Assembly (NCBI GenBank): GCA_029260345.1
Contig: JAJDDK010000005.1
Coordinates: 558,001-622,000 of the forward strand
DNA from: Phycisphaerales bacterium
Lineage (GTDB): Bacteria > Planctomycetota > Phycisphaerae > Phycisphaerales > UBA1924
Length of the DNA: 64,000 nt
Reading direction: 5' to 3'
Made by a program: the position numbers and the translations under genes. This document shows positions 1-64,000 of this stretch, piece after piece. The first letter of the stretch is position 1. The number at the start of each line of letters is the position of its first letter. Under the pieces are notes generated by a model. That model had not been told where the DNA came from and searched no databases. It saw only the letters and a list, made by a program, of their open reading frames with translations.

Positions 1-1
1 G

Positions 2-1018
2 CGCGATCTCGTTTACGCGGCACGGCAGTTCGAGCGATTTCGACGTGTATTTCTTGTCGATATTGCCGTCGATTATTTCGATCTGGTGGCCCAGCTCTCC
101 GCGATCGCCAACCTTGAGCGTTCGCTGGGAAGCCGCTTGCAGCAGCAGGAACGCACAGCAGCACGAGTCGCGGCGGGGCGCGAAGCGGCGTTCCAAACTC
201 GCCGATTCGAGGAACAGGTGCTCGGCGTTCGAAGCAGCCTGATAAATGCGCAGGAACGGTACATCTTGGCGCTGGATCGATTCAAGGTTCGTTTGGGACT
301 GGCCGTGTCGGATGAGGTGGTCATCATTCCGGTCGAAATTCGCGTGCCGGAGCCGGAGATCACTCCCAAAGACGCGGTGGCGCTGGCGCTGAATTACCGG
401 TTGGATCTCCAGACGCGTCGCGACTTTATCGACGACTCCCGGCGCGACGTCGCGAACTCAAAGAATCAGTTGCTCCCAGATTTGGATCTGGATGGCGGCG
501 TCCGCATCGGATCGGATCCGAACGACAATTACGGCGACTTCGACTTTGACTTCAAAGAGACGGGGTACAACGCATCCGTCACCTTTGGACTCCCGCTGGA
601 TCGCGAGATCGAACGCCTCCAGTTGCGAGCATCGATCATCGGCCTGGAACGCGACATCCGCGGCTACGAGCAGTTTCGGGACAACGTCATTGTCGACTCG
701 CGGGCCTCGGTGCGGGCGATCGATCAGGCCCGATTCGGTCTGTCGCTTGCCGAACAGCGAATTGGCATCAACGAATTGATTCTTGAGCAGCTCGTTCTTG
801 AAGAGGCCGACTCGCTCGAGATCACGAATGCGGAAGATCAATTGCTCGAGTCCGAAAATGCCCGTGATCTCGCCTTTCGCGACCTTCGAGTATCGATTTT
901 GAACTATCTGCTCTCGACCGGGCAAATGCGTGTGACCCGGGAGGGGCAGTTCGACCCGCTGCCGGGAATGGGTGATATCCGCATCGTGCCAGCGGGTGGG
1001 GTGGCGCCGCCTCCGTAA
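2..1018 (+). CDS. TolC-family outer-membrane efflux protein (5' partial)
   Basis: The reading frame is open from the window edge, so the N-terminus and signal peptide are missing; 338 residues are present. The protein is mostly long helical segments rich in Leu, Ala, Arg and Glu, with the TolC-like patterns QERYILALDRFKVRLGL and ALNYRLDLQTRRDFIDDS separated by a beta-rich stretch around residues 165-205. This is the coiled-coil hairpin plus beta-strand plan of outer-membrane factors. The tail is Pro/Gly rich. Such proteins form the outer-membrane exit duct of tripartite efflux or type I secretion systems. The next gene downstream encodes an HlyD-type adaptor, which supports an efflux set; the inner-membrane transporter is not in the window and may lie upstream. 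Family assignment is confident, substrate unknown. Confidence 0.85.
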   Translation, partial: RDLVYAARQFERFRRVFLVDIAVDYFDLVAQLSAIANLERSLGSRLQQQERTAARVAAGREAAFQTRRFEEQVLGVRSSLINAQERYILALDRFKVRLGLAVSDEVVIIPVEIRVPEPEITPKDAVALALNYRLDLQTRRDFIDDSRRDVANSKNQLLPDLDLDGGVRIGSDPNDNYGDFDFDFKETGYNASVTFGLPLDREIERLQLRASIIGLERDIRGYEQFRDNVIVDSRASVRAIDQARFGLSLAEQRIGINELILEQLVLEEADSLEITNAEDQLLESENARDLAFRDLRVSILNYLLSTGQMRVTREGQFDPLPGMGDIRIVPAGGVAPPP

Positions 1019-1258
1019 AAATAAAGGCCGCGACCGGACATCCAAAATCCCGTTTCATTCGAAAAAAACGGCAATAGAAGGCCGTCTCAGGCGTTGCCCT
1101 ACGGGATCGAAAGTTCTTGAAGAGTTGGGCGCTTGCCGATCCTAGGATTGGTGAGGCGGCACAGCGAAACCATATGGGGCGCCCAGCGGTTTGAATGAGT
1201 GGGTGGAGGCTTCAGGTCTGCCTCGCCCCTTTGCAACAGTCGGAATCTCAGGGAGCGA

Positions 1259-3097
1259 ATGACCATGCAGGAAGCCTCGACCGGATCCACCAATCAACCA
1301 GCGGCGAAATCCGCGCGCCAGCGGCACAAGCCGCGACGCTGGATCGTCCCGGTGGCGGGTGTGTTGATCGTCGCGGCGGTAGGAGTCTCCGCCCTCGGCA
1401 TCGCTCGCACCCTCAACGCCGGCGGCAACTCGAGCGGCGGGCTGGACATTCACACCGTTCGCGAGGAGTCATTCGACATCCTCGTGACTGCCAGCGGCGA
1501 GCTCGAAGCGGAAAAGCAAACCGAAATCCGCAGCCAGCTTGAAAGCCCCGCGGACATTGTCGAACTGGTCGATGAAGGCGCCCGCGTCAAGAAGGGCGAA
1601 TTGCTCATCAAGATCAATGACGAGTCGATCCGCCGTTCGATCGAGGATCAACTCCTGAGCGTCGAAGCCGCACGCAGCGACCTGATCGCGGCGGAAAATG
1701 CGCTGGCGATTCAGCTCAACGAGAATGAAGCGTCGCGCCGTCAAGGCGAGCTGAAAGTTGAACTGGCGACGATTGATCTGAAGAAGTGGGAAGAAGGCGA
1801 AGTCGCAAAGCGCCGTGTGCAGCTGCGCACAGCCATGGACCGAGCCGAGCGGAATTTCAATCGCCTGGACGAGAAACTCAAACAGTCAAAGATTCTCTTT
1901 GACAAAGATTTTCTGAGCTATGACGAGTTCAAGCGGGACGAGATCGAGTTCTACGAGGCAGAAGCCGCTGTTGAACTCGCAGAAAAAGATATTGATGTCT
2001 ACGAGGAATACGAGTACGGCCGCGACAAAAAGCAGAAAACCTCTGACCTTGAAGAAGCAAAAGCCGAACTCGACCGCACGCTCAAGCTGAATGAGAGCCG
2101 CCTCGCCAGCAAGGAAGCAGACGTCACCAATCGCCGTCGCCAGCTTTCGATTCGTGAGGAGCGTCTTTCAAAACTTGAGGAGCAGCTCGCGGCGACGGTC
2201 AACATGGCGCCGACGGACGGACTGGTCGTCTATGGCACGAGCATCGGCGACAATCGTTTCCGTTCCATGTCGGGCGACGGCAGCCTGCAAATTGGCCGCA
2301 CGGTGCGTCCCAATGAACTGCTCATCGTGTTGCCGGACACCACGTCAATGGTGGCGTCCGTTCGTGTGCATGAGAGCGTCGCTGGGCGCATTCGTCCCGG
2401 ACAGCGCGCCAACGTGCGTGTTGATGCGATTCGCGGCGAAGTGTTCAGCGGTCAGGTCAAGAGCGTCGGTGTGCTCGCGGAATCCGGCGGCTGGCGCGAC
2501 CCGAACCTGCGTGAGTACACCGTCAAGATCCTTCTGGACGGCGGCAACCCGAGTCAGAAATTGAAACCATCAATGCGAGCTGACGCCGAGATCATTTTGG
2601 GCGAAGTGACGGACTCGATCGCCGTGCCCGTGCAGTCGATTTTCCACGAAGGTCAGGTGAGCTTCGTGTACACGTCCAACGGTGGGAAATATCAGAAGTC
2701 GCCGGTGCGCATCGGTCGGCGCTCCACCACGATGGCGGAGATTGCTGCAGGTTTGAGCAAGGGTGCGAATGTGCTGATGCGCGAGCCGCAGCCCGGCGAA
2801 GTGTCGAATCGCGAAATCACGCCGCAGGCGATTGCGGCGATCCAGCCGACGGCTGAAGAAATCGCGGCGGCCAAAGCTGAAGAAGAGGAACGAGCTGAAG
2901 CGCTGAAGGCCGCATCCGAGCCACAGATTGATGTGGCCGCGATTCGTCAGATGTTCGAGAACAATCCGAATATCCCCGAGGATCGTCGCGAGGCGCTCAA
3001 GAAGATGTCCGACGATCAAGTCCGTGAAATGGCCAAGCGCATGCAGTCTCAGGGCGGCGGCGGACGTTCACAGGCGCGTGGTTCGGCCAGCGACTAA
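1259..3097 (+). CDS. HlyD/MacA-type efflux periplasmic adaptor
   Basis: A 612-residue protein with one N-terminal membrane anchor (about residues 26-48, WIVPVAGVLIVAAVGVSALG), a first lipoyl/barrel-sandwich segment (SGELEAEKQTEIRSQL), a long coiled-coil hairpin from about 130 to 330, a second lipoyl half (MAPTDGLVVYG) and beta-barrel parts (HESVAGRIRPGQRANVRVDA). This is the order expected of membrane-fusion proteins linking an inner-membrane transporter to TolC. The chosen ATG follows GGGAG at 5-base spacing; an ATG 60 bases upstream lacks this. The C-terminal ~90 residues are an unusual Ala/Glu-rich, probably helical extension ending in a Gly/Ser/Arg tail, beyond the usual family end. The outer-membrane factor precedes it by 240 bases. 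Probably part of the same efflux locus; substrate unknown. Confidence 0.85.
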   Translation: MTMQEASTGSTNQPAAKSARQRHKPRRWIVPVAGVLIVAAVGVSALGIARTLNAGGNSSGGLDIHTVREESFDILVTASGELEAEKQTEIRSQLESPADIVELVDEGARVKKGELLIKINDESIRRSIEDQLLSVEAARSDLIAAENALAIQLNENEASRRQGELKVELATIDLKKWEEGEVAKRRVQLRTAMDRAERNFNRLDEKLKQSKILFDKDFLSYDEFKRDEIEFYEAEAAVELAEKDIDVYEEYEYGRDKKQKTSDLEEAKAELDRTLKLNESRLASKEADVTNRRRQLSIREERLSKLEEQLAATVNMAPTDGLVVYGTSIGDNRFRSMSGDGSLQIGRTVRPNELLIVLPDTTSMVASVRVHESVAGRIRPGQRANVRVDAIRGEVFSGQVKSVGVLAESGGWRDPNLREYTVKILLDGGNPSQKLKPSMRADAEIILGEVTDSIAVPVQSIFHEGQVSFVYTSNGGKYQKSPVRIGRRSTTMAEIAAGLSKGANVLMREPQPGEVSNREITPQAIAAIQPTAEEIAAAKAEEEERAEALKAASEPQIDVAAIRQMFENNPNIPEDRREALKKMSDDQVREMAKRMQSQGGGGRSQARGSASD

Positions 3098-3128
3098 TTC
3101 GCGGCGTCCATCCCGCAACAATGATCAC

Positions 3129-3154
3129 AAGACGGGCAGACGCCCGTCTTTTTT
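3129..3154 (+). terminator. Rho-independent terminator
   Basis: A perfect 9-bp stem AAGACGGGC / GCCCGTCTT with a 4-base loop is followed by a run of six T. It lies 31 bases after the stop of the HlyD-type gene and before a convergent minus-strand gene. The stem resembles the palindromic repeats found elsewhere in this window (compare 42531-42550), so the terminator may derive from one of them. Confidence 0.75.
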
Positions 3155-3180
3155 CATGCGCTTCTTCGCTGCAATTCCGA

Positions 3181-4386
3181 TCACGCCGCCTGCGACAAAT
3201 CGCCTTCATCCAGCGTGTAATTGTCGTCCAGCACGTGTTGCCCCTCGGCGAACGCAATCTGCGTGCGCGGGGCGTCGCGCAGATCGATCGTCACGCCGAC
3301 CGTCTGGTCCGTCGGCATCTTGTCGAGGCCGCCGATCAGGCGCACTTCCGGGCGGCACGGGTCTTTGGGGAACCAGTTCGTGACCACGGCCTTGTCGCCG
3401 GTGTTCAATGTGACGACCGAACCCGGCGTATAGGGCGGCGTCACGGCGAACAATCCTTCAAGCACGATCGGGTCAATGCGACCGATGTACTCCGGCTGTC
3501 GAATCAGGTTCAGGGTTCCGACGCGTGTGCGCACGGGTTTGGATTCCGCGCCGAAGCGTAAGCGGTCGAACAGGTCCGCCGCGGCGATGATGCGCGGAAA
3601 CACATGGATCATGTCGCCTTCGCGCCCCTCGGGGCCGAAGATCTGCTCCATGCCGTCCACTTCCGGAAAGCCGAGCCCGTCGTAGCGCTGGTGATGATGC
3701 AGCACGGACGCCGCCGCCGTCGCATCCACTTTGCCGGACACCATGCGATGCCCGATGCGCACGTGCTCGCGCCATTCCGGATCGGTTTCATCACCGGTTT
3801 CGTAGAAGCGCTCCGCAGCTTCCTCGGAGATGTGCATCATCCCGATGTCGTGCAGCATAGCGCCGACGCCCAGGTTGACGATGTTCGCCGCGTCCTTGGG
3901 CGCGAGGCGCTTGCGCTGACGCACCAGATACCCGCCGAGTTTGAGACCCATCAGCAAACTCGTCAGGCACACGGCGCTGGCATGGCGCACGTGCGGCGTG
4001 CCGGCGCCGATCATCTCACTCAAAAAATGCGCGGCTCGCGGGCTCTCCAGCAGCTTGTCCATGAAGTCGCTGATGGAATGCTTGAGTTCGCCATATTCGA
4101 CGTTCGCGGCGAAATCATCCGCCGTCGCATCGAACACGACACCAAGCTTGCGCGTGAACTCGCGGTGGGATTGATCCAGTTGCGGGTTGGCGTGCTCACG
4201 AATGAACTCAAGGCCGGGCCACGCGATCCACATGTCGCGAACGTCCTGCTCAACCAGGCGGTCGATCGCGCGCTCCGACAGCTTCGCGCCGGCATGCAGG
4301 AGCACGCGTCCGGGGTTCCCCGGGTGGTGCACCGGCATGGCGAGCGGCATCCCTGGCCTCGCTTCCTCGATGGTGACGCGCAGCAT
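3181..4386 (-). CDS. HD-GYP domain protein (putative cyclic-di-GMP phosphodiesterase)
   Basis: A 401-residue cytosolic protein with no signal peptide. The C-terminal half carries HD-GYP hallmarks in order: LHDIGM (HD), an upstream-paired RIGH histidine, HHHQRYDGLGFP (variant of the HHExxDGxGYP signature) and RIIAAADLFDRL. Known HD-GYP proteins hydrolyse cyclic di-GMP with bimetal sites; the GYP motif here reads GFP, and Glu of HHE is Gln, so activity could differ. The N-terminal ~130 residues resemble the DUF3391-type leader seen in some family members (VTIEEARPGMPLAMPV...), but no receiver or PAS domain is evident. It is monocistronic on the minus strand and converges on the HlyD-type gene. 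Confidence 0.82.
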   Translation of the reverse strand: MLRVTIEEARPGMPLAMPVHHPGNPGRVLLHAGAKLSERAIDRLVEQDVRDMWIAWPGLEFIREHANPQLDQSHREFTRKLGVVFDATADDFAANVEYGELKHSISDFMDKLLESPRAAHFLSEMIGAGTPHVRHASAVCLTSLLMGLKLGGYLVRQRKRLAPKDAANIVNLGVGAMLHDIGMMHISEEAAERFYETGDETDPEWREHVRIGHRMVSGKVDATAAASVLHHHQRYDGLGFPEVDGMEQIFGPEGREGDMIHVFPRIIAAADLFDRLRFGAESKPVRTRVGTLNLIRQPEYIGRIDPIVLEGLFAVTPPYTPGSVVTLNTGDKAVVTNWFPKDPCRPEVRLIGGLDKMPTDQTVGVTIDLRDAPRTQIAFAEGQHVLDDNYTLDEGDLSQAA

Positions 4387-4421
4387 GTCACCTCAGGAAT
4401 CGACCGTTCCGAAGGTCCGAA

Positions 4422-4859
4422 TCACTCAGAGGGTGATTTCGGGGGGGTCGCCGGTTGCGTTTCGGGGGGTTCAGGAAGCTGGGTCGTGGGGGAAAGGCGG
4501 ATTTCAATCGATGGCGCTTCGCCGCCGACCGTGCGGATCGGCCGCTCCCACGGGCTGGCCCCGATATAGGCGGGATGCTCCGCCGAGAAAACATGCGTTT
4601 CTCCGTCCGGCGGCGTCACGCGAATCACCAGCGCGTTGTAGAGACCGACGTTCAAGACCACGACGCCGTCCGCATCCGTGAAGCCAATCGCAGGCTCGGG
4701 CGGGTTTGGATTGAGCGTGTGTGTGTTGGACGCGCGAACTTCGGCATGCGGCACCCGTTCATGCGAAGCGCGGTCGCGCACTTCGACGCGCATGGGGGCG
4801 AATTCGTATTTGCAGCCGGAAAGAATCAAAGTCAGCAAGAACAATGTCGCAATTTTCAT
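4422..4859 (-). CDS. Putative lipoprotein with a carboxypeptidase-regulatory-like beta domain
   Basis: The start is placed at the ATG giving MKIATLFLLTLILSGC, a clear lipoprotein signal with lipobox LSGC; the protein is then 145 residues. The ATG overlaps the stop of the upstream gene by 4 bases (ATGA), indicating translational coupling. After the lipid-anchor Cys the protein has a transthyretin-like pattern (MRVEVRDRASHERVPHAEV, then GFTDADGVVVLNV), typical of beta-sandwich domains related to carboxypeptidase regulatory repeats. The tail is Pro/Thr rich. The opening CKYEFAPMRVEVRD resembles CRDYAFVMLEVRD of its upstream neighbour, suggesting a tandem duplication. Function unknown; likely a membrane-anchored beta-sandwich protein. 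Confidence 0.7.
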   Translation of the reverse strand: MKIATLFLLTLILSGCKYEFAPMRVEVRDRASHERVPHAEVRASNTHTLNPNPPEPAIGFTDADGVVVLNVGLYNALVIRVTPPDGETHVFSAEHPAYIGASPWERPIRTVGGEAPSIEIRLSPTTQLPEPPETQPATPPKSPSE

Positions 4860-5263
4860 GGCAGTACACTCATTCGAAATTCCAATGACGACAAATGCTG
4901 CCATCTGTAGTCTTGCACGCCTGAAAACCACGGGGTGCGAGCGGGAATGGTTGCCTGATCCGAATGCTTGGACCATGGCCGACGAAATTTATACTCTTCC
5001 TCTTCGATATTCAGAATAAGGTCGTACTGGTATTGCGGCGCCAGTCGAAGCAGCGCAATTCCATCTTCGTCAATTGAAAAATGTTCATCATCAGGAGTTG
5101 AGGTAAGCGGGCAGAGCTTGCAGAGATAATCGATCGTGACTGAGCCTCCCGATATGGGCGACTGCGTAGAGGGGTCGCGGACCTCCAGCATGACGAATGC
5201 ATAATCTCGACAACAACCGGCGATGCAAAGTGCTGCGGTCAGAGTAATGAAGGCTCTCATCAT
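4856..5263 (-). CDS. Putative lipoprotein, related to its downstream neighbour
   Basis: A 135-residue protein beginning MMRAFITLTAALCIAGCC, a lipoprotein signal with lipobox IAGC. The mature part starts RDYAFVMLEVRDPSTQSP and contains SIDEDGIALLRLAP, matching the EVRD...DADG plan of the following gene, so both are probably beta-sandwich lipoproteins from a duplication. Its start codon overlaps the uvrC stop (ATGA, 4 bases) and its own stop overlaps the next start in the same way. The three genes therefore form one coupled unit. No function can be assigned. A link to DNA repair is not implied by the sequence itself. Confidence 0.68.
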   Translation of the reverse strand: MMRAFITLTAALCIAGCCRDYAFVMLEVRDPSTQSPISGGSVTIDYLCKLCPLTSTPDDEHFSIDEDGIALLRLAPQYQYDLILNIEEEEYKFRRPWSKHSDQATIPARTPWFSGVQDYRWQHLSSLEFRMSVLP

Positions 5264-6660
5264 TCACCAACCGTCTTCTTCCGCCTCAAAATATGATGGT
5301 AATGCTGCGCAAAGCGGTGTGCCTCATCGCGGATCGCCTGACACAATTTGAGGCCGAGGTTCTCGCGCCCGAGGCGGATCGGCTCCGACTTTTCCTGCAT
5401 GTAAATGAGTTCTTCCTTCTTCGCCAGCGAAATCACCATCGGCGGCTTCACCTCAAGCTGCTCGAACGCCTGTTGAGCCGCGTGAAGCTGCCCGAGCCCG
5501 CCGTCAATGAGAATCACATCGGGATACAGCTCCTGCCCGGCGCCCGCTTCGCGATAACGCCGCGAAACAACTTCCCGAATAGCTGCGTAATCATCATTGT
5601 CCACCGTCTTGATGCGATACCGCCGGTACTGCGTCTTCAGCGGCTTGCCGTCGATGAAACACACCTTGGACCCGACCGTCTCACCGCCTGCAAGGTGCGC
5701 GATATCAATCGCTTCAATACATCGGATCGGACTGTCCATGCCCAGTGTTCGCTGCAGACTGCGCGTCGAACGCACCGGATCGATATAGAACGACTCCGCC
5801 TCCGGCTGCCATTTGTCGCGCCTATGAGCGCGCTCATCAAGCTTTTCAATCGCGCGGATCTGATCGCGCAGCGTCGCGGCTTTCTCAAATTCCTGCGACT
5901 CCGACGCTGCCTGCATTTCGGCGCGCATCTCGCGCAACATCACGCTGCGTTTGGAGCCGAGAAAGCGCACCAGATGGTCAATGTCTTCGCGGTAGGTTTC
6001 TTTGCTGATTTTCGCCGCGCACGGCGCCGTGCATTGCCCGATGGCGTGCAGCAGGCATGGCCGGAAGAAGCGGCGCTGGTCGTCATCTTCGCGAATGTCC
6101 AGTTCGCACGTGCGGTATTTGAAGACTTTTTGCAGCAGTTCCAACGCTTCTCGAAGGGCGCCCGGCGCGGAGAACGGGCCGAGGATGCGGGCGCCGCGAA
6201 AGCGCGGGTCGTTGGGCGCGCGGGTGATGTACACGCCAGGAAAGTCATCGCGCAGCGTGATCGCAAGGTACGGCCACGTCTTGTCGTCCCGCAACATTGC
6301 GTTGAAGCGCGGGTGCGTGTCTTTGACGAGCCGCGCTTCGGTGAGGACGGCTTCCCACTCAGAATCGCACGGCAGAAACTCGAAATCGTGGACGTGATCC
6401 AGCATCGGCTGCTTGCGCGGCCCGAGATCGGCGCTGGGGATGAAGTAGCTCGACACCCGTTCGCGCAGTTTCAGGGCTTTGCCGATGTAGAGGACGACGC
6501 CCTTGTGGTCCTGCATGAGGTAGACCCCGGGCGCGCGGGGAAGGGCGCGGGCTTTTTCAAGCAGGCGTGCGAGACGATCGGCCTGCGATTCCGAACCCCA
6601 CGGCGGTGGGGGGGCGTCAAGGCGGCGGGGGCGATCAATCTGACTGGGGTCTTCCTGCAC
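5260..6660 (-). CDS. uvrC: Excinuclease ABC subunit C, short form lacking the C-terminal HhH domain
   Basis: UvrC makes the two incisions around DNA lesions bound by UvrAB. Visible domains in order: GIY-YIG nuclease (PGVYLMQDHKGVVLYIGKAL), the Cys-rich middle segment, the UVR helix pair (ESQEFEKAATLRDQIRAIEKL), and the RNase-H-like 5'-incision domain (IEAIDIAHLAGG ... DVILIDGGLGQLHAA). The protein stops at HHILRRKKTVGE, where normal UvrC (about 600 residues) continues for about 60 residues into the (HhH)2 DNA-binding domain. The stop overlaps the next gene, so this is not a recent frameshift. Start: an ATG at 6786 would run into the divergent gene at 6718; a GTG at 6660 gives 466 residues and a normal N-terminus. 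The exact start is uncertain. Confidence 0.88.
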   Translation of the reverse strand: MQEDPSQIDRPRRLDAPPPPWGSESQADRLARLLEKARALPRAPGVYLMQDHKGVVLYIGKALKLRERVSSYFIPSADLGPRKQPMLDHVHDFEFLPCDSEWEAVLTEARLVKDTHPRFNAMLRDDKTWPYLAITLRDDFPGVYITRAPNDPRFRGARILGPFSAPGALREALELLQKVFKYRTCELDIREDDDQRRFFRPCLLHAIGQCTAPCAAKISKETYREDIDHLVRFLGSKRSVMLREMRAEMQAASESQEFEKAATLRDQIRAIEKLDERAHRRDKWQPEAESFYIDPVRSTRSLQRTLGMDSPIRCIEAIDIAHLAGGETVGSKVCFIDGKPLKTQYRRYRIKTVDNDDYAAIREVVSRRYREAGAGQELYPDVILIDGGLGQLHAAQQAFEQLEVKPPMVISLAKKEELIYMQEKSEPIRLGRENLGLKLCQAIRDEAHRFAQHYHHILRRKKTVGE

Positions 6661-6717
6661 GCCGTAGTATATGGATAGTTTTGTTTGCAGATCATGCTCG
6701 AAGAGAAAGGCGAGGCA

Positions 6718-7818
6718 ATGTTCAAGCGTTATTTGGCAATGGTGGGTCTCGCAGCACTGAGTACGTCGCATTTCGCTATCGCACAATTAGAGGACGAGCG
6801 TCCAGATAAGCAGTCACAAGCAATCGCGTTTCCAACAGACCGCGAACTCGCTGAGGCAGCCGTGGAAGTGCTCTTGGACCTCTCACAAGCTGACGAAATG
6901 CGTGCGCTACTGAATTCCTCGAAATCGCAATGGAATCTCGATGCAGTCCGTGGAATTCAAGATACCTGGCCAGAAGGGCTGACCGTCGACGGCATTATCG
7001 AAGTTGATCAACAGGCCGTCAGGGCCGTGTTTTCGCGCATCTCGAATGTCCTTTCCAAGCATGCATGGTACGCGGCGGCAGTCAGCCGAAAGGACGCCGC
7101 GTTCTTTCTCGATCTCCCCGCGAAAGTTGCGATCATCGGAACGGCGGGGTTATTAGAGATTGACGAAAAAATCGCGCTTCGGTATTCAATTCAACGATTC
7201 ATGGAGTTGCCGATCGCGGCTTACCAAATAAATTTTTCAATTCTCTACGTTCCAATATCCTCGAGCGATCCCAAGTTCGTGGTCGATTCAATTCTGGAGG
7301 TTCTCAAACTCGGTAATTTTGATTGGTCGCAAGCAAGATTGGCTTTGGCGCGCATGCCGCGCGGCTCCGCAGCGTATCTCTGGGAGCGATTTCACGACAG
7401 AGAGTTCGTGCAGCTCGGCGCAACCGCCGAGTCAATCGTCGTCGGATACCTTGAGAATTATGCGAGGTCCATCGGGGAAGAATTGTCTCCAATGCTCAGC
7501 AATCGAATTAGAGAATTTGCCTACTGCCCTCCCCCAGCGAACTTTGCCTTTTTGGAGCATGCGGCGCCAAGCGATCAACAAGCTCAGCTCGTACTCAAGA
7601 AAGTGCTTGAAGCGCCGATCGCGGAAGAAGTTGATTGGGCTATCGGAGAGGACGGGCGAGAGCTCGGAATTTCAATTGGTGTTTGGATGCGATGGAAGGA
7701 GTTCATACGCGAGAATCTCGACAATTTGGATTTACCCGAACCGCGCCGAGCGCAGATAGTCGCGATAATCAATGAATCAAAGCAATACGACCCAGAAAAT
7801 GCGAGCGACGAACGCTAG
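6718..7818 (+). CDS. Secreted protein of unknown function
   Basis: A 366-residue protein. The chosen ATG gives a clean signal peptide (MFKRYLAMVGLAALSTSHFAIAQ) and is preceded by a purine-rich GAGAAAGGCGAGG stretch; an in-frame ATG at 6685 would prepend a charged leader. The mature part is largely helical with balanced charge, no Cys-rich motif, no membrane segment and no recognised catalytic motif. It is divergent from uvrC and its stop overlaps that of the convergent release-factor-like gene by 4 bases. The codon use is somewhat more AT-rich than its neighbours (for example ATT, AAT and TTG codons), which may reflect lower expression or a different history. I do not recognise the family. 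Confidence 0.65.
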   Translation: MFKRYLAMVGLAALSTSHFAIAQLEDERPDKQSQAIAFPTDRELAEAAVEVLLDLSQADEMRALLNSSKSQWNLDAVRGIQDTWPEGLTVDGIIEVDQQAVRAVFSRISNVLSKHAWYAAAVSRKDAAFFLDLPAKVAIIGTAGLLEIDEKIALRYSIQRFMELPIAAYQINFSILYVPISSSDPKFVVDSILEVLKLGNFDWSQARLALARMPRGSAAYLWERFHDREFVQLGATAESIVVGYLENYARSIGEELSPMLSNRIREFAYCPPPANFAFLEHAAPSDQQAQLVLKKVLEAPIAEEVDWAIGEDGRELGISIGVWMRWKEFIRENLDNLDLPEPRRAQIVAIINESKQYDPENASDER

Positions 7819-8399
7819 CGAAGTCGATGGGCATTTCGTCGCTCTCGCTCAGTGTTCCACAACTCAAACGCCGCCGGATGATCCTTCACGAGCTTGATGA
7901 GCTGGCTCGTCGAAACGCCCAGCCGCGTCGAGGCGGGCTTCGGCTCCCATGTCTCCGATGCGATCACGTCGAGGGCTTCTGCAAGGAGCGCTGGGAAATC
8001 GTGGTGCTCGGGATTGCAGACGATCTTTGTGCCCTGGCGGCGGGAGCGCCAGAGATCGGATAGAAAGGAACTTTGGCCCTCACCCGTCATCGCTTCGCGA
8101 TGACACCCTCTCCCAGAGGGAGAGGGAGAATCGTGCAGCCAATCCAAGCCCGACGGCGCGGGCGGTGTGGTGCGGTGTTTGGTGGCGAGGTTGAGCCGCA
8201 GGCGGCGCAGGGCGACGCGTTTGTTGTCGACCTGGCTGCGCCGTTCGCTGGCCTGACCCTGAATGCCCGTCGGTTTGTGCGTGATGACGACGGCGGTTTC
8301 GACCTTATTGCGATGCTGCCCGCCGGGGCCGCCAGCGCGCGTACGCCCGAGTTCGCATTGGGCGAGGAGGTCTTCGTCTGGGAGGGTGGCAGGGTGCAT
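7815..8399 (-). CDS. Release-factor-like protein with GGQ motif
   Basis: A 194-residue protein whose first ~70 residues are a class I release-factor catalytic domain: AGGPGGQHRNKVETAV carries the GGQ tripeptide (residues 26-28) that triggers peptidyl-tRNA hydrolysis, followed by the basic segment SERRSQVDNKRVALRRLR. It lacks the stop-codon recognition domain of RF1/RF2, so it belongs with small rescue-type or orphan release factors such as the ArfB/PrfH group. The C-terminal ~75 residues are a separate helical segment ending in an Arg-rich tail (TERERRNAHRLR), plausible for ribosome contact. Residues 91-109 are encoded by a palindromic repeat (8076-8126) that entered in frame. Function in ribosome rescue is inferred. 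Confidence 0.8.
   Translation of the reverse strand: MHPATLPDEDLLAQCELGRTRAGGPGGQHRNKVETAVVITHKPTGIQGQASERRSQVDNKRVALRRLRLNLATKHRTTPPAPSGLDWLHDSPSPSGRGCHREAMTGEGQSSFLSDLWRSRRQGTKIVCNPEHHDFPALLAEALDVIASETWEPKPASTRLGVSTSQLIKLVKDHPAAFELWNTERERRNAHRLR
8076..8126. repeat. Double-hairpin repeat, copy A, inside the release-factor-like gene
   Basis: It begins GCCCTCACCCGTC and holds two consecutive dyads: ATCGC-TTC-GCGAT and CCCTCTCCC-AGA-GGGAGAGGG. Copy B at 8691-8740 has the same opening and the same second dyad, but the first dyad is GACGC-TGC-GCGTC. The paired changes keep the stem, which indicates that the fold is the conserved property. Copy A is translated in frame as about 17 residues. Confidence 0.8.
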
Positions 8400-8459
8400 G
8401 TTGCGTCGTGCGTTTCGGTTGAGGTGTCGTTCAAACTATCGCAGATGCGCTCCAGCCTC

Positions 8460-8480
8460 CTCCCCCGCCTTGCGGGGGAG
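8460..8480. repeat. GC-rich hairpin repeat
   Basis: A perfect 9-bp dyad CTCCCCCGC / GCGGGGGAG with loop CTT, followed by GACTGAGGAGGGGGCTAC. The trailing GGGGGCTAC recurs after the hairpin at 8584-8606, which marks the two as related copies. Confidence 0.65.
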
Positions 8481-8583
8481 GACTGAGGAGGGGGCTACTC
8501 CGGCTCCATCTTCTACAAGTCTCAAACGAATAAAGCGCTATAAGAGCGAAGTAGTAGGAAGTAGTTCAGTCGCCCTCCCCTAA

Positions 8584-8606
8584 CCCCTCCCGCGAGGCGG
8601 GAGGGG
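8584..8606. repeat. GC-rich hairpin repeat
   Basis: A perfect 10-bp dyad CCCCTCCCGC / GCGGGAGGGG with loop GAG, followed by GGCTAC as in the copy at 8460-8480. Stem bases differ between the two copies while pairing is kept. Confidence 0.65.
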
Positions 8607-8690
8607 GCTACGAGACTACTGCCCGCTGCACACCTCAACCGTGAACAGCGAGAAAGCACGCATGAGGCTTGAAGGATCGGTAGTTGAAGA

Positions 8691-8740
8691 GCCCTCACCC
8701 GTCGACGCTGCGCGTCGCCACCCTCTCCCAAGGGAGAGGG
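8691..8740. repeat. Double-hairpin repeat, copy B
   Basis: Same structure as copy A at 8076-8126: opening GCCCTCACCCGTC, a first dyad GACGC-TGC-GCGTC and a second dyad CCCTCTCCC-AA-GGGAGAGGG. It ends directly before the tsaD stop codon at 8742 and could act as an mRNA 3'-end structure for that gene. Confidence 0.75.
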
Positions 8741-8741
8741 A

Positions 8742-9800
8742 TTAGCACGCCGTCGTCGGCACGGCTTGCAATGAAAGATCGTCGACGTCGCCAGCGTTGA
8801 GCTTCTCGTGCGCCAGCCCCGCAATCATCGCGGCGTTATCGAGGCAATACCGCATCGGCGGGAGACGAAGATCAAGGTCGAAATTGTCAGCAAGCGTGGG
8901 CAATTCGGCACGCAGGCGCGAGTTCGCGCTGACGCCGCCTCCAACGAGGAGTGAACGACACGCGCCCGTGCCACCGGTTGCTGTGTTCTCCAGCGCTCGT
9001 TCCACTTTCTTCAATACCGCCGCGACGGCCGCGAGCTGAAAACTCGCGGCAAGGTCAGCTTTTTCCGATTCCGAAAGATCCGCATGATCGCGCTCAAAAC
9101 GCACGTCTTTGCCATCGCGCACCGGCTTGCCGCGCACAGCGTAGAGGACGGCGGTCTTCAAGCCGCTGTAGGAAAAATCGAGCGATCCCGGCTCCAGCAG
9201 ACTCACCGGAAACTCATGCGCCCGGTCGTCGCCGCTCTGCGCGAGTTTGTCCAGCTTCGGCCCGCCGGGATATTCCAATCCCAGGATCGTCGCGACTTTG
9301 TCGTATGCCTCGCCGATCGCATCATCAATCGTCGCGCCCAGTCGGCGCATCTTCAGCCAGGACTCAAGTCGATACAACGACGTATGCCCGCCAGACACCA
9401 CCAGCCCAAGCGCCGGAAACTGCGGCGGGTCACGATCCAGCGAACACGCATACAAATGCGCATGCACATGATCGATCCCGATCAGCGGCTTGCCGAGTGA
9501 CCACGCCAACGCTTTCGCGGCAGCGACGCCGACCAGCAGCGAACCGATTAATCCCGGCCGATTGCCAACCGCAACGGCGTCAATATCAGCAAGCCCGACT
9601 CCCGCTTCGTTCAGAGCCTTGCGCACGACCGGCAGCACACGATCCACATGCGCGCGGCTCGCGATTTCCGGCACCACACCACCGTATTCGACGTGCAGAT
9701 CATCCTGCGAGGCGATGACGTTCGACAGCACATCGCGACCATCGCACACGATTGCGGCGCCGGTTTCATCGCAACTGGATTCGAATCCGAGAATCAGCAT
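8742..9800 (-). CDS. tsaD: tRNA N6-adenosine threonylcarbamoyltransferase
   Basis: TsaD transfers the threonylcarbamoyl group from TC-AMP to A37 of tRNAs reading ANN codons, working with TsaB and TsaE in the cytosol. The 352-residue protein opens MLILGFESSCDETGAA (ASKHA fold), has the metal-binding pair H111/H115 in HVHAHLYAC, GNRPGLIGSLLVG, VSGGHTSLYR and a C-terminal LLVGGGVSANSRLR loop. Length and motifs match the family. An upstream in-frame extension to 10115 overlaps the processing-protease gene and is low-complexity Arg/Ser, so it was rejected. It starts 7 bases after the protease stop, so the two are probably co-transcribed. Confidence 0.95.
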   Translation of the reverse strand: MLILGFESSCDETGAAIVCDGRDVLSNVIASQDDLHVEYGGVVPEIASRAHVDRVLPVVRKALNEAGVGLADIDAVAVGNRPGLIGSLLVGVAAAKALAWSLGKPLIGIDHVHAHLYACSLDRDPPQFPALGLVVSGGHTSLYRLESWLKMRRLGATIDDAIGEAYDKVATILGLEYPGGPKLDKLAQSGDDRAHEFPVSLLEPGSLDFSYSGLKTAVLYAVRGKPVRDGKDVRFERDHADLSESEKADLAASFQLAAVAAVLKKVERALENTATGGTGACRSLLVGGGVSANSRLRAELPTLADNFDLDLRLPPMRYCLDNAAMIAGLAHEKLNAGDVDDLSLQAVPTTAC

Positions 9801-9807
9801 GCGCTGC

Positions 9808-11445
9808 TCAACGCGTGCCGGCGCCTTCCGGCTTGACGACTTCGACCGGGGCATCCACAAGCCAGCGTTCCACGCCGGCGCCCGTGATGCGCAGCTTCGA
9901 CACGACTTCGCCGTCGGCATTGCGAATCTCGATCTCGCCGCCGGTGAGGTTGACGCCCTCGGGAACGATGGATTCCGGCTCCGGGAGTTGATCCTCCGGC
10001 GCGACGCTGGACATCGCGCTGATGCGCCGCTGAATCCGCTCCATGTCGCGTAGCAAACGCTCGCGCACGGTCTGGAGCCGCTCCAGCTCTTCGAGTTCAA
10101 CGCTGTCAGCGACAACAGCGTCCGATGCGGGCTCCCATGTGCCGGTTTCGATCTTGCCGATCAAGCCCTGCACGGCAGCGGCGAGTTGAAGGTCTTTCAG
10201 ATCAGTTCGAATCCAGTCCGCGCCAACGCCGGGAGTGGGACCATTTCCGGGAGTCTCCCGGATCACGGCGTTGTCGCGCTGCATGCGCAGCATGTCAGAA
10301 ATCTGCGCGTTGCTCATGGGCACGTAAAAACCTTCGGATGGATCGACACCCCATTCCGTGGATTCATCATCACGCTGAATTTTCTTGCCGGACGGCCCGT
10401 AGTAGTACTGCTCCGTGACCTTGAGCTGACCCACTCCCGACGGCAGCGCAATCACGTTCTGCATCACGCCTTTCCCAAACGAACGAGTGCCGACGATGAT
10501 CGCACGATCACTGTCACGCAGGGCGCCCGCCAGCACTTCGCTCGCCGAGGCGCTTTGCTGATTCACAATGACGGCGACGGGGAATTTCGGCAGCGTGTCG
10601 GCGCGTGTCGCGAAGATCGGCTGCTCGGGGTGCGCCCGTCCGCGCGTCTTCACAATGAGGCCCGAATCGAGGAAGAAATCCGCCATCTGCGTCGCCGCGG
10701 CGAACAAACCTCCAGGATTGAATCGAAGATCGAGGACAAGGCCCTTCATGCCTTGCGCCTGCATTTCATCGATCGCGCTGCGAAGCTCCGTCGGCGTCGT
10801 CCCATTGAATTGCGACACGCGCGCGTAACCGATCTGGTGCGCCGGATCGATTATGTAGTCCCAGTCCTCGCCCACACGCTTCCAGCCGGACACTGTTCGG
10901 GTGACGATCTGGCGACGCACAATCGGCACATCAAAAGTTTCACCGGCGCGGCGGATCGTCACCATCACTTGTGTGCCCGGCTCGCCGGATAATTTCTCGA
11001 TGGTGTCATCGATGGGATGGCCGATCGTCGGTTCGCCCTCAACCGCGACAATCTTGTCGCCCGCCATCAGCCCCGCTTCAAACGCAGGAGAGTCGTCCAG
11101 CGGCGTCACGATGGTGACTTCGCCGTCCTCCATGTTTACGGCGGCGCCGATGCCGACGTAGCGCCCGCGGACGCTCTTGTCGAAGTCCGCGAGGTATTCG
11201 TTGGGGATGAACTCGGTGTAGGGGTCATCGAGCGCTTCGATCATGCCCTGAATGGCCTGAAGCTGCATTTCCTCAAGGTCGGGATCCTCGACGTAGCGAT
11301 CCGCGATGATGCGCTCGATGTCCACCAGCGGCTCGAACCAGGAATATGGGTTCGACGGCGCCGCGGCGTTGGTCGGCGCCAGCGTTATGACCAGGGCGCC
11401 GATGGTGGTTGAGGCGAGCAGGGCGGGGATCAGCTTGCGTGACAT
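9808..11445 (-). CDS. S41-family C-terminal processing protease with PDZ domain
   Basis: A 545-residue exported protease. The ATG chosen follows GGAGG about ten bases upstream and opens a signal peptide (MSRKLIPALLASTTIGALVI). Then come an N-terminal helical region with DPYTEFIPNEY, a PDZ domain (GIGAAVNMEDGEVTIVTPLDDSPAFEAGL, positions about 95-180), and the S41 core: GLVLDLRFNPGG, NQQSASASEVLAGAL with the nucleophile Ser, and GTRSFGKGVMQ with the general-base Lys. These proteins cut periplasmic or cell-wall-associated substrates near their C-termini. The C-terminal ~110 residues form a charged helical segment that continues past the core. It is transcribed ahead of tsaD. Confidence 0.9.
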   Translation of the reverse strand: MSRKLIPALLASTTIGALVITLAPTNAAAPSNPYSWFEPLVDIERIIADRYVEDPDLEEMQLQAIQGMIEALDDPYTEFIPNEYLADFDKSVRGRYVGIGAAVNMEDGEVTIVTPLDDSPAFEAGLMAGDKIVAVEGEPTIGHPIDDTIEKLSGEPGTQVMVTIRRAGETFDVPIVRRQIVTRTVSGWKRVGEDWDYIIDPAHQIGYARVSQFNGTTPTELRSAIDEMQAQGMKGLVLDLRFNPGGLFAAATQMADFFLDSGLIVKTRGRAHPEQPIFATRADTLPKFPVAVIVNQQSASASEVLAGALRDSDRAIIVGTRSFGKGVMQNVIALPSGVGQLKVTEQYYYGPSGKKIQRDDESTEWGVDPSEGFYVPMSNAQISDMLRMQRDNAVIRETPGNGPTPGVGADWIRTDLKDLQLAAAVQGLIGKIETGTWEPASDAVVADSVELEELERLQTVRERLLRDMERIQRRISAMSSVAPEDQLPEPESIVPEGVNLTGGEIEIRNADGEVVSKLRITGAGVERWLVDAPVEVVKPEGAGTR

Positions 11446-11620
11446 GATGGTGCGACCTCCGAGGGAATGAGCCGCCAGCGCGACTTGAAACGAGTTCCTG
11501 CATAGTACGCGGCCCGAGTCGCCGTGCGTGAAGGGCGATTCATCGCGGCGCCGGCCTTCACTCTGCCTACCATTGAAGCCGCTGGAGGATTCGCCGGACG
11601 GAAGCGTCGCGGCTTGTTGT

Positions 11621-13000
11621 ATGGCAATCAATCGAGAACGTACGGACATCAAGGTCAGCCGCGAGCGCGCCGTGCTTGCGGCGGTGCATTTGCCGCAGAG
11701 CCGGTTCGACCCGAACGATCCGCTGGGCGAACTGAAAGCGCTCGCGGAAACAGCGGGCGCGACGGTGGTCGGTGAAATGATCCAGCACCGCCAGAAGCCG
11801 GAGTCAGGCACGTACATCGGCTCCGGCAAGCTGGATGAGCTCAAGGCGATGTGCGATTCGCTGGACGCGGCGATGGTCATCTTTGATCACGACCTTTCGC
11901 CCTCGCAAATCGGCAACATCGAGAAACGCATCGAGCGGAAGGTCGTGGACCGGTCCGAACTGATCCTCGACATCTTCGCCGGCCGCGCCACGACGCACGA
12001 GGCGAAATTGCAAGTCGAACTTGCCCAGCTTGAATACACCTATCCGCGATTGCGCGCTATGTGGGACCACCTGGAGCGCATCGTTGGTGTAGGAGGCGTG
12101 GGCGGCATCGGCACGCGCGGCCCCGGTGAGCAGCAGCTCGAAGTTGACCGCCGCCTCGTGCAGAACCGGCGCACTCGATTGAAGCGCGAGCTCGGCGAAA
12201 TTCAGGACCGCAAAGCCCGCGCTGTGAAGAAGCGCAAACAGGATCACGTGATGATCGGGCTGGTCGGCTACACGAACGCTGGCAAATCAACACTGTTCAA
12301 CTCGCTGACCGAGGGCGGCGCTTACGCCGACGACCGCTTGTTCGCAACGCTGATGACGCGCACGCGCGAATGGGACATGGGCGGCGGCGAGAGCGTCATG
12401 CTGTCAGACACCGTCGGTTTTGTGCGCGATCTGCCGCACCATCTGGTGGCGTCGTTTAAGGCGACACTTGAAGAGACCACGCACGCGGATTTGCTGCTGA
12501 TCGTGCTGGACGTCTCCGATCCCGCGGCGGAACTGCACTACGAAACCGTGATGGAGACGCTGGACTCGATTTTCGAAGAGACGCGCAAGGCCGAGGAACG
12601 AGCGGGGGAAGAGTGGACTGCGCCGAAACGGGTGCTGGTCCTCAACAAGGTTGATCGCCTGCGCGACAATACGGAACTGCTCGTGTGGATGAACCGGTTC
12701 CCCGGCGCGATCCCGCTGTGCGCCGCCGCACTGGAGCACGCTCAATCGCGCGAAGGGTACGAGCGGCTGCTTTCACTCGTGCGAAACGTCAGCACAGGTG
12801 ACGTGCGTGAGATGACGCTTTCCATTCCCATGTCGGACGCGAAGACGATCCACACGATTGAGAATCGTGCTGAGGTTTTGGATCGCGAGTATGAAAATGG
12901 CGCCGTGCGACTGCGCGTGCGGATCGGTGCGCGGCAGCTTGATCAGCTCCGGGTTGGCGGGGCGCGGATAACGGTGGTTGAGGAAGCGCCGACCGGGTAA
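11621..13000 (+). CDS. hflX: Ribosome-associated GTPase HflX
   Basis: HflX is a GTPase that splits stalled ribosomes after heat or antibiotic stress. The 459-residue protein has the N-terminal HflX domain (TYIGSGKLDELK, DHDLSPSQIGNIEK), the glycine-rich linker GVGGVGGIGTRGPGEQQLE, then the G domain: G1 GYTNAGKST, G3 SDTVGFVRDLPHHLV and G4 NKVDR. The ATG at 11621 gives the family-typical start (MAINRERTDIKVS); an earlier ATG at 11528 would add a leader that does not resemble the family. It is divergent from the S41 protease, with about 175 bases of shared upstream region. Confidence 0.94.
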   Translation: MAINRERTDIKVSRERAVLAAVHLPQSRFDPNDPLGELKALAETAGATVVGEMIQHRQKPESGTYIGSGKLDELKAMCDSLDAAMVIFDHDLSPSQIGNIEKRIERKVVDRSELILDIFAGRATTHEAKLQVELAQLEYTYPRLRAMWDHLERIVGVGGVGGIGTRGPGEQQLEVDRRLVQNRRTRLKRELGEIQDRKARAVKKRKQDHVMIGLVGYTNAGKSTLFNSLTEGGAYADDRLFATLMTRTREWDMGGGESVMLSDTVGFVRDLPHHLVASFKATLEETTHADLLLIVLDVSDPAAELHYETVMETLDSIFEETRKAEERAGEEWTAPKRVLVLNKVDRLRDNTELLVWMNRFPGAIPLCAAALEHAQSREGYERLLSLVRNVSTGDVREMTLSIPMSDAKTIHTIENRAEVLDREYENGAVRLRVRIGARQLDQLRVGGARITVVEEAPTG

Positions 13001-13051
13001 TCTCGTGGTCATTCGGGTTTCCATCCAGCTTTAGAGCGGTATCGAGGCGCA

Positions 13052-13528
13052 ATGACAGAGTCCCTTCGCCAATCCACCGATGCGGCCAGTCAGTTCAGAA
13101 TCAGGCGGGTTTTCATCGGCGTTATTGTCGGCTTGATCGCTGTGGTCGTCTTCGTAGCTGGTGGAGCAGTGTCGGTCGGTCTGAATCGATCGATCCGTTA
13201 TGTTCCTGCGGAGACCATTGAAGAGATTCGAAGTGCGTTTTTGTTCGGCGCTAGCGCAAGTGACGCAATGACTGCTCTCCATCAATGGCAATATGCGCCT
13301 GATATTTCAACCTCGCTTGATCATGAGGATTCGCGATGGATTCGTGAGTTCTATTTCCTTGAGCGCAAGGAGGGCGGGTCAGGCGTGCTGACGGTATTGA
13401 CCAGTGACGGGCAGTTGGTCGCCGTGAATTGGGTGGAGTCTCTCGATTCTGAAGATCATTGGCAGGTCGTCGATCGAGAAAAGTTCGAACAGTATTTCTC
13501 GCTAATGGATCCTGTTGCTGAGGATTGA
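13052..13528 (+). CDS. Small single-pass membrane protein of unknown function
   Basis: A 158-residue protein with a hydrophobic segment at about residues 20-43 (VFIGVIVGLIAVVVFVAGGA), preceded by a basic cytosolic stretch, so the C-terminal ~110 residues are probably outside the inner membrane. The external part is acidic and soluble with no Cys pairs or known motif. It lies 51 bases downstream of hflX in the same direction and may be co-transcribed. The ATG is the only sensible start in the frame. I do not recognise the family. Confidence 0.6.
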   Translation: MTESLRQSTDAASQFRIRRVFIGVIVGLIAVVVFVAGGAVSVGLNRSIRYVPAETIEEIRSAFLFGASASDAMTALHQWQYAPDISTSLDHEDSRWIREFYFLERKEGGSGVLTVLTSDGQLVAVNWVESLDSEDHWQVVDREKFEQYFSLMDPVAED

Positions 13529-13643
13529 GTGGCGAGATTCGATGGAGCCTGCGATCGAACGCGGCTGTCTCGCTATGCGAACGGACCGCAGCGCGCATCC
13601 GCTTCCTCACGGGCGCGGTTCGGATCAGATCGCGCTTGCGCTC

Positions 13644-13672
13644 AACCATGCCCACGGAGACGTGGGCATGCC
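13644..13672. repeat. Hairpin repeat (GAGA loop), copy 1
   Basis: The dyad CATGCCCACG / CGTGGGCATG with loop GAGA is perfect over 10 bp, is preceded by AAC and is followed by CCACC. A second copy at 58647-58675 matches over 29 bases with a single C-to-T change, inside a gene. Confidence 0.8.
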
Positions 13673-13737
13673 ACCCCTCCAATTCCTCTGTCTTCCTCCG
13701 CGTTCTTCCCCAATTCGTAAACGCAACAGACGGGCGA

Positions 13738-13757
13738 GATCCCGGCGCGCCGGGATC
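13738..13757. repeat. 20-base perfect palindrome
   Basis: GATCCCGGCG followed directly by its complement CGCCGGGATC, then CCACCG. Flanking bases CAGACGGG and CCGTCTG form an outer dyad, so the element may be nested within another repeat. Confidence 0.7.
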
Positions 13758-13787
13758 CCACCGTCTGATCTCGTTTCGGCGCTCAGC

Positions 13788-13808
13788 GCACAGCTCGGAG
13801 AGCTGTGC
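13788..13808. repeat. Hairpin repeat followed by CACCC
   Basis: Stem GCACAGCTC / GAGCTGTGC, 9 bp perfect, with loop GGA. The hairpin at 63347-63365 has the same layout, with T in place of A and A in place of T on opposite arms. Confidence 0.7.
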
Positions 13809-13854
13809 CACCCTAAAGTCCCACCGGTGATATCCGTTCGGTATCCTCCTCCCC

Positions 13855-15921
13855 ATGCTGACAAGCGTTTCATGGTTGAATAAGTATCTGGAGCCGGCCG
13901 GGCTGAGCGCGGACGAGGTCGCCGCAGCTCTGGAGCGGGCGGGTTTTCCCGTTGAAGGCCGCGAAGATCGCCCCGACGGCGATGTCGTGCTCGACGTCGA
14001 ACTCACGAGCAATCGCGGCGACTGCCTAAGTCACGTCGGCCTCGCTCGTGAGGTCGCGGCCGCGACACGCCGCAAAGTGAAACTCCCGACCATTCCGTTC
14101 GACATCGAATCGGGCCCCGGTTCAAGCACGCGCGCCGAGTCAGTGACGGATGTCGAGAACACCACGCCCGCTGTCTGTCCGCGCTTCACCGCCCGCGTCA
14201 TTCGCGGCGTCAAAGTCGGTCCCAGCCCGAAGTGGCTGCGCGATGCGCTCGAAGCCATCGGCCAGCGCTCCATCAACAACGTGGTGGATGCGTCCAACTA
14301 CGTCCTGTTCGAACTCGGCCAGCCAACGCACACGTTCGACCTGAACACACTCGCGGGCCCGCGGATCGTTGTCCGTTGGGCGAAGGACAAAGAAAAGTTC
14401 CTCGCGCTGGACGGTCATGAACACACACTGCGCACCGATGAGTTGGTCGTCGCGGATGCGGAGCGCGCTGTTTCGCTGGCAGGCGTGATCGGCGGCGAGG
14501 ACACCTCCGTCACCGAAAAAACAACGGACGTATTACTCGAAGCCGCGACGTGGGATCCGGCGACGATCCGCCGCGCTGCTCGCCGATTGAAAATCAGCAC
14601 CGACGCCGGGCATCGTTTCGAACGCACAGTCGATCCGCGCACGATTGACTTCGCCGCGGCTCGCTGCGCGGCTCTCATTCTCGATATGGCCGGTGGTGAA
14701 CTGCTCGATGGCGTCATCGACCGCGGCCGAGATGCGGCGCCGCGAACTGTGATCGATCTGCGACCGCGCCGGTGCGATCAAATCCTCGGCATTGTCGTTC
14801 CCCCGGCGGAAATGGTGAACCATCTCGAAGCAATCGACATTCAAACGGGAATGACCGACGAGGGCCAAACGCTGCGCTGCACACTCCCGGCGCACCGGCC
14901 TGACCTTGTGCGCGAAATTGATCTCATCGAAGAAGTAGTGCGCATTCACGGCTTCGATCACATTCCCATCGAAGAAAAGATGCCGGTCGAAGTGAAGCCG
15001 CTGCAGACTGAAGAACGCGCCATGCGCGAACTCGGCAGCGTGCTGACCGGCATGGGGTTCTTCGAAACCATCACCTTCAGCTTTGTGCGCCCGGACGAAG
15101 CGGACCTCTTCATGCCGCCGGGTTTACGAACGTTGAAAGTGCACGAAGAACGCCGCAAAGGCGAACCAGCCCTGCGTCCCAGCGTCATTCCGAGTCTGCT
15201 GCGCTGCCGCAAAGTGAATCAGGATGGGGGCGTGCGGCAAGCCGGCGGTGTTCGCCTTTTTGAAGCCGCCTCGGTCTACGCTGAAACAGACGACGGGCGC
15301 ACCATTGAGAATCGCAATCTGGCGCTTTTGATGGACGCGCCCGAAGCGCAACACGCATGGCGCGAGCTGCGCGGCGTCATCGAAGCCTGTGCCCACGCCA
15401 TGGGCGGCGCGGAGGCAACGATCGAAGTCGAACCGGCGCCGCCCGTCTTCCCGGCCTGCCGCGCCAATGCGCATGCCCTTGTGCGGCTCAACGGCATGCA
15501 TCTTGGCTACATCGCGCTGCTCACCGATGAGGCGCTCACCAAATACGACTTGTCCACTCCCGTCGCTTTCGCAGAACTCAATCTGCCGGCGCTGCTCGAG
15601 CAATTCCCGCCCAAGGCGAATGTCGAATCGCTTGGCGCGTTCCCCGCGATTGAGCGTGACTTGAGTGTGGTCGTCGATGAAGGCGCCGCGTGGGCGAGCA
15701 TTGAGGAAGCGGTGCAAGGCGCCAAGCCCGCGCTGCTTGAAGGGGTTCAGTTCGTCGGCGTGTATCGCGGCAAGCAGGTCGGCGCGGGCAAGAAGTCCGT
15801 CACGTTTCGCATGCGGTTCCGCGATCCGGCCCGCACATTGCGTCACGAGGAAGTGGACCCGCAGATCGAATCAGTGGTCAACGCATTGTCGGGGAAAGTC
15901 GGCGCCACGCTCCGCGCGTAG
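13855..15921 (+). CDS. pheT: Phenylalanyl-tRNA synthetase beta subunit, short form without the OB tRNA-binding domain
   Basis: PheT pairs with PheS to charge tRNA-Phe. The 688-residue protein starts with the N-terminal segment MLTSVSWLNKYLEPAGLSAD, then goes almost directly into the B1 region (DVELTSNRGDCLSHVGLAREVAA). The roughly 110-residue EMAP/OB-fold insertion present in most bacterial PheT (about 800 residues) is absent. B3/B4 (INNVVDASNYVLFELGQP), B5 (RPDLVREIDLIEEVVRIHG) and the C-terminal anticodon-binding FDX-ACB domain (GAFPAIERDLSVVVDEGAAW) are present. No pheS is seen nearby, unlike the common pheST operon. Function is confident; the missing domain is read directly from the sequence. 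Confidence 0.93.
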   Translation: MLTSVSWLNKYLEPAGLSADEVAAALERAGFPVEGREDRPDGDVVLDVELTSNRGDCLSHVGLAREVAAATRRKVKLPTIPFDIESGPGSSTRAESVTDVENTTPAVCPRFTARVIRGVKVGPSPKWLRDALEAIGQRSINNVVDASNYVLFELGQPTHTFDLNTLAGPRIVVRWAKDKEKFLALDGHEHTLRTDELVVADAERAVSLAGVIGGEDTSVTEKTTDVLLEAATWDPATIRRAARRLKISTDAGHRFERTVDPRTIDFAAARCAALILDMAGGELLDGVIDRGRDAAPRTVIDLRPRRCDQILGIVVPPAEMVNHLEAIDIQTGMTDEGQTLRCTLPAHRPDLVREIDLIEEVVRIHGFDHIPIEEKMPVEVKPLQTEERAMRELGSVLTGMGFFETITFSFVRPDEADLFMPPGLRTLKVHEERRKGEPALRPSVIPSLLRCRKVNQDGGVRQAGGVRLFEAASVYAETDDGRTIENRNLALLMDAPEAQHAWRELRGVIEACAHAMGGAEATIEVEPAPPVFPACRANAHALVRLNGMHLGYIALLTDEALTKYDLSTPVAFAELNLPALLEQFPPKANVESLGAFPAIERDLSVVVDEGAAWASIEEAVQGAKPALLEGVQFVGVYRGKQVGAGKKSVTFRMRFRDPARTLRHEEVDPQIESVVNALSGKVGATLRA

Positions 15922-15962
15922 TCAGGGCGATCGGGCGAAAGTGCACAAAAGGAGAGTGATTG

Positions 15963-16370
15963 ATGAGCCGCGTCTTTGCGACGGTGCTGCTGCTGGTGTG
16001 CTCGAACATCTTCATGACGGCGGCGTGGTACGGTCATCTCCGCTTTCACGATGCGTCGAAAACGTTGAATCTGTCGCCTTTGAAGTTGCTGCCCGTGATT
16101 TTGATCTCGTGGCTCATTGCGTTCCCGGAATACCTCCTTCAGGTCCCGGCGAACCGAATCGGCCATGTGAACTTTGGCGGTCCGCTCACGGCGCCGCAGT
16201 TGAAGGTTTTGCAGGAGGCGATTGCACTCGTCGTGTTCGGTGTGTTTTCCGTTCTGTTCCTTCGCGAGCAATTACGGCCGCGCGACTTGCTGGCGTTTGG
16301 CCTCATTCTGGTGGCCGTCATGATCGCGATGTCCGGTCGGGGGACGCCGCTCGCCGGGCAAACGCCGTGA
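15963..16370 (+). CDS. DMT-superfamily membrane protein (DUF486 type)
   Basis: A 135-residue integral membrane protein with four predicted helices (about residues 5-22, 40-58, 80-98 and 106-122). Family-specific strings are NIFMTAAWYGHLRFHD, ISWLIAFPEYLLQVPANRIG and LKVLQEAIALVVF, which match the DUF486 group of EmrE-like small transporters; substrates are unknown. The ATG at 15963 follows AAAAGGAGAG at good spacing. It lies 41 bases after pheT and is probably transcribed with it or from its own weak promoter. Confidence 0.8.
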   Translation: MSRVFATVLLLVCSNIFMTAAWYGHLRFHDASKTLNLSPLKLLPVILISWLIAFPEYLLQVPANRIGHVNFGGPLTAPQLKVLQEAIALVVFGVFSVLFLREQLRPRDLLAFGLILVAVMIAMSGRGTPLAGQTP

Positions 16371-16494
16371 TGGGACTTGTGGCTGCCTTCCGAATTGACG
16401 CGGCCATTGCAGGCCGGTACAAACCGCACAGTTGAAACCGAGTCTCAATAGCGGCGGCGTCTCATGCCGCTCAACTGACGGAGCAACAGACGTG

Positions 16495-16605
16495 ATGACG
16501 TGGCTGAGGCGGCTAGGCTTGGCTGGATTTCTGTTCTTCTTTGCCAAGGGAATGGTGTGGCTGGTGATCTTCGCAGTGGCCTGGATGTTGGGTCGCGGCG
16601 CCTGA
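16495..16605 (+). CDS. Small single-helix membrane peptide
   Basis: A 36-residue reading frame. It has a basic N-terminus (MTWLRRLG), then one hydrophobic helix with a central Lys-Gly (FLFFFAKGMVWLVIFAVAWM), ending LGRGA. GGAG lies 11 bases upstream of the ATG. It sits 34 bases ahead of the heme oxygenase gene on the same strand. The basic start, single helix and short charged end are typical of real bacterial membrane microproteins, but no homologue could be searched. It might be a chance frame. Confidence 0.5.
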   Translation: MTWLRRLGLAGFLFFFAKGMVWLVIFAVAWMLGRGA

Positions 16606-16639
16606 TCAGGGCCTTCAACACACCAGAAGGAGAGTTCGA

Positions 16640-17266
16640 ATGACGACGACCACAGCGCCGATTTCGCAGCGCCTCAAGACCGAAACGCAACCCTTGCACG
16701 ACGCCGCCGAAGGGCACGAGCTGCAGCGGGCGCTCCTGAAGGGTGAACTCTCGCGCGAGATGTACGCCGCCCACATGGAGCAGATGCTCCTCGTGCATCA
16801 GGCGCTTGAGCAGGCGCTGCGAGCCGCATCTCAGCGTGATCCGCGCGTCGCGGCGATCGTGGATGAAGACTATTTCCAGGCGCCGCGCCTCATGCGCGAC
16901 CTGGCCCATTTTGGCGTCGATGGCGCGGTGGCCAAGCCGACGCCGGCGACGAAGAGCCTGTGTGATCGTTTGATCGCGCACTCGGAAACGCAGCCCGTCG
17001 CGCTGATCGGCCACTTGTATGTGCTGGAAGGCAGCAACAATGGCGGGCGTTTCATCGCCAGAGTTGTTCGCAAGGTGTACGGCCTTGAGACGGCTGGCGT
17101 TGAATGGCTTGACCCGTACGGTGAGGATCAGCGCGCCAAATGGGGCGTCTTCAAGACCACGCTTGATGAGCTTGAGTTTGACGGCGCCGAGGCGGACGCG
17201 GTCGTCGAGGGAGCGGGCGACATGTTCCGCGCCATTGCGTCCATTGGGGACGACCTCGTACAGTAA
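16640..17266 (+). CDS. Biliverdin-producing heme oxygenase
   Basis: Heme oxygenase opens heme to biliverdin, iron and CO. The 208-residue protein has the proximal-ligand motif ETQPLHDAAEG (His20 and the following AE pair) and the distal helix YVLEGSNNGGRFIARVV with the flexible Gly residues 131-136 that cover the heme. The length fits the family. AGAAGGAGAG precedes the ATG at good spacing. No phytochrome, TonB receptor or heme-uptake gene is nearby, so iron release and bilin production cannot be separated from context. The sulfotransferase gene begins 5 bases after its stop. Confidence 0.88.
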   Translation: MTTTTAPISQRLKTETQPLHDAAEGHELQRALLKGELSREMYAAHMEQMLLVHQALEQALRAASQRDPRVAAIVDEDYFQAPRLMRDLAHFGVDGAVAKPTPATKSLCDRLIAHSETQPVALIGHLYVLEGSNNGGRFIARVVRKVYGLETAGVEWLDPYGEDQRAKWGVFKTTLDELEFDGAEADAVVEGAGDMFRAIASIGDDLVQ

Positions 17267-17271
17267 GCCCG

Positions 17272-18186
17272 ATGTCTGCGGCGGCTGACCCTACTCGATC
17301 GTTCATTGTCGGCTGCCCGAGATCCGGGACGACGCTCTTGCAGTCATTGCTTGCGGCGCACCCGCGGATTGTGTCATTTCCCGAATCAAGTTTCTTCGCA
17401 CGCACCATCGGCAACAGCAATTCCCGCATGTTCGGACGCTCATTGCGCGGCGTCAACGGCATGCGCCGGCGCCTGCGGGAATCGCTCGGGATTGCGAGCA
17501 GCGGCTCTCGCCGAAGCGTGCGACAGTTCCTGCAGGAAATCGGCCGCGAGGATTTGATCTGCAAACTTCCGCAATCCAGACGTCGCATCAAACCCCAGAC
17601 GCAGGCATTTCTTGCGATTCTCGATCAGCTGGCGGCTGATGCGGGCGCGCAGGTCTGGGTTGAAAAATCTCCCGAGCATCTGCACTACATTCAAGAAATA
17701 GAACGATTCGCACCGGACGCACGGTTTCTCCATCTGGTCCGGAGCGGGCCGGATGTGGTCGCTTCCCTCTACGACGTCGCCAAGCGATATCCCGATATGC
17801 ATTGGGGACGTTTTTATACCGACATCGATCAATGCATCGAACGGTGGGGGGTGTGCGTTCGCACGACGCGCGAATGCCTCGCGCGGCCAAATCACCTGCT
17901 CGTCCGATACGAATCGCTTGTCGCTGAAACTGAACAAACAGTTCGGGACATTTGCTCTTTTCTTGGTGTCGAATTCGTGGAAGACATGATCGCCAACCGT
18001 GAAGATGCGGTCAGTTCGCTCGTGACGAAAAAGGAAAGTTGGAAGAGCGGTGTGCGCGGCCAAATCGTCGACGCCAACGCGTCAAAGTTTCAGAAACTCT
18101 TCAATGAATCTGAGCAGCGGCACATTGTGGAACGAATTGAATCCTTTGGCGAGTTGCCGCAAGCGGCGCCGCTGACTTCGCGCTGA
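17272..18186 (+). CDS. Sulfotransferase
   Basis: Sulfotransferases move sulfate from PAPS to hydroxyl or amino groups of glycans, lipids or small molecules. The 304-residue protein has the 5'-phosphosulfate loop FIVGCPRSGTTLLQSLL at residues 11-27 and the 3'-phosphate-binding region FLHLVRSGPDVVASLYD. No signal peptide is present, so it acts in the cytosol. Its start is 5 bases after the heme oxygenase stop, suggesting co-transcription. The convergent methyltransferase-glycosyltransferase genes could belong to a glycan pathway, but that is inference. Acceptor unknown. Confidence 0.85.
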   Translation: MSAAADPTRSFIVGCPRSGTTLLQSLLAAHPRIVSFPESSFFARTIGNSNSRMFGRSLRGVNGMRRRLRESLGIASSGSRRSVRQFLQEIGREDLICKLPQSRRRIKPQTQAFLAILDQLAADAGAQVWVEKSPEHLHYIQEIERFAPDARFLHLVRSGPDVVASLYDVAKRYPDMHWGRFYTDIDQCIERWGVCVRTTRECLARPNHLLVRYESLVAETEQTVRDICSFLGVEFVEDMIANREDAVSSLVTKKESWKSGVRGQIVDANASKFQKLFNESEQRHIVERIESFGELPQAAPLTSR

Positions 18187-18204
18187 TTTGGTGCGTTGAT
18201 TGCA

Positions 18205-18834
18205 TTACGTGTCGCGCACGCGAAGTGTCGCAATCATCGTGCGGCCGTACAGCATTGCTTTCTGATTCTTGAATTCATGCCCGGCGTCGCCGCCGCGCCT
18301 CCATGGGGCGCCAAGGGCGTGGCACAACGCAAACAATGGCCTCAGCCAAGCCTTTTCGGAGGCGTCAGTGCGAACATCCACTACATCAGCGCCGAAATGA
18401 TCCGCCAGGCGCCGCAATTGATTGAATGGCATGGCGCCAGCATTGTTTGACTTTGAGCTGCGCGGATCGCCACTGAACAAGAAGCGCAAACGCGATGGAT
18501 AGTTCTGCACATTCGCCGCGACGATCACGATCGCGCCGCCCGGGCGCACCACGCGAATCAATTCAGAAACGAAACTCGATTGATCGATGAGGTCGCTGAT
18601 GCCCTCCGGACACACCGCGGCGTCAAAGGCGCCGTCATCGAACGGCAGTTGCCGCGACGTGTCCGCAAACACATAGTCGTCGCGCAATTCGTTCGTGTCT
18701 GCGGGCGTCACTTCGAATCCCAGCACACGCAACCCATCAGTCAACTGCCCTTGCGCGGCGGGGATGGCGAGCACGTGGCACGGCAACGCGGTGGAGTCAA
18801 CCAACGCGCTTGAGATGGCGTCGTTTCTGGTCAT
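18205..18834 (-). CDS. SAM-dependent methyltransferase-like protein
   Basis: A 209-residue protein with a class I methyltransferase pattern: CHVLAIPAAQGQLTDGLRVLGFEVTPAD replaces the usual Gly-rich SAM loop, followed by LPFDDGAFDAAVCPEGISDL and ELIRVVRPGGAIVIVAANV, the typical post-motif II and III segments. The motif I glycines are poor (IPAAQGQLTDGL), so SAM binding is likely but not certain. The ATG overlaps the stop of the glycosyltransferase gene (ATGA), indicating coupling. The target is unknown; methylation of a sugar or lipid made by its partner is plausible. Confidence 0.7.
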   Translation of the reverse strand: MTRNDAISSALVDSTALPCHVLAIPAAQGQLTDGLRVLGFEVTPADTNELRDDYVFADTSRQLPFDDGAFDAAVCPEGISDLIDQSSFVSELIRVVRPGGAIVIVAANVQNYPSRLRFLFSGDPRSSKSNNAGAMPFNQLRRLADHFGADVVDVRTDASEKAWLRPLFALCHALGAPWRRGGDAGHEFKNQKAMLYGRTMIATLRVRDT

Positions 18835-19730
18835 GTGATGCGATGTATTTCGAGGGGTGGTTGTGTGACCGGATGATCGAGACCGAATGTGGCGCGAGTC
18901 GGCAGGTCCTTGCGGCAAAATCGCGCATAGCCAGGGCTTTCCTTGATCCCCACCTGATGGCGCTTCTCATGCCAAAGGTGCAACGAGGGGATTTCCTCAA
19001 TGCAAACGGCGACGCGCGGGCGAGGCCTGAGCGAATGGATACGTCGAGCGAGGTCGTCGTCTTCGTATCCGTAGTGCATGTATTCCTCATCAAAGCCATT
19101 GATGGATTGGAACGTCCGCAGCCGGACTGCAAAATGATTGCCAATAATTTTCGGCTTGTGCCCCGGAATGATTCCAAAGGGACGCCACCGCAAGTGCCGC
19201 TCGTATCGACGCTGGCGATGACGCGCGCTCTCTTTATCAGATGGGCGCAATTGATAGTCGACGTCGTTGCGCAGGATCGAATCCGCGTCAAAGCGAGCGG
19301 AATCCTCCGCGCTCAGATTCGTTGGATATGTGAGGACAAGATCGGCGCCTTGGTTGAATTGCGTGAGATGCCGCGAAACGGTGTCCGGCGGCAACACGAT
19401 GTCGCCGTCAAGAAACAGCAGCGCGTCGCTTGGTAAGGGCTCGAAGTGCGCAAGAACGCAGCGGACGCCATTGTTGCGAACCTGACCGGACCGCGCCATG
19501 CCCTGGTGCTCACGCTCAACAAAAAAAACAGGGTAGGGCGCGTTTGCACACGTCGTCTCGATGGTTTCGCGAATCTCAGGCTTTCTGACGTCCGACGTTA
19601 CGATGAGCCCATCAGGCGAGGGCGATTGCATGAGAATCCCTGCGAGTGTTGAGTCGAGCAGCGACGATTTGTGCGTCGTCACCACGATGAAGATTCGCGT
19701 GTCGACGTGCTCATCGTTCATCCGTGTCAT
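18831..19730 (-). CDS. Family 2-type glycosyltransferase
   Basis: A 299-residue cytosolic protein of GT-A fold. It starts with a beta-alpha-beta segment (RIFIVVTTHKSSLLDSTLAGI), carries the acceptor loop ALLFLDGDIVLPPDTVSRH with the metal-binding DGD, and a galactosyltransferase-like segment SINGFDEEYMHYGYEDDDLARR containing the catalytic-type ED pair. No membrane helix is visible. It is the middle gene of an ispD-glycosyltransferase-methyltransferase run, 42 bases after ispD. Sugar donor and acceptor are not readable from sequence. Confidence 0.85.
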   Translation of the reverse strand: MTRMNDEHVDTRIFIVVTTHKSSLLDSTLAGILMQSPSPDGLIVTSDVRKPEIRETIETTCANAPYPVFFVEREHQGMARSGQVRNNGVRCVLAHFEPLPSDALLFLDGDIVLPPDTVSRHLTQFNQGADLVLTYPTNLSAEDSARFDADSILRNDVDYQLRPSDKESARHRQRRYERHLRWRPFGIIPGHKPKIIGNHFAVRLRTFQSINGFDEEYMHYGYEDDDLARRIHSLRPRPRVAVCIEEIPSLHLWHEKRHQVGIKESPGYARFCRKDLPTRATFGLDHPVTQPPLEIHRIT

Positions 19731-19772
19731 CCGGCGAAGGGTATCGAGTTTGGCGACGATCAGCGGCGCAAA

Positions 19773-20558
19773 TTAAAACCGCTTGTGAGAGGCGCGTTCT
19801 TTCTGCGGCTTCAATCCAAGAATCGCCATGACAATCCGGATGTCCCCCGGCGTCGTCACTTTGATATTCGTCGGTTCGCCCTCGACCACGACGACAGTTT
19901 CGCCGAGGCGCTCGACCAGACCCGCATCATCCGTGCTCGAAAGATCCGCCTGTTCATATGCCCGTCGAAGTAAATCGACCTTGAACACCTGCGGCGTCTG
20001 CACGGCGACCACGTTTTCCCGTGGAACAGTTTCCACCACCGTGCGCACGTTCGTGTTGCTCTGCCCCCCGGCGCCGAGGAGCGCATCGAGGGGATCGATG
20101 TTGCGGTCCACTTTGGCCTCTGAACTCACGCGTTTGAGCGTGTCCGGCACGTCAATCGCGGGGATGACCGCGTCATTCTTTGCGGCGGCCGCCACGACGC
20201 GATCGATCAATTGGCGCGATGCGCACGGCCTCGCCGCATCGTGAACGGCGACATGCGTGCAATCTTCGGGCAAGTGCGCCAGCGCCGCTTTGACCGTCTC
20301 CCACCGATGCGTCGTGCCGCCGGGGCACAGCGTCACACCTAGCAGCGCAAGCTTGTCGCCATGGCGCATCTTGAACTCGCCGAAACCGTTCTCCTCCGCC
20401 GGACCGGCGACGAGAATGTGCGCGGCGGCGTCATGATTCACGAAAATCTCAACGGTGCGATGCAGCAGCGGCCGCCCGCCCAGATCTTCATTCAGTTTGT
20501 CTCTGCCGCCAAAACGGCGCGATGCGCCGGCGGCAGGGATGATCACGCCGAGTTTCAT
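19773..20558 (-). CDS. ispD: 2-C-methyl-D-erythritol 4-phosphate cytidylyltransferase
   Basis: IspD makes CDP-methylerythritol from MEP and CTP in the non-mevalonate isoprenoid pathway. The 261-residue protein has the nucleotide loop IIPAAGASRRFGGRDKL, the HVAVHDAARPCAS substrate segment, the IPAIDVPDTLKRV strand and QTPQVFKVDLLRRAY, in family order. It is slightly longer than usual (about 230) because of loops around residues 150-170. It is the first gene of a minus-strand set followed by a glycosyltransferase and a methyltransferase. Confidence 0.93.
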   Translation of the reverse strand: MKLGVIIPAAGASRRFGGRDKLNEDLGGRPLLHRTVEIFVNHDAAAHILVAGPAEENGFGEFKMRHGDKLALLGVTLCPGGTTHRWETVKAALAHLPEDCTHVAVHDAARPCASRQLIDRVVAAAAKNDAVIPAIDVPDTLKRVSSEAKVDRNIDPLDALLGAGGQSNTNVRTVVETVPRENVVAVQTPQVFKVDLLRRAYEQADLSSTDDAGLVERLGETVVVVEGEPTNIKVTTPGDIRIVMAILGLKPQKERASHKRF

Positions 20559-20616
20559 GGGGATATGCTACAGCCGCAATTCGCTCGACGGAATCCACCC
20601 CCGGAGGTCTCGATTC

Positions 20617-21243
20617 ATGCTGCTGCACATCATTGCGAACCCGCGCCCTCGTGGTCAGAGCCGCTCCATCCGCGTTGGCGATGCGCTCATCGAGGGCTAC
20701 TGCGAAGCGAACCCGAACGCCGAGGTCGTCGAGTTCAACCTCTTCAGTGAAGACCTCCCCATGGTGGATGAAGCCGGCGTGAACACGCGCATCCATCAAG
20801 CCAGGGGGCAGGAACTCGAGGGCGAGGAGAAGCAGCGCTTCGAGCATTTCATGAAATACATCGAGCCGCTCCAAAAGTGCGACCACCTCGTCATCACGAC
20901 GCCGATGTGGAACTTCGCCCCGCCGTGGAAGCTCAAGCAGTGGATCGACACAGTGACGCAGGCGCGCGTGACTTTTGAATACACGGCTGACGGTCCGCGC
21001 GGGCTGCTCAAGTGCGAGAAAGCCGCGATCGTCGGCTCTCGCGGCGGCATGTACCCCGAAGACGGCGACCCGCGCCAGACCCATGACTTCCTGACGACGT
21101 ACCTCAAATTTGCGCTGAGCTGGATCGGTATCGATCACGTCGAGACCTGCTTCGCCGATGGCGTGGACGCCAAGCGCGATCAGCAGGAGGAGATCGTCAA
21201 AGCGGCGATGGAGAAGGCAAAGAAGATCGGCAAGTCGTTCTAA
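20617..21243 (+). CDS. NAD(P)H:FMN-type oxidoreductase (azoreductase-like flavodoxin fold)
   Basis: A 208-residue flavodoxin-fold protein. FMN-phosphate loop: IIANPRPRGQSRSIRVGDAL; flavin-contact segment ITTPMWNFAPPWKLKQWID, matching the MPMYNF-type motif of FMN-dependent NADH azoreductases; and GSRGGMYPEDGDPRQ near the isoalloxazine site. These enzymes reduce quinones and azo compounds with NADH in the cytosol. CCGGAGG lies at 20601-20607 upstream of the ATG. An exact 30-base copy of a planctomycete-type repeat starts directly after the stop codon. Confidence 0.87.
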   Translation: MLLHIIANPRPRGQSRSIRVGDALIEGYCEANPNAEVVEFNLFSEDLPMVDEAGVNTRIHQARGQELEGEEKQRFEHFMKYIEPLQKCDHLVITTPMWNFAPPWKLKQWIDTVTQARVTFEYTADGPRGLLKCEKAAIVGSRGGMYPEDGDPRQTHDFLTTYLKFALSWIGIDHVETCFADGVDAKRDQQEEIVKAAMEKAKKIGKSF

Positions 21244-21273
21244 TCAGAGCCCCGAGCGCAAGCGAGGGGTCGC
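21244..21273. repeat. 30-base repeat with GCAA-loop hairpin, copy 1
   Basis: An exact 30-base match to 63256-63285 inside lnt. The core folds as CCCC-GA-GC, loop GCAA, GC-GA-GGGG: paired arms with a tandem G-A mismatch and a GNRA-type tetraloop. It begins at the base after the azoreductase stop codon. Confidence 0.85.
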
Positions 21274-21585
21274 GGTTGCGCAATGTCTCATTTCAATTCC
21301 AAACTGAGTTTCCTCGACCGAAATTGCACAAAGACGACCAACTGGAAAGGACGCCTCGCCGCTTCCTTGCGAGCGCAGTTCGGGTCAGCCGGGCCTTAAG
21401 CGCCATCTCTCCAACCCCTCCGTCTTCCTCAGCGTTCCATCCCAATCCCGTCCATTCCTCGACCCGCCCTCAACCGCGGCAATTCAGGAACCGAACGAGA
21501 ATTCGTGCGTCTCATTCACTGGCGCCAGGGTTGCGCCTAGAATCACTATCCACGGCGGCTCAACCCCGCCTGCTCTTTGACAACT
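21274..21585. other. Intergenic region upstream of tmRNA
   Basis: No gene is supported in this 312-base gap. It contains a fragment CTCCGTCTTCCTCAGCGTTCC that resembles a stretch at 13687-13706, suggesting an old repeat remnant. The promoter of the tmRNA gene is expected in the last 60 bases, but no clear consensus is seen. Confidence 0.5.
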
Positions 21586-21931
21586 GGGGCCGAACAGGGT
21601 TCGACCGGGCATGTGAAGTGTGGTGTGGCGCGTCGCGGCGTACGCTGGCCGCGTTAAAAAGCGTACACACTAATAACTGCCAACACGCAGTTCGCTCTCG
21701 CGGCTTAATTGACCGCGACGACCGCCGCCTGACGCCCGATGGGGTGGCGGTCGCTGATATCGGGCTGGTCTTCGCGCGGCGTCTCGGCGCGCGGGATGAG
21801 AAAACACTGAGACTGGGCAATGCAAGGGCTGTCGCCGGCCTGACCAACGCCGAGACTTCATACAGCGACTACACGCGTAGAGGCGCCACGCTGACTGTCA
21901 CGGGACGGGGGTTCGATTCCCCCCGGCTCCA
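21586..21931 (+). ncRNA. ssrA: Transfer-messenger RNA
   Basis: tmRNA rescues stalled ribosomes and tags their products for proteolysis. The 346-base gene starts GGGGCCGAACAGGGTTCGACC and ends with a T arm (CGGGGGTTCGATTCCCCCCG) and CGGCTCCA. The ends pair as a 7-bp acceptor stem with one G-U pair. CCA is not encoded. The tag frame runs 21679-21708 from resume codon GCC and reads ANTQFALAA followed by TAA; the ALAA end is the usual ClpXP/ClpAP degradation signal. A T-run follows directly (TTTTT at 21932). The layout is one-piece, not permuted. Confidence 0.93.
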
Positions 21932-22072
21932 TTTTTGAAATTGGACGATTGGTTGATCTTCAGCGATCTGGCCAAGTCCACAGATCCGCTTCCATTTTGT
22001 GCCGTATAGCCTATTGCGGCATGGCCGCAATGCGACCGATGGGCGGCGCGTGATGATGGATTGGCGGGGCAC

Positions 22073-24142
22073 ATGACGAATCGAGTCAAGGCATTGGGTT
22101 GGGCGCTCTCAGTGGCGGTGTTGTGCGCTCCGGCCGCGCTTGGTCAGTTATGCAAGCCGGCGTTGCTGGCGTCGTTCGGCGGGCCCGCCAGAGATGTCGC
22201 GATTGAAAACGATCTGGCGTGCGTGGCCGTGGGATGTGGCGGCTTGCTTGTGGCTGACGTGAGCGACCTCTCGATCACAAAGATCCTTGGCGCCATGGTG
22301 ACTCCGAATGATGCCATCGGCGTCGTCATGGCAGGCGCCTATGCATACGTGCTTGATGAGCATGCCTTGCACGCGGTTGACATCAGCGATCCAAGCAAAC
22401 CCTTCATAGTCGACTCCGCCTCGAGTTCCGATCCGTATCGGATCATACTCAAGGACAATTTTATTTATGTGGCTGACGGCGATGCCGGAATCAAACGCTT
22501 TGACATCAGTGATCCCTCGCGGCTTGAATTCAGAGGCGCGCTGAACACCAATGGAATTGCGATGGATGTTGACGTCGCTGAAAACGGCGCCATCTACATT
22601 TCAGACTTCAACAAAGGACTGAAAATTGCATATCCGGTGTCGCCCGACAGTCTTGCGCTGGTGACCACATTCCAGTATCCGTTCTCTGTCCGCGCCGTTT
22701 CGCTCATGGACGACTTCATTGTGGTCGCGTCATACTCGTCGATTCGAGTGCTTGACAAGAACTATCAGGAGATTGGCGTCGCTCCAACATTGAGATTGCT
22801 TCACGATGTCCTCGTGACTGGCGATTTCGCGCATTCGGTGAATTACAACGGGAATATCCAGACGTTTGACATCCGGAATCCCGCAGCGCCTCAGCTTGTG
22901 GAGTTGTCTGGCTCCGGCGAAGGCGCGCCTTTGAAAGAATTGGGTGAATTGGTTGTCACGGGCGGGGGGACAAAGGGAGTCGCGGTTTTCTCGGGCGGTG
23001 CGGAAGGCGATCTCAATTCGGCCGGCGGAATTGCGACTGCGTTTGGAGGCAATGTTCAATTCGACAAAGATCTGGCGTATGTCGGGGGCGCGGGACTCTC
23101 CACATTTCAGTTGAATGGCGAATCGCCCGTTGAGCTATTGGGGATGTACAGCGGAACCACGATCGGTGATCTCGTCATTTCGGGTGGCTATGTGTACACC
23201 ATCGGGCTCGGTGATAATTCCACTTTGCAGCTCGAAAGTTTTGATGTGTCGAACCCAGCGGCGCCGGCCAAAGTCGGCGCCCTGTTGCTTGGAGCCCCAT
23301 ACAGAGGCATCTCAATAAGCGATTCAACCGTTTATCTATGCGGCGGCCAATACAATCACGATCCGACTCCGTTGCTGATGATCGATGTCAGTGATCCGGC
23401 CAATCCAATGCCTATCGCTGCTGTGGATGTTGATGCAAATGCGGTGAGCATTGCGGATGGTTTGCTTTACGCCGCGGGCGACTTTGTGCTGACGGTTCTC
23501 GATCTAAGCGATCCCTTCAATGTCGAGATCGTTGGAGAGGTGGAACTTGCGGCACGAGCGACTGCGATCGACATCGCGAATGGGTTCGCCTACGTCTCTT
23601 CCTTTTGCAATTGTGCAGACGGGCCACATCCGTCGCTTGAAATCATTGATATCAGCGCGCCTACCAACCCGGTGTCAATTGCAAGTCTCGAAGTGGATAG
23701 CGGTCTCAAAATCCACGTTGAAGACGATATTGCGTATCTCGCCGGCGGGCTGGTCGAGTTCGTTGATGTTTCAGATCAAACGAACCCCTCAGTCGCGGCG
23801 ATGTTTTATCCGAGCGGCGGATCAGTCGACGTCGCGACTTTCGGCGACTTCATGTTTGTCAAGACCACGTGGGGGTTTGAGAAATACAGCCTCGCTCCTT
23901 GTCTGCATCCCGGTTGCACATCCGATTTCAATGACGATGGCGTGACGGATGGGACTGATCTTTCGATGTTGCTGCAAAGCTGGTATCTCGGTGGTGGGCT
24001 CCTGGCCGAACCGATCGCGCCGAACGGTGGACCAAACAATCTCTCGGGATATGCGGGGCCACAGATCGACCTGACGGACGACAATCTGGTGAATGGCGCA
24101 GACCTCGCGGTTCTGCTCGCCAATTGGGGTCCGTGCCGCTAG
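22073..24142 (+). CDS. Secreted LVIVD-repeat beta-propeller protein with C-terminal dockerin-like anchor
   Basis: A 689-residue exported protein. Signal peptide: MTNRVKALGWALSVAVLCAP ending ALGQ. It has many repeats of the LVIVD/propeller type (LLVADVSDLS, HAVDISDPSKP, KRFDISDPSRL, QTFDIRNPAAPQLVE, LEIIDISAPTNPVSIA), predicted to fold as one or two beta-propellers. The C-terminus carries two dockerin-like Ca loops: DFNDDGVTDGTDLSMLLQSW and DLTDDNLVNGADLAVLLANW. Start: the ATG at 22073 gives the signal peptide; a TTG 12 bases upstream is less likely. Ligand or enzyme role is not evident; probably a surface or extracellular protein. Confidence 0.82.
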   Translation: MTNRVKALGWALSVAVLCAPAALGQLCKPALLASFGGPARDVAIENDLACVAVGCGGLLVADVSDLSITKILGAMVTPNDAIGVVMAGAYAYVLDEHALHAVDISDPSKPFIVDSASSSDPYRIILKDNFIYVADGDAGIKRFDISDPSRLEFRGALNTNGIAMDVDVAENGAIYISDFNKGLKIAYPVSPDSLALVTTFQYPFSVRAVSLMDDFIVVASYSSIRVLDKNYQEIGVAPTLRLLHDVLVTGDFAHSVNYNGNIQTFDIRNPAAPQLVELSGSGEGAPLKELGELVVTGGGTKGVAVFSGGAEGDLNSAGGIATAFGGNVQFDKDLAYVGGAGLSTFQLNGESPVELLGMYSGTTIGDLVISGGYVYTIGLGDNSTLQLESFDVSNPAAPAKVGALLLGAPYRGISISDSTVYLCGGQYNHDPTPLLMIDVSDPANPMPIAAVDVDANAVSIADGLLYAAGDFVLTVLDLSDPFNVEIVGEVELAARATAIDIANGFAYVSSFCNCADGPHPSLEIIDISAPTNPVSIASLEVDSGLKIHVEDDIAYLAGGLVEFVDVSDQTNPSVAAMFYPSGGSVDVATFGDFMFVKTTWGFEKYSLAPCLHPGCTSDFNDDGVTDGTDLSMLLQSWYLGGGLLAEPIAPNGGPNNLSGYAGPQIDLTDDNLVNGADLAVLLANWGPCR

Positions 24143-24175
24143 CGAGAACATTCGCCGCAGTCGTAACCGGTGGCG

Positions 24176-24859
24176 TTACGGACACGCTCCCCACGTCGCC
24201 AGCAATTGCGCGAGGTCCGCACCGTTGACGACGCCGTCGCCGTTGAGATCGGCGCCGCAGGCGGCGAGGCCTGGTTCGGCCACCACCTGAATGAAAAACG
24301 GAAGGTCCGTGCCGTAGCTCCACGTCATGCCGGAGTCTTGCGAGTCGGCGTATTGCGCGATGACGCCCGTGCCGACGGAGTTGTTGCTGTTCGCATAGGA
24401 CCACCCAAGCGTGCCATCGCCAGGGGCTTCCGAGCCGAGCACGACCCAGTACGTCGTCGAAGGATCAAGCGTGACCGCGAGGACGGGCGTGAGCGTGCGT
24501 GCCGCGGGAGGGCCGGTGAAATCGGAGGTGGTCAGCGCAGTGATCAACACGCCGATCTGACCGGCGTTGTTCGAGCGCAACTCCGCAACGATGACGGGAT
24601 CCGCAGACGAATCGCCTCCGATGATGTCGATGCGCGTCAGCGCATAGGACATCGCGTCCGTCGTGAATGACTGGGCTGCCCATGACCACTCTGTCGCGCC
24701 GGACGGCGGCGATACGGGATTCGGGTTGTTGCCGATCTCCGTCGTCGCTCGGAACGGCTCCGCGAGGTTTGTGATCACGACGTCGGCCTGCAAAATGGAA
24801 TTGCACAATGCGAGAAGAGCGGACGCAACGATCGCGCGACTTGAAAGAGCCTTGATCAC
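24176..24859 (-). CDS. Secreted protein with C-terminal dockerin-like anchor
   Basis: A 227-residue exported protein. The GTG at 24859 is preceded by GAGG at 8-base spacing and gives a signal peptide (VIKALSSRAIVASALLALCN ... QADV). An ATG at 24946 would place the signal far inside the protein. The mature domain is a beta-rich sandwich (ITNLAEPFRATTEIGNN, SYALTRIDIIGGDSSAD, STTYWVVLGSEAPGDGTLGW), like the choice-of-anchor domains common in planctomycetes. The end holds one dockerin-like loop: DLNGDGVVNGADLAQLLATW. Function unknown. It is convergent with the LVIVD gene and divergent from the sigma-factor operon. Confidence 0.78.
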   Translation of the reverse strand: MIKALSSRAIVASALLALCNSILQADVVITNLAEPFRATTEIGNNPNPVSPPSGATEWSWAAQSFTTDAMSYALTRIDIIGGDSSADPVIVAELRSNNAGQIGVLITALTTSDFTGPPAARTLTPVLAVTLDPSTTYWVVLGSEAPGDGTLGWSYANSNNSVGTGVIAQYADSQDSGMTWSYGTDLPFFIQVVAEPGLAACGADLNGDGVVNGADLAQLLATWGACP

Positions 24860-25204
24860 GATGAGAACCTCGAGCAGCTTGACCGGTGCATTCTGGCGGC
24901 ATGTCGACCGGACACGCCCGTCGACGAACGCTGACGTGCCGACCATTGCACCGAATGGGAACGCCGGCTGTCGGCGGCGGTCCCGGGATTGACTCTAGCG
25001 ATGCGCCATGACGGACTCAACGGAATTCCGTCGGAGCTGGCCTGCGGGAACGGCCAACTCGGTGCTTGGGGCTCGATCGACTTCCGCGCGACCTCAGATT
25101 GCTTCATTGGCACCGACGCCATCACCAGTGCGGCAGTTTTCTCTGGAACACGCCCAACGGTCGTGCGTTCCACGAATCAGTTAGCGTGCCGTCCCGGGTT
25201 GACG
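24860..25204. other. Divergent intergenic region upstream of the sigma-factor operon
   Basis: A 345-base gap between a dockerin gene on the minus strand and the ECF sigma gene on the plus strand, with no supported coding sequence. It holds the candidate ECF promoter at 25145-25169. GTCCCGGGATTGAC near 24979 resembles GTCCCGGGTTGAC near 25191, a possible short direct repeat flanking the control region. Confidence 0.45.
25145..25169 (+). promoter_or_regulatory. Candidate ECF-sigma promoter
   Basis: GGAAC, exactly 16 bases, then CGTT: the consensus spacing of many ECF-type promoters. It lies 36 bases upstream of the sigma-factor ATG. ECF sigma factors often transcribe their own genes, so autoregulation is plausible. 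The assignment rests on one short match. Confidence 0.4.
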
Positions 25205-25768
25205 ATGACTGACGAATCTTCCGCGCACAATCCGGATGCGACTTCGCGCGACGCGGAACTGGTTCGTCGGGCGCGTCGCGGCGACGCCGAGGCGTTTGAA
25301 GCTCTTTACCGCGCGTATTCTCCGTGGGCGCTTCGTTTGGCGCGGCGGTTTGCGCCGGACGATGACGCCGCGCAAGACGTGGTGCAGGATGCGTTTCTGT
25401 ATCTGCTGGATCGCCTCCCGCGTCTCGAATTGCAGGGCAAATTGACCACGTTTCTCTATCCCGTCGTCAAACATCGCGCCCTCGATTTGAAACGAAAGCG
25501 TCGGCCGGATCTCTCGTTGAATCTCGATGCGGAGTCCTCGCCAAACACGCCTGCAACCCCGCAGGACAAGAACCCAGCGCTTCATTTGGCGGTCGAACGC
25601 CTCCCGGAGGCGCAGCGCGAAGTGCTGCTGATGCGATGTGTTGACGATATGAAACTGGCCGAAATCGCCGCGGCACTTTCCATTCCACTTGGCACCGCGA
25701 AGTCGCGTCTGCACCACGCCATTGAGGCTCTGCGGCAGGACGGCGCCATCCGCCGTGACCTCGAATAG
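25205..25768 (+). CDS. ECF-family RNA polymerase sigma factor
   Basis: A 187-residue sigma factor with region 2 (LVRRARRGDAEAFEALYRAY, then DDAAQDVVQDAFLYLLDRL) and region 4 (LPEAQREVLLMRCVDDMKLAEI ... IPLGTAKSRLHHAIEALR), the two-domain layout of ECF sigma factors that answer membrane or stress signals. The Shine-Dalgarno is weak. The three following genes run in the same direction: the first 66 bases downstream, the rest joined by 4-base overlaps. They are likely its signal-transduction partners. No canonical anti-sigma zinc motif is present downstream. Confidence 0.9.
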   Translation: MTDESSAHNPDATSRDAELVRRARRGDAEAFEALYRAYSPWALRLARRFAPDDDAAQDVVQDAFLYLLDRLPRLELQGKLTTFLYPVVKHRALDLKRKRRPDLSLNLDAESSPNTPATPQDKNPALHLAVERLPEAQREVLLMRCVDDMKLAEIAAALSIPLGTAKSRLHHAIEALRQDGAIRRDLE

Positions 25769-25834
25769 AAAAAATTTCGAAGTTCGATGAACCTTTTCGA
25801 GGGGCTGGGCGCTTCACAGGTGTGAAGGAGCCGC

Positions 25835-26305
25835 ATGTCCGATTTCCCTCGACAGGATGAATTAGGCGAGACGCCCGCCGGCCTTGGTGCGGAGCTCAAG
25901 GCGATGTTCGGCTCGGCGCCCGTTGTACGGGAGGATATTGACAACGCCGTTTTGTCCACGGCGCGGCGTCGGCTGGCCCATCGCCGGCGGGTGCGCCTGG
26001 CATGGCAGACCGTCACGTCCACTGCCGCAGCGGCAGCGCTGGCGATGCTCGTCTGGCTCGGACCGTGGCAATGGAATTCGGCGCCAGCGCCGAGCCCGCA
26101 CTCCGCGATGGCGATGGCGCATGATTTCAATCGCGATGGCGATCTGGACATCGTTGATGCGTTCGTGCTCGCGAGGCACATACGCGATGGCGAGACGCCG
26201 CTTGCGGAGTGGGATGTCAATCACGACGGCGCGGTGAACTCGGATGATGCTGATGCGATTGCGATGGCGGCGGTTTCGCTTTCGCCGCGGGAGGTGATTC
26301 AATGA
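25835..26305 (+). CDS. Membrane protein with extracytoplasmic dockerin (candidate anti-sigma partner)
   Basis: A 156-residue protein: an N-terminal ~50-residue charged cytosolic part, one membrane helix at about 57-80 (TVTSTAAAAALAMLVWLGPW), then an external dockerin with two Ca loops: DFNRDGDLDIVDAFVLARHI and DVNHDGAVNSDDADAIAMAA. This is a type I dockerin facing outward. The position directly after a sigma gene and the one-helix layout fit an anti-sigma factor, but no HxxxCxxC zinc motif or known anti-sigma fold can be seen. Its stop overlaps the next start (ATGA). Pairing of its dockerin with the cohesin-like neighbour is a hypothesis. Confidence 0.8.
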   Translation: MSDFPRQDELGETPAGLGAELKAMFGSAPVVREDIDNAVLSTARRRLAHRRRVRLAWQTVTSTAAAAALAMLVWLGPWQWNSAPAPSPHSAMAMAHDFNRDGDLDIVDAFVLARHIRDGETPLAEWDVNHDGAVNSDDADAIAMAAVSLSPREVIQ

Positions 26306-26778
26306 ATCGCGTTCTCGCTGCTGTCTTTGTGATTGTGTCGCTGAGCGCGACCATGGGATTGTCGAGTCGGCATCGTCCGGACGTCGCAAATGTTCCTGCT
26401 GAAGACCAGGCAGTGCGTTTCTCCGCGATCGATGTGTTTATCGACTCCGGCGCTGCCCCACTCGCGGCATATCAGTTTGAATTGAAATTGACCGGCGGCG
26501 CGAAGATTGTCGGTCTTGAAGGCGGTGAACACGGCGCGTTTGCAGAGGCGCCGTTCTACGACCCGGCCGCATTGATGCAGGATCGCGTCATCGTTGCGGA
26601 TTACAGCTTGGCGCCAGCGTCGGGCTTGCCGATGGGGCGCACGCGTGTCGCGCGCATTCACGTGCAACTTTCAAACATCGAGATGCCGCAGTTTGAGGCG
26701 GTCATCATCAAAGCGGCGTCCGCCGACGGCGGCGTCATCGACGTCAAGATTGTCGCAAACGAAGGAGCGCTTCCGTGA
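26302..26778 (+). CDS. Exported cohesin-like protein
   Basis: A 158-residue exported protein. Signal peptide: MNRVLAAVFVIVSLSATMG. The mature domain reads like a cohesin jelly-roll: IDVFIDSGAAPLAAYQFELKL (strand pair), IVGLEGGEHGAFAEAPFYD, RVIVADYSLAP and RVARIHVQLSNIEMPQFEAV, matching the order and spacing of cohesin strands. Cohesins bind dockerins with Ca2+. It overlaps the dockerin gene upstream (ATGA) and the VIT/vWA gene downstream (GTGA), so translation of all three is coupled. Assignment as cohesin-like rests on pattern similarity alone. Alternative: another small beta-sandwich of the same topology. Confidence 0.65.
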   Translation: MNRVLAAVFVIVSLSATMGLSSRHRPDVANVPAEDQAVRFSAIDVFIDSGAAPLAAYQFELKLTGGAKIVGLEGGEHGAFAEAPFYDPAALMQDRVIVADYSLAPASGLPMGRTRVARIHVQLSNIEMPQFEAVIIKAASADGGVIDVKIVANEGALP

Positions 26779-29033
26779 GCAGACGCTGGGCACTGGTGAT
26801 TCTCGCAGTTGTGTCTCTGGCAATCGTCGTCAGCGCAGTGATGACGGCGTGTGAAAGTGGGAGCGCATCACGCTCAATGTCAGATTCGGAGGTTGTCAGG
26901 GTCGAATCGACATTTGGCGTTGATGGACGCGCAACAGATGCTCAATTTGATGAATTGTGGATCATTTCGAGAGATGGAATTGAACCTGATCCGGATTTAA
27001 ATAACGACCGTTTCGATCTTGCTGGCGGCAATACGGAGGCATTCATCGGTGCTTCCCAAGCGAACGCGAGGTCCGATGGCAGCGTCCGACGCCAGCGAGG
27101 TACGTCGGATGGTCCCGAAGTAGCGTTTCAACGCGCTGAACTAAGCCGATCAGCGAGGCTGGGAGCCGCCCCCCTCGACGGGAGGGAATCTCCGGATCGC
27201 CTCCCCGTCCCCGGCGCGGGCGGCCTCATCACGCAAGGTAGAGACGGCACGGGTTTCGTTCACGTGCCGCTCGACCACACTGAGGTCGACGCGAACATTA
27301 ACGGTCACGTCGCCTCTGTGAACGTGCGCCAACGATTCCAGAATCCGTACGACACCAAAATCGAAGCGATCTATGTGTTTCCGCTTCCTGCGGATGCCGC
27401 AGTCAATGGCTTCCTGATGACGATTGGTGATCGGCGCATTCGCGGCATCATTCGAGAACGCGAAGAAGCCGAACGCATTTACAACGCGGCCCGCGCTCAA
27501 GGGCACGTCGCCTCGCTCCTGTCGCAGCAGCGTCCGAACATCTTCACACAGAAGGTCGCCAACATCGAGCCGGGCAAGCGGATCGACATAGACATCACGT
27601 ATTTCCATACGCTTTCGTACTCGGACGGCTGGTTTGAATGGGTGTTCCCGATGGTGGTCGGCCCGCGATTTAATCCGGTTGGCGCTCCCGACCCGGTGCT
27701 TGCTAATCCGCGCGGTCAGATGGCGCCGCAGGGGGCAACGGGGGTGACGTACATGCGTCCCGAGGAGCGGAGCGGCCATGACATCGGTGTCACGATAAAG
27801 ATCGAAGCGGGCGTTCCGATCGAAGAGCTCATCTGCCGCAGCCACGTCGTGGAGGTGAGCCGGTATTCCGAAACGAATGCGACAGTGGCGCTGAGCCCGC
27901 TCGACGCCATCCCCAACAAGGACTTCGTTCTTCGTTTCCGCGTTGCAGGCGATCAGGTTCGCTCTGGGTTTGTCACACAGCGCACGGATGCGGGAGGTTA
28001 CTTCTCGTTCATGTTAATTCCACCCCTCGATCTCGCGGCGACCCAGCGCGGTCCGATGGAGATGATCTTCGTGCTGGATTGCTCCGGCAGCATGAACGGC
28101 GAGCCGATCCGTCAGGCGAAATCCGCGGTCGAACGTGTGCTCAAACAACTGCGTCCGGAAGACAGTTTTCAGATTATTCGCTTTTCAAACAATGCGTTAG
28201 CGCTCGGCACAGCGCCTCTCGAGGCAAACCAGAACAACGTGCGTCGAGGTCTGAAGTACCTGGACTCTCTGAATGGCTCCGGCGGCACAATGATGATTGA
28301 AGGCATCAAAGCCGCGCTGGATTTTCCGCACGACCCACGTCGCCTTCGGTTCGTGTGTTTCCTGACGGACGGTTTCATCGGCAATGAGGCGGAGATCCTT
28401 AGCGCAATGGCGCCGCGATTGAAGGACTCACGTGTGTTCAGCGTCGGCATCGGCTCCTCGCCGAACCGACATTTGATCGCGCGAATGGCGGAGATCGGTC
28501 GAGGCGTCGCGGCCTACGTGGGCCCGCAGGATGATGCGGCCCAGATCATGGATCAATTCTTCTTGCGCGTCAGTCACGCATCGATGACCGATGTGCAGCT
28601 TGAATTTGATGGCGCCGCTGATGTCGAATATTTCCCGAGTCGTTCGTTTGATCTCTTCGTCGGCCGGCCCATCATGGTGACGGGGCGATTTGAGGGCGAG
28701 TCGCCACAACGCATTGTTGCTCGGGGGACAATCGCCGGTGAAGAGCGCATCGTGACGGCGTTCGCAACGGACGCGACGAACCGGACGGCGCTCGGGCCGA
28801 TCTGGGCGCGCACGAAGATTACAAGTCTTTCAAATCAAGCATTGGAAACGCGCGACGGAGATTTCAAAAATGAAATTCGCAATCTCGCGCTCGAGCACGG
28901 GCTTGTTTCGGCGTACACCTCGTTCATCGCGGTTGATTCGTTGTCGCGCACCGAGGGCGACCACGGTGTGACCGTCACCGTGCCCGTGCCGACGCCGCAG
29001 GGCGTGCGCTACGACACGACAGTTGGGAAGTGA
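26775..29033 (+). CDS. VIT domain and von Willebrand factor A domain protein
   Basis: A 752-residue exported protein. GTG start overlapping the upstream stop; signal MSRRWALVILAVVSLAIVVS with a possible lipobox at VMTAC. Residues ~40-160 are low complexity. A VIT domain spans ~162-295 (VDANINGHVASVNVRQRFQN, KIEAIYVFPLPADAAVNGF, ITYFHTLSYSDGWFEWVFPM). A vWA domain follows from ~425: the MIDAS DxSxS is FVLDCSGSMNGEPIRQAKS with D435, S437 and S439, plus GGTMMIEGIKAAL and FLTDGFIGNE. The layout resembles inter-alpha-trypsin inhibitor heavy chains and bacterial vWA/VIT proteins, which bind ligands through a metal site. Its role here is probably as surface binding partner or sensor; that is inference. 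Confidence 0.92.
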   Translation: MSRRWALVILAVVSLAIVVSAVMTACESGSASRSMSDSEVVRVESTFGVDGRATDAQFDELWIISRDGIEPDPDLNNDRFDLAGGNTEAFIGASQANARSDGSVRRQRGTSDGPEVAFQRAELSRSARLGAAPLDGRESPDRLPVPGAGGLITQGRDGTGFVHVPLDHTEVDANINGHVASVNVRQRFQNPYDTKIEAIYVFPLPADAAVNGFLMTIGDRRIRGIIREREEAERIYNAARAQGHVASLLSQQRPNIFTQKVANIEPGKRIDIDITYFHTLSYSDGWFEWVFPMVVGPRFNPVGAPDPVLANPRGQMAPQGATGVTYMRPEERSGHDIGVTIKIEAGVPIEELICRSHVVEVSRYSETNATVALSPLDAIPNKDFVLRFRVAGDQVRSGFVTQRTDAGGYFSFMLIPPLDLAATQRGPMEMIFVLDCSGSMNGEPIRQAKSAVERVLKQLRPEDSFQIIRFSNNALALGTAPLEANQNNVRRGLKYLDSLNGSGGTMMIEGIKAALDFPHDPRRLRFVCFLTDGFIGNEAEILSAMAPRLKDSRVFSVGIGSSPNRHLIARMAEIGRGVAAYVGPQDDAAQIMDQFFLRVSHASMTDVQLEFDGAADVEYFPSRSFDLFVGRPIMVTGRFEGESPQRIVARGTIAGEERIVTAFATDATNRTALGPIWARTKITSLSNQALETRDGDFKNEIRNLALEHGLVSAYTSFIAVDSLSRTEGDHGVTVTVPVPTPQGVRYDTTVGK

Positions 29034-29056
29034 AGCGGCGTTGCGCAGGCCTTCCT

Positions 29057-32000
29057 TCACGCCGCGGCGGTGGACCGCCGTTCACCAAACCACGAATGAA
29101 TGGTTGGAAGGACGATTAGGGTCAGGGCCGTTGAAGTCACTACACCGCCAATTACCACGGTCGCGAGCGGCCGCTGCACTTCGGCGCCGACGCCGGTGGA
29201 GATCGCCATGGGCAGGAATCCGACGGCGTCGGTGATCGCGGTCGCCAGTACGGGTCGGAAACGTTGCTTGGCTGCTTCCACGGAAGCCATGCGGCGGCCC
29301 AGGCCTCGGGCCAGTTGCTCGCGCGTTGCTTCGATCAGAATCTGACCGTTCAGAACTGCGATGCCGCCAAGCGCAATGAAACCGACCGCGGCGCTCACGC
29401 TGAACGGAATGTCACGAATCCACAGCGCGAGCACGCCTCCAACCGCGGCGAACGGAATGGCAAGGTAGATCAGTGCGACGTCACGCAGGTTGCGCAAACT
29501 GAAGAGCAGCAGAAAGAAGACGAGGGCCAGCGTTGCGGGGACGACGATGGAGAGCCGCAGTTGAGCCCGCTCCAGGTTCTCAAACTGCCCGCCCCAGTCG
29601 ATGACATAACCGACTGGCAATTCGATTTCATTGGCGATGCGCCGGCGGGCTTCCTGCACGAACGACGACACATCGCGGTCCACGACGTTGCACTGCACGC
29701 GCATCAGGCGGCGGCTCCATTCGCGATTGATCGTCGCCGGGCCTTCGATCGTTTCCACCGTGGCGACTGATTCGAGCGGGAGAAGTTGACCAGAAGCGGT
29801 GGGGATGATGGTGGTGGCGAGCGCTGTGGGATCGGCGCGATGGCGATCCGGGAGCCGCGCGACGAGCGAGAAGCGGCGCTGGCCTTCGTACACCCGCCCG
29901 ATCTCTCGCCCGCCGACGGCTTCGACGAACGCAAGCACATCGCGCGCCGGAACGCCGTGGCGCGCAATTGCATCGCGGTCGACTGTCACGCGCAGCATTG
30001 GTTGTCCGGTGAGTTGGTCGGCGGAAATGTCCGAAGCGCCCTGAATCTCAAGCAGAATGCGCTGCACGTCATCGCTCAAACGCACCAGCTCGTCAAAGTC
30101 ATCGCCGAAAATCTTGATGCCAATGTCGGATCGAATGCTCGCCACCATTTCATTGAGGCGCATTTCGATCGGTTGCGACATTACGATGTTCAAGCCCGGC
30201 AAGTCGGCCAATGTCGCACTGATCGCGGTAGAAAATTCATTCTGTGTCGATGCCTTGGTCCATTCGGTTCTCGGCTTCAAGGTCAGAAAGATATCGGTGA
30301 CTTCGAGACCCATCGGGTCCGTCGCGACCTCCGCCGAACCGATGCGGCTCCACACATGCTCAATCTCGTCGGGGTACTCATCCAGCAACAATTGTTCGAT
30401 CTTGGTGTTGTAGCGCGTGGATTCGTCAAGCGAAACGCCGGCGAGCCGGATGACATTGAGTGTGAGGGCGCCTTCATTGAGTCGCGGCACAAACTCGCCG
30501 CCCAGGCGAGTCGATAAAAAACCTCCGCCTGCAAGGATCAACACCACGGACCCGAGCACCAGCACGCGCCGATTCACAATCCACGCGAGCGCCGCGCCAT
30601 ATCCATGCGTAATGCGATCCATGACGTGCAATCGCCTTGCGCGTCTTGGCGTCCGACCAAGCGCGTAGAAACCAAGCACTGGCGAGAGCGTGAGCGCAAT
30701 CACCAAAGCGCCGATCATCGCGAAGATAAAGGTCCACGCCATGGGTCGGAACATGCGCCCTTCGACGCCCTGCAACGTCAGCACGGGCACGAACACAATC
30801 AGAATGATGCCCATGCCAAATGCGATCGGCCGCGCCACGGACTTTCCGGATTCAATAATGACGCGAACGCGCTCATCAGCGGTCAGCCGTCGGCCTTGCG
30901 CGTCCGCTTCGTCTCGTAACCGTCGCAGGTTGGACTCGCTCATGACCACGGAGCCGTCCACGAGGATGCCGAAGTCAATGGCGCCGAGGCTGAGCAGGCT
31001 CGCCGCGATGCCGAATTCGCGCATGCCGATCGCGGCAAAGAGCATCGCCAGCGGGATGACCGCGGCGACGATCAACCCGGCGCGAATGTCTCCGAGAATG
31101 ACGAAGAGCGCCGCAGCCACAAGAATCGCGCCGTACAACAGATTGTGCTGCACGGTGCGGATGACTTGGGCCGTGAGATCAGCGCGGTCGTAGACAATGT
31201 CAAGTTCAACGTCGTCGGGAAGAGAGCCGCGCACGCCGTCCAGCCGGGTGCGCAGGGCGGCGGTCACATCCTTTGCGTTTTCGCCCATGAGCATGAACGC
31301 GAGGCCGAGCACCGCTTCGCCAGCGCCGTCGGCGGTGACGGCGCCGCGACGAATTTCATGATCGATGCGCACATCGGCGGCAATGTCACGAATACGGATC
31401 GGATTGCCATCAAACGATGTGATAATGATGTCGCGAATTTCATCAAGACTCGCGACGCGACCGACGCCCTGCACGAGCTGCGACTGACCGGCAAAGGAGA
31501 TGACGCCGCCGCCGACGTTTTCGTTGTTGGTGCGCAGCGCCTCATAGATGTCGTCCAGCGTCAGGCCGAATTTCAGCAACGCTTCCGGCGAAATGACAAC
31601 GTGGTATTGCTTCTTGAAGCCGCCCCACGCGTTGACTTCGGCGACGCCCGGCGTCTTGAGCAGCTCTGGTTTGATCACCCAATCATGAATCGTGCGCAAT
31701 TCTTCGAGTGAATTGCGCCCGTTCGGCGAGCGGACGATGTAGTGAAAAATCTCGCCGAGGCCGGTTGAGATTGGTCCGAGTTGCGGACGATCAATGCCGT
31801 CCGGCAAATGCACGGTGGAAAGGCGTTCGGCGACGTACTGCCGCGCATCTTCGATGGTGATGTCATCATCAAACGTCGCCACGACCTGTGAGAGGCCGAA
31901 TTTCGAGATGGATCGTACATCGCTCAGGCCGGGCAGCCCGCTGATCGCCAGCTCGAGCGGCAGCGTGATTTGCTGCTCGATCTCCTCCGGATTCAGGGCC

Positions 32001-32188
32001 GGCGCGCCGGCGTTGATCTGCACCATCACGGGCGTGGTGTCAGGAAACGCATCGACCGGAAGGTTGAAGAGCGTGACCACGCCCACGCTTCCCAGCACGG
32101 CATAGATGAGAAGCACGAGCAATCGGTTTTTGACTGAAAACTCAACCAGGCGCGCCAGTGGCGATGTCGGTGTCGGTTCGGGAATCAT
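29057..32188 (-). CDS. Heavy-metal efflux RND transporter (CzcA/CusA type)
   Basis: A 1043-residue RND pump of the inner membrane that drives metal ions out with protons. Signs: N-terminal helix and porter start (SVKNRLLVLLIYAVLGSVG), VDAFPDTTPVMVQINAGAPA, and the heavy-metal-RND motif in the fourth helix, LGAIDFGILVDGSVVMSESN (DFGxxVDG). A second set of helices and porter segments follows (VFFLLLFSLRNLRDVALIYL, GGIAVLNGQILIEATREQ). The start ATG at 32188 overlaps the adaptor stop (ATGA); an in-frame ATG at 32200 would read into the adaptor gene. Third gene of an outer-membrane factor-adaptor-pump operon. Metal specificity not readable. Confidence 0.94.
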   Translation of the reverse strand: MIPEPTPTSPLARLVEFSVKNRLLVLLIYAVLGSVGVVTLFNLPVDAFPDTTPVMVQINAGAPALNPEEIEQQITLPLELAISGLPGLSDVRSISKFGLSQVVATFDDDITIEDARQYVAERLSTVHLPDGIDRPQLGPISTGLGEIFHYIVRSPNGRNSLEELRTIHDWVIKPELLKTPGVAEVNAWGGFKKQYHVVISPEALLKFGLTLDDIYEALRTNNENVGGGVISFAGQSQLVQGVGRVASLDEIRDIIITSFDGNPIRIRDIAADVRIDHEIRRGAVTADGAGEAVLGLAFMLMGENAKDVTAALRTRLDGVRGSLPDDVELDIVYDRADLTAQVIRTVQHNLLYGAILVAAALFVILGDIRAGLIVAAVIPLAMLFAAIGMREFGIAASLLSLGAIDFGILVDGSVVMSESNLRRLRDEADAQGRRLTADERVRVIIESGKSVARPIAFGMGIILIVFVPVLTLQGVEGRMFRPMAWTFIFAMIGALVIALTLSPVLGFYALGRTPRRARRLHVMDRITHGYGAALAWIVNRRVLVLGSVVLILAGGGFLSTRLGGEFVPRLNEGALTLNVIRLAGVSLDESTRYNTKIEQLLLDEYPDEIEHVWSRIGSAEVATDPMGLEVTDIFLTLKPRTEWTKASTQNEFSTAISATLADLPGLNIVMSQPIEMRLNEMVASIRSDIGIKIFGDDFDELVRLSDDVQRILLEIQGASDISADQLTGQPMLRVTVDRDAIARHGVPARDVLAFVEAVGGREIGRVYEGQRRFSLVARLPDRHRADPTALATTIIPTASGQLLPLESVATVETIEGPATINREWSRRLMRVQCNVVDRDVSSFVQEARRRIANEIELPVGYVIDWGGQFENLERAQLRLSIVVPATLALVFFLLLFSLRNLRDVALIYLAIPFAAVGGVLALWIRDIPFSVSAAVGFIALGGIAVLNGQILIEATREQLARGLGRRMASVEAAKQRFRPVLATAITDAVGFLPMAISTGVGAEVQRPLATVVIGGVVTSTALTLIVLPTIHSWFGERRSTAAA

Positions 32189-33702
32189 TCGTGAACGCAC
32201 CCGGCGCCAAGGCGCGCTTTCAGCATCTCGGAGAGCGCCGTGAATGAACCAGTCGCCACCACGCGCTCGCCGGGGGACAGGCCCGCGTCGATATCAATCC
32301 ACTGGTCAGACTTTGACGCCACGGCGACACGCCGAGCGGCGAGCAAATCTGGTCCGCTACTGACAAAGACAAACGTCGCCTCGCCGATAAGCTGCACCGC
32401 GGTGACGGGCACACGCGTGACCTGCGAGGTTGCAGCCGCTGCGATGCGGCCTTCGCCATACAAGCCTTCGCGAAGTTTCCCATCGGGATTGGACGCGACT
32501 GCGCGAGCACGAATCATGCGGGATCGCGGATCAACGCGCGCATCGATCCAAACCAGTGTGGCTTCGACGACGTCATCCGGAAGTGAATCCAGCCGCACGC
32601 TAACAGTGGCGCCAGTTGTGATTCGGGCCAGTTCCGATGCTGGCACGGAAAGCTCAATCCACACGGTCGAACGATCGGACACCATCATGAGCGGCTCGCC
32701 CGGCGACGCCATTTCTCCGACGGAGGCGTCACGCATCACCACATCGCCGTTGAACGGCGAGCGAATGGTCAGCGTGGCTGAACTGTCCTGTTCCGCTTCG
32801 ATGCGCGCGAGTTCATCCTCGGACAGCCCGAGATTGATGAGCCGCTGCCGCGCGTTTGTGGCGTCGATGCGCGTGCGCTGAAGCGCCGCCAGCGCCGCTT
32901 CGAAATCCTGCCGCGACGTGATGTTGCGAGCGAGCAAGGAGCTCTCGCGTTCAAAGGATTGCTCACGCAACTCCACTTCAACATTCGCAGTCAGGAGGGC
33001 GCCCTTAGCGCCGGCGACTTCCGCGGAATGAATGCGCACCAGCGCATCGCCCGTGCGAACGTGCTCGCCCACATCGACGAGAACCTCGGTGACAATGCCG
33101 GACGTCAGCGGCGTGATCCGGGCGGTCTTGTTTTGATTGAACGTGACTTCCGCCAATGCGCGCACGGTCGGCGCCATGGTGGCGAGATCCGCATCGACAA
33201 ATTCGATTCCCGCTTTGGTCATTGCCATGTTCGACGAAAAGCGAATGAGCAATTCATCGCCCGGGCTGAGCCGGTCAATCTGGTCGGCGCGACAAATCGC
33301 ACAGTTGATTTCAGCCACGCCGTGTTCGGTGCAGAACAGGTTCGATGAAACCGTAGTTGCAGCAGCATCGTTACCAGCGGCTCCGAGAATCTCGGGATGA
33401 CACAGGAAGCACTCGTCCTCGTACAGCCCGTGTTCATTGCAATAGAGGCGCGATTCATCTTCCAGTTCGGGATGGCACAGCCAGCATCGGTCTTCGTACC
33501 GATCATGCTCGCGGCACCAGAGACGATCCGCATCGCGCTTCGACGCATCGCAGATGAAACATGTCTCGCCTGTTTCGGCGTGCGAATGCGCGCTTGCAGG
33601 CGTCGTTGCGGGGGAAGATTGCGGCGAACGCTCGCAACCCGGCATGAGCACCCCACCGGCGAACAGGAAACTCGTGATCAGAAGAAGTGTGAAATATTTC
33701 AT
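32185..33702 (-). CDS. Metal-efflux periplasmic adaptor with N-terminal Cys/His repeats
   Basis: A 505-residue membrane-fusion protein of the CusB/CzcB group. It is a lipoprotein (LMPGC, Cys23). Residues 48 to about 140 hold three repeats of the form CxxC ... CxEHxxYEDxCxxCH: for example CNEHGLYEDECFLCHPE, with the third reading CTEHGVAEINCAIC. This is a Cys/His-rich metal-binding segment. The body then has the adaptor features: SSNMAMTKAGIEFV, lipoyl half GIVTEVLVDVGEHVRTGDAL, a short coiled coil, LTIRSPFNGDVVMRDASVGE and a beta barrel. It is coupled by ATGA overlaps to both neighbours. The segment could hand metal to the pump or sense it. Confidence 0.93.
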   Translation of the reverse strand: MKYFTLLLITSFLFAGGVLMPGCERSPQSSPATTPASAHSHAETGETCFICDASKRDADRLWCREHDRYEDRCWLCHPELEDESRLYCNEHGLYEDECFLCHPEILGAAGNDAAATTVSSNLFCTEHGVAEINCAICRADQIDRLSPGDELLIRFSSNMAMTKAGIEFVDADLATMAPTVRALAEVTFNQNKTARITPLTSGIVTEVLVDVGEHVRTGDALVRIHSAEVAGAKGALLTANVEVELREQSFERESSLLARNITSRQDFEAALAALQRTRIDATNARQRLINLGLSEDELARIEAEQDSSATLTIRSPFNGDVVMRDASVGEMASPGEPLMMVSDRSTVWIELSVPASELARITTGATVSVRLDSLPDDVVEATLVWIDARVDPRSRMIRARAVASNPDGKLREGLYGEGRIAAAATSQVTRVPVTAVQLIGEATFVFVSSGPDLLAARRVAVASKSDQWIDIDAGLSPGERVVATGSFTALSEMLKARLGAGCVHE

Positions 33703-35159
33703 GAGTTGTGGTCCTCTTCGTTGGTGAGTGAATCACGCCACGGCGTGTCGCGTTGCATCAGCCCGTCAAGGATCGCTGCGGCTTCGTGGGCCGCTTCGAG
33801 CGCATCGACAAAGGCTGATTGCGAACGCACATAGGATTGCTGTGCGTCGAGCAATCTCAGGTAATCAGTCTTTCCCGCCTCATAGGCTTCGCGCGTCAGC
33901 GCCAAAGTACGCTCGGATTTTGGCAACAGAGAGCGTTCGTACGCGTCAATGGTCGCGCGGGCCGTGGCGTAGGAGCCCCACGCCGCCGACACGGCTTTGA
34001 TGAGTTCGAGTTTGACGGAGCCAAGCGCCGCTCCGGCGGAAATGCGCTCCGCCAGCGTCGCGGCGATCTCGCCTTGATTGCGGTCAAACGCCGGAATGGC
34101 AATGCTCGCCCCGACATCAAGCGTGGTTTCCGATTCGGGATCAGAATAGCGCGGGCCGATCGCCACGACGACGTTTGGCGTCGCGTTGGCCTTCGCCAAT
34201 TCGTGCGCGCGCTGGGCGCGTTCGATGGCGTTCTTGGCCTGATCGATGCGCTGGTTGCGATGCAGCGTGACTTCAACCACCTCGGCACGGTCCGGCAGCT
34301 CCGGTCGGTGTTCGAGGTCGTCACCAAGTGGACCTTCAATGGGATGATCGATTCCGATGGCCGCCGCCAATGCAGCGCGAGCCGCTTCGCATGATGCCTC
34401 GGCCGTCGCGAGATCAATCGCGGCTTGCTCGGCGACGACTTCGGCGCGAAGACGTTCAGATTCCGTCGCGGCGCCAGCCTCCATGCGCGCCTGGGCGGCG
34501 CTGAGCAGTTCATTGGATAGGTCGACCAGCTCGCGTTGAAGTGCGCGGCGGCGATCGGCGGCGACCGCATGCACGAATCGGAGCCGCACTTGGGTGGCGA
34601 TTTCGAATTCCATCGCAAGGAACTCAGCCTGCGCTTCAATGCGATCGGATTCCGCGACAGCGCCGGCCTTTTTGCGTTTGCCGGCCGTGACGAATTCCTG
34701 TTCGAGGAGATACGCCGTTTCTCCGCCGCGACCTGCGCGGGAGCCCAGCGCTTCACCAACGAAGGCGAACGATGGATTTGGTGGAAGCTGCGCCTGCGAT
34801 TCGCGCGCAGACGCGGCGCCAACCAGGTACGCAAGCCGGCGCATCTCGGGATGGTTCCGGATGGCGATGCGGACCGCGTCTTCGGCAGTGAGCGAGCCGT
34901 TGGTGATGAAGGACACGTCACGATAAGCCGCGGCCGTTGTGGAAGTATCGGCGTCAAGCGCTTCTGCATCACGGACGGTCGGCGGCGCGTCGGGATGGTC
35001 GACAATGCGCTGGTAAAGCACATCGCCCCAGTCGTATGGCGCCGGACCGGCGCAACCGGTCAGGCATGGCACAATCAGTGCGCACGCGGTGCGTGGGTGA
35101 AATCTGAGTTTCAAGAGCTTTGCTCCGCAACGTGATGACAGGAATCGCAAACACGACAT
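33699..35159 (-). CDS. Outer-membrane factor of the metal-efflux operon (TolC family lipoprotein)
   Basis: A 486-residue TolC-family protein, probably CusC-like. The N-terminus ends CALIVPCLTGCAGPAP with lipobox LTGC. The helical-hairpin repeats are typical (LTAEDAVRIAIRNHPEMRRL, KLELIKAVSAAWGSYATARA, TREAYEAGKTDYLRLLDAQQSYVRSQ). It forms the outer-membrane duct for the RND pump. Its stop overlaps the adaptor start (ATGA). The first ATG at 35159 leaves a 15-residue leader before the signal core, so a start slightly downstream is possible. Confidence 0.9.
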   Translation of the reverse strand: MSCLRFLSSRCGAKLLKLRFHPRTACALIVPCLTGCAGPAPYDWGDVLYQRIVDHPDAPPTVRDAEALDADTSTTAAAYRDVSFITNGSLTAEDAVRIAIRNHPEMRRLAYLVGAASARESQAQLPPNPSFAFVGEALGSRAGRGGETAYLLEQEFVTAGKRKKAGAVAESDRIEAQAEFLAMEFEIATQVRLRFVHAVAADRRRALQRELVDLSNELLSAAQARMEAGAATESERLRAEVVAEQAAIDLATAEASCEAARAALAAAIGIDHPIEGPLGDDLEHRPELPDRAEVVEVTLHRNQRIDQAKNAIERAQRAHELAKANATPNVVVAIGPRYSDPESETTLDVGASIAIPAFDRNQGEIAATLAERISAGAALGSVKLELIKAVSAAWGSYATARATIDAYERSLLPKSERTLALTREAYEAGKTDYLRLLDAQQSYVRSQSAFVDALEAAHEAAAILDGLMQRDTPWRDSLTNEEDHNS

Positions 35160-35210
35160 CGCTCCCGGAGACGGCGTCGCCGGGAGTCAGTCAACGTTTG
35201 TGATCATGTC

Positions 35211-35657
35211 TTACGTGCGGAGTATGAACGTGCGCACCAGGCGCGATGCGTCCAGTTTCGCTTCGTCGAATGCGGCGACCGAGCGAGCGTCAGTTGCCGT
35301 TGGACCGCGGATTGAGATCGAGCTTACGAATTCGGCGCTCGGCGCGATCGCATCCGTCGAATGTTCACTCGATTGTTCCTGCTCAATGCTTCGCCGGTCC
35401 GAGCGGTAATCGACGCGAGCGAGCATGACGTCGACGCAGCACGGGTGCGTCGTTTCATCCCATTCACCGGAATCATCGGTCTTTGCGTCTGCCGTATTGC
35501 ACGTCGGGGCACAATTCGGATCAACGTGCGCGGCTTCAATGGCGAAGTGCCCGCTCGATGAAAGACAGAGCACCAGCCCTTGCAGCCCGCCACTGGCCTG
35601 CAGCGACGCAGTCAATGCAATCCAAAGCGCTAGAATGAATCCGCCAACTCGTGCCAT
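35211..35657 (-). CDS. Small secreted Cys-containing protein heading the metal-efflux operon
   Basis: A 148-residue exported protein (signal ~1-22, VGGFILALWIALTASLQASG). The mature part holds the segment DPNCAPTCNTADA and the pair HPCCVDVMLA, in an otherwise acidic and Ser-rich protein. It lies 51 bases upstream of the outer-membrane factor, same strand. Known metal-efflux operons often begin with a small periplasmic metal-binding or sensor protein, so a similar role is plausible, but I recognise no family. The Cys/His residues (H36, H44, C49, C53, H71, C73-C74 approximately) could bind metal. Confidence 0.65.
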   Translation of the reverse strand: MARVGGFILALWIALTASLQASGGLQGLVLCLSSSGHFAIEAAHVDPNCAPTCNTADAKTDDSGEWDETTHPCCVDVMLARVDYRSDRRSIEQEQSSEHSTDAIAPSAEFVSSISIRGPTATDARSVAAFDEAKLDASRLVRTFILRT

Positions 35658-35711
35658 TCGGTATGACGGTATCCCGATGGTGCTGGGGCGTCCAGATGAA
35701 TCCCTGGGGAT

Positions 35712-36464
35712 TTAGCTCACGAGTTCGCGAGTCTTGCGATTCAGGGCGGGTTTCGTGGTTATTGGAAGCGCGCTTGTGCGTACATGTACGGCGCGCTGCG
35801 GCTTCGGCTCGGTCCGTGCCAGTTGAGCGACGAACCGCCATTGGAGGCTCAGGCCAATAAGGACGGCTACGTGCCACACTTCGTGCGGGCCAATGACGCC
35901 GGGGATGATGGTCGGCCATCGCAGGCCCAGCAAAATGGCGCCGAGTGAATAGGCGACGCCGCCAGCGAACACCAGTCGAACGAATCGGAAACCGCGTTGT
36001 TTCCAGGCGCCGATGACGGAGATCGCGGCGATCCATCCCAGCGCGAGATAGAGCGACGTGGTGAGTCCAACGGGCATCGAATCGCGAAACACAGCCGTGA
36101 GCGTGACACCGGTGATCGCGGCGGCCCACATGAGCGCGAGGCCCACCCAGCGCACGGCGCCGCGAAAGAGAATGCCATGCACCGGCGTGAAGGTCCCGGC
36201 GATGAGCAGAAAAATAGCGCTCTTGTCCAGATGATCCATCACTTGCGCGCCGGCGCTGTCGGCAGGCAGCATGTGGTACACGCCGCTCATCGTCAGTAAG
36301 AGAACGGCAGAGGTCGCAAAGATGGCGAGGAAGATGGCGCGGGCGGGGTCATCCCGGTGTCGACGCACCAATTGAACACCAAGCACCGCAAAGATTGCGG
36401 CGGCGCCAAGGTGCGAGATCGAGCTAACCGGCGCGAAGAAACCGGGGAGTGAGAGTGTCGACAT
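35712..36464 (-). CDS. Hemolysin III / TrhA-type membrane protein (PAQR family)
   Basis: A 250-residue integral membrane protein with seven helices. It shows the PAQR metal-site motifs: SGVYHML (SxxxH), DHLDKSAIFLLIAGTFTP (Asp) and IGPHEVWHVAVL (HxxxH). Bacterial members act in membrane fluidity or lipid homeostasis and are often named hemolysin III or TrhA; the reaction is thought to be Zn-dependent hydrolysis. The C-terminal ~30 residues are a basic tail beyond the core. It lies 54 bases from the metal operon gene on the same strand; a functional link is not shown. Confidence 0.88.
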   Translation of the reverse strand: MSTLSLPGFFAPVSSISHLGAAAIFAVLGVQLVRRHRDDPARAIFLAIFATSAVLLLTMSGVYHMLPADSAGAQVMDHLDKSAIFLLIAGTFTPVHGILFRGAVRWVGLALMWAAAITGVTLTAVFRDSMPVGLTTSLYLALGWIAAISVIGAWKQRGFRFVRLVFAGGVAYSLGAILLGLRWPTIIPGVIGPHEVWHVAVLIGLSLQWRFVAQLARTEPKPQRAVHVRTSALPITTKPALNRKTRELVS

Positions 36465-36568
36465 GAATGCGAGAATTGTATGCGATTGGTGTTGAGCCGA
36501 ATATGAAAAGGGTCAGCACTTCATTTGAATCAGTCCAACTGGGGTGTTTCGCTGGGCGCGTTTGGAAT

Positions 36569-37693
36569 TCAGCCGTTCTGTTCGTGCCATGCCGCGAGGA
36601 CTTCGGCTTCGCGTTCTGGCGAAATGCCGGCGCGAAGGCGGGCCTGACGCTCTTCGGGAAGGGTCATGTACCACGCGAGTGTGTCGCGGGCAGTGTCCGA
36701 AATGGGGCGGAAGGTGAGCCCGGCGCGCACTGCTTTTTCAATGCTGCGCTGTGCAAAGCCGGTGTAGTCGCCTTCGGCGGGAACCCAGACGGGCATGTCG
36801 GACCACGGCGCCACCTGATGTTCACGCAGGAATTCGGTCGGAACCCAGGTGAATATCGCATCACTGCCGACGCCCTTGCGGCAGCCCTCCAGCATCTCGC
36901 CAAACGTCATTGGTTTGTTCGGGCCGGTTGCGTTGTAGACGCCGGTGACGTTTTTCTCGACGCAGAGAATCATCCAGTTCGCGAGATCGCGCACATCAAT
37001 GACTTGCGCGGCAGCATCGGGTGAGTCTGGGGCGAGGACTTCGCCGCCGCGCGCAATGCGCACGGGCCAGTACGTGAAGCGGTCCGTGTTGTCGCCGGGG
37101 CCGACGATCAGGCCCGGACGGATGACTGCGACGCGCCCCGGCATGGCTTCTTCGGCGGCTTGTTCGCACAGCGCCTTGAGCGGGCCGTACGTCTGGCCGG
37201 TGATTTCTTCGACGGTGGGATCTTCGAGCGTGCCGACGGGGTCTGTCTCATCAAGCCCGGCGCGCGGCGCTCCTGCATAAACCGAAATCGTGGAGATGAA
37301 TGTGTAATGCTTGCAATGATCGGCGAGCAGTTCGGCGGACATTTTCACAATGCGCGGCACGTATCCCGAGGTGTCGATGACGGCGTCCCAGTCGCGCCCC
37401 TCAAGAGCCACGAGGTCGCCGTCGCGATCGCCTTGGAGTTTTTCGAGATCGGGGAAGAGGTGCGTGTTAGTGCGCCCGCGATTGAACAGCGTCACGGTGT
37501 GACCACGCTCGATGGCTCGTTCGACCACTTTCGGCCCGAGGAATCCGGTGCCGCCGAGAATGAGAATGTTGAGTTTCTTCGGCGCCGGGTCCGCCGCGAA
37601 GGCTTTCATGGCGCTGAATGGAATGGCGGCGCCAAACGCGACGGCGGCGCTGGAGCCGATGGAGGTCTGAATGAATTCGCGGCGCGTGGTCAT
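36569..37693 (-). CDS. Tat-exported NAD-dependent epimerase/dehydratase
   Basis: A 374-residue protein beginning MTTRREFIQTSIGSSAAVAF with the twin-arginine motif (TRREFI), so it is probably folded before export to the periplasm. Then a Rossmann fold of the extended SDR type: ILGGTGFLGPKVVERAIERG, SGYVPRIVK and YTFISTISVYAG with the catalytic Ser; the Tyr-xxx-Lys appears as YGPLK. The C-terminal portion (GCRKGVGSDAIFTWVPTEFL) is family-typical. Periplasmic SDRs with Tat signals recur in planctomycetes, but the substrate is unknown. Neighbours do not suggest a pathway. Confidence 0.88.
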   Translation of the reverse strand: MTTRREFIQTSIGSSAAVAFGAAIPFSAMKAFAADPAPKKLNILILGGTGFLGPKVVERAIERGHTVTLFNRGRTNTHLFPDLEKLQGDRDGDLVALEGRDWDAVIDTSGYVPRIVKMSAELLADHCKHYTFISTISVYAGAPRAGLDETDPVGTLEDPTVEEITGQTYGPLKALCEQAAEEAMPGRVAVIRPGLIVGPGDNTDRFTYWPVRIARGGEVLAPDSPDAAAQVIDVRDLANWMILCVEKNVTGVYNATGPNKPMTFGEMLEGCRKGVGSDAIFTWVPTEFLREHQVAPWSDMPVWVPAEGDYTGFAQRSIEKAVRAGLTFRPISDTARDTLAWYMTLPEERQARLRAGISPEREAEVLAAWHEQNG

Positions 37694-37932
37694 GAACCGG
37701 CTCCTGAGGATGTTTCGTGATTGTCGCTTGTAGCAACTTGAGCGCGTGTGGTTGCGGGAGAAATGTGGGGATGTGAGTTCTCGTGCGCCGCATATCGAAG
37801 AAATGCACCTCAGCGGCTCGAATCGGGTACATGGGAGCCGGATGAAACCAGTGCAGCGGTCCGGGCCGCAGGAGAACGTACAGATTCATGCCATCGGGAC
37901 GCCTTGAAGATGAAGATCATGCGGCGTCAGGG

Positions 37933-39252
37933 ATGATCGCTCGCGCCCTCCGCCGCCTTGTCCTGCTTCGGCGCGGCGAGGGCAAAGCGCTGTTCTGGTC
38001 GGCGACGTATTTTTTCTTTTTGTTGTGCGGTTATTACATGCTGCGGCCGGTGCGCGAAACCATGGGCGTGCAGCGAAGCATGAATGATCTGGCGTGGCTC
38101 TTCACGGGCACGATGGTCGCGATGCTCTTTGCGAATCCGCTGTTTTCGTGGCTTGTCTCAAGAACCACCCGCCGCCGCTTCATTCCAATCACGTATCACT
38201 TCTTTTCGCTCAATCTCTTGATGTTCTACGCGGTGCGGCAGTTCGTCAGCGATGAGCAGGCGGTGTACGTCGGGTATGCGTTCTACATCTGGCTCAGTGT
38301 GTTCAATTTGTTCGCTGTTTCAGTGTTTTGGGCGTTTATGGCGGATGTGTTCACATCTGAGCAGGGGAAGCGCCTGTTCGCGTGCATTGGTGTGGGCGGC
38401 ACGCTTGGGGCGATGGTTGGCGCTGCGCTAACAACGGGTCTTGCGCGTGAAATCGGTGTTATCAATTTGCTCTTAGTTTCGATCCTGTTTCTTCAGTGCG
38501 CCGTGTTTGCGATGGGGCGAGTGGCGCGCCTGGCAAGTGGTGTTCGTAATCGGACGCCCGGCGGATCTGATCTGGGCGAAGACGGTGTTCATTTTCATAC
38601 GGCGGAGCCGTCTCGCGACTGGCTGGCCGGGTTGAAACTGCTGTTGCGGTCGCCGTATCTTCTGGGCATTGCGCTGTACATCTCGCTGATGACGATTTTG
38701 GCGACGCTGGTCTATTTCGAGCAGGCGAAATGGGTGAGTTCGATCTTTGAGACGGACGAAAGCCGCACGGCCGCGTTCGCGATGATTGACTTGTGCACCA
38801 ATATTCTGACGCTGGCGCTTCAACTCTTTCTGACATCACGACTCTTGCGCGCGATCGGCGTCGGGCCAATGCTGGCCATTCTGCCGTTGCTCACCGTGAT
38901 TGGCTTTGTCGCGCTGACGGTGGCGCCGCTGTTTGCGACATTTGCGATTTTTCAGGTGTCACGCCGCGCCACGCAGTATGCGATTGCGCGGCCGACGCGC
39001 GAGGTGCTGTTCACGATTGTCTCGCCGGACGAGAAGTACAAGAGCAAGGCGTTTATCGACACGTTCGTATATCGCGGCGGCGATTTGCTGGGCGCCTGGA
39101 CGCATCGCGCGATCGCGTGGGCGATGATCATGGTGGCGCCGGTCGCGGCTGCCGTCGGTGTGGGTTGGTGCCTCGTGGGGCTGTATTTGGGCATGAAGCA
39201 CCGTGCGATGGCCGCGAGTCATCGAAAAGACGTCGCCTCGGATGGCGCGTGA
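37933..39252 (+). CDS. MFS-type carrier, NTP/NDP-exchange-transporter-like
   Basis: A 439-residue membrane protein with about 12 helices. Its N-terminus MIARALRRLVLLRRGEGKAL followed by YFFFLLCGYYMLRPVRETMG matches the start of the ATP/ADP-translocase-like MFS group, as do FWAFMADVFTSEQGKRLF and RRATQYAIARPTREVLFTIV. Such proteins move nucleotides or other anions, but many bacterial relatives have other substrates. An earlier ATG at 37888 is in frame and would add 15 charged residues; the second start was chosen because it resembles the family start, though neither has a good ribosome site. Confidence 0.85.
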   Translation: MIARALRRLVLLRRGEGKALFWSATYFFFLLCGYYMLRPVRETMGVQRSMNDLAWLFTGTMVAMLFANPLFSWLVSRTTRRRFIPITYHFFSLNLLMFYAVRQFVSDEQAVYVGYAFYIWLSVFNLFAVSVFWAFMADVFTSEQGKRLFACIGVGGTLGAMVGAALTTGLAREIGVINLLLVSILFLQCAVFAMGRVARLASGVRNRTPGGSDLGEDGVHFHTAEPSRDWLAGLKLLLRSPYLLGIALYISLMTILATLVYFEQAKWVSSIFETDESRTAAFAMIDLCTNILTLALQLFLTSRLLRAIGVGPMLAILPLLTVIGFVALTVAPLFATFAIFQVSRRATQYAIARPTREVLFTIVSPDEKYKSKAFIDTFVYRGGDLLGAWTHRAIAWAMIMVAPVAAAVGVGWCLVGLYLGMKHRAMAASHRKDVASDGA

Positions 39253-39363
39253 ATGGCGGCCGCACTTATTGGACTTTGGCGGGCGGCGAGGTTTGTCATT
39301 CAGGTTTGCAACCCGACGGGGTAGAGTGGGTTTGTTCCTGTTGCTCACGAGAAGGAGTGATTC

Positions 39364-42300
39364 ATGCGTTGTTTTCGATTTGTCGGTCTGGCAATCATGG
39401 CGGTTGGCGTCGCACTTGTCGCATTTCCTGTCGCAGCGCAAGTTGCGCAGGAGAATGACGCTGAATTCCAGTGCATTTCTGCCTTGGAGTGGCGCGGCAT
39501 CGGGCCGGCGCGCGGCGGGCGGGCGCAGACCGTCGCCGGTGTGGTCGGCGATCGGCAGACGTATTACATGGGCGCGACGGGCGGCGGTGTGTGGAAAACG
39601 ACCGATGCAGGCGCGGCGTGGACGAACATTTCAGATGGATTCTTCAAGACGGGCAGTGTCGGCGCTATCGCCGTCGCGGAGTCTGATGCGAATGTGATCT
39701 ACGTCGGCATGGGCGAAACATGCGTGCGCGGCAACTTCTCGCACGGCGATGGTGTGTATCGCTCGCTCGATGCTGGGAAAACGTGGGAACATATTGGGCT
39801 TGACGATTCGCGGCAGATTGGGGACATCGCCATTCACCCGAAGAATTCGGATGTCGTGTTTGTCGCGGCGCTCGGGCATGTGTTTGGGGCCAATGCGCAG
39901 CGCGGCGTGTTCAAAAGCACGGACGGGGGCGTCACCTGGCGCAATACGCTTTTCGTGGATGATCGCACAGGGGCGGTTGATCTTTCGATTGATCCATTCA
40001 ATCCGCGTGTGATTTATGCGGGCATGTGGCGTGTATCGCGCTCGCCGTGGCGCCTTGACAGCGGTGGTGAAGGCAGCGGGCTGTATCGATCGGTCGATGG
40101 CGGCGAGACGTGGACGGAACTGACCAAGGGGCTTCCGAAGGGCGTGAAAGGCAAAGTCGGTGTCGCGGCGTCTCCAGCGCAGCGGGACTTGGTGTACGCG
40201 ATTGTCGAAGCCGAGGACGGCGGCGTGTTTCGTTCGACCGATAGCGGCGATACGTGGTCGCGCGTGAGCGGGGATCGCAGTTTGCGCCAGCGAGCGTGGT
40301 ACTACACGCACATCGAAGCGGATCCGGTCGCGCCGGACACCGTGTACGTGATGAACGTGCAGTTTCAGAAATCCATCGACGGCGGCGCCAGTTGGTCGAA
40401 CATTCGCGTGCCGCACGGGGATAATCATGATTTATGGATCGATCCAAACGATCCGCAGCGCATGGTGAATGCGAATGATGGCGGCGCCAATGTGTCGTTC
40501 GATGGGGGCGCCACGTGGTCCACGCAAACGAATCAGCCGACGGCGCAGTTCTATCACGTGACGACTGACAACAGCTTTCCGTACCGTGTCTATGGCGCGC
40601 AGCAGGACAATTCGACGGCGTCGATTTCTAGCCAGGCGCGTGAGTTCGGCAATTGGCAGCGCGATCTCTACGACGTCGGCGGCGGTGAGAGCGGTTACAT
40701 CGCCGTGCATCCGGAGAATCCGGACATTGTCTACGCCGGTTCGTACGGTGGGTACCTCACACGATACGACCATGCGCACGAAGACATGCGCAACATCATG
40801 GTGTGGCCGATCAATCCGATGGGCGCGGGCGCTGAAGACCTTGAGCATCGTTTCCAGTGGACGTTTCCGATTGTGCTCTCTCCGCACGATCCGGAGACGA
40901 TCTACGTCGGTGGCGAAGCGGTCTTTCAATCCACTGACGGTGGCGGATCGTGGGAGCAGATCAGTCCTGATCTGACGACGAACGACAAGAGCAAGCAGCA
41001 ATCCAGCGGCGGGCCGATTACGCAGGACAACACGAGTGTGGAGTACTACTGCACCGTATTTACGATCGCGGAGTCGCCAATTGAGTCGGGCCTGATTTGG
41101 GCGGGTTCCGATGATGGGTTGATTCATGTGACGCGCGATGGTGGAGAGAGTTGGGACAATGTCACGCCGCGCGGCATGGGGGACTGGCCATTGATCAGCG
41201 TGATCGAAGCGAGTCCGCATGATGCGCAGACGGCTTACGCCGCGGTCAATCGATACAAGATGGATGATTTCCGCCCGATGGTGTATCGCACGCGCGACGG
41301 CGGGAAAACATGGGATCTCGTTGCGAATGGAATGGGAAGCGGCGCGTTTGTGCGCTCCGTGCGTGAAGATCCGGAACGGGAGGGCTTGCTGTACGCCGCG
41401 ACGGAGTTGGGTGTGTATGTGTCGTTTGACGCGGGCGATCACTGGTCGTCGCTTCAGCTGAACTTACCAGTGACTCCGGTGACGGATCTAGTGGTCAAGG
41501 ACAATGACCTTGTGGTGGCGACGCAAGGGCGATCGTTCTGGATTCTGGGAGACCTGGCGATGTTGCGCCAGCATGATGCGGAAAGAGGCGGTGCGGGGGC
41601 AGCGCTGTACCAGCCATCGAATGCGTATCGCCAGGGCTGGGACTCGGTGCGTGTGTATTTCAGCGTGTCGGAGTTTGACGAAGACGCGAAGCTGGTGATT
41701 CGTGACGCAGATGGTGATGAAGTGCGGTCGTATTCGATCATTCAGGCGACTGAAGATGGTGATTCATCCGAATCAGCGCGTGGTTCGGACCAAGAAGACG
41801 TGATTACGGCGAAGGCTGGCATGAATCGATTTGAATGGAACATGCGGCTTGCGGATCCCACGGAGGTGCCCGGCGCCGTGGCGTGGCCGCCGCACCCGCC
41901 GGGGCCGCGCGTGGCGCCGGGGACGTACGCCGTTGAGTTGCAAATTGGCGACTCGACCCAATCTCACGAATTCGAGATTCTCGGGCATCCGAAGATTGGG
42001 ACGACGCAGGCGGAGTACGACGATCAATACGCACTGCTCGTGGAGATTCAGGATGCGCTCTCCAAAGCGCATGGCGCCGTGAATGACATCCGCGCGGCTC
42101 GTTCACAGATAGAACGGGTGATGTCGCAGGCGAAAGACGCGGGTGTCGCTGACGCCATTGAAGACGCGGCGAAGGAATTGCAAACATCGCTGCGCGACAT
42201 CGAAGAAGTGATCATTCAGACCAAATCGGAATCGCCGCAGGATCCGCTGAATTTCCCGATCAAGCTGAATGATCAGATCGGCGCGCTGGCGTATGTGGTT

Positions 42301-42498
42301 GATGGTGACTATCCGCCGACGGAGTCTTCGTACGAAGCGTTCAAACTTCTGTCAGAAGCGCTCGATGCGCAGGTCGTGAAGCTGAAGGCTGCGCTTTCCG
42401 ACGATGTGCCGGCGTTCAATGAATTGGTGCAGCGACAGCGTGTGCCTGCGGTGGTGATTCCGTCGGACCATGAAAAGCCGAAGAAGGGCGTGTTTTGA
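39364..42498 (+). CDS. Large secreted BNR/sortilin-like beta-propeller protein
   Basis: A 1044-residue exported protein. Signal: MRCFRFVGLAIMAVGVALVA ... AAQ. It carries many Asp-box repeats (KTTDAGAAWTNIS, RSLDAGKTWEHI, KSTDGGVTWRNT, RSVDGGETWTEL, RSTDSGDTWSRV, QSTDGGGSWEQIS), spread over residues ~50-700, typical of ten-bladed VPS10/sortilin-like propellers. A C-terminal ~250-residue region follows, with a beta-sandwich (LVIRDADGDEVRSYS) and a long helical end. GAGAAGGAG precedes the ATG. Bacterial relatives are often called glycosyl hydrolases, but no catalytic residues can be read here. No neighbour suggests a substrate. Confidence 0.9.
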   Translation: MRCFRFVGLAIMAVGVALVAFPVAAQVAQENDAEFQCISALEWRGIGPARGGRAQTVAGVVGDRQTYYMGATGGGVWKTTDAGAAWTNISDGFFKTGSVGAIAVAESDANVIYVGMGETCVRGNFSHGDGVYRSLDAGKTWEHIGLDDSRQIGDIAIHPKNSDVVFVAALGHVFGANAQRGVFKSTDGGVTWRNTLFVDDRTGAVDLSIDPFNPRVIYAGMWRVSRSPWRLDSGGEGSGLYRSVDGGETWTELTKGLPKGVKGKVGVAASPAQRDLVYAIVEAEDGGVFRSTDSGDTWSRVSGDRSLRQRAWYYTHIEADPVAPDTVYVMNVQFQKSIDGGASWSNIRVPHGDNHDLWIDPNDPQRMVNANDGGANVSFDGGATWSTQTNQPTAQFYHVTTDNSFPYRVYGAQQDNSTASISSQAREFGNWQRDLYDVGGGESGYIAVHPENPDIVYAGSYGGYLTRYDHAHEDMRNIMVWPINPMGAGAEDLEHRFQWTFPIVLSPHDPETIYVGGEAVFQSTDGGGSWEQISPDLTTNDKSKQQSSGGPITQDNTSVEYYCTVFTIAESPIESGLIWAGSDDGLIHVTRDGGESWDNVTPRGMGDWPLISVIEASPHDAQTAYAAVNRYKMDDFRPMVYRTRDGGKTWDLVANGMGSGAFVRSVREDPEREGLLYAATELGVYVSFDAGDHWSSLQLNLPVTPVTDLVVKDNDLVVATQGRSFWILGDLAMLRQHDAERGGAGAALYQPSNAYRQGWDSVRVYFSVSEFDEDAKLVIRDADGDEVRSYSIIQATEDGDSSESARGSDQEDVITAKAGMNRFEWNMRLADPTEVPGAVAWPPHPPGPRVAPGTYAVELQIGDSTQSHEFEILGHPKIGTTQAEYDDQYALLVEIQDALSKAHGAVNDIRAARSQIERVMSQAKDAGVADAIEDAAKELQTSLRDIEEVIIQTKSESPQDPLNFPIKLNDQIGALAYVVDGDYPPTESSYEAFKLLSEALDAQVVKLKAALSDDVPAFNELVQRQRVPAVVIPSDHEKPKKGVF

Positions 42499-42530
42499 AC
42501 GGATCTCATCGATAAGAATTCGGACGCCGC

Positions 42531-42550
42531 GACGGGCGTAGACGCCTGTC
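42531..42550. repeat. Hairpin repeat followed by CCACC
   Basis: Dyad GACGGGCG / CGCCTGTC with loop TAGA; one G-T pair in the stem. It is followed by CCACCGC, and it lies between convergent genes, where it could serve as a bidirectional terminator. Confidence 0.7.
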
Positions 42551-42570
42551 CCACCGCAGTCAATTTGCAT

Positions 42571-43077
42571 TCAGGCGGTTCGACCATCGACGGCGGTGCG
42601 AATGCGCTCAAGCTGCTCACCTAAGTGGTCCGCTGCGGCCTTGTTCGACTTGCGCCACATCACGGGCAGAAAGATCGGCAGCGGTACGATCATCAGCGGC
42701 ATGTACCACATCCATGTGTCGATCCATCCCCATGACGCGGGGATGAGCGCATCCATCAGTTCAACGCCGGGCCAGATGGAGACGATGATCGAGATTGCAA
42801 GAATGAGGGGCGCTTTCATGCGCAGCGATGTCTGAAACGAAATTTCGCAGCCATTGGCGAGCGATTTCATTGATCCGATCAAGTCACGATCAAATGGTTC
42901 ACCGAAGAGGGACACCTTGAACGCGTCTGAGCCGCGCGGCTCGTACCCGGGGAGTTTGCCTTTGCGCGATAATTGATCGAGCGCTCGCAGGCATTCCGCG
43001 ATGGACCGCTGAGACCGCACGGACGGAATCGTCGACAGGCTCGGCGCCGCGGTTTGGGCGTCGGGCGCCGGGGACAT
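42571..43077 (-). CDS. Small membrane protein of unknown function
   Basis: A 168-residue protein. A cytosolic N-terminal ~85 residues (RSIAECLRALDQLSRKGKLPGYE) is followed by two hydrophobic segments at about 90-108 (LILAISIIVSIWPGVELMDA) and 120-142 (WMWYMPLMIVPLPIFLPVM), then a basic helical tail. This hairpin membrane layout resembles small planctomycete membrane proteins seen beside unrelated genes. The gene converges on the BNR gene and is divergent from the next. No family recognised. Confidence 0.65.
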   Translation of the reverse strand: MSPAPDAQTAAPSLSTIPSVRSQRSIAECLRALDQLSRKGKLPGYEPRGSDAFKVSLFGEPFDRDLIGSMKSLANGCEISFQTSLRMKAPLILAISIIVSIWPGVELMDALIPASWGWIDTWMWYMPLMIVPLPIFLPVMWRKSNKAAADHLGEQLERIRTAVDGRTA

Positions 43078-43291
43078 GTCAGCCGGTGAAGCGGCTTCTG
43101 CGACGGCGGTGTCGGCGTCAGTGGCGATAACTCAGCTCCGAAAAGGTTGGTGCTGGCAGAGTGTACGGACGTGGGGCGACGGGTTGCGACGGGGCTCCTA
43201 AGATTCGCGCGAAGATCTCTCGTCTCCGTGGTGGGGATCGGTCCGGCGAGGGCCGATCTGAATGGCGGTGAGATCGAATTCGGAGGTGGTG

Positions 43292-43759
43292 GTGGCTCAG
43301 GCCCTCACGAAAACGTCATTGCGCCTGATCGGCGCGGAAACTCCTGCCGAGCGTGCGCGCCGGCATGAGGAAGCCGCGCGCGATGTGGCTGAGGCGAATC
43401 GTTCCGCGGCTGAGATGTCGGCGGGCGATGCACGAGCGATTTTCGCCGTGCGCGTGAGTGAGCAGCTCGTGGGCGGGAGGGCCGCGATGTTGACGCCGGA
43501 GAGTCGACGCCGACTGGTCGACCTCGGTCAGCGCATGGGATTGCGCGCATTTGACGCGAACCTCGTTATTGCCATTGTTCAGGACGGCGCTCGCCGTGGC
43601 GAAACGCCGGATGACGCGATCGAAGACTCGCCGCTTCGATTGATTCCGATGAAGGCGCGCGACTGGAACTGGTCGCAGATTGTCTGGCCGCTTATCGCTG
43701 CGAGCGCGATGGCGCTGGGCGCGCTGCTCGCGCTGGCGGCATGGATCGCCGGTGACTGA
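43292..43759 (+). CDS. C-terminally anchored small membrane protein
   Basis: A 155-residue protein whose only hydrophobic segment is near the end (IVWPLIAASAMALGALLALA, about residues 130-150), so it is probably tail-anchored with a cytosolic helical domain. The helical part is Arg/Glu/Ala rich (ETPAERARRHEEAARDVAEANR; TPESRRRLVDLGQRMGLRAF). Start: a GTG at 43292 is preceded by GGAGG with 5-base spacing; an ATG 30 bases upstream is in frame without such a site. It is divergent from the two-helix protein upstream. Function not recognised. Confidence 0.6.
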   Translation: MAQALTKTSLRLIGAETPAERARRHEEAARDVAEANRSAAEMSAGDARAIFAVRVSEQLVGGRAAMLTPESRRRLVDLGQRMGLRAFDANLVIAIVQDGARRGETPDDAIEDSPLRLIPMKARDWNWSQIVWPLIAASAMALGALLALAAWIAGD

Positions 43760-43780
43760 ATTTCGACTGCGCTTCGCTCC

Positions 43781-44518
43781 TTAGCTCCAGTTTGCGAGCA
43801 ATGTGGCAAGGTCAGCGCCGTTCACGACGCCATCCCCATTCAAATCAGCCGGGCCTGCCGTGCCCCATTGCGCGAGAAGCGCGGCGAGATCAGCGCCGTT
43901 GACGACGCCGTCGCCGTTGAGATCAGGCGAGGGCGCTTCACCGCTCAGGCCGGTGAGTGTCAGGTTTTGCGTGCTGAAGTTGATCTGGGTGAGTGGGAAC
44001 TGAATGCACCCCGCAAAAGCGACGAAGGTGATGAAGTTGCCGGCATCGCCTCCTGTGGTTGTGAGTTCGATATCAAATGTTTCTGAGCAGTCGCCGTCAG
44101 CAGATGGGGAAATTGGCGTTGCGGTCGCGGTGAGCCGCACTGCGACGTCGCGAACCTGCGCTGTGGTCATCGTTCCGTTCAGATCGATGGTGACGCATTG
44201 ATTGACATCAATGGCGCCGTCCCATTGGATCACGTCATTGGGCATTGGCGTCCCAACGAGCGTGAGCATGGCGCTGAACGGGGCGCCGAAATTCGCCAAG
44301 TCAATGGTGACGTCCAGCGAACCGGGTGTTTTGGCAAGGCAGTCCACAATCGGGCCGAGAGGGATGGAATCCATCAGACTGACGGCGCCGGTGACGGTGT
44401 AGTCAAACCCAACGCTTGTGAATTTGACGGTGTCCGCGTCGCGCACATCGTCCACCGGCGCGCCAAGCGCGACCGGCACAACAGAACACAACAACGCCGC
44501 TGCTATCATTGATCTCAC
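43781..44518 (-). CDS. Secreted protein with two C-terminal dockerin-like loops
   Basis: A 245-residue exported protein. Signal: MRSMIAAALLCSVVPVALGA. The mature domain is a beta-sandwich of the anchor type (SLDVTIDLANFGAPFSAMLT, QWDGAIDVNQCVTIDLNG, ITFVAFAGCIQFPLTQINF) with three or four Cys residues. The end holds two nearly identical dockerin-like loops: PDLNGDGVVNGADLAALLAQ and ADLNGDGVVNGADLATLLAN. These are the clearest copies of the phycisphaeral dockerin-like signature in the window. Function not recognised; probably cell-surface or secreted. Confidence 0.82.
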   Translation of the reverse strand: MRSMIAAALLCSVVPVALGAPVDDVRDADTVKFTSVGFDYTVTGAVSLMDSIPLGPIVDCLAKTPGSLDVTIDLANFGAPFSAMLTLVGTPMPNDVIQWDGAIDVNQCVTIDLNGTMTTAQVRDVAVRLTATATPISPSADGDCSETFDIELTTTGGDAGNFITFVAFAGCIQFPLTQINFSTQNLTLTGLSGEAPSPDLNGDGVVNGADLAALLAQWGTAGPADLNGDGVVNGADLATLLANWS

Positions 44519-44587
44519 GGGAGGCCTCCTTGATCAAGAGCCTACCTGCCGGTGCGGGCCAAACCCAGTGTGAATGTCGGTATTCGG

Positions 44588-46555
44588 TCAGGTGATTTCA
44601 GCGCGGCGGCCCCATTCCATCTCGAGGGGCTCAAGCTCCGCCAGAAGCGACTCGCGTTCGGCGGTCAGGGCCATGGCTCGATCATGATCATTCCATGTCG
44701 CCAGGTCGCCCAGTTCCTTATCGACCTCGCGCAGACGATTCTCGGTGGTCTCGATCCGGGATTCGATGTCTTCGAGGCGCAGGTGGGAGAGGGCGCCCTT
44801 GGGAGCGGCCGCCGCGCTTTTGCCTTCGTCCTTCGAAGGTTTCGATTTCTTCTCGCTTGGCGGTGATGGCGCGTATCGAGCCGCGGCTCGCGCGGTTTCC
44901 CGATCTTGCCACTCGCTGAAGTTCCCGACAAACACTTCGGCCTTGCCGAAGCCATCAAGCACAATGAGGTGATCGCACGTCGCATCAATGAGCGCACGGT
45001 CGTGCGAGATGAGCAGCAACGTGCCGTCGAAGCCGCCCTCAATGGTGAGAGCTTCTTCGAGGCGTTCTGCGGACGGGATGTCGAGGTGGTTCGTCGGTTC
45101 GTCGAGGACGAGGAGGTTCTTGGCGCAAGCGAGCAGCGCCGCAAGGCGCACACGGGCGCGCTCGCCGCCGGACAGCACGCTCATGTCCTTTTCTTGTTCA
45201 TCACCAGAGAACAGAAAGGCGCCGGCGAGGTCCCGCGCCTGCTGTTCGGACAATTCGCGCTCGGGATTTTCCTTGCGAATGATGTCCTGAAGGTGGCGGT
45301 AGAGCGGTCGATCCAGGTCGATGTCATCGGCGGCTTGTTTGAAGTATCCGACGATGACGTTTGAACCGAGCCGAATGGAGCCGGAATCCGCCGGTGTTTC
45401 GCTGAGCAGGCAACTCACGAGCGTGGATTTGCCGGCGCCGTTGGGGCCGATGATGCCCCAGCGCTCGCCGCGCCCGACCGTGACATCGAGTTCGTGGAAG
45501 AGGATTTTGTCGCCTGCTTCGCCGCCGTCAAGCTTGACGTTGGTGTAGCGCTTGGACAGGCCGCGCGCGGTGACCACGATGTCGCCCGTTCGCGGCGCCT
45601 TCGGAAGCTGTAGCCGAAATGTGTCGAGCTCCAGCGGTCTTTCGATTGAGTCTTCCTTGGCGCGTTCCAGCTTCTTTTGGCGGCCTCGTGCTTCCTTGGC
45701 GCGCTGACCAGTCTTGTATTTCTGGATGTACTGCGCCTGGCGCTTGAATTCTGTTTGCTGCTTTTCCCACGCTCGCTGCTGCGTCAGGCGGCGTTCAAAG
45801 CGCAGTTTGCGAAACATCGTGTACGAGCCGGGATAATCGATCAGTCGGCCCTGTTCGACTTCAACAATGCGCGTGACGACGTTCTCTAAGAGTCGCCGGT
45901 CGTGACTGACCATGAGCACGGCGCCGGGGAACTCATTGCGCAGGAAGTCTTCGAGCCAGATGCGCCCGGCGATGTCGAGGTGGTTCGTCGGTTCATCAAG
46001 GAGGATCAGGTCCGGCTGTTCCAGGAGGAGGGTCGCCAGAGCGAGGCGGCTGCGCTGGCCGCCCGACAAATCCTTGCACTTGATGCTGAACTGCGCATCA
46101 GTGAAGCCGAGGCCGTGCAGCGTGGCGTCGATCTTGTGGTCGATGGTGTAGCCGCCGGCGGCTTCGATCTCTCGATCAAGCTGCTCTTGCCGGCGCATCA
46201 GGCGGTTGAGATCGGCGCCATCAGCCGTCGCCATCTGGTCGTAAATCTCGTGAAGCTGCTGGTGCAGGCGGTGCAGTTCATCGAAGGCGCTCTCAGCGGC
46301 GTCGCGGAGCGTCTCCTCCGGCGGTAACTCCGGGTCCTGCTGGAGGTACCCGACGCGGGCGCCCTTTTGGACCTGCACGGCGCCGGTGTCCGCGACCAGC
46401 ATTCCTGCGATGGCGCGCATGAGCGTGCTCTTGCCGGTGCCGTTGCGGCCGACCAGGCCGATCCGTTCCCCCGCCTCGATCGAGAGCGTGGCCCCCGCGA
46501 GGATCACATCCGCGCCGTAGGCATGCCCGAGATTGACCACCTGAACTAATGACAT
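44588..46555 (-). CDS. ABC-F family ATPase
   Basis: A 655-residue soluble protein with two ABC ATPase cassettes and no membrane helix. First cassette: Walker A GLVGRNGTGKST, LSGGQRSRLA signature, Walker B LILLDEPTNHLD. Second cassette: GPNGAGKST, LSGGERARVRLA and LLVLDEPTNHLD. Between them lies the charged linker helix pair (ERRLTQQRAWEKQQTEFKRQ). A C-terminal coiled coil follows (RIETTENRLREVDKELGDL). ABC-F proteins act on the ribosome in translation control or antibiotic protection. The ATG at 46555 (MSLVQVVNLGHAYG) gives the usual start; an ATG at 46624 would add an unlikely leader. No resistance gene context is seen. Confidence 0.93.
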   Translation of the reverse strand: MSLVQVVNLGHAYGADVILAGATLSIEAGERIGLVGRNGTGKSTLMRAIAGMLVADTGAVQVQKGARVGYLQQDPELPPEETLRDAAESAFDELHRLHQQLHEIYDQMATADGADLNRLMRRQEQLDREIEAAGGYTIDHKIDATLHGLGFTDAQFSIKCKDLSGGQRSRLALATLLLEQPDLILLDEPTNHLDIAGRIWLEDFLRNEFPGAVLMVSHDRRLLENVVTRIVEVEQGRLIDYPGSYTMFRKLRFERRLTQQRAWEKQQTEFKRQAQYIQKYKTGQRAKEARGRQKKLERAKEDSIERPLELDTFRLQLPKAPRTGDIVVTARGLSKRYTNVKLDGGEAGDKILFHELDVTVGRGERWGIIGPNGAGKSTLVSCLLSETPADSGSIRLGSNVIVGYFKQAADDIDLDRPLYRHLQDIIRKENPERELSEQQARDLAGAFLFSGDEQEKDMSVLSGGERARVRLAALLACAKNLLVLDEPTNHLDIPSAERLEEALTIEGGFDGTLLLISHDRALIDATCDHLIVLDGFGKAEVFVGNFSEWQDRETARAAARYAPSPPSEKKSKPSKDEGKSAAAAPKGALSHLRLEDIESRIETTENRLREVDKELGDLATWNDHDRAMALTAERESLLAELEPLEMEWGRRAEIT

Positions 46556-46651
46556 GGTCGCAACAGTATGCCGCCCGCGAAAAAAAGAATCGACTGGGGC
46601 CAAGGCTCCGGTACACTTTGACAAACCTCAACCCTTTGTCCGGAGGACGCC

Positions 46652-48031
46652 ATGTTGAAGCGTCAGTGGGTGATTCTGGCTGCGGCGGCATTGATTCTGA
46701 CGAGTTTCGTTCAGGCGGATGTCGTGCGCATGAAGGACGGCCGCGAATTCATCGGGAAGATTCTCGAAGAGAAGTCCCGGTCGGTGGTCATCGACACCAA
46801 GATTTCGAACATCCGGTCGACGGTGACGCTGCAACGGCGCGAGATCGCCAGTATCGAGAAGGCGCCGCTGCCCGACGGATTCTTCGAGGGCAAGTCCGAA
46901 GAGGCTGAAACCCCCAAGCCGCGCGAAACAACCCGGCCGGCCCCCCGCGAGTCACGACCGGTGACGCCTGCGGCGCCGTCCCGTCCGGAGGACGTGCGCT
47001 ATCTCGAAGTGCCCCTTGAGGGTGGATTTGGGACGGAGATCTTCCCTATCGGTGTGAGCGAAGCGCTGAATCAAGCCAAGCGTCGCGGCGTGCAGCACAT
47101 CGTTTTTCGCATCAATAGTGATGGCGGCTACATCTGGGCCGCCGAAGACATTGCGCGGATCATGGAAGAAAACGAGGACGCATTCACGTATCACGCACTG
47201 ATTGAGAAGGCGATCAGTGCGTCTATCTGGGTGGCGTTGTCATGCGACACGATGCACATGACGCCGGGCGCGACCATTGGCGCGGCCGTGGTGTACACGC
47301 GCGACAGCACGTCGGGCAACACGGAGGTGGACGCGAAGTTCAACTCCGCGATGGCGGCGAAAGTTGCGGCTCGGGCAGAAAAGCACGGTCATAACATCGC
47401 GCTGGTGCGCGCGATGATGATCGGTGAATCAGAGGCGTATGCATGGAAGGATGAAAGCGGCGAATGGTGTGTCGGCGCCGAACGCCCGAAGCTCGCCAAA
47501 GTCGATTCGTTGCGCACGCTTGATGATCGCGACACGGTCTTGACGCTGACAGCCCAAGAGGCGGATGAACTTGGATTTGCGAAACTCGTGCAGGAATCCG
47601 AGCTCGAAGCGATTCGCGAGCGCCTCGGCATCGAGCAGTGGCGCGGCAGCGGACGGGCCGGCGCCAACGAAATGGAGCAGGCCAGGAAAAAGGCCCAACC
47701 GATCTTTGATCGATTCAAAATGCTCCGCAGCGAAGTGTCTGCGGGGGTTGAGCGAGCGAATGCCGCGGATCCGACCAATTTCGGCGATTACTACGTCGAC
47801 TACGGCGGGAATCTCACCGATGCGTCCCGGCGCGACTGGCAGAGGCGGACGGACGCGGCGATCAGTGAATGGAATCGTGTACGTGCGTTGCTGATTGAAT
47901 TCGAGAAGCTCGAACGCGAACGCGAGGGGCTGGGCATGTCCCGATGGATCGAGACCGTCGATATCAAATCGTATTTTGATCAGGTCACGGAGAGCGTGCG
48001 CCGGCTCCAGGAGGATCGGGACCGGCGGTGA
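46652..48031 (+). CDS. Exported ClpP/S49-like serine protease with N-terminal beta domain
   Basis: A 459-residue exported protein. Signal: MLKRQWVILAAAALILTSFV. Residues 22-70 are a small beta domain (DVVRMKDGREFIGKILEEKS, SIEKAPLPDGF), seen at the N-terminus of several planctomycete proteins. Residues ~110-330 resemble the ClpP/NfeD-type protease fold: VQHIVFRINSDGGYIWAAED (oxyanion strand), KAISASIWVALSCDTMHMTP (candidate nucleophile region) and GATIGAAVVYT. The usual SAG nucleophile motif is changed to SASIW, so catalysis needs checking. The rest is helical, with a C-terminal Arg/Glu-rich coiled coil. Likely a periplasmic membrane-associated protease. Confidence 0.78.
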   Translation: MLKRQWVILAAAALILTSFVQADVVRMKDGREFIGKILEEKSRSVVIDTKISNIRSTVTLQRREIASIEKAPLPDGFFEGKSEEAETPKPRETTRPAPRESRPVTPAAPSRPEDVRYLEVPLEGGFGTEIFPIGVSEALNQAKRRGVQHIVFRINSDGGYIWAAEDIARIMEENEDAFTYHALIEKAISASIWVALSCDTMHMTPGATIGAAVVYTRDSTSGNTEVDAKFNSAMAAKVAARAEKHGHNIALVRAMMIGESEAYAWKDESGEWCVGAERPKLAKVDSLRTLDDRDTVLTLTAQEADELGFAKLVQESELEAIRERLGIEQWRGSGRAGANEMEQARKKAQPIFDRFKMLRSEVSAGVERANAADPTNFGDYYVDYGGNLTDASRRDWQRRTDAAISEWNRVRALLIEFEKLEREREGLGMSRWIETVDIKSYFDQVTESVRRLQEDRDRR

Positions 48032-48070
48032 AGGCGGCATTCCATCGGTCGGTTTCCACCTTTGACGTCC

Positions 48071-48385
48071 TTATGGCTTCAGCAAGTACACCCGATCGTT
48101 GGAGATTCCGAGTACGCGGTATCCTTGCGCCAGGTGCTGTTTGATCGCCGTTTCACCTTCGCTGCGATTTGAGTTCATCACGTCGAACTGGCCACCTGGG
48201 AGCGCGATCATGATCAGATCGCTGATGCGCGCCGGGGTGGTGATGACGGGGTTGCCGGTGGACACTTGCGCCTCCGCCCTCGACATGAAGGGCGGCGTGA
48301 ACTTCGCCAGGACAAAACCGGCGCCGACGGCCAATAGAAGTGCGCTTAATTGACGAATTCGACGGTTGTTGGTCGCATGTTGCAT
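48071..48385 (-). CDS. Small membrane-anchored protein of unknown function
   Basis: A 104-residue protein. AAAGGAGCGG precedes the ATG at 48385, which is the reason for choosing it over an ATG at 48448. It has one N-terminal helix (LSALLLAVGAGFVLAKFTPP), then a soluble ~65-residue domain (RISDLIMIALPGGQFDVMNS, GYRVLGISNDRVYLLKP) that looks like a small alpha-beta domain. It converges on the protease gene. I do not recognise the family. Confidence 0.65.
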   Translation of the reverse strand: MQHATNNRRIRQLSALLLAVGAGFVLAKFTPPFMSRAEAQVSTGNPVITTPARISDLIMIALPGGQFDVMNSNRSEGETAIKQHLAQGYRVLGISNDRVYLLKP

Positions 48386-48461
48386 GGTGACCGCTCCTTT
48401 GGGGTTCAGTTTATCTGCCGCCCCAAGGACCGATCGAAAATTCGTCACGTTGTTGTCCGCT

Positions 48462-49562
48462 TCATTCCCCGAAGCATGTGCCTACCGCTTTGCACGCACG
48501 AATAAGCTGGTGGTCTCTCGGCACGAGGCGCTGCTTGTTGGCGGCGTCGCGGATGTTGATGTCTGTGACCTCCTGATTGCGCATCACGACGAGGCGTTCC
48601 TTCTTTCCTGCGAGCAGCACTTCGATGGCGTGATACCCGAACTGCGTGCCGAGCACGCGGTCGGCGGCGATGGGCGTTCCGCCTCGGATGACATGGCCGA
48701 GCACGATGGCGCGGGTTTCGATGCTGCTGCACCGTTCGATGTCGTCGGCGAGTTGTTCGCCAACGCCGCCGAGGCGGACGGGGTCGGGGCTGGTCGGATC
48801 GATGCGCGACACGACCTGGCGACCGCCTTCGGCTTTGGCGCCTTCGGCAATGCAGACGATGCTGAACCGCTTGCCGTGCTTGGAACGGAAGCGGACAAAG
48901 TCGCAGATGCTTTCGAGGTTGTAGGGGATCTCCGGAAGGATGATGACATCGGAGCCGGACGCGGCGCCGGCGTACAGCGCGATCCAGCCCGCATTGCGGC
49001 CCATCACTTCGACGATCATCACGCGGTGGTGCGATTGCGCCGTGGTGTGCACGCGGTCGATCGCTTCGGTCGCGGTTTCGACGGCGGTGAGAAAGCCAAA
49101 GGTAATGTCCGTGCCGTGGAGATCGTTGTCGATGGTTTTGGGCAGGCCGATGCAATTGATGCCGGCTTCGACAAAGGTCTGGGCGCCGCTCATGGTGCCG
49201 TCGCCGCCGATGAGACAAAGCGCATCGAGTTTGTGTTCTTCGATGTGCTTGAGGCATTTGTCGCTGACGTCTTCGAAGACGGGATCGCCGGATTCGTTGT
49301 AGCCGGTGGCGAAGCGCTTTGGGTCGGCCTTGTTGGAGGAGCCAAGGATGGTGCCGCCGCGCGTGATGATGTTGGAGACGTCTGCGGAGTGCAGACGGCG
49401 GATTCGATTCTCGATGAGGCCGAGGAAGCCGTCCTCGATGCCGTACACCTCGATCTCATGGTTGTAGATCGCGCTCTTGGTGACGGCGCGGATGACAGCG
49501 TTGAGTCCGGGGCAGTCGCCGCCGCCAGTGAGCACGCCGAGACGTCGAATGGGCTTGGTCAT
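48462..49562 (-). CDS. 6-phosphofructokinase
   Basis: Phosphofructokinase makes fructose 1,6-bisphosphate. The 366-residue protein has the nucleotide loop VLTGGGDCPGLNAVIRAV, LCLIGGDGTMSG, the substrate/catalytic loop GLPKTIDNDLHGTD with the base Asp, and IVEVMGRNAGWIALYAG. GDG at the 104-like position fits ATP enzymes, while Lys at the 124-like position in PKTIDND is more usual of PPi-dependent ones, so the phosphoryl donor is unclear. The ATG at 49562 gives the family start; a longer frame to 49652 adds an Arg-rich leader. Housekeeping glycolytic enzyme. Confidence 0.92.
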   Translation of the reverse strand: MTKPIRRLGVLTGGGDCPGLNAVIRAVTKSAIYNHEIEVYGIEDGFLGLIENRIRRLHSADVSNIITRGGTILGSSNKADPKRFATGYNESGDPVFEDVSDKCLKHIEEHKLDALCLIGGDGTMSGAQTFVEAGINCIGLPKTIDNDLHGTDITFGFLTAVETATEAIDRVHTTAQSHHRVMIVEVMGRNAGWIALYAGAASGSDVIILPEIPYNLESICDFVRFRSKHGKRFSIVCIAEGAKAEGGRQVVSRIDPTSPDPVRLGGVGEQLADDIERCSSIETRAIVLGHVIRGGTPIAADRVLGTQFGYHAIEVLLAGKKERLVVMRNQEVTDINIRDAANKQRLVPRDHQLIRACKAVGTCFGE

Positions 49563-49760
49563 AAGGGGACGATCCTTCCGGACAGGCGTGCGGCGTTCCT
49601 GATGCCGCGCTCTGTCTCTGAAGCACTTTATCGGTCGGAATTTTGCGGACAATGAATGGTCCGCTCCGCCATCGAATGACTTGAGTGACCGCCTTGAACG
49701 CCCGATATCCGTTTCGGACGTCGGCGTCGGAGTTGGGCGCCAGACCGGAGGGTGTTTTCG

Positions 49761-50144
49761 ATGGCCAAGTTGAACCTGAGCTGGATAGCGCTGGTGATCT
49801 GCGCGAGCGTGCTATTGACGAGTTGCGGCGACAGTGCGCGAACGGCCGAGCAGTTCAAACGCGACTATGCGCTCAAGATTCTTGAAGGGTTCAGCGTTGG
49901 GTATTACGACATCCGCGCCGAGCGCGCGGATCCGAACTCGTATGTGCTGTACGACCTTTCGCTCCAGAGCGGCGAAGCGCTGATCCATGCGGATTCAGCG
50001 CACATCATTGTCGATGCTCGGGACAACACCATTGCTCTGAAACTCATTGGCGTCACCGGGGCGGACGCCAAGAGCGGGGCGCTCATTGAGTTGCATGATC
50101 TCAGGACCGACGGCGTGAAAATCGCCGGTGGTGTTCGGGACTGA
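49761..50144 (+). CDS. Small lipoprotein of unknown function
   Basis: A 127-residue lipoprotein: MAKLNLSWIALVICASVLLT followed by the lipobox LLTSC. CGGAGGG precedes the ATG. The mature part is a short, partly beta-rich domain (YYDIRAERADPNSYVLYDLS, HIIVDARDNTIALKLIGVTG). It is upstream of the Mrp gene with 93 bases between. No function can be assigned. Confidence 0.68.
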   Translation: MAKLNLSWIALVICASVLLTSCGDSARTAEQFKRDYALKILEGFSVGYYDIRAERADPNSYVLYDLSLQSGEALIHADSAHIIVDARDNTIALKLIGVTGADAKSGALIELHDLRTDGVKIAGGVRD

Positions 50145-50237
50145 ACGCGGGGCGCTGGGGCCATGGCGCCAGTGCGGCGTCTCTCGCGTTGCGGCTATAG
50201 TTGCGCCCTACTCGCCGCGAGTTCCATGGAGGAAACC

Positions 50238-51404
50238 ATGCCCCTGACCAAAGACGCCATTCTGGAGGCGCTCGACTCGGTCGAAGACCCTGATGTTCGA
50301 CGCAGCCTTGCGTCCATTGGCGCCGTCAAGCGTTGCGCCATTTGTGATGGACATGTTGGATTGACTGTTTTTTCGCCGGGCGCCGTCAGCAAATGGGCGC
50401 GGCAGAACCTCGCCAAGCAAATTGAGTCCGCGATTCGCGAAGCCGCGACCGAAGCGGGTGATTCCATCCGTGCGATGCAGATCGAGTTCCTCGACGCAGC
50501 CGGAGATGTCGTCGCGACGTTTGGCGCCGAGCCAGATTCCGCCGGTAATGCGCAAGCCGCGGCGCCGGCAAGCGAACCGCCGGCGCCATCTCGCGCGACG
50601 GGCATCCCAGGCGTGGCGCACATCATTGCGGTGGGCGCCGGCAAGGGCGGTGTGGGCAAATCCACCATTGCGGTGAACCTCGCGATCGGGCTGGCGCGCA
50701 AAGGTCACGCGGTCGGGCTGATGGATGGTGACATCTACGGCCCGAGTCTGCCGACGATGATGGGGCTTGATGCGCTGGAGCCGGTGGTGCTGGGCCACCG
50801 CATTCAGCCGTTTTTTGTGCATGGCGTGAAGTGCATGACAATCGGCAAGCTGGTGGATCGTGAGAAACCGCTGATCTGGCGCGGACCGATGGCGCACGGC
50901 GCGTTCAAGCAACTGGCTGAACAGACGGAATGGGGCGAACTTGATTATCTGATCATCGACTTGCCGCCGGGCACAGGCGATGTGTCGCTGACGATGTCGC
51001 AGCTCTTGAGTTTGGATGGGGCGGTGATTGTGTGTACGCCGCAAAAGGTGGCGCAGGACGACGCGGTGCGGGCGGCGAAGATGTTTGAGCAGCTCGGCAT
51101 TCCTGTGCTGGGCGTTGTTGAGAATATGAGCTACTTCATCGGCGACGACGGCAAGGAATACGACCTGTTCGGTCGCGGCGGTGCGGAGCGCATGGCGCAG
51201 CGGCTGGGGACGCCGTACCTGGGCGCCGTGCCGATCAACATGGCGCTGCGGCAGAACGGCGATTCTGGCGAGCCGCTGAAGAACTTTGAAGCGAATGACC
51301 AGCTTGGGCGTGAACTCACGGCGGTGGTTGATCAGCTTGAGAATCAGATGGCGCTGGCGCAGATGAAGCAGTCGGGGCAGGCGCCGAAGCTATCGGTGCG
51401 GTGA
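50238..51404 (+). CDS. Mrp/ApbC-type iron-sulfur assembly ATPase lacking the usual CxxC
   Basis: Mrp/ApbC proteins carry and transfer iron-sulfur clusters. The 388-residue protein has a DUF59-like N-terminus (KDAILEALDSVEDPDVRRSL), a linker, and a deviant Walker A P-loop AVGAGKGGVGKSTIAVNLAI, IIDLPPGTGDVSLT (Walker B region) and VPINMALRQNGDSGEPL. The region after ENMSYF reads IGDDGKEYDLFGRGG, where many members have a CxxC for the shared cluster, so that pair is missing. An extra CAIC occurs in the N-terminal domain. GGAGG is spaced 4 bases from the ATG at 50238. Confidence 0.9.
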   Translation: MPLTKDAILEALDSVEDPDVRRSLASIGAVKRCAICDGHVGLTVFSPGAVSKWARQNLAKQIESAIREAATEAGDSIRAMQIEFLDAAGDVVATFGAEPDSAGNAQAAAPASEPPAPSRATGIPGVAHIIAVGAGKGGVGKSTIAVNLAIGLARKGHAVGLMDGDIYGPSLPTMMGLDALEPVVLGHRIQPFFVHGVKCMTIGKLVDREKPLIWRGPMAHGAFKQLAEQTEWGELDYLIIDLPPGTGDVSLTMSQLLSLDGAVIVCTPQKVAQDDAVRAAKMFEQLGIPVLGVVENMSYFIGDDGKEYDLFGRGGAERMAQRLGTPYLGAVPINMALRQNGDSGEPLKNFEANDQLGRELTAVVDQLENQMALAQMKQSGQAPKLSVR

Positions 51405-51410
51405 TTCGAC

Positions 51411-52766
51411 ATGGATGAAATCCAGACGACTCCGGAATCCCTGAAGCGCAAGGCACTGTCGCATCGGGTGAGTGTGATCGTGCTCATTGGAATTGGCGTG
51501 CTTGTCATTGCGGCGATCGGCACGCTTGGCTGGCGTGTTTATCGGATGCGTCCGAGCCAGCAAATTGATTATGTCGCGGAGGCCAACCAACTCATCGCGG
51601 ACATTCAGCCGTCCGGCCCTGATGGTTGGTCTTTGTATTACGACGTTCTTTACCACGATCTTCAGGTGCAGTTTGAATCGCCCGGAGACCTCGCTGAAGT
51701 ACTGCGCAAGAGCGAGTACCACGAGTTGCTCTATGGCGAATGGGATGATCTTCGCCATATGCCCATGAAGCGATCGCACAATCGATTGCGCAAGTTGGTT
51801 CCGGCGATCCGTGAGGCAGCGGCGAGGCCGAGTTTTTATTTTCAGATACCGCCGCAAGCGTCGGGTGATTTGCTGATGTGGAGCCTCATGTCGGACCGAC
51901 CCTCATCGACGCTTCGCCAATTAGGGCGAGTTCTCGGCGTCGACATGCGACGAGCAGCGAATTCAGGTGATTGGGTCGGATTCACCCAGAATTTCGAAGC
52001 GCTGATCGGCATGGCGAATCAGCAGTTGCTCAGTTGTACGATGATTGATCTGTTGCAGTCGCTTGCCCTGATTCACTACGGGCTCGGCGAGATTCAGATG
52101 GCCGCGTTTGAAGCCGAGATTCCGGAAGCAACCATTGATAAACTTCTCGCGCTGCTGGATCAGGCCAGACGAGATCCGGCGGCGGCGCTGCCTGTTGTTG
52201 AGATGGGGCGCCTGGAGCAACTTGAACTGGCACAGTTGATGTATTCAAGCAAAAATCCGATTGCGCTCATCGCCATCAATGTCGCTCAGGCAGGTCGGTT
52301 TGGATCCCACGAACTTGTCGAGGCACGCGTGAATGCGGCATTTGACCAATTGTCAGGTTGGTGGTTGATGCCGCTTCAAACGCGAACGACGACACCGAGC
52401 GGCATGCAAATGATTTCAAGCGAGCCGCTCCTCAACATCTTTGACGTTTCACAATCCTTTGAACGTGCACGGCGCCAGCTTGATCAAGTCAATGTTGAAA
52501 TACAGGCAACGAAAATATTGCTTTTGCTGCACCGCCATCAAGCGCGAACCGGTTCGTGGCCTCAATCACTTGGCGACGCCATGAACGAAGTGGAATTCGT
52601 CGATCCAACCACCGGCGCGCCGTTCAAGTTCACGCCTGCTCCATCGGAGGATGGACTTCCAATCGTGCTTGACTGGCCAGGCCGCTGGAGGCAATGGAAC
52701 AACCACAGTTTGATCCCTGCGCGCTCGCCGATGCCTGAACCCGAATATATGTCCGATTGGCCGTGA
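51411..52766 (+). CDS. Single-pass membrane protein of unknown function
   Basis: A 451-residue protein starting 6 bases after the Mrp stop, so it is probably co-transcribed. One helix at about 20-42 (VSVIVLIGIGVLVIAAIGTL) anchors a large external helical part (RRAANSGDWVGFTQNFEALI, RVNAAFDQLSGWWLMPLQTR), and the C-terminal segment (TGSWPQSLGDAMNEVEF, DPTTGAPFKF) resembles the end of several long planctomycete membrane proteins. No catalytic motif. Its role may relate to membrane or periplasmic functions; unassigned. Confidence 0.65.
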   Translation: MDEIQTTPESLKRKALSHRVSVIVLIGIGVLVIAAIGTLGWRVYRMRPSQQIDYVAEANQLIADIQPSGPDGWSLYYDVLYHDLQVQFESPGDLAEVLRKSEYHELLYGEWDDLRHMPMKRSHNRLRKLVPAIREAAARPSFYFQIPPQASGDLLMWSLMSDRPSSTLRQLGRVLGVDMRRAANSGDWVGFTQNFEALIGMANQQLLSCTMIDLLQSLALIHYGLGEIQMAAFEAEIPEATIDKLLALLDQARRDPAAALPVVEMGRLEQLELAQLMYSSKNPIALIAINVAQAGRFGSHELVEARVNAAFDQLSGWWLMPLQTRTTTPSGMQMISSEPLLNIFDVSQSFERARRQLDQVNVEIQATKILLLLHRHQARTGSWPQSLGDAMNEVEFVDPTTGAPFKFTPAPSEDGLPIVLDWPGRWRQWNNHSLIPARSPMPEPEYMSDWP

Positions 52767-52784
52767 TTCCTCGACCGAAAGAAA

Positions 52785-52811
52785 ACACCCCGGCGCTGAG
52801 CACCGGGGTGT
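52785..52811 (-). terminator. Rho-independent terminator for the FG-GAP dockerin gene
   Basis: Read on the minus strand, an ACACCCCGG / CCGGGGTGT stem (9 bp, 9-base loop) is followed by TTTTCTTT. It sits 51 bases beyond the stop of the minus-strand gene. The convergent plus-strand gene ends 19 bases away, so the hairpin may stop both. Confidence 0.75.
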
Positions 52812-52862
52812 CGTTGAATTCATCGAATCAGCGGTCACACGAGAGGTGAGCCGGATTGACTC

Positions 52863-54632
52863 TTAGTTGCGAGCGAGCAACTCCAACGTGAAATTGCCAA
52901 GGTCCGCGGCGCCCCAGTTGGCGAGCATGGTCGCGAGGTCCTGGCCGTTGACGACTTCGTCGCCGTTGAAATCGCCGCCGCTGGACCCGTTGCTGCCCCA
53001 GACCGCGAGCAGGTTGGCGAGGTCCGTGCCGTCGACGACGGTGTCATCGTTCAGGTCCGCGACGTTCGGGCCGCTGATGCGGACGCCGATTGTGCCAGCG
53101 GGGAGGTTGTTGACTTGGATGGCCTCTTCGACGCCGGCGCCGCCGCGATCGGATTCGGCGATGACGGTGGAGCCCTGAAGAATTTCGAGCTTCAGATCGA
53201 CAGCGCCGCTGCCGGTGACGATGGCGGAGACGAAAGCGCCGCTGCCGCTGACGTTCTCAATGAGGAACGTGTTGCCGCCTGCGCCCTCGGTTCCGGAGCC
53301 TTCGACGACGGTGGCGGAGCCATTGAACACGCCGGGGACGACGCCGCCGATGAGTGAGCTGCTGTCGAACGTGGGCGCGGGCATTTGCTCGAAGAGGAAA
53401 TCATCGTTGAAGGCGCCGAGGAAGATGTCGATGTCGCCATCACCGTTCGAGTCAAACAAGCCGCTGTGCCAGCCTTCGTGCGTAGAGCCGTTGGGGAAGG
53501 CGCTGGCTTCGGTCCAGTCCACGAAGGAGATCTGACCGTTGACGGTGGTGTTGCGAAGGATGGTCGGGCGGGTGTTGCCGGAGTCTTCCTTCATAACGAT
53601 CGCATCGATGCGGCCGTCGTCATTCAAGTCGTCCACAGAGATCTTGCGACTGGCGACGCCCGTCACTGAGGGCGGAAGCGTGTTGTTCGCGAGCGTTGAG
53701 AACTGCGCGCGGTTGTTGACATCGTTGCCGGTGTTGCGGCGGATCTGGTCATTTTCACCTGAGCCGTTGCCCCAGTAGAGATCGATGCGTCCGTCACCGT
53801 CGAAATCGGCCGGCTCCATCGCGTTCTCGGAGAAGTTGGTGCCGAAGCTTTGGGTGCTGCCTGCATAGCTAAAGTCGCCGACGCCGGAGCCAGCGCCGTT
53901 GAGGTTGTTGTAGTAGATGTAGGTCGGGTCGCCCATGTTGGCGACGATCACATCAAGCTGGCCGTCGCCGTTCATGTCCGCCGAGGAGATGTCGAGCGTG
54001 TAATCGAAATCATTGGGGACCATCGTGCTCGTGACGAGTGAGAAGTTCGCGGCGCCGCCGTTCATGAGCATCTGATCTTGCGACGAGTTGGGATAGTTGC
54101 CGCAGAAGACGTCAATGTCACCGTCGGCGTCAAGATCTTCGGCGATGCCGCCACAGGCCGCGCCAGTATTGCCGCTGTTCGGAAGCGTGAAGACTTCGGT
54201 GAATCCGGTGAACACGCCGCCGGGGTGCTGATTGATGAACAGGCGATCGGTGTGTGAGTTCTGATCGTTGATCGTGTACACGTCGAGCCAGCCGTCTCCA
54301 TCGAAATCGCGCAGGAAGGCGACGCGGGTGACGCGGGCGCTCAGGAAGCCGGGGATGGCCGAGCTGGTGATCTCGTTGAAGACGCCGTTGTCGTTGCGAT
54401 AGAGCTTATTGCGCTTGGCGCCGAAGTCGGAGAGCGCGACGCCGATCACGACATCGAGGTCACCGTCATTGTCGAAATCGCCGAAGTCGATGGCTTTCTC
54501 GTTATTCGGCTCTTCGGCGACCGTCTGCACGATGCGCGATGCAGTGACGTTCTCGAAGTGGAGCGGGTTGGCGCTCGCAGCGGCGCCGGCGAGCAGCGCC
54601 AGGAGCGCTGCGGCATTCGGAAGATGTTTCAT
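52863..54632 (-). CDS. Secreted FG-GAP/VCBS-repeat protein with C-terminal dockerin-like anchor
   Basis: A 589-residue exported protein. Signal: MKHLPNAAALLALLAGAAAS (start at 54632, preceded by GGAGAG). FG-GAP repeats with Ca-binding DxDxDG loops fill residues ~45-410: GDFDNDGDLDVVIG, RDFDGDGWLDVYTI, EDLDADGDIDVFCG, ADMNGDGQLDVIVA, DFDGDGRIDLYWGN, DLNDDGRIDAIVM and DSNGDGDIDIFLGA. They predict a beta-propeller. A beta-sandwich follows, then two dockerin-like loops: DLNDDTVVDGTDLANLLAVW and DFNGDEVVNGQDLATMLANW. Likely a surface or secreted Ca-binding protein; ligand unknown. It is divergent from the ASPIC/UnbV-type gene. Confidence 0.85.
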   Translation of the reverse strand: MKHLPNAAALLALLAGAAASANPLHFENVTASRIVQTVAEEPNNEKAIDFGDFDNDGDLDVVIGVALSDFGAKRNKLYRNDNGVFNEITSSAIPGFLSARVTRVAFLRDFDGDGWLDVYTINDQNSHTDRLFINQHPGGVFTGFTEVFTLPNSGNTGAACGGIAEDLDADGDIDVFCGNYPNSSQDQMLMNGGAANFSLVTSTMVPNDFDYTLDISSADMNGDGQLDVIVANMGDPTYIYYNNLNGAGSGVGDFSYAGSTQSFGTNFSENAMEPADFDGDGRIDLYWGNGSGENDQIRRNTGNDVNNRAQFSTLANNTLPPSVTGVASRKISVDDLNDDGRIDAIVMKEDSGNTRPTILRNTTVNGQISFVDWTEASAFPNGSTHEGWHSGLFDSNGDGDIDIFLGAFNDDFLFEQMPAPTFDSSSLIGGVVPGVFNGSATVVEGSGTEGAGGNTFLIENVSGSGAFVSAIVTGSGAVDLKLEILQGSTVIAESDRGGAGVEEAIQVNNLPAGTIGVRISGPNVADLNDDTVVDGTDLANLLAVWGSNGSSGGDFNGDEVVNGQDLATMLANWGAADLGNFTLELLARN

Positions 54633-54861
54633 AATCTGATTCTCTCCAGTGAGGGGTGTTTGCTTGGAGGCCTGGATTGCAGCGGGTTTGGCGCGGAAAG
54701 AACGAATATCATCAGCCTTGAAAATGAGTGTTGATTCCGACGCCACCGGCCCTGAATATACAGGGACGGCCTTCGCTACAGAACACCAACCTCCAGATTC
54801 CAGCTGCTCGCCCGGAAAAATCGCTCCAGAGCAAGTGAATCGCCACCATCGAGGACGCTGA

Positions 54862-56595
54862 ATGTCTGATTGCCGCAGTTTGAGCTGGATCTCTAGGGCA
54901 AGATTCTTAGGGGTTATTGGCGCCTTGTCGCCCCTTCCCGCAGTTTTGGCGCAGTCCTCCAGCTTTGTTTTTGAGGAATCAGCAGTCGAGCGGGGCGTGA
55001 ATGGCTACGTCATGACGAATGGGTTCGGTGGCGGAGTGGCCGCCGCAGATTTTGATGACGACGGCGATGTCGATTTCTTTGCCCCCACCAGCACAGGCCA
55101 GCAGCATCTGTTGTTTCGCAATCTTGGCGACGGGACATTCGAAGAGGTTGGGCTGGAATTGGGAGTCGGCGTCTTTGATCACGCGCGGGCCGCACTTTGG
55201 TTTGATTACAACGGCGATGGGCGGCTTGATCTGCTCGTCGCGGGTGATTGTTTTCAAATGCCGATCAGTGCGTGCGATGGCGCTGAGCTTCGTTTGTTCG
55301 AACAAACGGAGCGAGGCGATTTTTTCGAAGTGAGTGAGGCGGTCGGGTTCGGTGACGTGGTCGCCGTCAATCCGGGCATGCATCGGGGCGGCGTGTGCGC
55401 GGGTGACGTCAACGGCGATGGCTGGCTTGATCTGGTTGTCAGCACATGGGGTGACGGCGGTGTGCGGCTGCTGATCAATGATGCTGGAACACAATTCGTT
55501 GATCGCACGGTTGAAGCGGGTATTGAAGACGGCGGACTCAACCACTGGCAGGCGGTGCTAGTTGATCTGGATCGGGACGGCGATCTCGATCTGTACAGCG
55601 CGATTGATTACGGCCCGAACAATCTCTGGATCAATGACGGCGCCGGAAACTTCGTGGATGTTGCGGTCGCGGCAAGCGCAGACACCGCGTGGAACGACAT
55701 GGGCGTCGCGGTCGGCGATGCGGACAACGACGGATTGCTTGATCTATACATCACCGAGATCAACGAAGTGGGGCGGCACAATGTGCTGCACCGTCAGATG
55801 GAGTCAGAAGAGATTCTCTTTGAAGAGGTTTCACAGAACGCCGGCGTTGCGGAAGTCGGGTTTGCGTGGGGATGTGCCTGGCTCGATGCGGATCACGATG
55901 GCGATCTTGATCTGGCGGTTACGAACGGCTGGTTCAATGGAATTGGATCGGACGATCGATCGCGGCTGTTTCTGAATACAGGCTCGACGCCGCTGGCTTT
56001 TGATGATGTCTCGGCGGAGGTCGGTTTCAATGACGATGACTGGGGAAGTTCGCTCTCCGCGACGGATATCGACCGCGACGGCGATCTTGATTTGTTGCAG
56101 TCAATCAACCTCGGGCCGCTGCGCGTGCTTGAGAACACGCAGGTGATCGAGGGCGTCAGTGGGAATTGGATCATGATCAAGCCGCGCATGAGCGGCGTGA
56201 ACACCCGCGCGATCGGCGCCACGGTGCGCGCCACCGTGAACGGCGTCACGATGATGCGTCCGATCATGGCGGGGCAAGGGTTCCTGGCGCAGGAGCCGGC
56301 GGAGGCGCACTTTGGTGTTGGCGGCGCTGCGTATGTTGATTCAATCGAAATTGAATGGCCTGGCGGTGGGTTTACGACACTGCACGCCGTTCCGGTGAAT
56401 CAAACACTGACGATCGAGCAAGGCGTGTGCTGCAATGCGGGTGATCTTGATTTCAACGGCGTCATTGACGCACGCGATCTCAGCACGCTGCTTCAGAACT
56501 GGGGCGCGTGCGGCGGACCCTGCCAAGGCGATGTTGATCTTGACGGCGTCGTTGACGGTGTTGACTTGGCCGCATTGCTGGCGCAATGGGGTTGA
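54862..56595 (+). CDS. CRTAC1-type FG-GAP/ASPIC-UnbV protein with C-terminal dockerin-like loops
   Basis: A 577-residue exported protein (signal MSDCRSLSWISRARFLGVIG ending PAVLAQ). FG-GAP-type Ca loops recur: ADFDDDGDVDFFAP, WFDYNGDGRLDLLVAGD, GDVNGDGWLDLVVST, VDLDRDGDLDLYSA, GDADNDGLLDLYIT, LDADHDGDLDLAVT, TDIDRDGDLDLLQS. The C-terminal segment RAIGATVRATVNGVTMMRPI ... AHFGVGGAAYVDSIEIEWPG is the ASPIC/UnbV domain typical of CRTAC1-like proteins. The end has two dockerin-like loops: LDFNGVIDARDLSTLLQNW and DVDLDGVVDGVDLAALLAQW. No signal for a specific ligand. It is divergent from the other FG-GAP gene. Confidence 0.88.
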   Translation: MSDCRSLSWISRARFLGVIGALSPLPAVLAQSSSFVFEESAVERGVNGYVMTNGFGGGVAAADFDDDGDVDFFAPTSTGQQHLLFRNLGDGTFEEVGLELGVGVFDHARAALWFDYNGDGRLDLLVAGDCFQMPISACDGAELRLFEQTERGDFFEVSEAVGFGDVVAVNPGMHRGGVCAGDVNGDGWLDLVVSTWGDGGVRLLINDAGTQFVDRTVEAGIEDGGLNHWQAVLVDLDRDGDLDLYSAIDYGPNNLWINDGAGNFVDVAVAASADTAWNDMGVAVGDADNDGLLDLYITEINEVGRHNVLHRQMESEEILFEEVSQNAGVAEVGFAWGCAWLDADHDGDLDLAVTNGWFNGIGSDDRSRLFLNTGSTPLAFDDVSAEVGFNDDDWGSSLSATDIDRDGDLDLLQSINLGPLRVLENTQVIEGVSGNWIMIKPRMSGVNTRAIGATVRATVNGVTMMRPIMAGQGFLAQEPAEAHFGVGGAAYVDSIEIEWPGGGFTTLHAVPVNQTLTIEQGVCCNAGDLDFNGVIDARDLSTLLQNWGACGGPCQGDVDLDGVVDGVDLAALLAQWG

Positions 56596-56618
56596 TTGGT
56601 GCGGCTTCTGAAACCTGA

Positions 56619-58139
56619 TTAAACGCGAGCCACATCCGCCGTGTAATTCGGTGATTCCTTCGTAATGCGAATGTCGTGCGGATGGCTTTCGACCATGCTG
56701 GCGCTGGTGACCTGGCAAAAACGCGCGTTGGTGCGTAGTTCGTCGATGGTCTTGCAGCCGGTGTAGCCCATGGCGCTCTTCACGCCGCCGACGAGCTGGT
56801 AGACGAACTCGGCGAGATGGCCGCGATACGGGACAAGTCCTTCCACGCCCTCGGGGACGAACTTCACGACTTTGCCGTCGTCGGCGGCGTCGAGCTTTTC
56901 GCTCTGGCGATAGCGATCGGCGCTGCCGGCGAACATGGCGCCTTCGCTTCCCATGCCGCGATAGCTCTTATAGCGCCGGCCATGTGAGATGACGAGTTCA
57001 CCCGGTGATTCATCAAGACCGGCGAGGAGTGAACCGAGCATCACACTGCTGGCGCCCGCGACGAGCGCCTTGGCGATGTCGCCGGACATGCGCACGCCGC
57101 CGTCGGCGATGACGGGGATATCCGCCGGAATCGCAGCTTCCAACGCATTCAGCACCGCCGTGATCTGGGGCACACCCACGCCGGTCACGACGCGCGTCGT
57201 GCAAATGGAGCCAGGGCCGATGCCGACTTTTACGGCGTCCACGCCCGCATCAATAAGCGCTTGCGCACCGTCTTTCGTCGCGATGTTGCCCGCGATGACA
57301 TCAATCGTGTAGCGCTTCTTAATCTCGCGCACCGTGTCGATGATGTTGTCGCTGTGTCCGTGCGCTGAATCAACCACGAGAAAATCGACATCGGCGCCGA
57401 TGAGCGCTTCGACGCGTTCGTATTGGTGCACACCAACGGCGCCGCCACAACGAAGGCGACCGCGATCGTCCGTGCAGGCGCTCGGAAACTGACTCATGCG
57501 GTCGATGTCGCGCCGTGTGATGAGTCCGGCGAGGTTGAACTTGTCATCGACGAGCAGCAGCTTTTCGACTTTGTTGCGATTGAGAATGCGGGTGGCTTCT
57601 TCGAGTTTCGCGCCGGCGGCCGCGGTGACGAGATTTTCCTTCGTCATGACGTCGCGCACCGTCGTCGTCTCATCCTCGGTGAAGGAGAGATCGCGCCGCG
57701 TGAGGATGCCGAGGACCTTGCCGCCGGCGCGGGCGCCGCGACCTCCGCCATCGACGACGGGGAAACCGGAGACGTTGTACTGGTGCATCGCGCGGCGGGC
57801 GTCGCCGACGGTCTGATCCGGGCCGAGTGTGACGGGGTCGAGGATCACGCCGCTGGCGGATCGCTTGACCTTCTGAATCTCGCGGGCCTGCGTCTCGATG
57901 GAGAGATTCTTGTGGATGACGCCGACGCCGCCCTCTTGGGCCAGTGCGATGGCGAGGGCCGCCTCGGTGACGGTGTCCATCGGGGCGGAGATCAATGGGA
58001 TTCGGAGGGTGATGTTGCGGGTGAGGCGCGTCGCGGTGTCCGCGTCGCCGGGGAGGACGCCGCTGGCGGCGGGAAGGATCAACACATCATCAAAGGTGAT
58101 GCCTGCCTGGACGATCTTATTTGGAGGTGTCTGCGCCAT
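56619..58139 (-). CDS. guaB: IMP dehydrogenase
   Basis: GuaB oxidises IMP to XMP with NAD+, the first committed step to GTP. The 506-residue protein has [20 protein letters not shown], two CBS domains (about 95-215, [13 protein letters not shown] and [13 protein letters not shown]), the catalytic loop [20 protein letters not shown] with the nucleophilic Cys, [13 protein letters not shown] and GMGSEGAMF. Length and order match the family. It converges on the FG-GAP/ASPIC gene and is divergent from the next. Confidence 0.96.
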
Positions 58140-58241
58140 AGACCAATCTACCAGACGGGCGCGGGCCGATCAAAAGTGGGGTGAACCAACGGCGCGTGCT
58201 GCGGGTAGAAACCGCGGGCACGCAGAATTGGGAGGCGACGC

Positions 58242-58697
58242 ATGTATGGCATGGCGCAATCGTGGAAGCGGATGATGACGCTCGGCGCTCTTGGCGTAGG
58301 GTCGGTGGGGATCGCCGGCGCGGGGGCGGCTCTGATGACGCCCACGGGACATGCTCTCGTGCGGGGCGAGCGTACAACAAGTGACACTGGCGTCGATGAC
58401 GTTTCAGTCGAAGAATGGCTGGCGACGCCGATTCAGTCGTGGTCGAACCGGCAGAATGGCAACCCGGCGCGTGCGATGACTTCGCTGAAGGCTTATTTGC
58501 GCCCGGAGTTGCGGCAGGAATTTGAGTTCAACGGAAATACGTATTGGTTTTTGCTTGTTGATTCTGACAACGCTCCAACGTCAAGCGCCATGCCGACTTT
58601 GGCGGAATTCAGAATGGATTTGAACCGCTTGGCGCGGCCTGCGACCAACCATGCCTACGGAGACGTGGGCATGCCTCCTGTGGCTACGGATAAATGA
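58242..58697 (+). CDS. Small exported or membrane protein with a repeat-derived C-terminus
   Basis: A 151-residue protein. GGGAGG precedes the ATG. The N-terminal ~30 residues (RMMTLGALGVGSVGIAGAGA) are a signal or anchor; the rest is soluble, with a short domain around VDDVSVEEWLATPIQSWSNR and TYWFLLVDSDNAPTSS. Residues ~136-145 (TNHAYGDVGM) are encoded by the palindromic repeat at 58647-58675. The same repeat at 13644-13672, 45 kb away, lies between genes and reads similarly in one frame, so the repeat probably changed this gene's 3' end. Function unknown. Confidence 0.55.
   Translation: MYGMAQSWKRMMTLGALGVGSVGIAGAGAALMTPTGHALVRGERTTSDTGVDDVSVEEWLATPIQSWSNRQNGNPARAMTSLKAYLRPELRQEFEFNGNTYWFLLVDSDNAPTSSAMPTLAEFRMDLNRLARPATNHAYGDVGMPPVATDK
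58647..58675. repeat. Hairpin repeat (GAGA loop), copy 2
   Basis: 29 bases matching 13644-13672 with one change (C to T at the sixth stem base, giving a T-G pair). It lies inside the 3' end of a small gene and keeps the frame open to a stop 20 bases later. Confidence 0.8.
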
Positions 58698-58736
58698 GGG
58701 GAACACGTTTTGCGATGGGTTTCTATCCTTCGCTGA

Positions 58737-59486
58737 ATGACCAATCTCTTTCGTGAGCCGCGCCGGGGGGCACTCGTCGCTCCGTCGATTCTGTCCGCTG
58801 ATTTTGCGCGCATGGGCGAAGAATGCCGCGCGTTGCTGAATACGGCCTCCGGCGGTGACGGCGGCGAAAGCGGCGCCGAGATGCTGCACCTCGACGTCAT
58901 GGACGGGCACTTCGTGCCGAACCTCACGATGGGGCCGGACATGTGCCGCGCCCTGCGCCAAGCATTTCCCAGCGCCATGCTCGACGTGCATCTCATGGTG
59001 ACGGACCCGATGCAGTACGTGAATTCGTTCGCGGACGCAGGCGCCGATCATTTCACGTTTCATGTGGAACCGGCCATCGGGATTTACAAGAGCAAGGGCA
59101 AGATCGAGGGGCCGCCTCGGTACGACCCGACGGACGTCATCGACGCGATCCACGAACGCGGCATGACGGCAGGCCTCGCGATTAATCCGCCGACCGAGCC
59201 GGACGCGCTCTCGCCGTGGCTGGATCAAGTGGAAATGGTCCTCGTCATGAGTGTGAACCCCGGCTACAGCGGGCAGAAGTTCATTGAGATGTCGCTGGAC
59301 ACGACCCGCGCCGTCCGCAGTTTCATGCGCGACGATCAATGGATTCAGATGGACGGGGGAGTCTCGCCGGAAAATGCGGACCGGGTCCGCGAGGCGGGCT
59401 GCGACGTCCTCGTAGCGGCCTCAGCGATCTTTGGGAAGCCTCCGAGCGAAAGAATTGGGGCAATCAGCCTAATTCGAGGAAGCTGA
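58737..59486 (+). CDS. rpe: Ribulose-phosphate 3-epimerase
   Basis: Rpe interconverts ribulose 5-phosphate and xylulose 5-phosphate. The 249-residue TIM-barrel protein has LVAPSILSADFARMGEECRA, MLHLDVMDGHFVPNLTMGPD (metal ligands His and Asp), LDVHLMVTDP, HVEPAIG, LVMSVNPGYSGQKFIE and MDGGVSPENA. It is somewhat longer than the usual ~220 because of two loops (residues ~35-50, Gly-rich, and ~115-130). It is followed on the same strand by a degenerate histidine phosphatase, accD and a CbrC-like gene. Confidence 0.94.
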   Translation: MTNLFREPRRGALVAPSILSADFARMGEECRALLNTASGGDGGESGAEMLHLDVMDGHFVPNLTMGPDMCRALRQAFPSAMLDVHLMVTDPMQYVNSFADAGADHFTFHVEPAIGIYKSKGKIEGPPRYDPTDVIDAIHERGMTAGLAINPPTEPDALSPWLDQVEMVLVMSVNPGYSGQKFIEMSLDTTRAVRSFMRDDQWIQMDGGVSPENADRVREAGCDVLVAASAIFGKPPSERIGAISLIRGS

Positions 59487-59568
59487 GCAGGCTCACGAAG
59501 ATGTTTGGTTGGCGCCGGCCCTGGTGCTATGCTCCGCCTTCGAATCGCCCGCTTCGGGCAGAGGCCGC

Positions 59569-60189
59569 ATGAGCAAGAGTCCCGAAATTCAACTCATCCT
59601 GATCCCGAGCGCGACCAGCACCTGGGATGAAGGCGGGCGGCTTCAAGGTCAGGCAGATCTTCCCGCGACCCAGGGCGGTCTCGCTTTCGCGGCAGAGACG
59701 CTTGAGGCGGCTGGCGACCCCGACGCCGGGATCATTCTCGTCGCGCCGGATGAAGCGAGCCGCCAGACATCGCTCATTGTGGCTGATCGCCTCGGCGGCA
59801 AGACCCGCAAGATCAATGCGCTCGCGGACACGAGTCTCGGCTTGTGGGAAGGACTCGAGGAAGGCGCCTGTCAGGATCGGTACCCGACCGCGTACAAGCA
59901 GTGGCGGGTTGATCCGGCCAGTGTGATTCCGCCCGAAGGTGAATCCTTTGACGTCGCGGTGGATCGCATCGCGCGCGGCTTCGCCAAAGCGATGGAGAAG
60001 GTCAGCAAAAGTTCGATCGCTGTCGTGGCCCGTCCGGCGGTGATCTTGATTCTTCAGCGCTGGCTTCAGGGTGAGCCGATCGCGGAGTCATGGGGCCCGG
60101 ACGACGTGACCAGCCCCGTGGTAATGAAACTGCCGCGCGAACGATTGAAGAGCGAACCCATTCTGAAGACCCCGGCCGGCGCTGAGTGA
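59569..60189 (+). CDS. Histidine-phosphatase-fold protein lacking the catalytic residues
   Basis: A 206-residue protein with the layout of the histidine phosphatase family: first strand then loop IQLILIPSATSTWDEGGRLQ, LIVADRLGGKTRKINALAD, the TSLGLWEGLEEG segment that matches LGxWEG, and a final strand SSIAVVARPAVILILQRWLQ. The family's RHG is replaced by PSA (residues 13-15) and the second His by Arg/Pro in VVARPAV, so it cannot use the usual phosphohistidine mechanism. It is probably a regulatory or binding pseudoenzyme. It is 7 bases ahead of accD, so the two are likely co-expressed; a link to lipid synthesis is inference. Confidence 0.75.
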   Translation: MSKSPEIQLILIPSATSTWDEGGRLQGQADLPATQGGLAFAAETLEAAGDPDAGIILVAPDEASRQTSLIVADRLGGKTRKINALADTSLGLWEGLEEGACQDRYPTAYKQWRVDPASVIPPEGESFDVAVDRIARGFAKAMEKVSKSSIAVVARPAVILILQRWLQGEPIAESWGPDDVTSPVVMKLPRERLKSEPILKTPAGAE

Positions 60190-60196
60190 ATCGCGG

Positions 60197-61123
60197 ATGG
60201 CCGACTCTGAGACGAACACCGCGTCCGGCGATGACGCTCCGAAGCGCCCCGAACCCAGCGGCAACGTGGACCCAGCAAGCATGACCCAAATCAGCGCCAA
60301 AGAAACGCTCGACGTTCGAAGCGCGAAGAAGACGTCCATTCCCGAAGGTCTGTGGCTGCGCTGCCCCGGCTGCGACAAGATGCTCTTTCGCAAGGCGATG
60401 GAAGCAAATCTGCACGTGTGCCCGGAGTGCGGGCACCACTTCCGCATTTCCGCGACGGAGCGCATTCGTCAACTGTGCGATGTGAAGTCATTCGAGCCGC
60501 GCCGCTGGAAACTGGAAGGCGCCGACCCGCTGAATTTCATTGATCTGAAGCCGTACCCGGATCGACTGGCGAAAGAGCAGGAAAAAACGGGTCAGCCTGA
60601 AGCGATTCAGGCGGGCCGCGCGTTCATCAAGGGCCGCCCCGTGGCGCTGTGCTGCCTTGATCTCACGTTCATGATGGGGTCGATGGGCAGCGTGGTGGGT
60701 GAAGCAATCACGCGCAGCATTGAGTTTGCGACGGATCGCGAACTGCCGCTGATCATTGTGAGCTGCTCCGGCGGGGCGCGCATGCAGGAAGGCGCGCTCT
60801 CGCTCATGCAGATGGCCAAGACGAGCGCGGCGCTGGCCCGCTTCGACGACGCCGGCGGCTTGTTCATCTCACTCCTGACCGACCCAACCACCGGCGGCGT
60901 GACCGCGAGCTTTGCGATGCTTGGCGATGTGATTCTGGCCGAGCCGGGGGCGCTGATTGGTTTCGCCGGGCCTCGCGTGATCAAGCAGACCATCCGTCAG
61001 GACCTGCCCGAAGGATTCCAGCGGGCGGAGCAGCTTCTGGATGTGGGCATGGTGGACCGCGTCGTGCCGCGCAGTGAACTGCGGAATGAGATTGCGCGGA
61101 TTATTGATTACGCCGGGAAGTGA
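60197..61123 (+). CDS. accD: Acetyl-CoA carboxylase carboxyltransferase subunit beta
   Basis: AccD with AccA transfers carboxyl from biotin to acetyl-CoA, making malonyl-CoA for fatty acid synthesis. The 308-residue protein has a Cys4 zinc ribbon (CPGC ... CPECGHHF, residues ~56-80), the carboxyltransferase core (FMMGSMGSVVGEAITRSIEF, PLIIVSCSGGARMQEGALSL, LLTDPTTGGVTASFAMLGDV, EPGALIGFAGPRVIKQTI) and the family end. About 45 residues before the zinc ribbon are a polar, low-complexity leader. Start ATG 7 bases after the pseudo-phosphatase stop. Confidence 0.95.
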   Translation: MADSETNTASGDDAPKRPEPSGNVDPASMTQISAKETLDVRSAKKTSIPEGLWLRCPGCDKMLFRKAMEANLHVCPECGHHFRISATERIRQLCDVKSFEPRRWKLEGADPLNFIDLKPYPDRLAKEQEKTGQPEAIQAGRAFIKGRPVALCCLDLTFMMGSMGSVVGEAITRSIEFATDRELPLIIVSCSGGARMQEGALSLMQMAKTSAALARFDDAGGLFISLLTDPTTGGVTASFAMLGDVILAEPGALIGFAGPRVIKQTIRQDLPEGFQRAEQLLDVGMVDRVVPRSELRNEIARIIDYAGK

Positions 61124-61135
61124 GTGCTTCGGCGC

Positions 61136-61870
61136 ATGGATGAATCGACCACTTTCGACGACCTTGGATTTCACTTTGAGTATTTCAAGGCGCCGGTGTC
61201 TCATTCAGATGGATACCTCGGAATCAGCGATTGCACAGTTTGCGGTCGAAAAGATGCGCCCGTAATCGAGATCAGTGTTGGCGCTGATCTGATCGTTGAA
61301 TGTCGATCATGTGGCATGGCCAATGCGATGGATGCCGACGACGAAATTGCGCCGCCATGTACGAATTGTGGAGGCGTTGCCGGGTTCCCTGAAAAAAAGA
61401 AGGATGAGCATCAGGCTTGTTGCGAGTGTTTACTCACAGGCCGGGTCGCAATTTCAAAGGACACAAGGGTAGGCATACTTAGCTGGCATTCAGTAAGAAA
61501 CGGTGCTTTCGCAGTTGACGCTGCAAAGTCTGAGTGGCAGCTCAATGAGCAATGTCACGACGACGGCACGCCAAATACAAGGCTTGAAATAGACACACTC
61601 GATTCACTATTGCGAACGCCAAGTTACTTCTGCTGGCAGAATGATTTGTGGCCTTTTCATTGCGGTCGTCCGATGGCCTTCTTGGGGTGTTGGGAGCAGG
61701 CTGAATTCAACCAAGCGGCGCCCGATGGTGATGGTCTCGCGTTGTTCAATGCCATCGTTTATTCACCGGATCAGGCTGTTTGGGAGAATCGATTGCATGA
61801 CGAACGCGGTATTTATGTTTTTCGATGCACAAAATGCCCGAAACTATGGGGCTATTGGGATGTCGCATAG
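61136..61870 (+). CDS. CbrC-like (UPF0167-type) Cys-rich protein
   Basis: A 244-residue protein with three or more Cys pairs: ISDCTVCGRKD, ECRSCGMANA, CTNCGGVAG and CCECLL, and a C-terminal zinc-ribbon-like end (YVFRCTKCPKLWGYWDVA). The plan FEYFK..., CxxC and final FRCxxC...YxD agrees with CbrC-like proteins, which are linked to colicin E2 tolerance in enteric bacteria; the function is not known. The ATG at 61136 was chosen; a GTG at 61124 is in frame. It lies 12 bases after accD. The base composition is lower in GC than its neighbours, and many codons are AT-ending, hinting at different origin. Confidence 0.65.
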   Translation: MDESTTFDDLGFHFEYFKAPVSHSDGYLGISDCTVCGRKDAPVIEISVGADLIVECRSCGMANAMDADDEIAPPCTNCGGVAGFPEKKKDEHQACCECLLTGRVAISKDTRVGILSWHSVRNGAFAVDAAKSEWQLNEQCHDDGTPNTRLEIDTLDSLLRTPSYFCWQNDLWPFHCGRPMAFLGCWEQAEFNQAAPDGDGLALFNAIVYSPDQAVWENRLHDERGIYVFRCTKCPKLWGYWDVA

Positions 61871-61883
61871 AGCGAGTTAGTGT

Positions 61884-63872
61884 GTGGGCGTGACAAATAT
61901 TCCATCGACGCTGATGACGAGAATCCGTGTTTTCGAACTGTCGCTCGCGCATGCGCTGTTGTTCATGATCGCGTTTCCGCCCTTTGATATCTGGCCGGCG
62001 ACGTTCGTCTCAATCATGCCGCTGGTTGCGATCGTGTTGCGCACGCAGGGGCCGTTCTGCAGCGCCAGGATTGTGTGGGTCGTTTCGACGGTGATGTGGC
62101 TGTTCATGCAGCGATGGCTGATCGGCGTAACGGTGGTGGGGTGGCCGCTGCTGGCGATGTATTTGGCGCTGTACCCGGCGGTGTTTGTGTGGATTGGGGC
62201 GCGGCTGGCGCGGCGCTGGCCGACGTCGCATTTTCGATTGGCCATTGGACTGACCGTTCTGTGGGTGGGTCTCGAAACATTACGCGGCGAGTTCATGCTG
62301 ACGGGGTACGCATGGTTTTTGCTTGCGCACCCATTGATCGGAACGCCTTTGGCTCCCTTTGCGTCGGTGACAGGTGTTTACGGTGTTTCGCTCTTGGTGG
62401 CGTTGCCGCAAATTATTCTGATGGTTGCGTTCGTGCGGCGTCGTACGGTTGGAGCGATGCTCATCACCGCGGCGTATACGGGCGCCTATCTCATTCTCGT
62501 GGTCTTTCTTGGAATGGCGCTTTTCTTCGTCAATGCACCACCAATCGATGTGGAAGAGCACGAGGGTGAACTGTCCGAGGCGCATATCAGCATTCGGGCG
62601 CCGAAACTGGATGTCGCAGTCGTCCAAACCAACGTCCCACAAAGCAACAAAGTCGGCTGGCCAATTGAGCAGCGACTCGCAGATTTCGAGCACATGCGCG
62701 AGCTCACGCTGGAGGCGGCAAACCGAACCGCAACCGTAAGGGAGCGGCTTCCAGAATCAGACGATGAAACGAGCGCACACGGGCGAGGCGGCCGTGCCAC
62801 CGATTTCTCTCCGGATCTCATTATCTGGCCGGAAACCATGTTCCCCGGCGACACGCTGTCGGCGCAGGCTATCGATGAGATGCGCCGCGTCGGTCTCGGC
62901 TATTCCGGCGGGATCGATGCTGACTACTTCAACAATGAACTCGCCGCGCTTCAGCAGTTGGTCGACACGCCGATGTTGATCGGCGCCGTCGGATATGACG
63001 AACTGGAAATTCGGCCCGACGCCAATGGCGCCGTCGAGTTTGTTCATGCAGGCAAATACAACAGCACCTTCTTGGTTGAAGATGGCGTCGCCATCGAAAC
63101 GCGCTATGACAAACTCCATCTCACGCCGTTTGGCGAAGTGATGCCGATCATCAGCCATTTCGAGTGGCTGGAAAATGCGCTGCTTGCGATTGGCGCCGGG
63201 GGGATGTCGTTTGATTTGGATGCGGGCTCAAGGCCGGTGGTGTTTGAGCTTCCAGTCAGAGCCCCGAGCGCAAGCGAGGGGTCGCAGAAAACTGAGATTT
63301 CTGAACTGACCTCGGATGATCGAGCTGCCCCCACAAACGAGGGAGGCACTGCTCACAGAGCAGTGGCACACGATGTGGTTCGCATCGTCACGCCGATTTG
63401 TTTCGAAGCCGCGACGCCTCGCGTCTGCCGGCGTCTGGTCTTCGCAGACGGCGAGCGTCAGGCCGATCTCATGGTCAACCTCACCAACGATGGCTGGTTC
63501 GGCGACCGCCGCGCCGGGCATGCGCAGCATTTGCAGGTTGCTCGCTGGCGCTGCATCGAATTGCGGACGCCGATGGTCCGGGCGGCGAACACGGGCATCT
63601 CCGCGAGCATAGATACCTTCGGGCAGGTTCAAGACCGGGGCCCCGATAACCGAGTGAAAGACTGGAACGTGGACGGCGTCATGCGGACGCACGTCTGGCT
63701 GCCGGGCGGACCGCCCACGTTTTATGCCCGGTACGGCGACATTGTCGGCTGGGGATGCGTGCTGATGAGCGTGATCACGGGGATCGTCGCTTTGCGGCCG
63801 CGAAAGATTGAACCAACTTTGCAGACCGATCAGGAGCGCACGGATGCAGCGAATCACGAAGATCAGCAGTAG
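61884..63872 (+). CDS. lnt: Apolipoprotein N-acyltransferase with repeat-derived insertions
   Basis: Lnt adds the third acyl chain to the N-terminal Cys of lipoproteins at the inner membrane. The 662-residue protein has about six helices in residues 1-215 (MLITAAYTGAYLILVVFLGM the last of them), then a nitrilase domain with the catalytic triad E317 (IIWPETMFPG), K410 (YDKLHLTPFGEVMP) and C506 (IVTPICFEAA). Spacing from E to K and from K to C is longer than in the usual ~510-residue enzyme. The extra residues fall where palindromic repeats lie (62778-62796, 63256-63285 and 63347-63365), all in frame. Start GTG at 61884; ATG at 61914 is an alternative. Confidence 0.93.
   Translation: MGVTNIPSTLMTRIRVFELSLAHALLFMIAFPPFDIWPATFVSIMPLVAIVLRTQGPFCSARIVWVVSTVMWLFMQRWLIGVTVVGWPLLAMYLALYPAVFVWIGARLARRWPTSHFRLAIGLTVLWVGLETLRGEFMLTGYAWFLLAHPLIGTPLAPFASVTGVYGVSLLVALPQIILMVAFVRRRTVGAMLITAAYTGAYLILVVFLGMALFFVNAPPIDVEEHEGELSEAHISIRAPKLDVAVVQTNVPQSNKVGWPIEQRLADFEHMRELTLEAANRTATVRERLPESDDETSAHGRGGRATDFSPDLIIWPETMFPGDTLSAQAIDEMRRVGLGYSGGIDADYFNNELAALQQLVDTPMLIGAVGYDELEIRPDANGAVEFVHAGKYNSTFLVEDGVAIETRYDKLHLTPFGEVMPIISHFEWLENALLAIGAGGMSFDLDAGSRPVVFELPVRAPSASEGSQKTEISELTSDDRAAPTNEGGTAHRAVAHDVVRIVTPICFEAATPRVCRRLVFADGERQADLMVNLTNDGWFGDRRAGHAQHLQVARWRCIELRTPMVRAANTGISASIDTFGQVQDRGPDNRVKDWNVDGVMRTHVWLPGGPPTFYARYGDIVGWGCVLMSVITGIVALRPRKIEPTLQTDQERTDAANHEDQQ
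62778..62796. repeat. Degenerate hairpin repeat in lnt, followed by CCACC
   Basis: Arms CACGGGC / GGCCGTG with one mismatch, loop of five bases, then CCACCG. The context GCACACGGGCGAGGCGG resembles the hairpin-plus-CCACC repeats between genes. It is translated in frame as residues ~299-305 of Lnt. Confidence 0.55.
63256..63285. repeat. 30-base repeat with GCAA-loop hairpin, copy 2, inside lnt
   Basis: Identical over 30 bases to 21244-21273. It is translated as residues ~458-468 of Lnt (reading VRAPSASEGSQ), lying between the catalytic Lys and Cys. Confidence 0.85.
63347..63365. repeat. Hairpin repeat inside lnt
   Basis: Perfect 8-bp dyad CACTGCTC / GAGCAGTG with loop ACA, followed by GCACACG. 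It shares layout with 13788-13808 (CAC/GTG ends, GCTC/GAGC core). It is translated in frame as residues ~488-494 of Lnt. Confidence 0.7.
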
Positions 63873-64000
63873 AGCCGGAGTTCCGGTGGTCCTCACGGGG
63901 TGCCTGTTGGCAGGCGCGGGCGCGGCTTTTCAGGGCTGCTCCTCGTCGCCTCGCCCGACGCAATCTCAAAGCGGCGCTTCCCGCGCGCAAACGACACTTG
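63844..64000 (+). CDS. Lipoprotein (3' partial), start overlapping lnt
   Basis: The frame begins with an ATG preceded by AGGAGCG and overlaps the last 29 bases of lnt in another frame. It reads MQRITKISSRAGVPVVLTGC, then LLAGAGAAFQGCSSSPRPTQ: a basic start, a hydrophobic core and a lipobox FQGC. It runs to the window edge, so only 52 residues are seen. A lipoprotein next to lnt is a natural pairing, since Lnt acts on such substrates. Function unknown. Confidence 0.7.
   Translation, partial: MQRITKISSRAGVPVVLTGCLLAGAGAAFQGCSSSPRPTQSQSGASRAQTTL

Follow-up and report, generated by a model that had tools for sequence, protein, structure and literature searches.

A Planctomycetota operon that probably uses a cohesin–dockerin pair as the external clasp of an ECF sigma/anti-sigma switch

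Gene content and conservation of the operon

The window, a stretch of 64,000 nucleotides (nt) from a Phycisphaerales bacterium genome, carries at positions 25205–29033 four genes encoding an ECF sigma factor, a dockerin-bearing membrane protein, an exported protein of 158 amino acids (aa), and a VIT/vWA protein. This gene set had been proposed by a sequence-only reading of the same DNA, and both the coordinates and the Pfam and NCBIfam matches agreed with it. The 4-nt overlaps said to join the last three genes could be read directly in the sequence as ATGA (26302–26305) and GTGA (26775–26778). The gene identities, the cohesin fold, the conserved operon, the anti-sigma homology, the fusions, and the conserved promoter-like element described below were all computed in this work. 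The features are listed here with the basis of each assignment.

25205..25768, + strand: ECF sigma factor, regions 2 and 4 (Pfam/NCBIfam; conserved upstream position)
25788..25816, + strand: promoter-like element TGAACC-TTTT...-CGCTTCA (genome pattern match; same spacing across loci)
25835..26305, + strand: 156-aa membrane protein, very probably an anti-sigma factor, bearing an external type I dockerin (PF00404, NF052375, homologues)
26120..26260, + strand: dockerin domain, two Ca-binding loops, helix 1 DIVDAFVLAR (PF00404, motifs)
26302..26778, + strand: exported cohesin by predicted fold, 158 aa, signal peptide, cohesin domain 36–154 (AlphaFold, PDB fold matches)
26473..26475, + strand: Gln58 codon of the cohesin gene (family alignment; hhalign to CipA cohesin-2)
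26775..29033, + strand: VIT/vWA protein, 752 aa, possible lipoprotein (VIT 2.1e-36, VWA_3 2.4e-17)

The product of the first gene contains Sigma70_r2 (PF04542, 1.2e-15) and Sigma70_r4_2 (PF08281, 3.5e-15) domains and scored 91.8 bits against TIGR02937 (cut-off, 42.9); having regions 2 and 4 only, it belongs to the ECF group. The fourth protein carries a VIT domain at residues 167–276 and a vWA domain at residues 429–579 with the metal site DCSGS. Its score against TIGR03788, 496.7 bits, is under the cut-off of 551.65 and leaves it outside that family.

The sequence-only reading had named conservation of the gene order as a check, and we compared 147 loci from Planctomycetota plus a few other MAGs. 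The dockerin gene lay 5′ of the cohesin gene in 128 of 131 loci, the sigma gene was upstream in 112/125 (98/125 on the same strand and 14/125 divergent), and a VIT/vWA gene was found downstream in 116 of 134. The four-gene order is thus conserved, and its recurrence across the 147 loci places it far beyond chance. Genus g29 and several others keep the sigma, anti-sigma, and cohesin genes with no VIT/vWA gene adjoining, and in one locus (L129) a YfbK-type vWA protein stands in its place.

The dockerin protein and its cohesin

The dockerin protein consists of a cytoplasmic domain (residues ~1–54), a membrane helix (~55–73), and the dockerin (96–142), with a net charge of +6 before the helix and 0 after it, consistent with a positive-inside orientation. 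PF00404 matched at 1.1e-7 (32.4 bits, cut-off 22.9), as expected of a type I dockerin. The domain contains two full Ca-loop motifs, DFNRDGDLDIVD and DVNHDGAVNSDD, and the dockerin profile matched dockerins in the PDB (best, 1.5e-7). The anti-sigma model NF052375 matched the protein weakly (7e-4). Two distant homologues each combine zf-HC2 and Dockerin_1 in one protein, both above cut-off, at 1.7e-9 and 7.2e-9 in L119 and at 6.8e-5 and 2.9e-9 in L124. Since single homologous proteins hold both domains, an anti-sigma role is very probable for the window dockerin protein, in support of its earlier designation as the anti-sigma partner, and it would be expected to bind the sigma factor. Its sigma adjacency (112/125 loci), positive-inside helix, and zf-HC2-bearing homologues correspond to the layout of class I membrane anti-sigma factors. 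The motif Hx3Cx2C is present in 12 of 139 family dockerin proteins and absent from the window protein itself; some anti-sigma groups include members both with and without zinc (PMC7406223). Across the family, the Ca loops are partly degenerate: 82/139 proteins retain two strict loops, and genus g29 has none.

The 158-aa protein had been called cohesin-like by eye. Pfam, NCBIfam, and PDB sequence searches found no cohesin in it, PF00963 had no match in this protein or, at E 1, anywhere in its own genome, and the sequence profile of the cohesin family matched no cohesin in the PDB. The AlphaFold model reached a pLDDT of 91–99 over residues 41–150, and its structural alignment to the PDB placed cohesins at all of ranks 1–47, with 5nrm_A as the best match (Z 10.6, 2.8 Å over 115 residues) and the first non-cohesin at Z 7.5. 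A second family member also modeled as a cohesin (Z 9.8). The fold comparison of the predicted structure thus upholds the call made by eye. A non-cohesin fold and an unconserved gene order were two outcomes by which the sequence-only reading would have been refuted, and neither was observed. Given the lack of a PF00963 match, the protein counts as a cohesin by its modeled fold and falls outside the Pfam sequence family.

In an alignment of 35 members of the cohesin family, Gln58 alone is invariant. It falls opposite Asp39 of CipA cohesin-2, a dockerin-contact residue (PMC5772552), in a register taken from a low-probability hhalign alignment. In a distant clade, the cohesin is a lipoprotein with an invariant lipobox Cys, and the profile of this clade weakly reaches the cohesin-like modules of NagJ in the PDB (E 0.26).

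Ten loci, falling into three separate groups, encode the anti-sigma factor, dockerin, and cohesin in a single chain. These independent gene fusions support a working unit of dockerin and cohesin, whose two proteins may bind each other within the operon. One naturally fused dockerin and cohesin, modeled with AlphaFold on an alignment of fused rows and cohesin rows only, gave a pTM of 0.66, a value compatible both with docking and with its absence. Decay of the Ca loops upon fusion to the cohesin is not general, as the fusions L055 and L100 retain them.

A promoter-like element before the anti-sigma gene

At 25788–25816, we found a promoter-like element that was absent from the sequence-only reading. 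It comprises a −35-like TGAACC and a −10-like CTTCA, with 19 nt between TGAAC and CTTCA, and ends 19 nt 5′ of the anti-sigma start codon. The pattern TGAAC-N19-CTnnA, with a spacing of exactly 19 nt, occurs directly 5′ of the anti-sigma gene in 66 of 122 distinct loci, where shuffles expect 0.07, and in 38/79 non-redundant loci; a strict copy is missing from about half of the loci. Matches across 707 kb of loci numbered 50, of which 38 were upstream of the anti-sigma gene. Following TGAACC, T is found at 56–65% in the next three positions. ECF promoters show an AAC triad and a T-tract (PMC6056542), and the element resembles them in its AAC-containing −35, T-tract, and fixed 19-nt spacing. The operon sigma factor may read this candidate promoter.

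The copy at 25788–25816 is the sole perfect one in its own genome, where one-mismatch sites were no commoner than those of a reversed-pattern control and none lay directly before a clear gene start. Outside the operon, matches were scattered and not conserved. In one genome (G095), the element lies upstream of a gene for a two-TM coiled-coil protein, and in another (G033) a similar gene lies 129 nt from it; of 29 further homologous loci examined, none carries the strict element.

A proposed switch and its relation to known systems

We consider it likely that the operon encodes a self-regulating ECF sigma/membrane anti-sigma switch with a cohesin–dockerin clasp outside. The dockerin protein would hold the sigma factor at the inner membrane through its N-terminal domain, and the co-encoded exported cohesin would bind the anti-sigma dockerin beyond it, the state of the clasp deciding whether sigma is retained or freed. 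Like RseB for RseA, the cohesin would most likely serve as a sensor subunit or co-inhibitor, and its release or rearrangement would free sigma to read the TGAAC-N19-CTTMA promoter before the anti-sigma gene. The anti-sigma factor, cohesin, and VIT/vWA protein would all be raised together from this promoter and therefore form a feedback loop, with the VIT/vWA envelope protein proposed as its main output. Here, we infer both the direction of control and the signal of the switch. By the same reading, the cohesin and dockerin are probably a private pair throughout the phylum, used for signaling and not for enzyme assembly.

Identical anatomy would also suit a cohesin that activates: the anti-sigma factor would be active at rest with its dockerin free, and arrival of the cohesin, or of a cohesin–vWA complex, would trigger its release or proteolysis. 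The lipoprotein cohesin of the distant clade could then report from another membrane. We regard this as possible but rather unlikely, as the cohesin and anti-sigma factor share the promoter-like element, which suits feedback inhibition, and in the fusions the cohesin is permanently present. A regulatory VIT/vWA protein, which would sense the envelope state via its metal site and be merely tethered to the anti-sigma factor by cohesin and dockerin, would agree with the downstream vWA gene in 116/134 loci and the YfbK-type replacement in L129. It appears doubtful, since g29 and several other lineages keep the other three genes without it. Because the vWA protein is absent or replaced where sigma, dockerin, and cohesin are kept, we see it rather as an output under the promoter-like element than as an established sensor partner, a role once tentatively suggested for it. 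Least probable is that a genuine anti-sigma factor carries its dockerin for another, larger scaffold or as a mere structural tag, with the cohesin presenting the VIT/vWA or other dockerin proteins in a small cellulosome-like assembly: at least 104 dockerin matches in the genome could give the cohesin many partners, and a cohesin/dockerin 'planctosome' has been proposed for Nemodlikiaceae (PMC6461901), but most of the other dockerins observed in this genome carry the helix-1 signature NG[SAT]DLAxLL instead of DIVDAFVLAR, three lineages have the cohesin and the anti-sigma dockerin fused, and even loci that lack the VIT/vWA gene keep the cohesin next to the anti-sigma gene.

The clasp of a sigma/anti-sigma switch thus remains our preferred reading. 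If true, cohesin–dockerin binding would serve signal transduction instead of enzyme assembly. This binding is among the tightest protein pairings known, is widely used in engineering, and to our knowledge is known almost only from cellulosomes. The genome is rich in dockerins with no Pfam-visible cohesin, and the operon supplies a Pfam-invisible one with a dedicated dockerin. Its defined genes, promoter-like element, and single residues offer a handle on how an extracellular clasp could gate a sigma factor; the operon is found across a phylum about whose signaling little is known.

The Clostridium precedent for ECF control cited in the sequence-only reading is in fact sigma-I/RsgI, and the sigma4 domain found in ECF factors is missing from sigma-I (PMC6056542). 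RsgI is likewise an anti-sigma factor set in the membrane, its sensory module lies outside, and its hosts use cohesins and dockerins; however, it senses polysaccharides via carbohydrate-binding modules, whereas the window protein has a dockerin with a dedicated cohesin, and sigma-I/RsgI targets include cellulosome and cellulase genes (PMC6056542, PMC12484212). Our literature search, with subscription journals mostly outside its reach, found an ECF sigma factor, an anti-sigma factor, and a dockerin joined nowhere beyond the sigma-I work. The 'planctosome' is likewise a non-cellulosomal use of cohesin and dockerin in Planctomycetota, but a proposed peptidase complex, and the available part of its report mentions no sigma or anti-sigma factor (PMC6461901). 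The type I pairs of cellulosomes (e.g., CipA, 1OHZ) share with the operon both folds, a Ca-loop dockerin, and a conserved residue at the Asp39 contact site. In contrast to them, the window cohesin is beyond the reach of Pfam and stands singly beside a sigma/anti-sigma pair, without scaffoldin repeats or a glycosidase. The marine proteobacterial sortase target TIGR03788, itself a VIT/vWA family, is a close relative of the fourth gene, which scores below its cut-off.

In the sigma-E/RseA/RseB system of Escherichia coli, a one-helix membrane anti-sigma factor holds an ECF sigma factor and a neighbor-encoded exported partner sits on its outer part, the operon being driven by a GGAACTT/TCTRA-type promoter. 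The window operon shares the sigma factor, the very probable one-helix anti-sigma factor, the exported neighbor-encoded partner, and a candidate promoter of comparable type. RseB, however, is not a cohesin, RseA has no dockerin, and the sigma-E promoter precedes the sigma gene, whereas the window element precedes the anti-sigma gene of an operon that adds a VIT/vWA protein.

The four genes and their conservation

The sequence-only reading had placed four genes here and joined the last three by two 4-nt overlaps. Sequence and domain searches bore out the positions, and both overlaps were found in the sequence.

25205–25768, + strand: sigma factor with sigma regions 2 and 4 (domain match)
25835–26305, + strand: 156-aa dockerin protein with one membrane helix and Dockerin_1 (1.1e-7)
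26302–26778, + strand: 158-aa exported protein with no Pfam match
26775–29033, + strand: VIT/vWA protein of 752 aa, resembling the sortase-target family TIGR03788 but under that model's cut-off

The operon is real and conserved. Among 147 loci carrying the gene of the 158-aa protein (hereafter the cohesin; some represent one genome twice, and denominators comprise loci with sufficient flank), the proposed four-gene order was recovered: the dockerin gene lay 5' of the cohesin gene in 128/131, a sigma gene upstream in 112/125 (98 on the same strand, 14 divergent), and a vWA gene downstream of the cohesin gene in 116/134. Dockerin and cohesin genes were again coupled by 4 nt in 80/129. Two distant members have another protein in fourth place, namely a YfbK-type vWA protein (L129:4439-6061) and a DUF4349 protein (L121:4471-5688). 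One locus, L048, reads dockerin–cohesin–sigma without VIT/vWA, and at no other locus seen does the sigma gene lie downstream; in genus g29 (L057-L062, L064), no VIT/vWA gene was found adjoining.

Cohesin matches occurred in 40 of the 163 genomes of the family and, in a phylum-wide sample, in 35/392 genomes (31/267 genera). The weakest few matches within the family proved unrelated. A scan of genome contigs added named Planctomycetota MAGs (Phycisphaerae, Sedimentisphaerales, Fuerstiella, and others) and, by label, a few from Verrucomicrobia, Acidobacteria, Krumholzibacteriota, Deltaproteobacteria, and Fermentibacteria.

A cohesin fold and the operon dockerin

No Pfam cohesin was detected for the 158-aa protein or anywhere in its own genome, which holds at least 104 dockerin matches, and a PDB search with a 35-sequence family profile matched no cohesin. 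The AlphaFold model, built from 35 natural family members, has block-wise pLDDT values of 91–99 across residues 41–150. Its top Foldseek matches were cohesins (E about 1e-3), and with a structural aligner the first 47 ranks were all cohesins (top Z 10.6, 2.8 Å, 115 residues), non-cohesin folds starting at Z 7.5. The cohesin fold was seen again (Z 9.8) in L100, a more remote relative within the phylum. Thus, as first proposed, the modeled protein is a cohesin by fold, lacking the sequence signal. The sole invariant column of the 35-member alignment, Gln58, was paired in a low-probability hhalign alignment with Asp37 of the CipA fragment (Asp39 in 1OHZ numbering), and distant-clade cohesins align in the same register. 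Four cohesin residues, Asp39 among them, have been described to touch the Ser/Thr motif of the dockerin (PMC5772552).

At ten loci a single polypeptide contains the anti-sigma domain, helix, dockerin, and cohesin, in that order. The model of the L100 fusion has pTM 0.66, which fits docking of the two domains as well as its absence. In a sigma-plus-cohesin tree, where L100 is weakly placed, these fusions form three groups, and both single cases adjoin an unfused neighbor. The operon dockerin reads DIVDAFVLAR, while most of the others in the genome's top 30 read NG[SAT]DLAxLL, and its helix-1 pattern is kept even where calcium ligands are lost. The sequences suggest that the operon dockerin and cohesin form a private pair. 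In the fused protein of g29, the ligands are gone from both repeats and the helix-1 pattern is kept.

Many dockerins of this genome are C-terminal tags (NG[SAT]DLAxLLxxWG), some ending in Cys-Pro, as in WGACP. Examples lie at 22061-24142 (+) and 24176-24946 (-), and the tags adjoin LVIVD-repeat and choice-of-anchor R proteins. Possibly, they are sorting tags rather than docking modules.

The probable anti-sigma factor and a promoter-like element

The dockerin protein is very probably the anti-sigma partner that had been suggested, with homologues making the case. Its cytoplasmic part matches the anti-sigma model NF052375 weakly (7e-4); the distant homologues L119 and L124 each combine zf-HC2 and Dockerin_1, both above cut-off, in one protein, with the cohesin gene next downstream. 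The otherwise window-like L204 protein carries an Hx3Cx2C motif and matches NF052375 at 2.6e-8. Anti-sigma groups mixing zinc and non-zinc forms are known (PMC7406223). Because charge is more positive N-terminal of the membrane helix (134/139 proteins), the dockerin is predicted to lie outside.

The stretch from the sigma stop codon to the anti-sigma start codon holds TGAACC(TTT)…CTTMA:

25788–25816, + strand: promoter-like element, sole perfect copy in its genome

Of 122 distinct upstream regions, 66 have a TGAAC-to-CTnnA gap of exactly 19 nt, against 0.07 per shuffle; E. coli sigma-E promoters have the same spacing. With the gap relaxed to 16–20 nt, the element preceded the anti-sigma gene in 71/122 regions versus 6/107 before the sigma gene, with none on the reverse strand. 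After redundancy removal it is present in 38 of 79 loci, and only 12 of the 50 matches found across 707 kb lie elsewhere. It is retained where the sigma gene is divergent, and most fusion loci also have it. An AAC triad followed by T's has been described for ECF promoters (PMC6056542). We infer that the operon sigma reads this element; in the simplest reading it would drive anti-sigma, cohesin, and vWA genes in a closed loop whose regulon is very small.

The element was also seen before other genes (L247, L255, L250, L256), namely a second VIT/vWA gene (genome G033), a DUF4139-like gene (G010), and a two-TM coiled-coil gene (G095, and before a similar gene in G033), upstream of whose homologues it was not conserved.

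Proposed switch and its relation to RseA/RseB

The VIT/vWA protein would be the main output of the switch. In the distant clade the cohesin is a lipoprotein with an invariant lipobox Cys. Sequence alone fits either direction of control; we favor restraint by the cohesin over triggering because cohesin and anti-sigma would share one promoter. We found no description of such an operon in the literature searched or known to us. It would represent ECF sigma/anti-sigma signaling in a new form and cohesin–dockerin in a new role. Most likely, the design resembles RseA/RseB in pairing an anti-sigma factor with an exported partner but is built from different parts, an outer dockerin and a cohesin.
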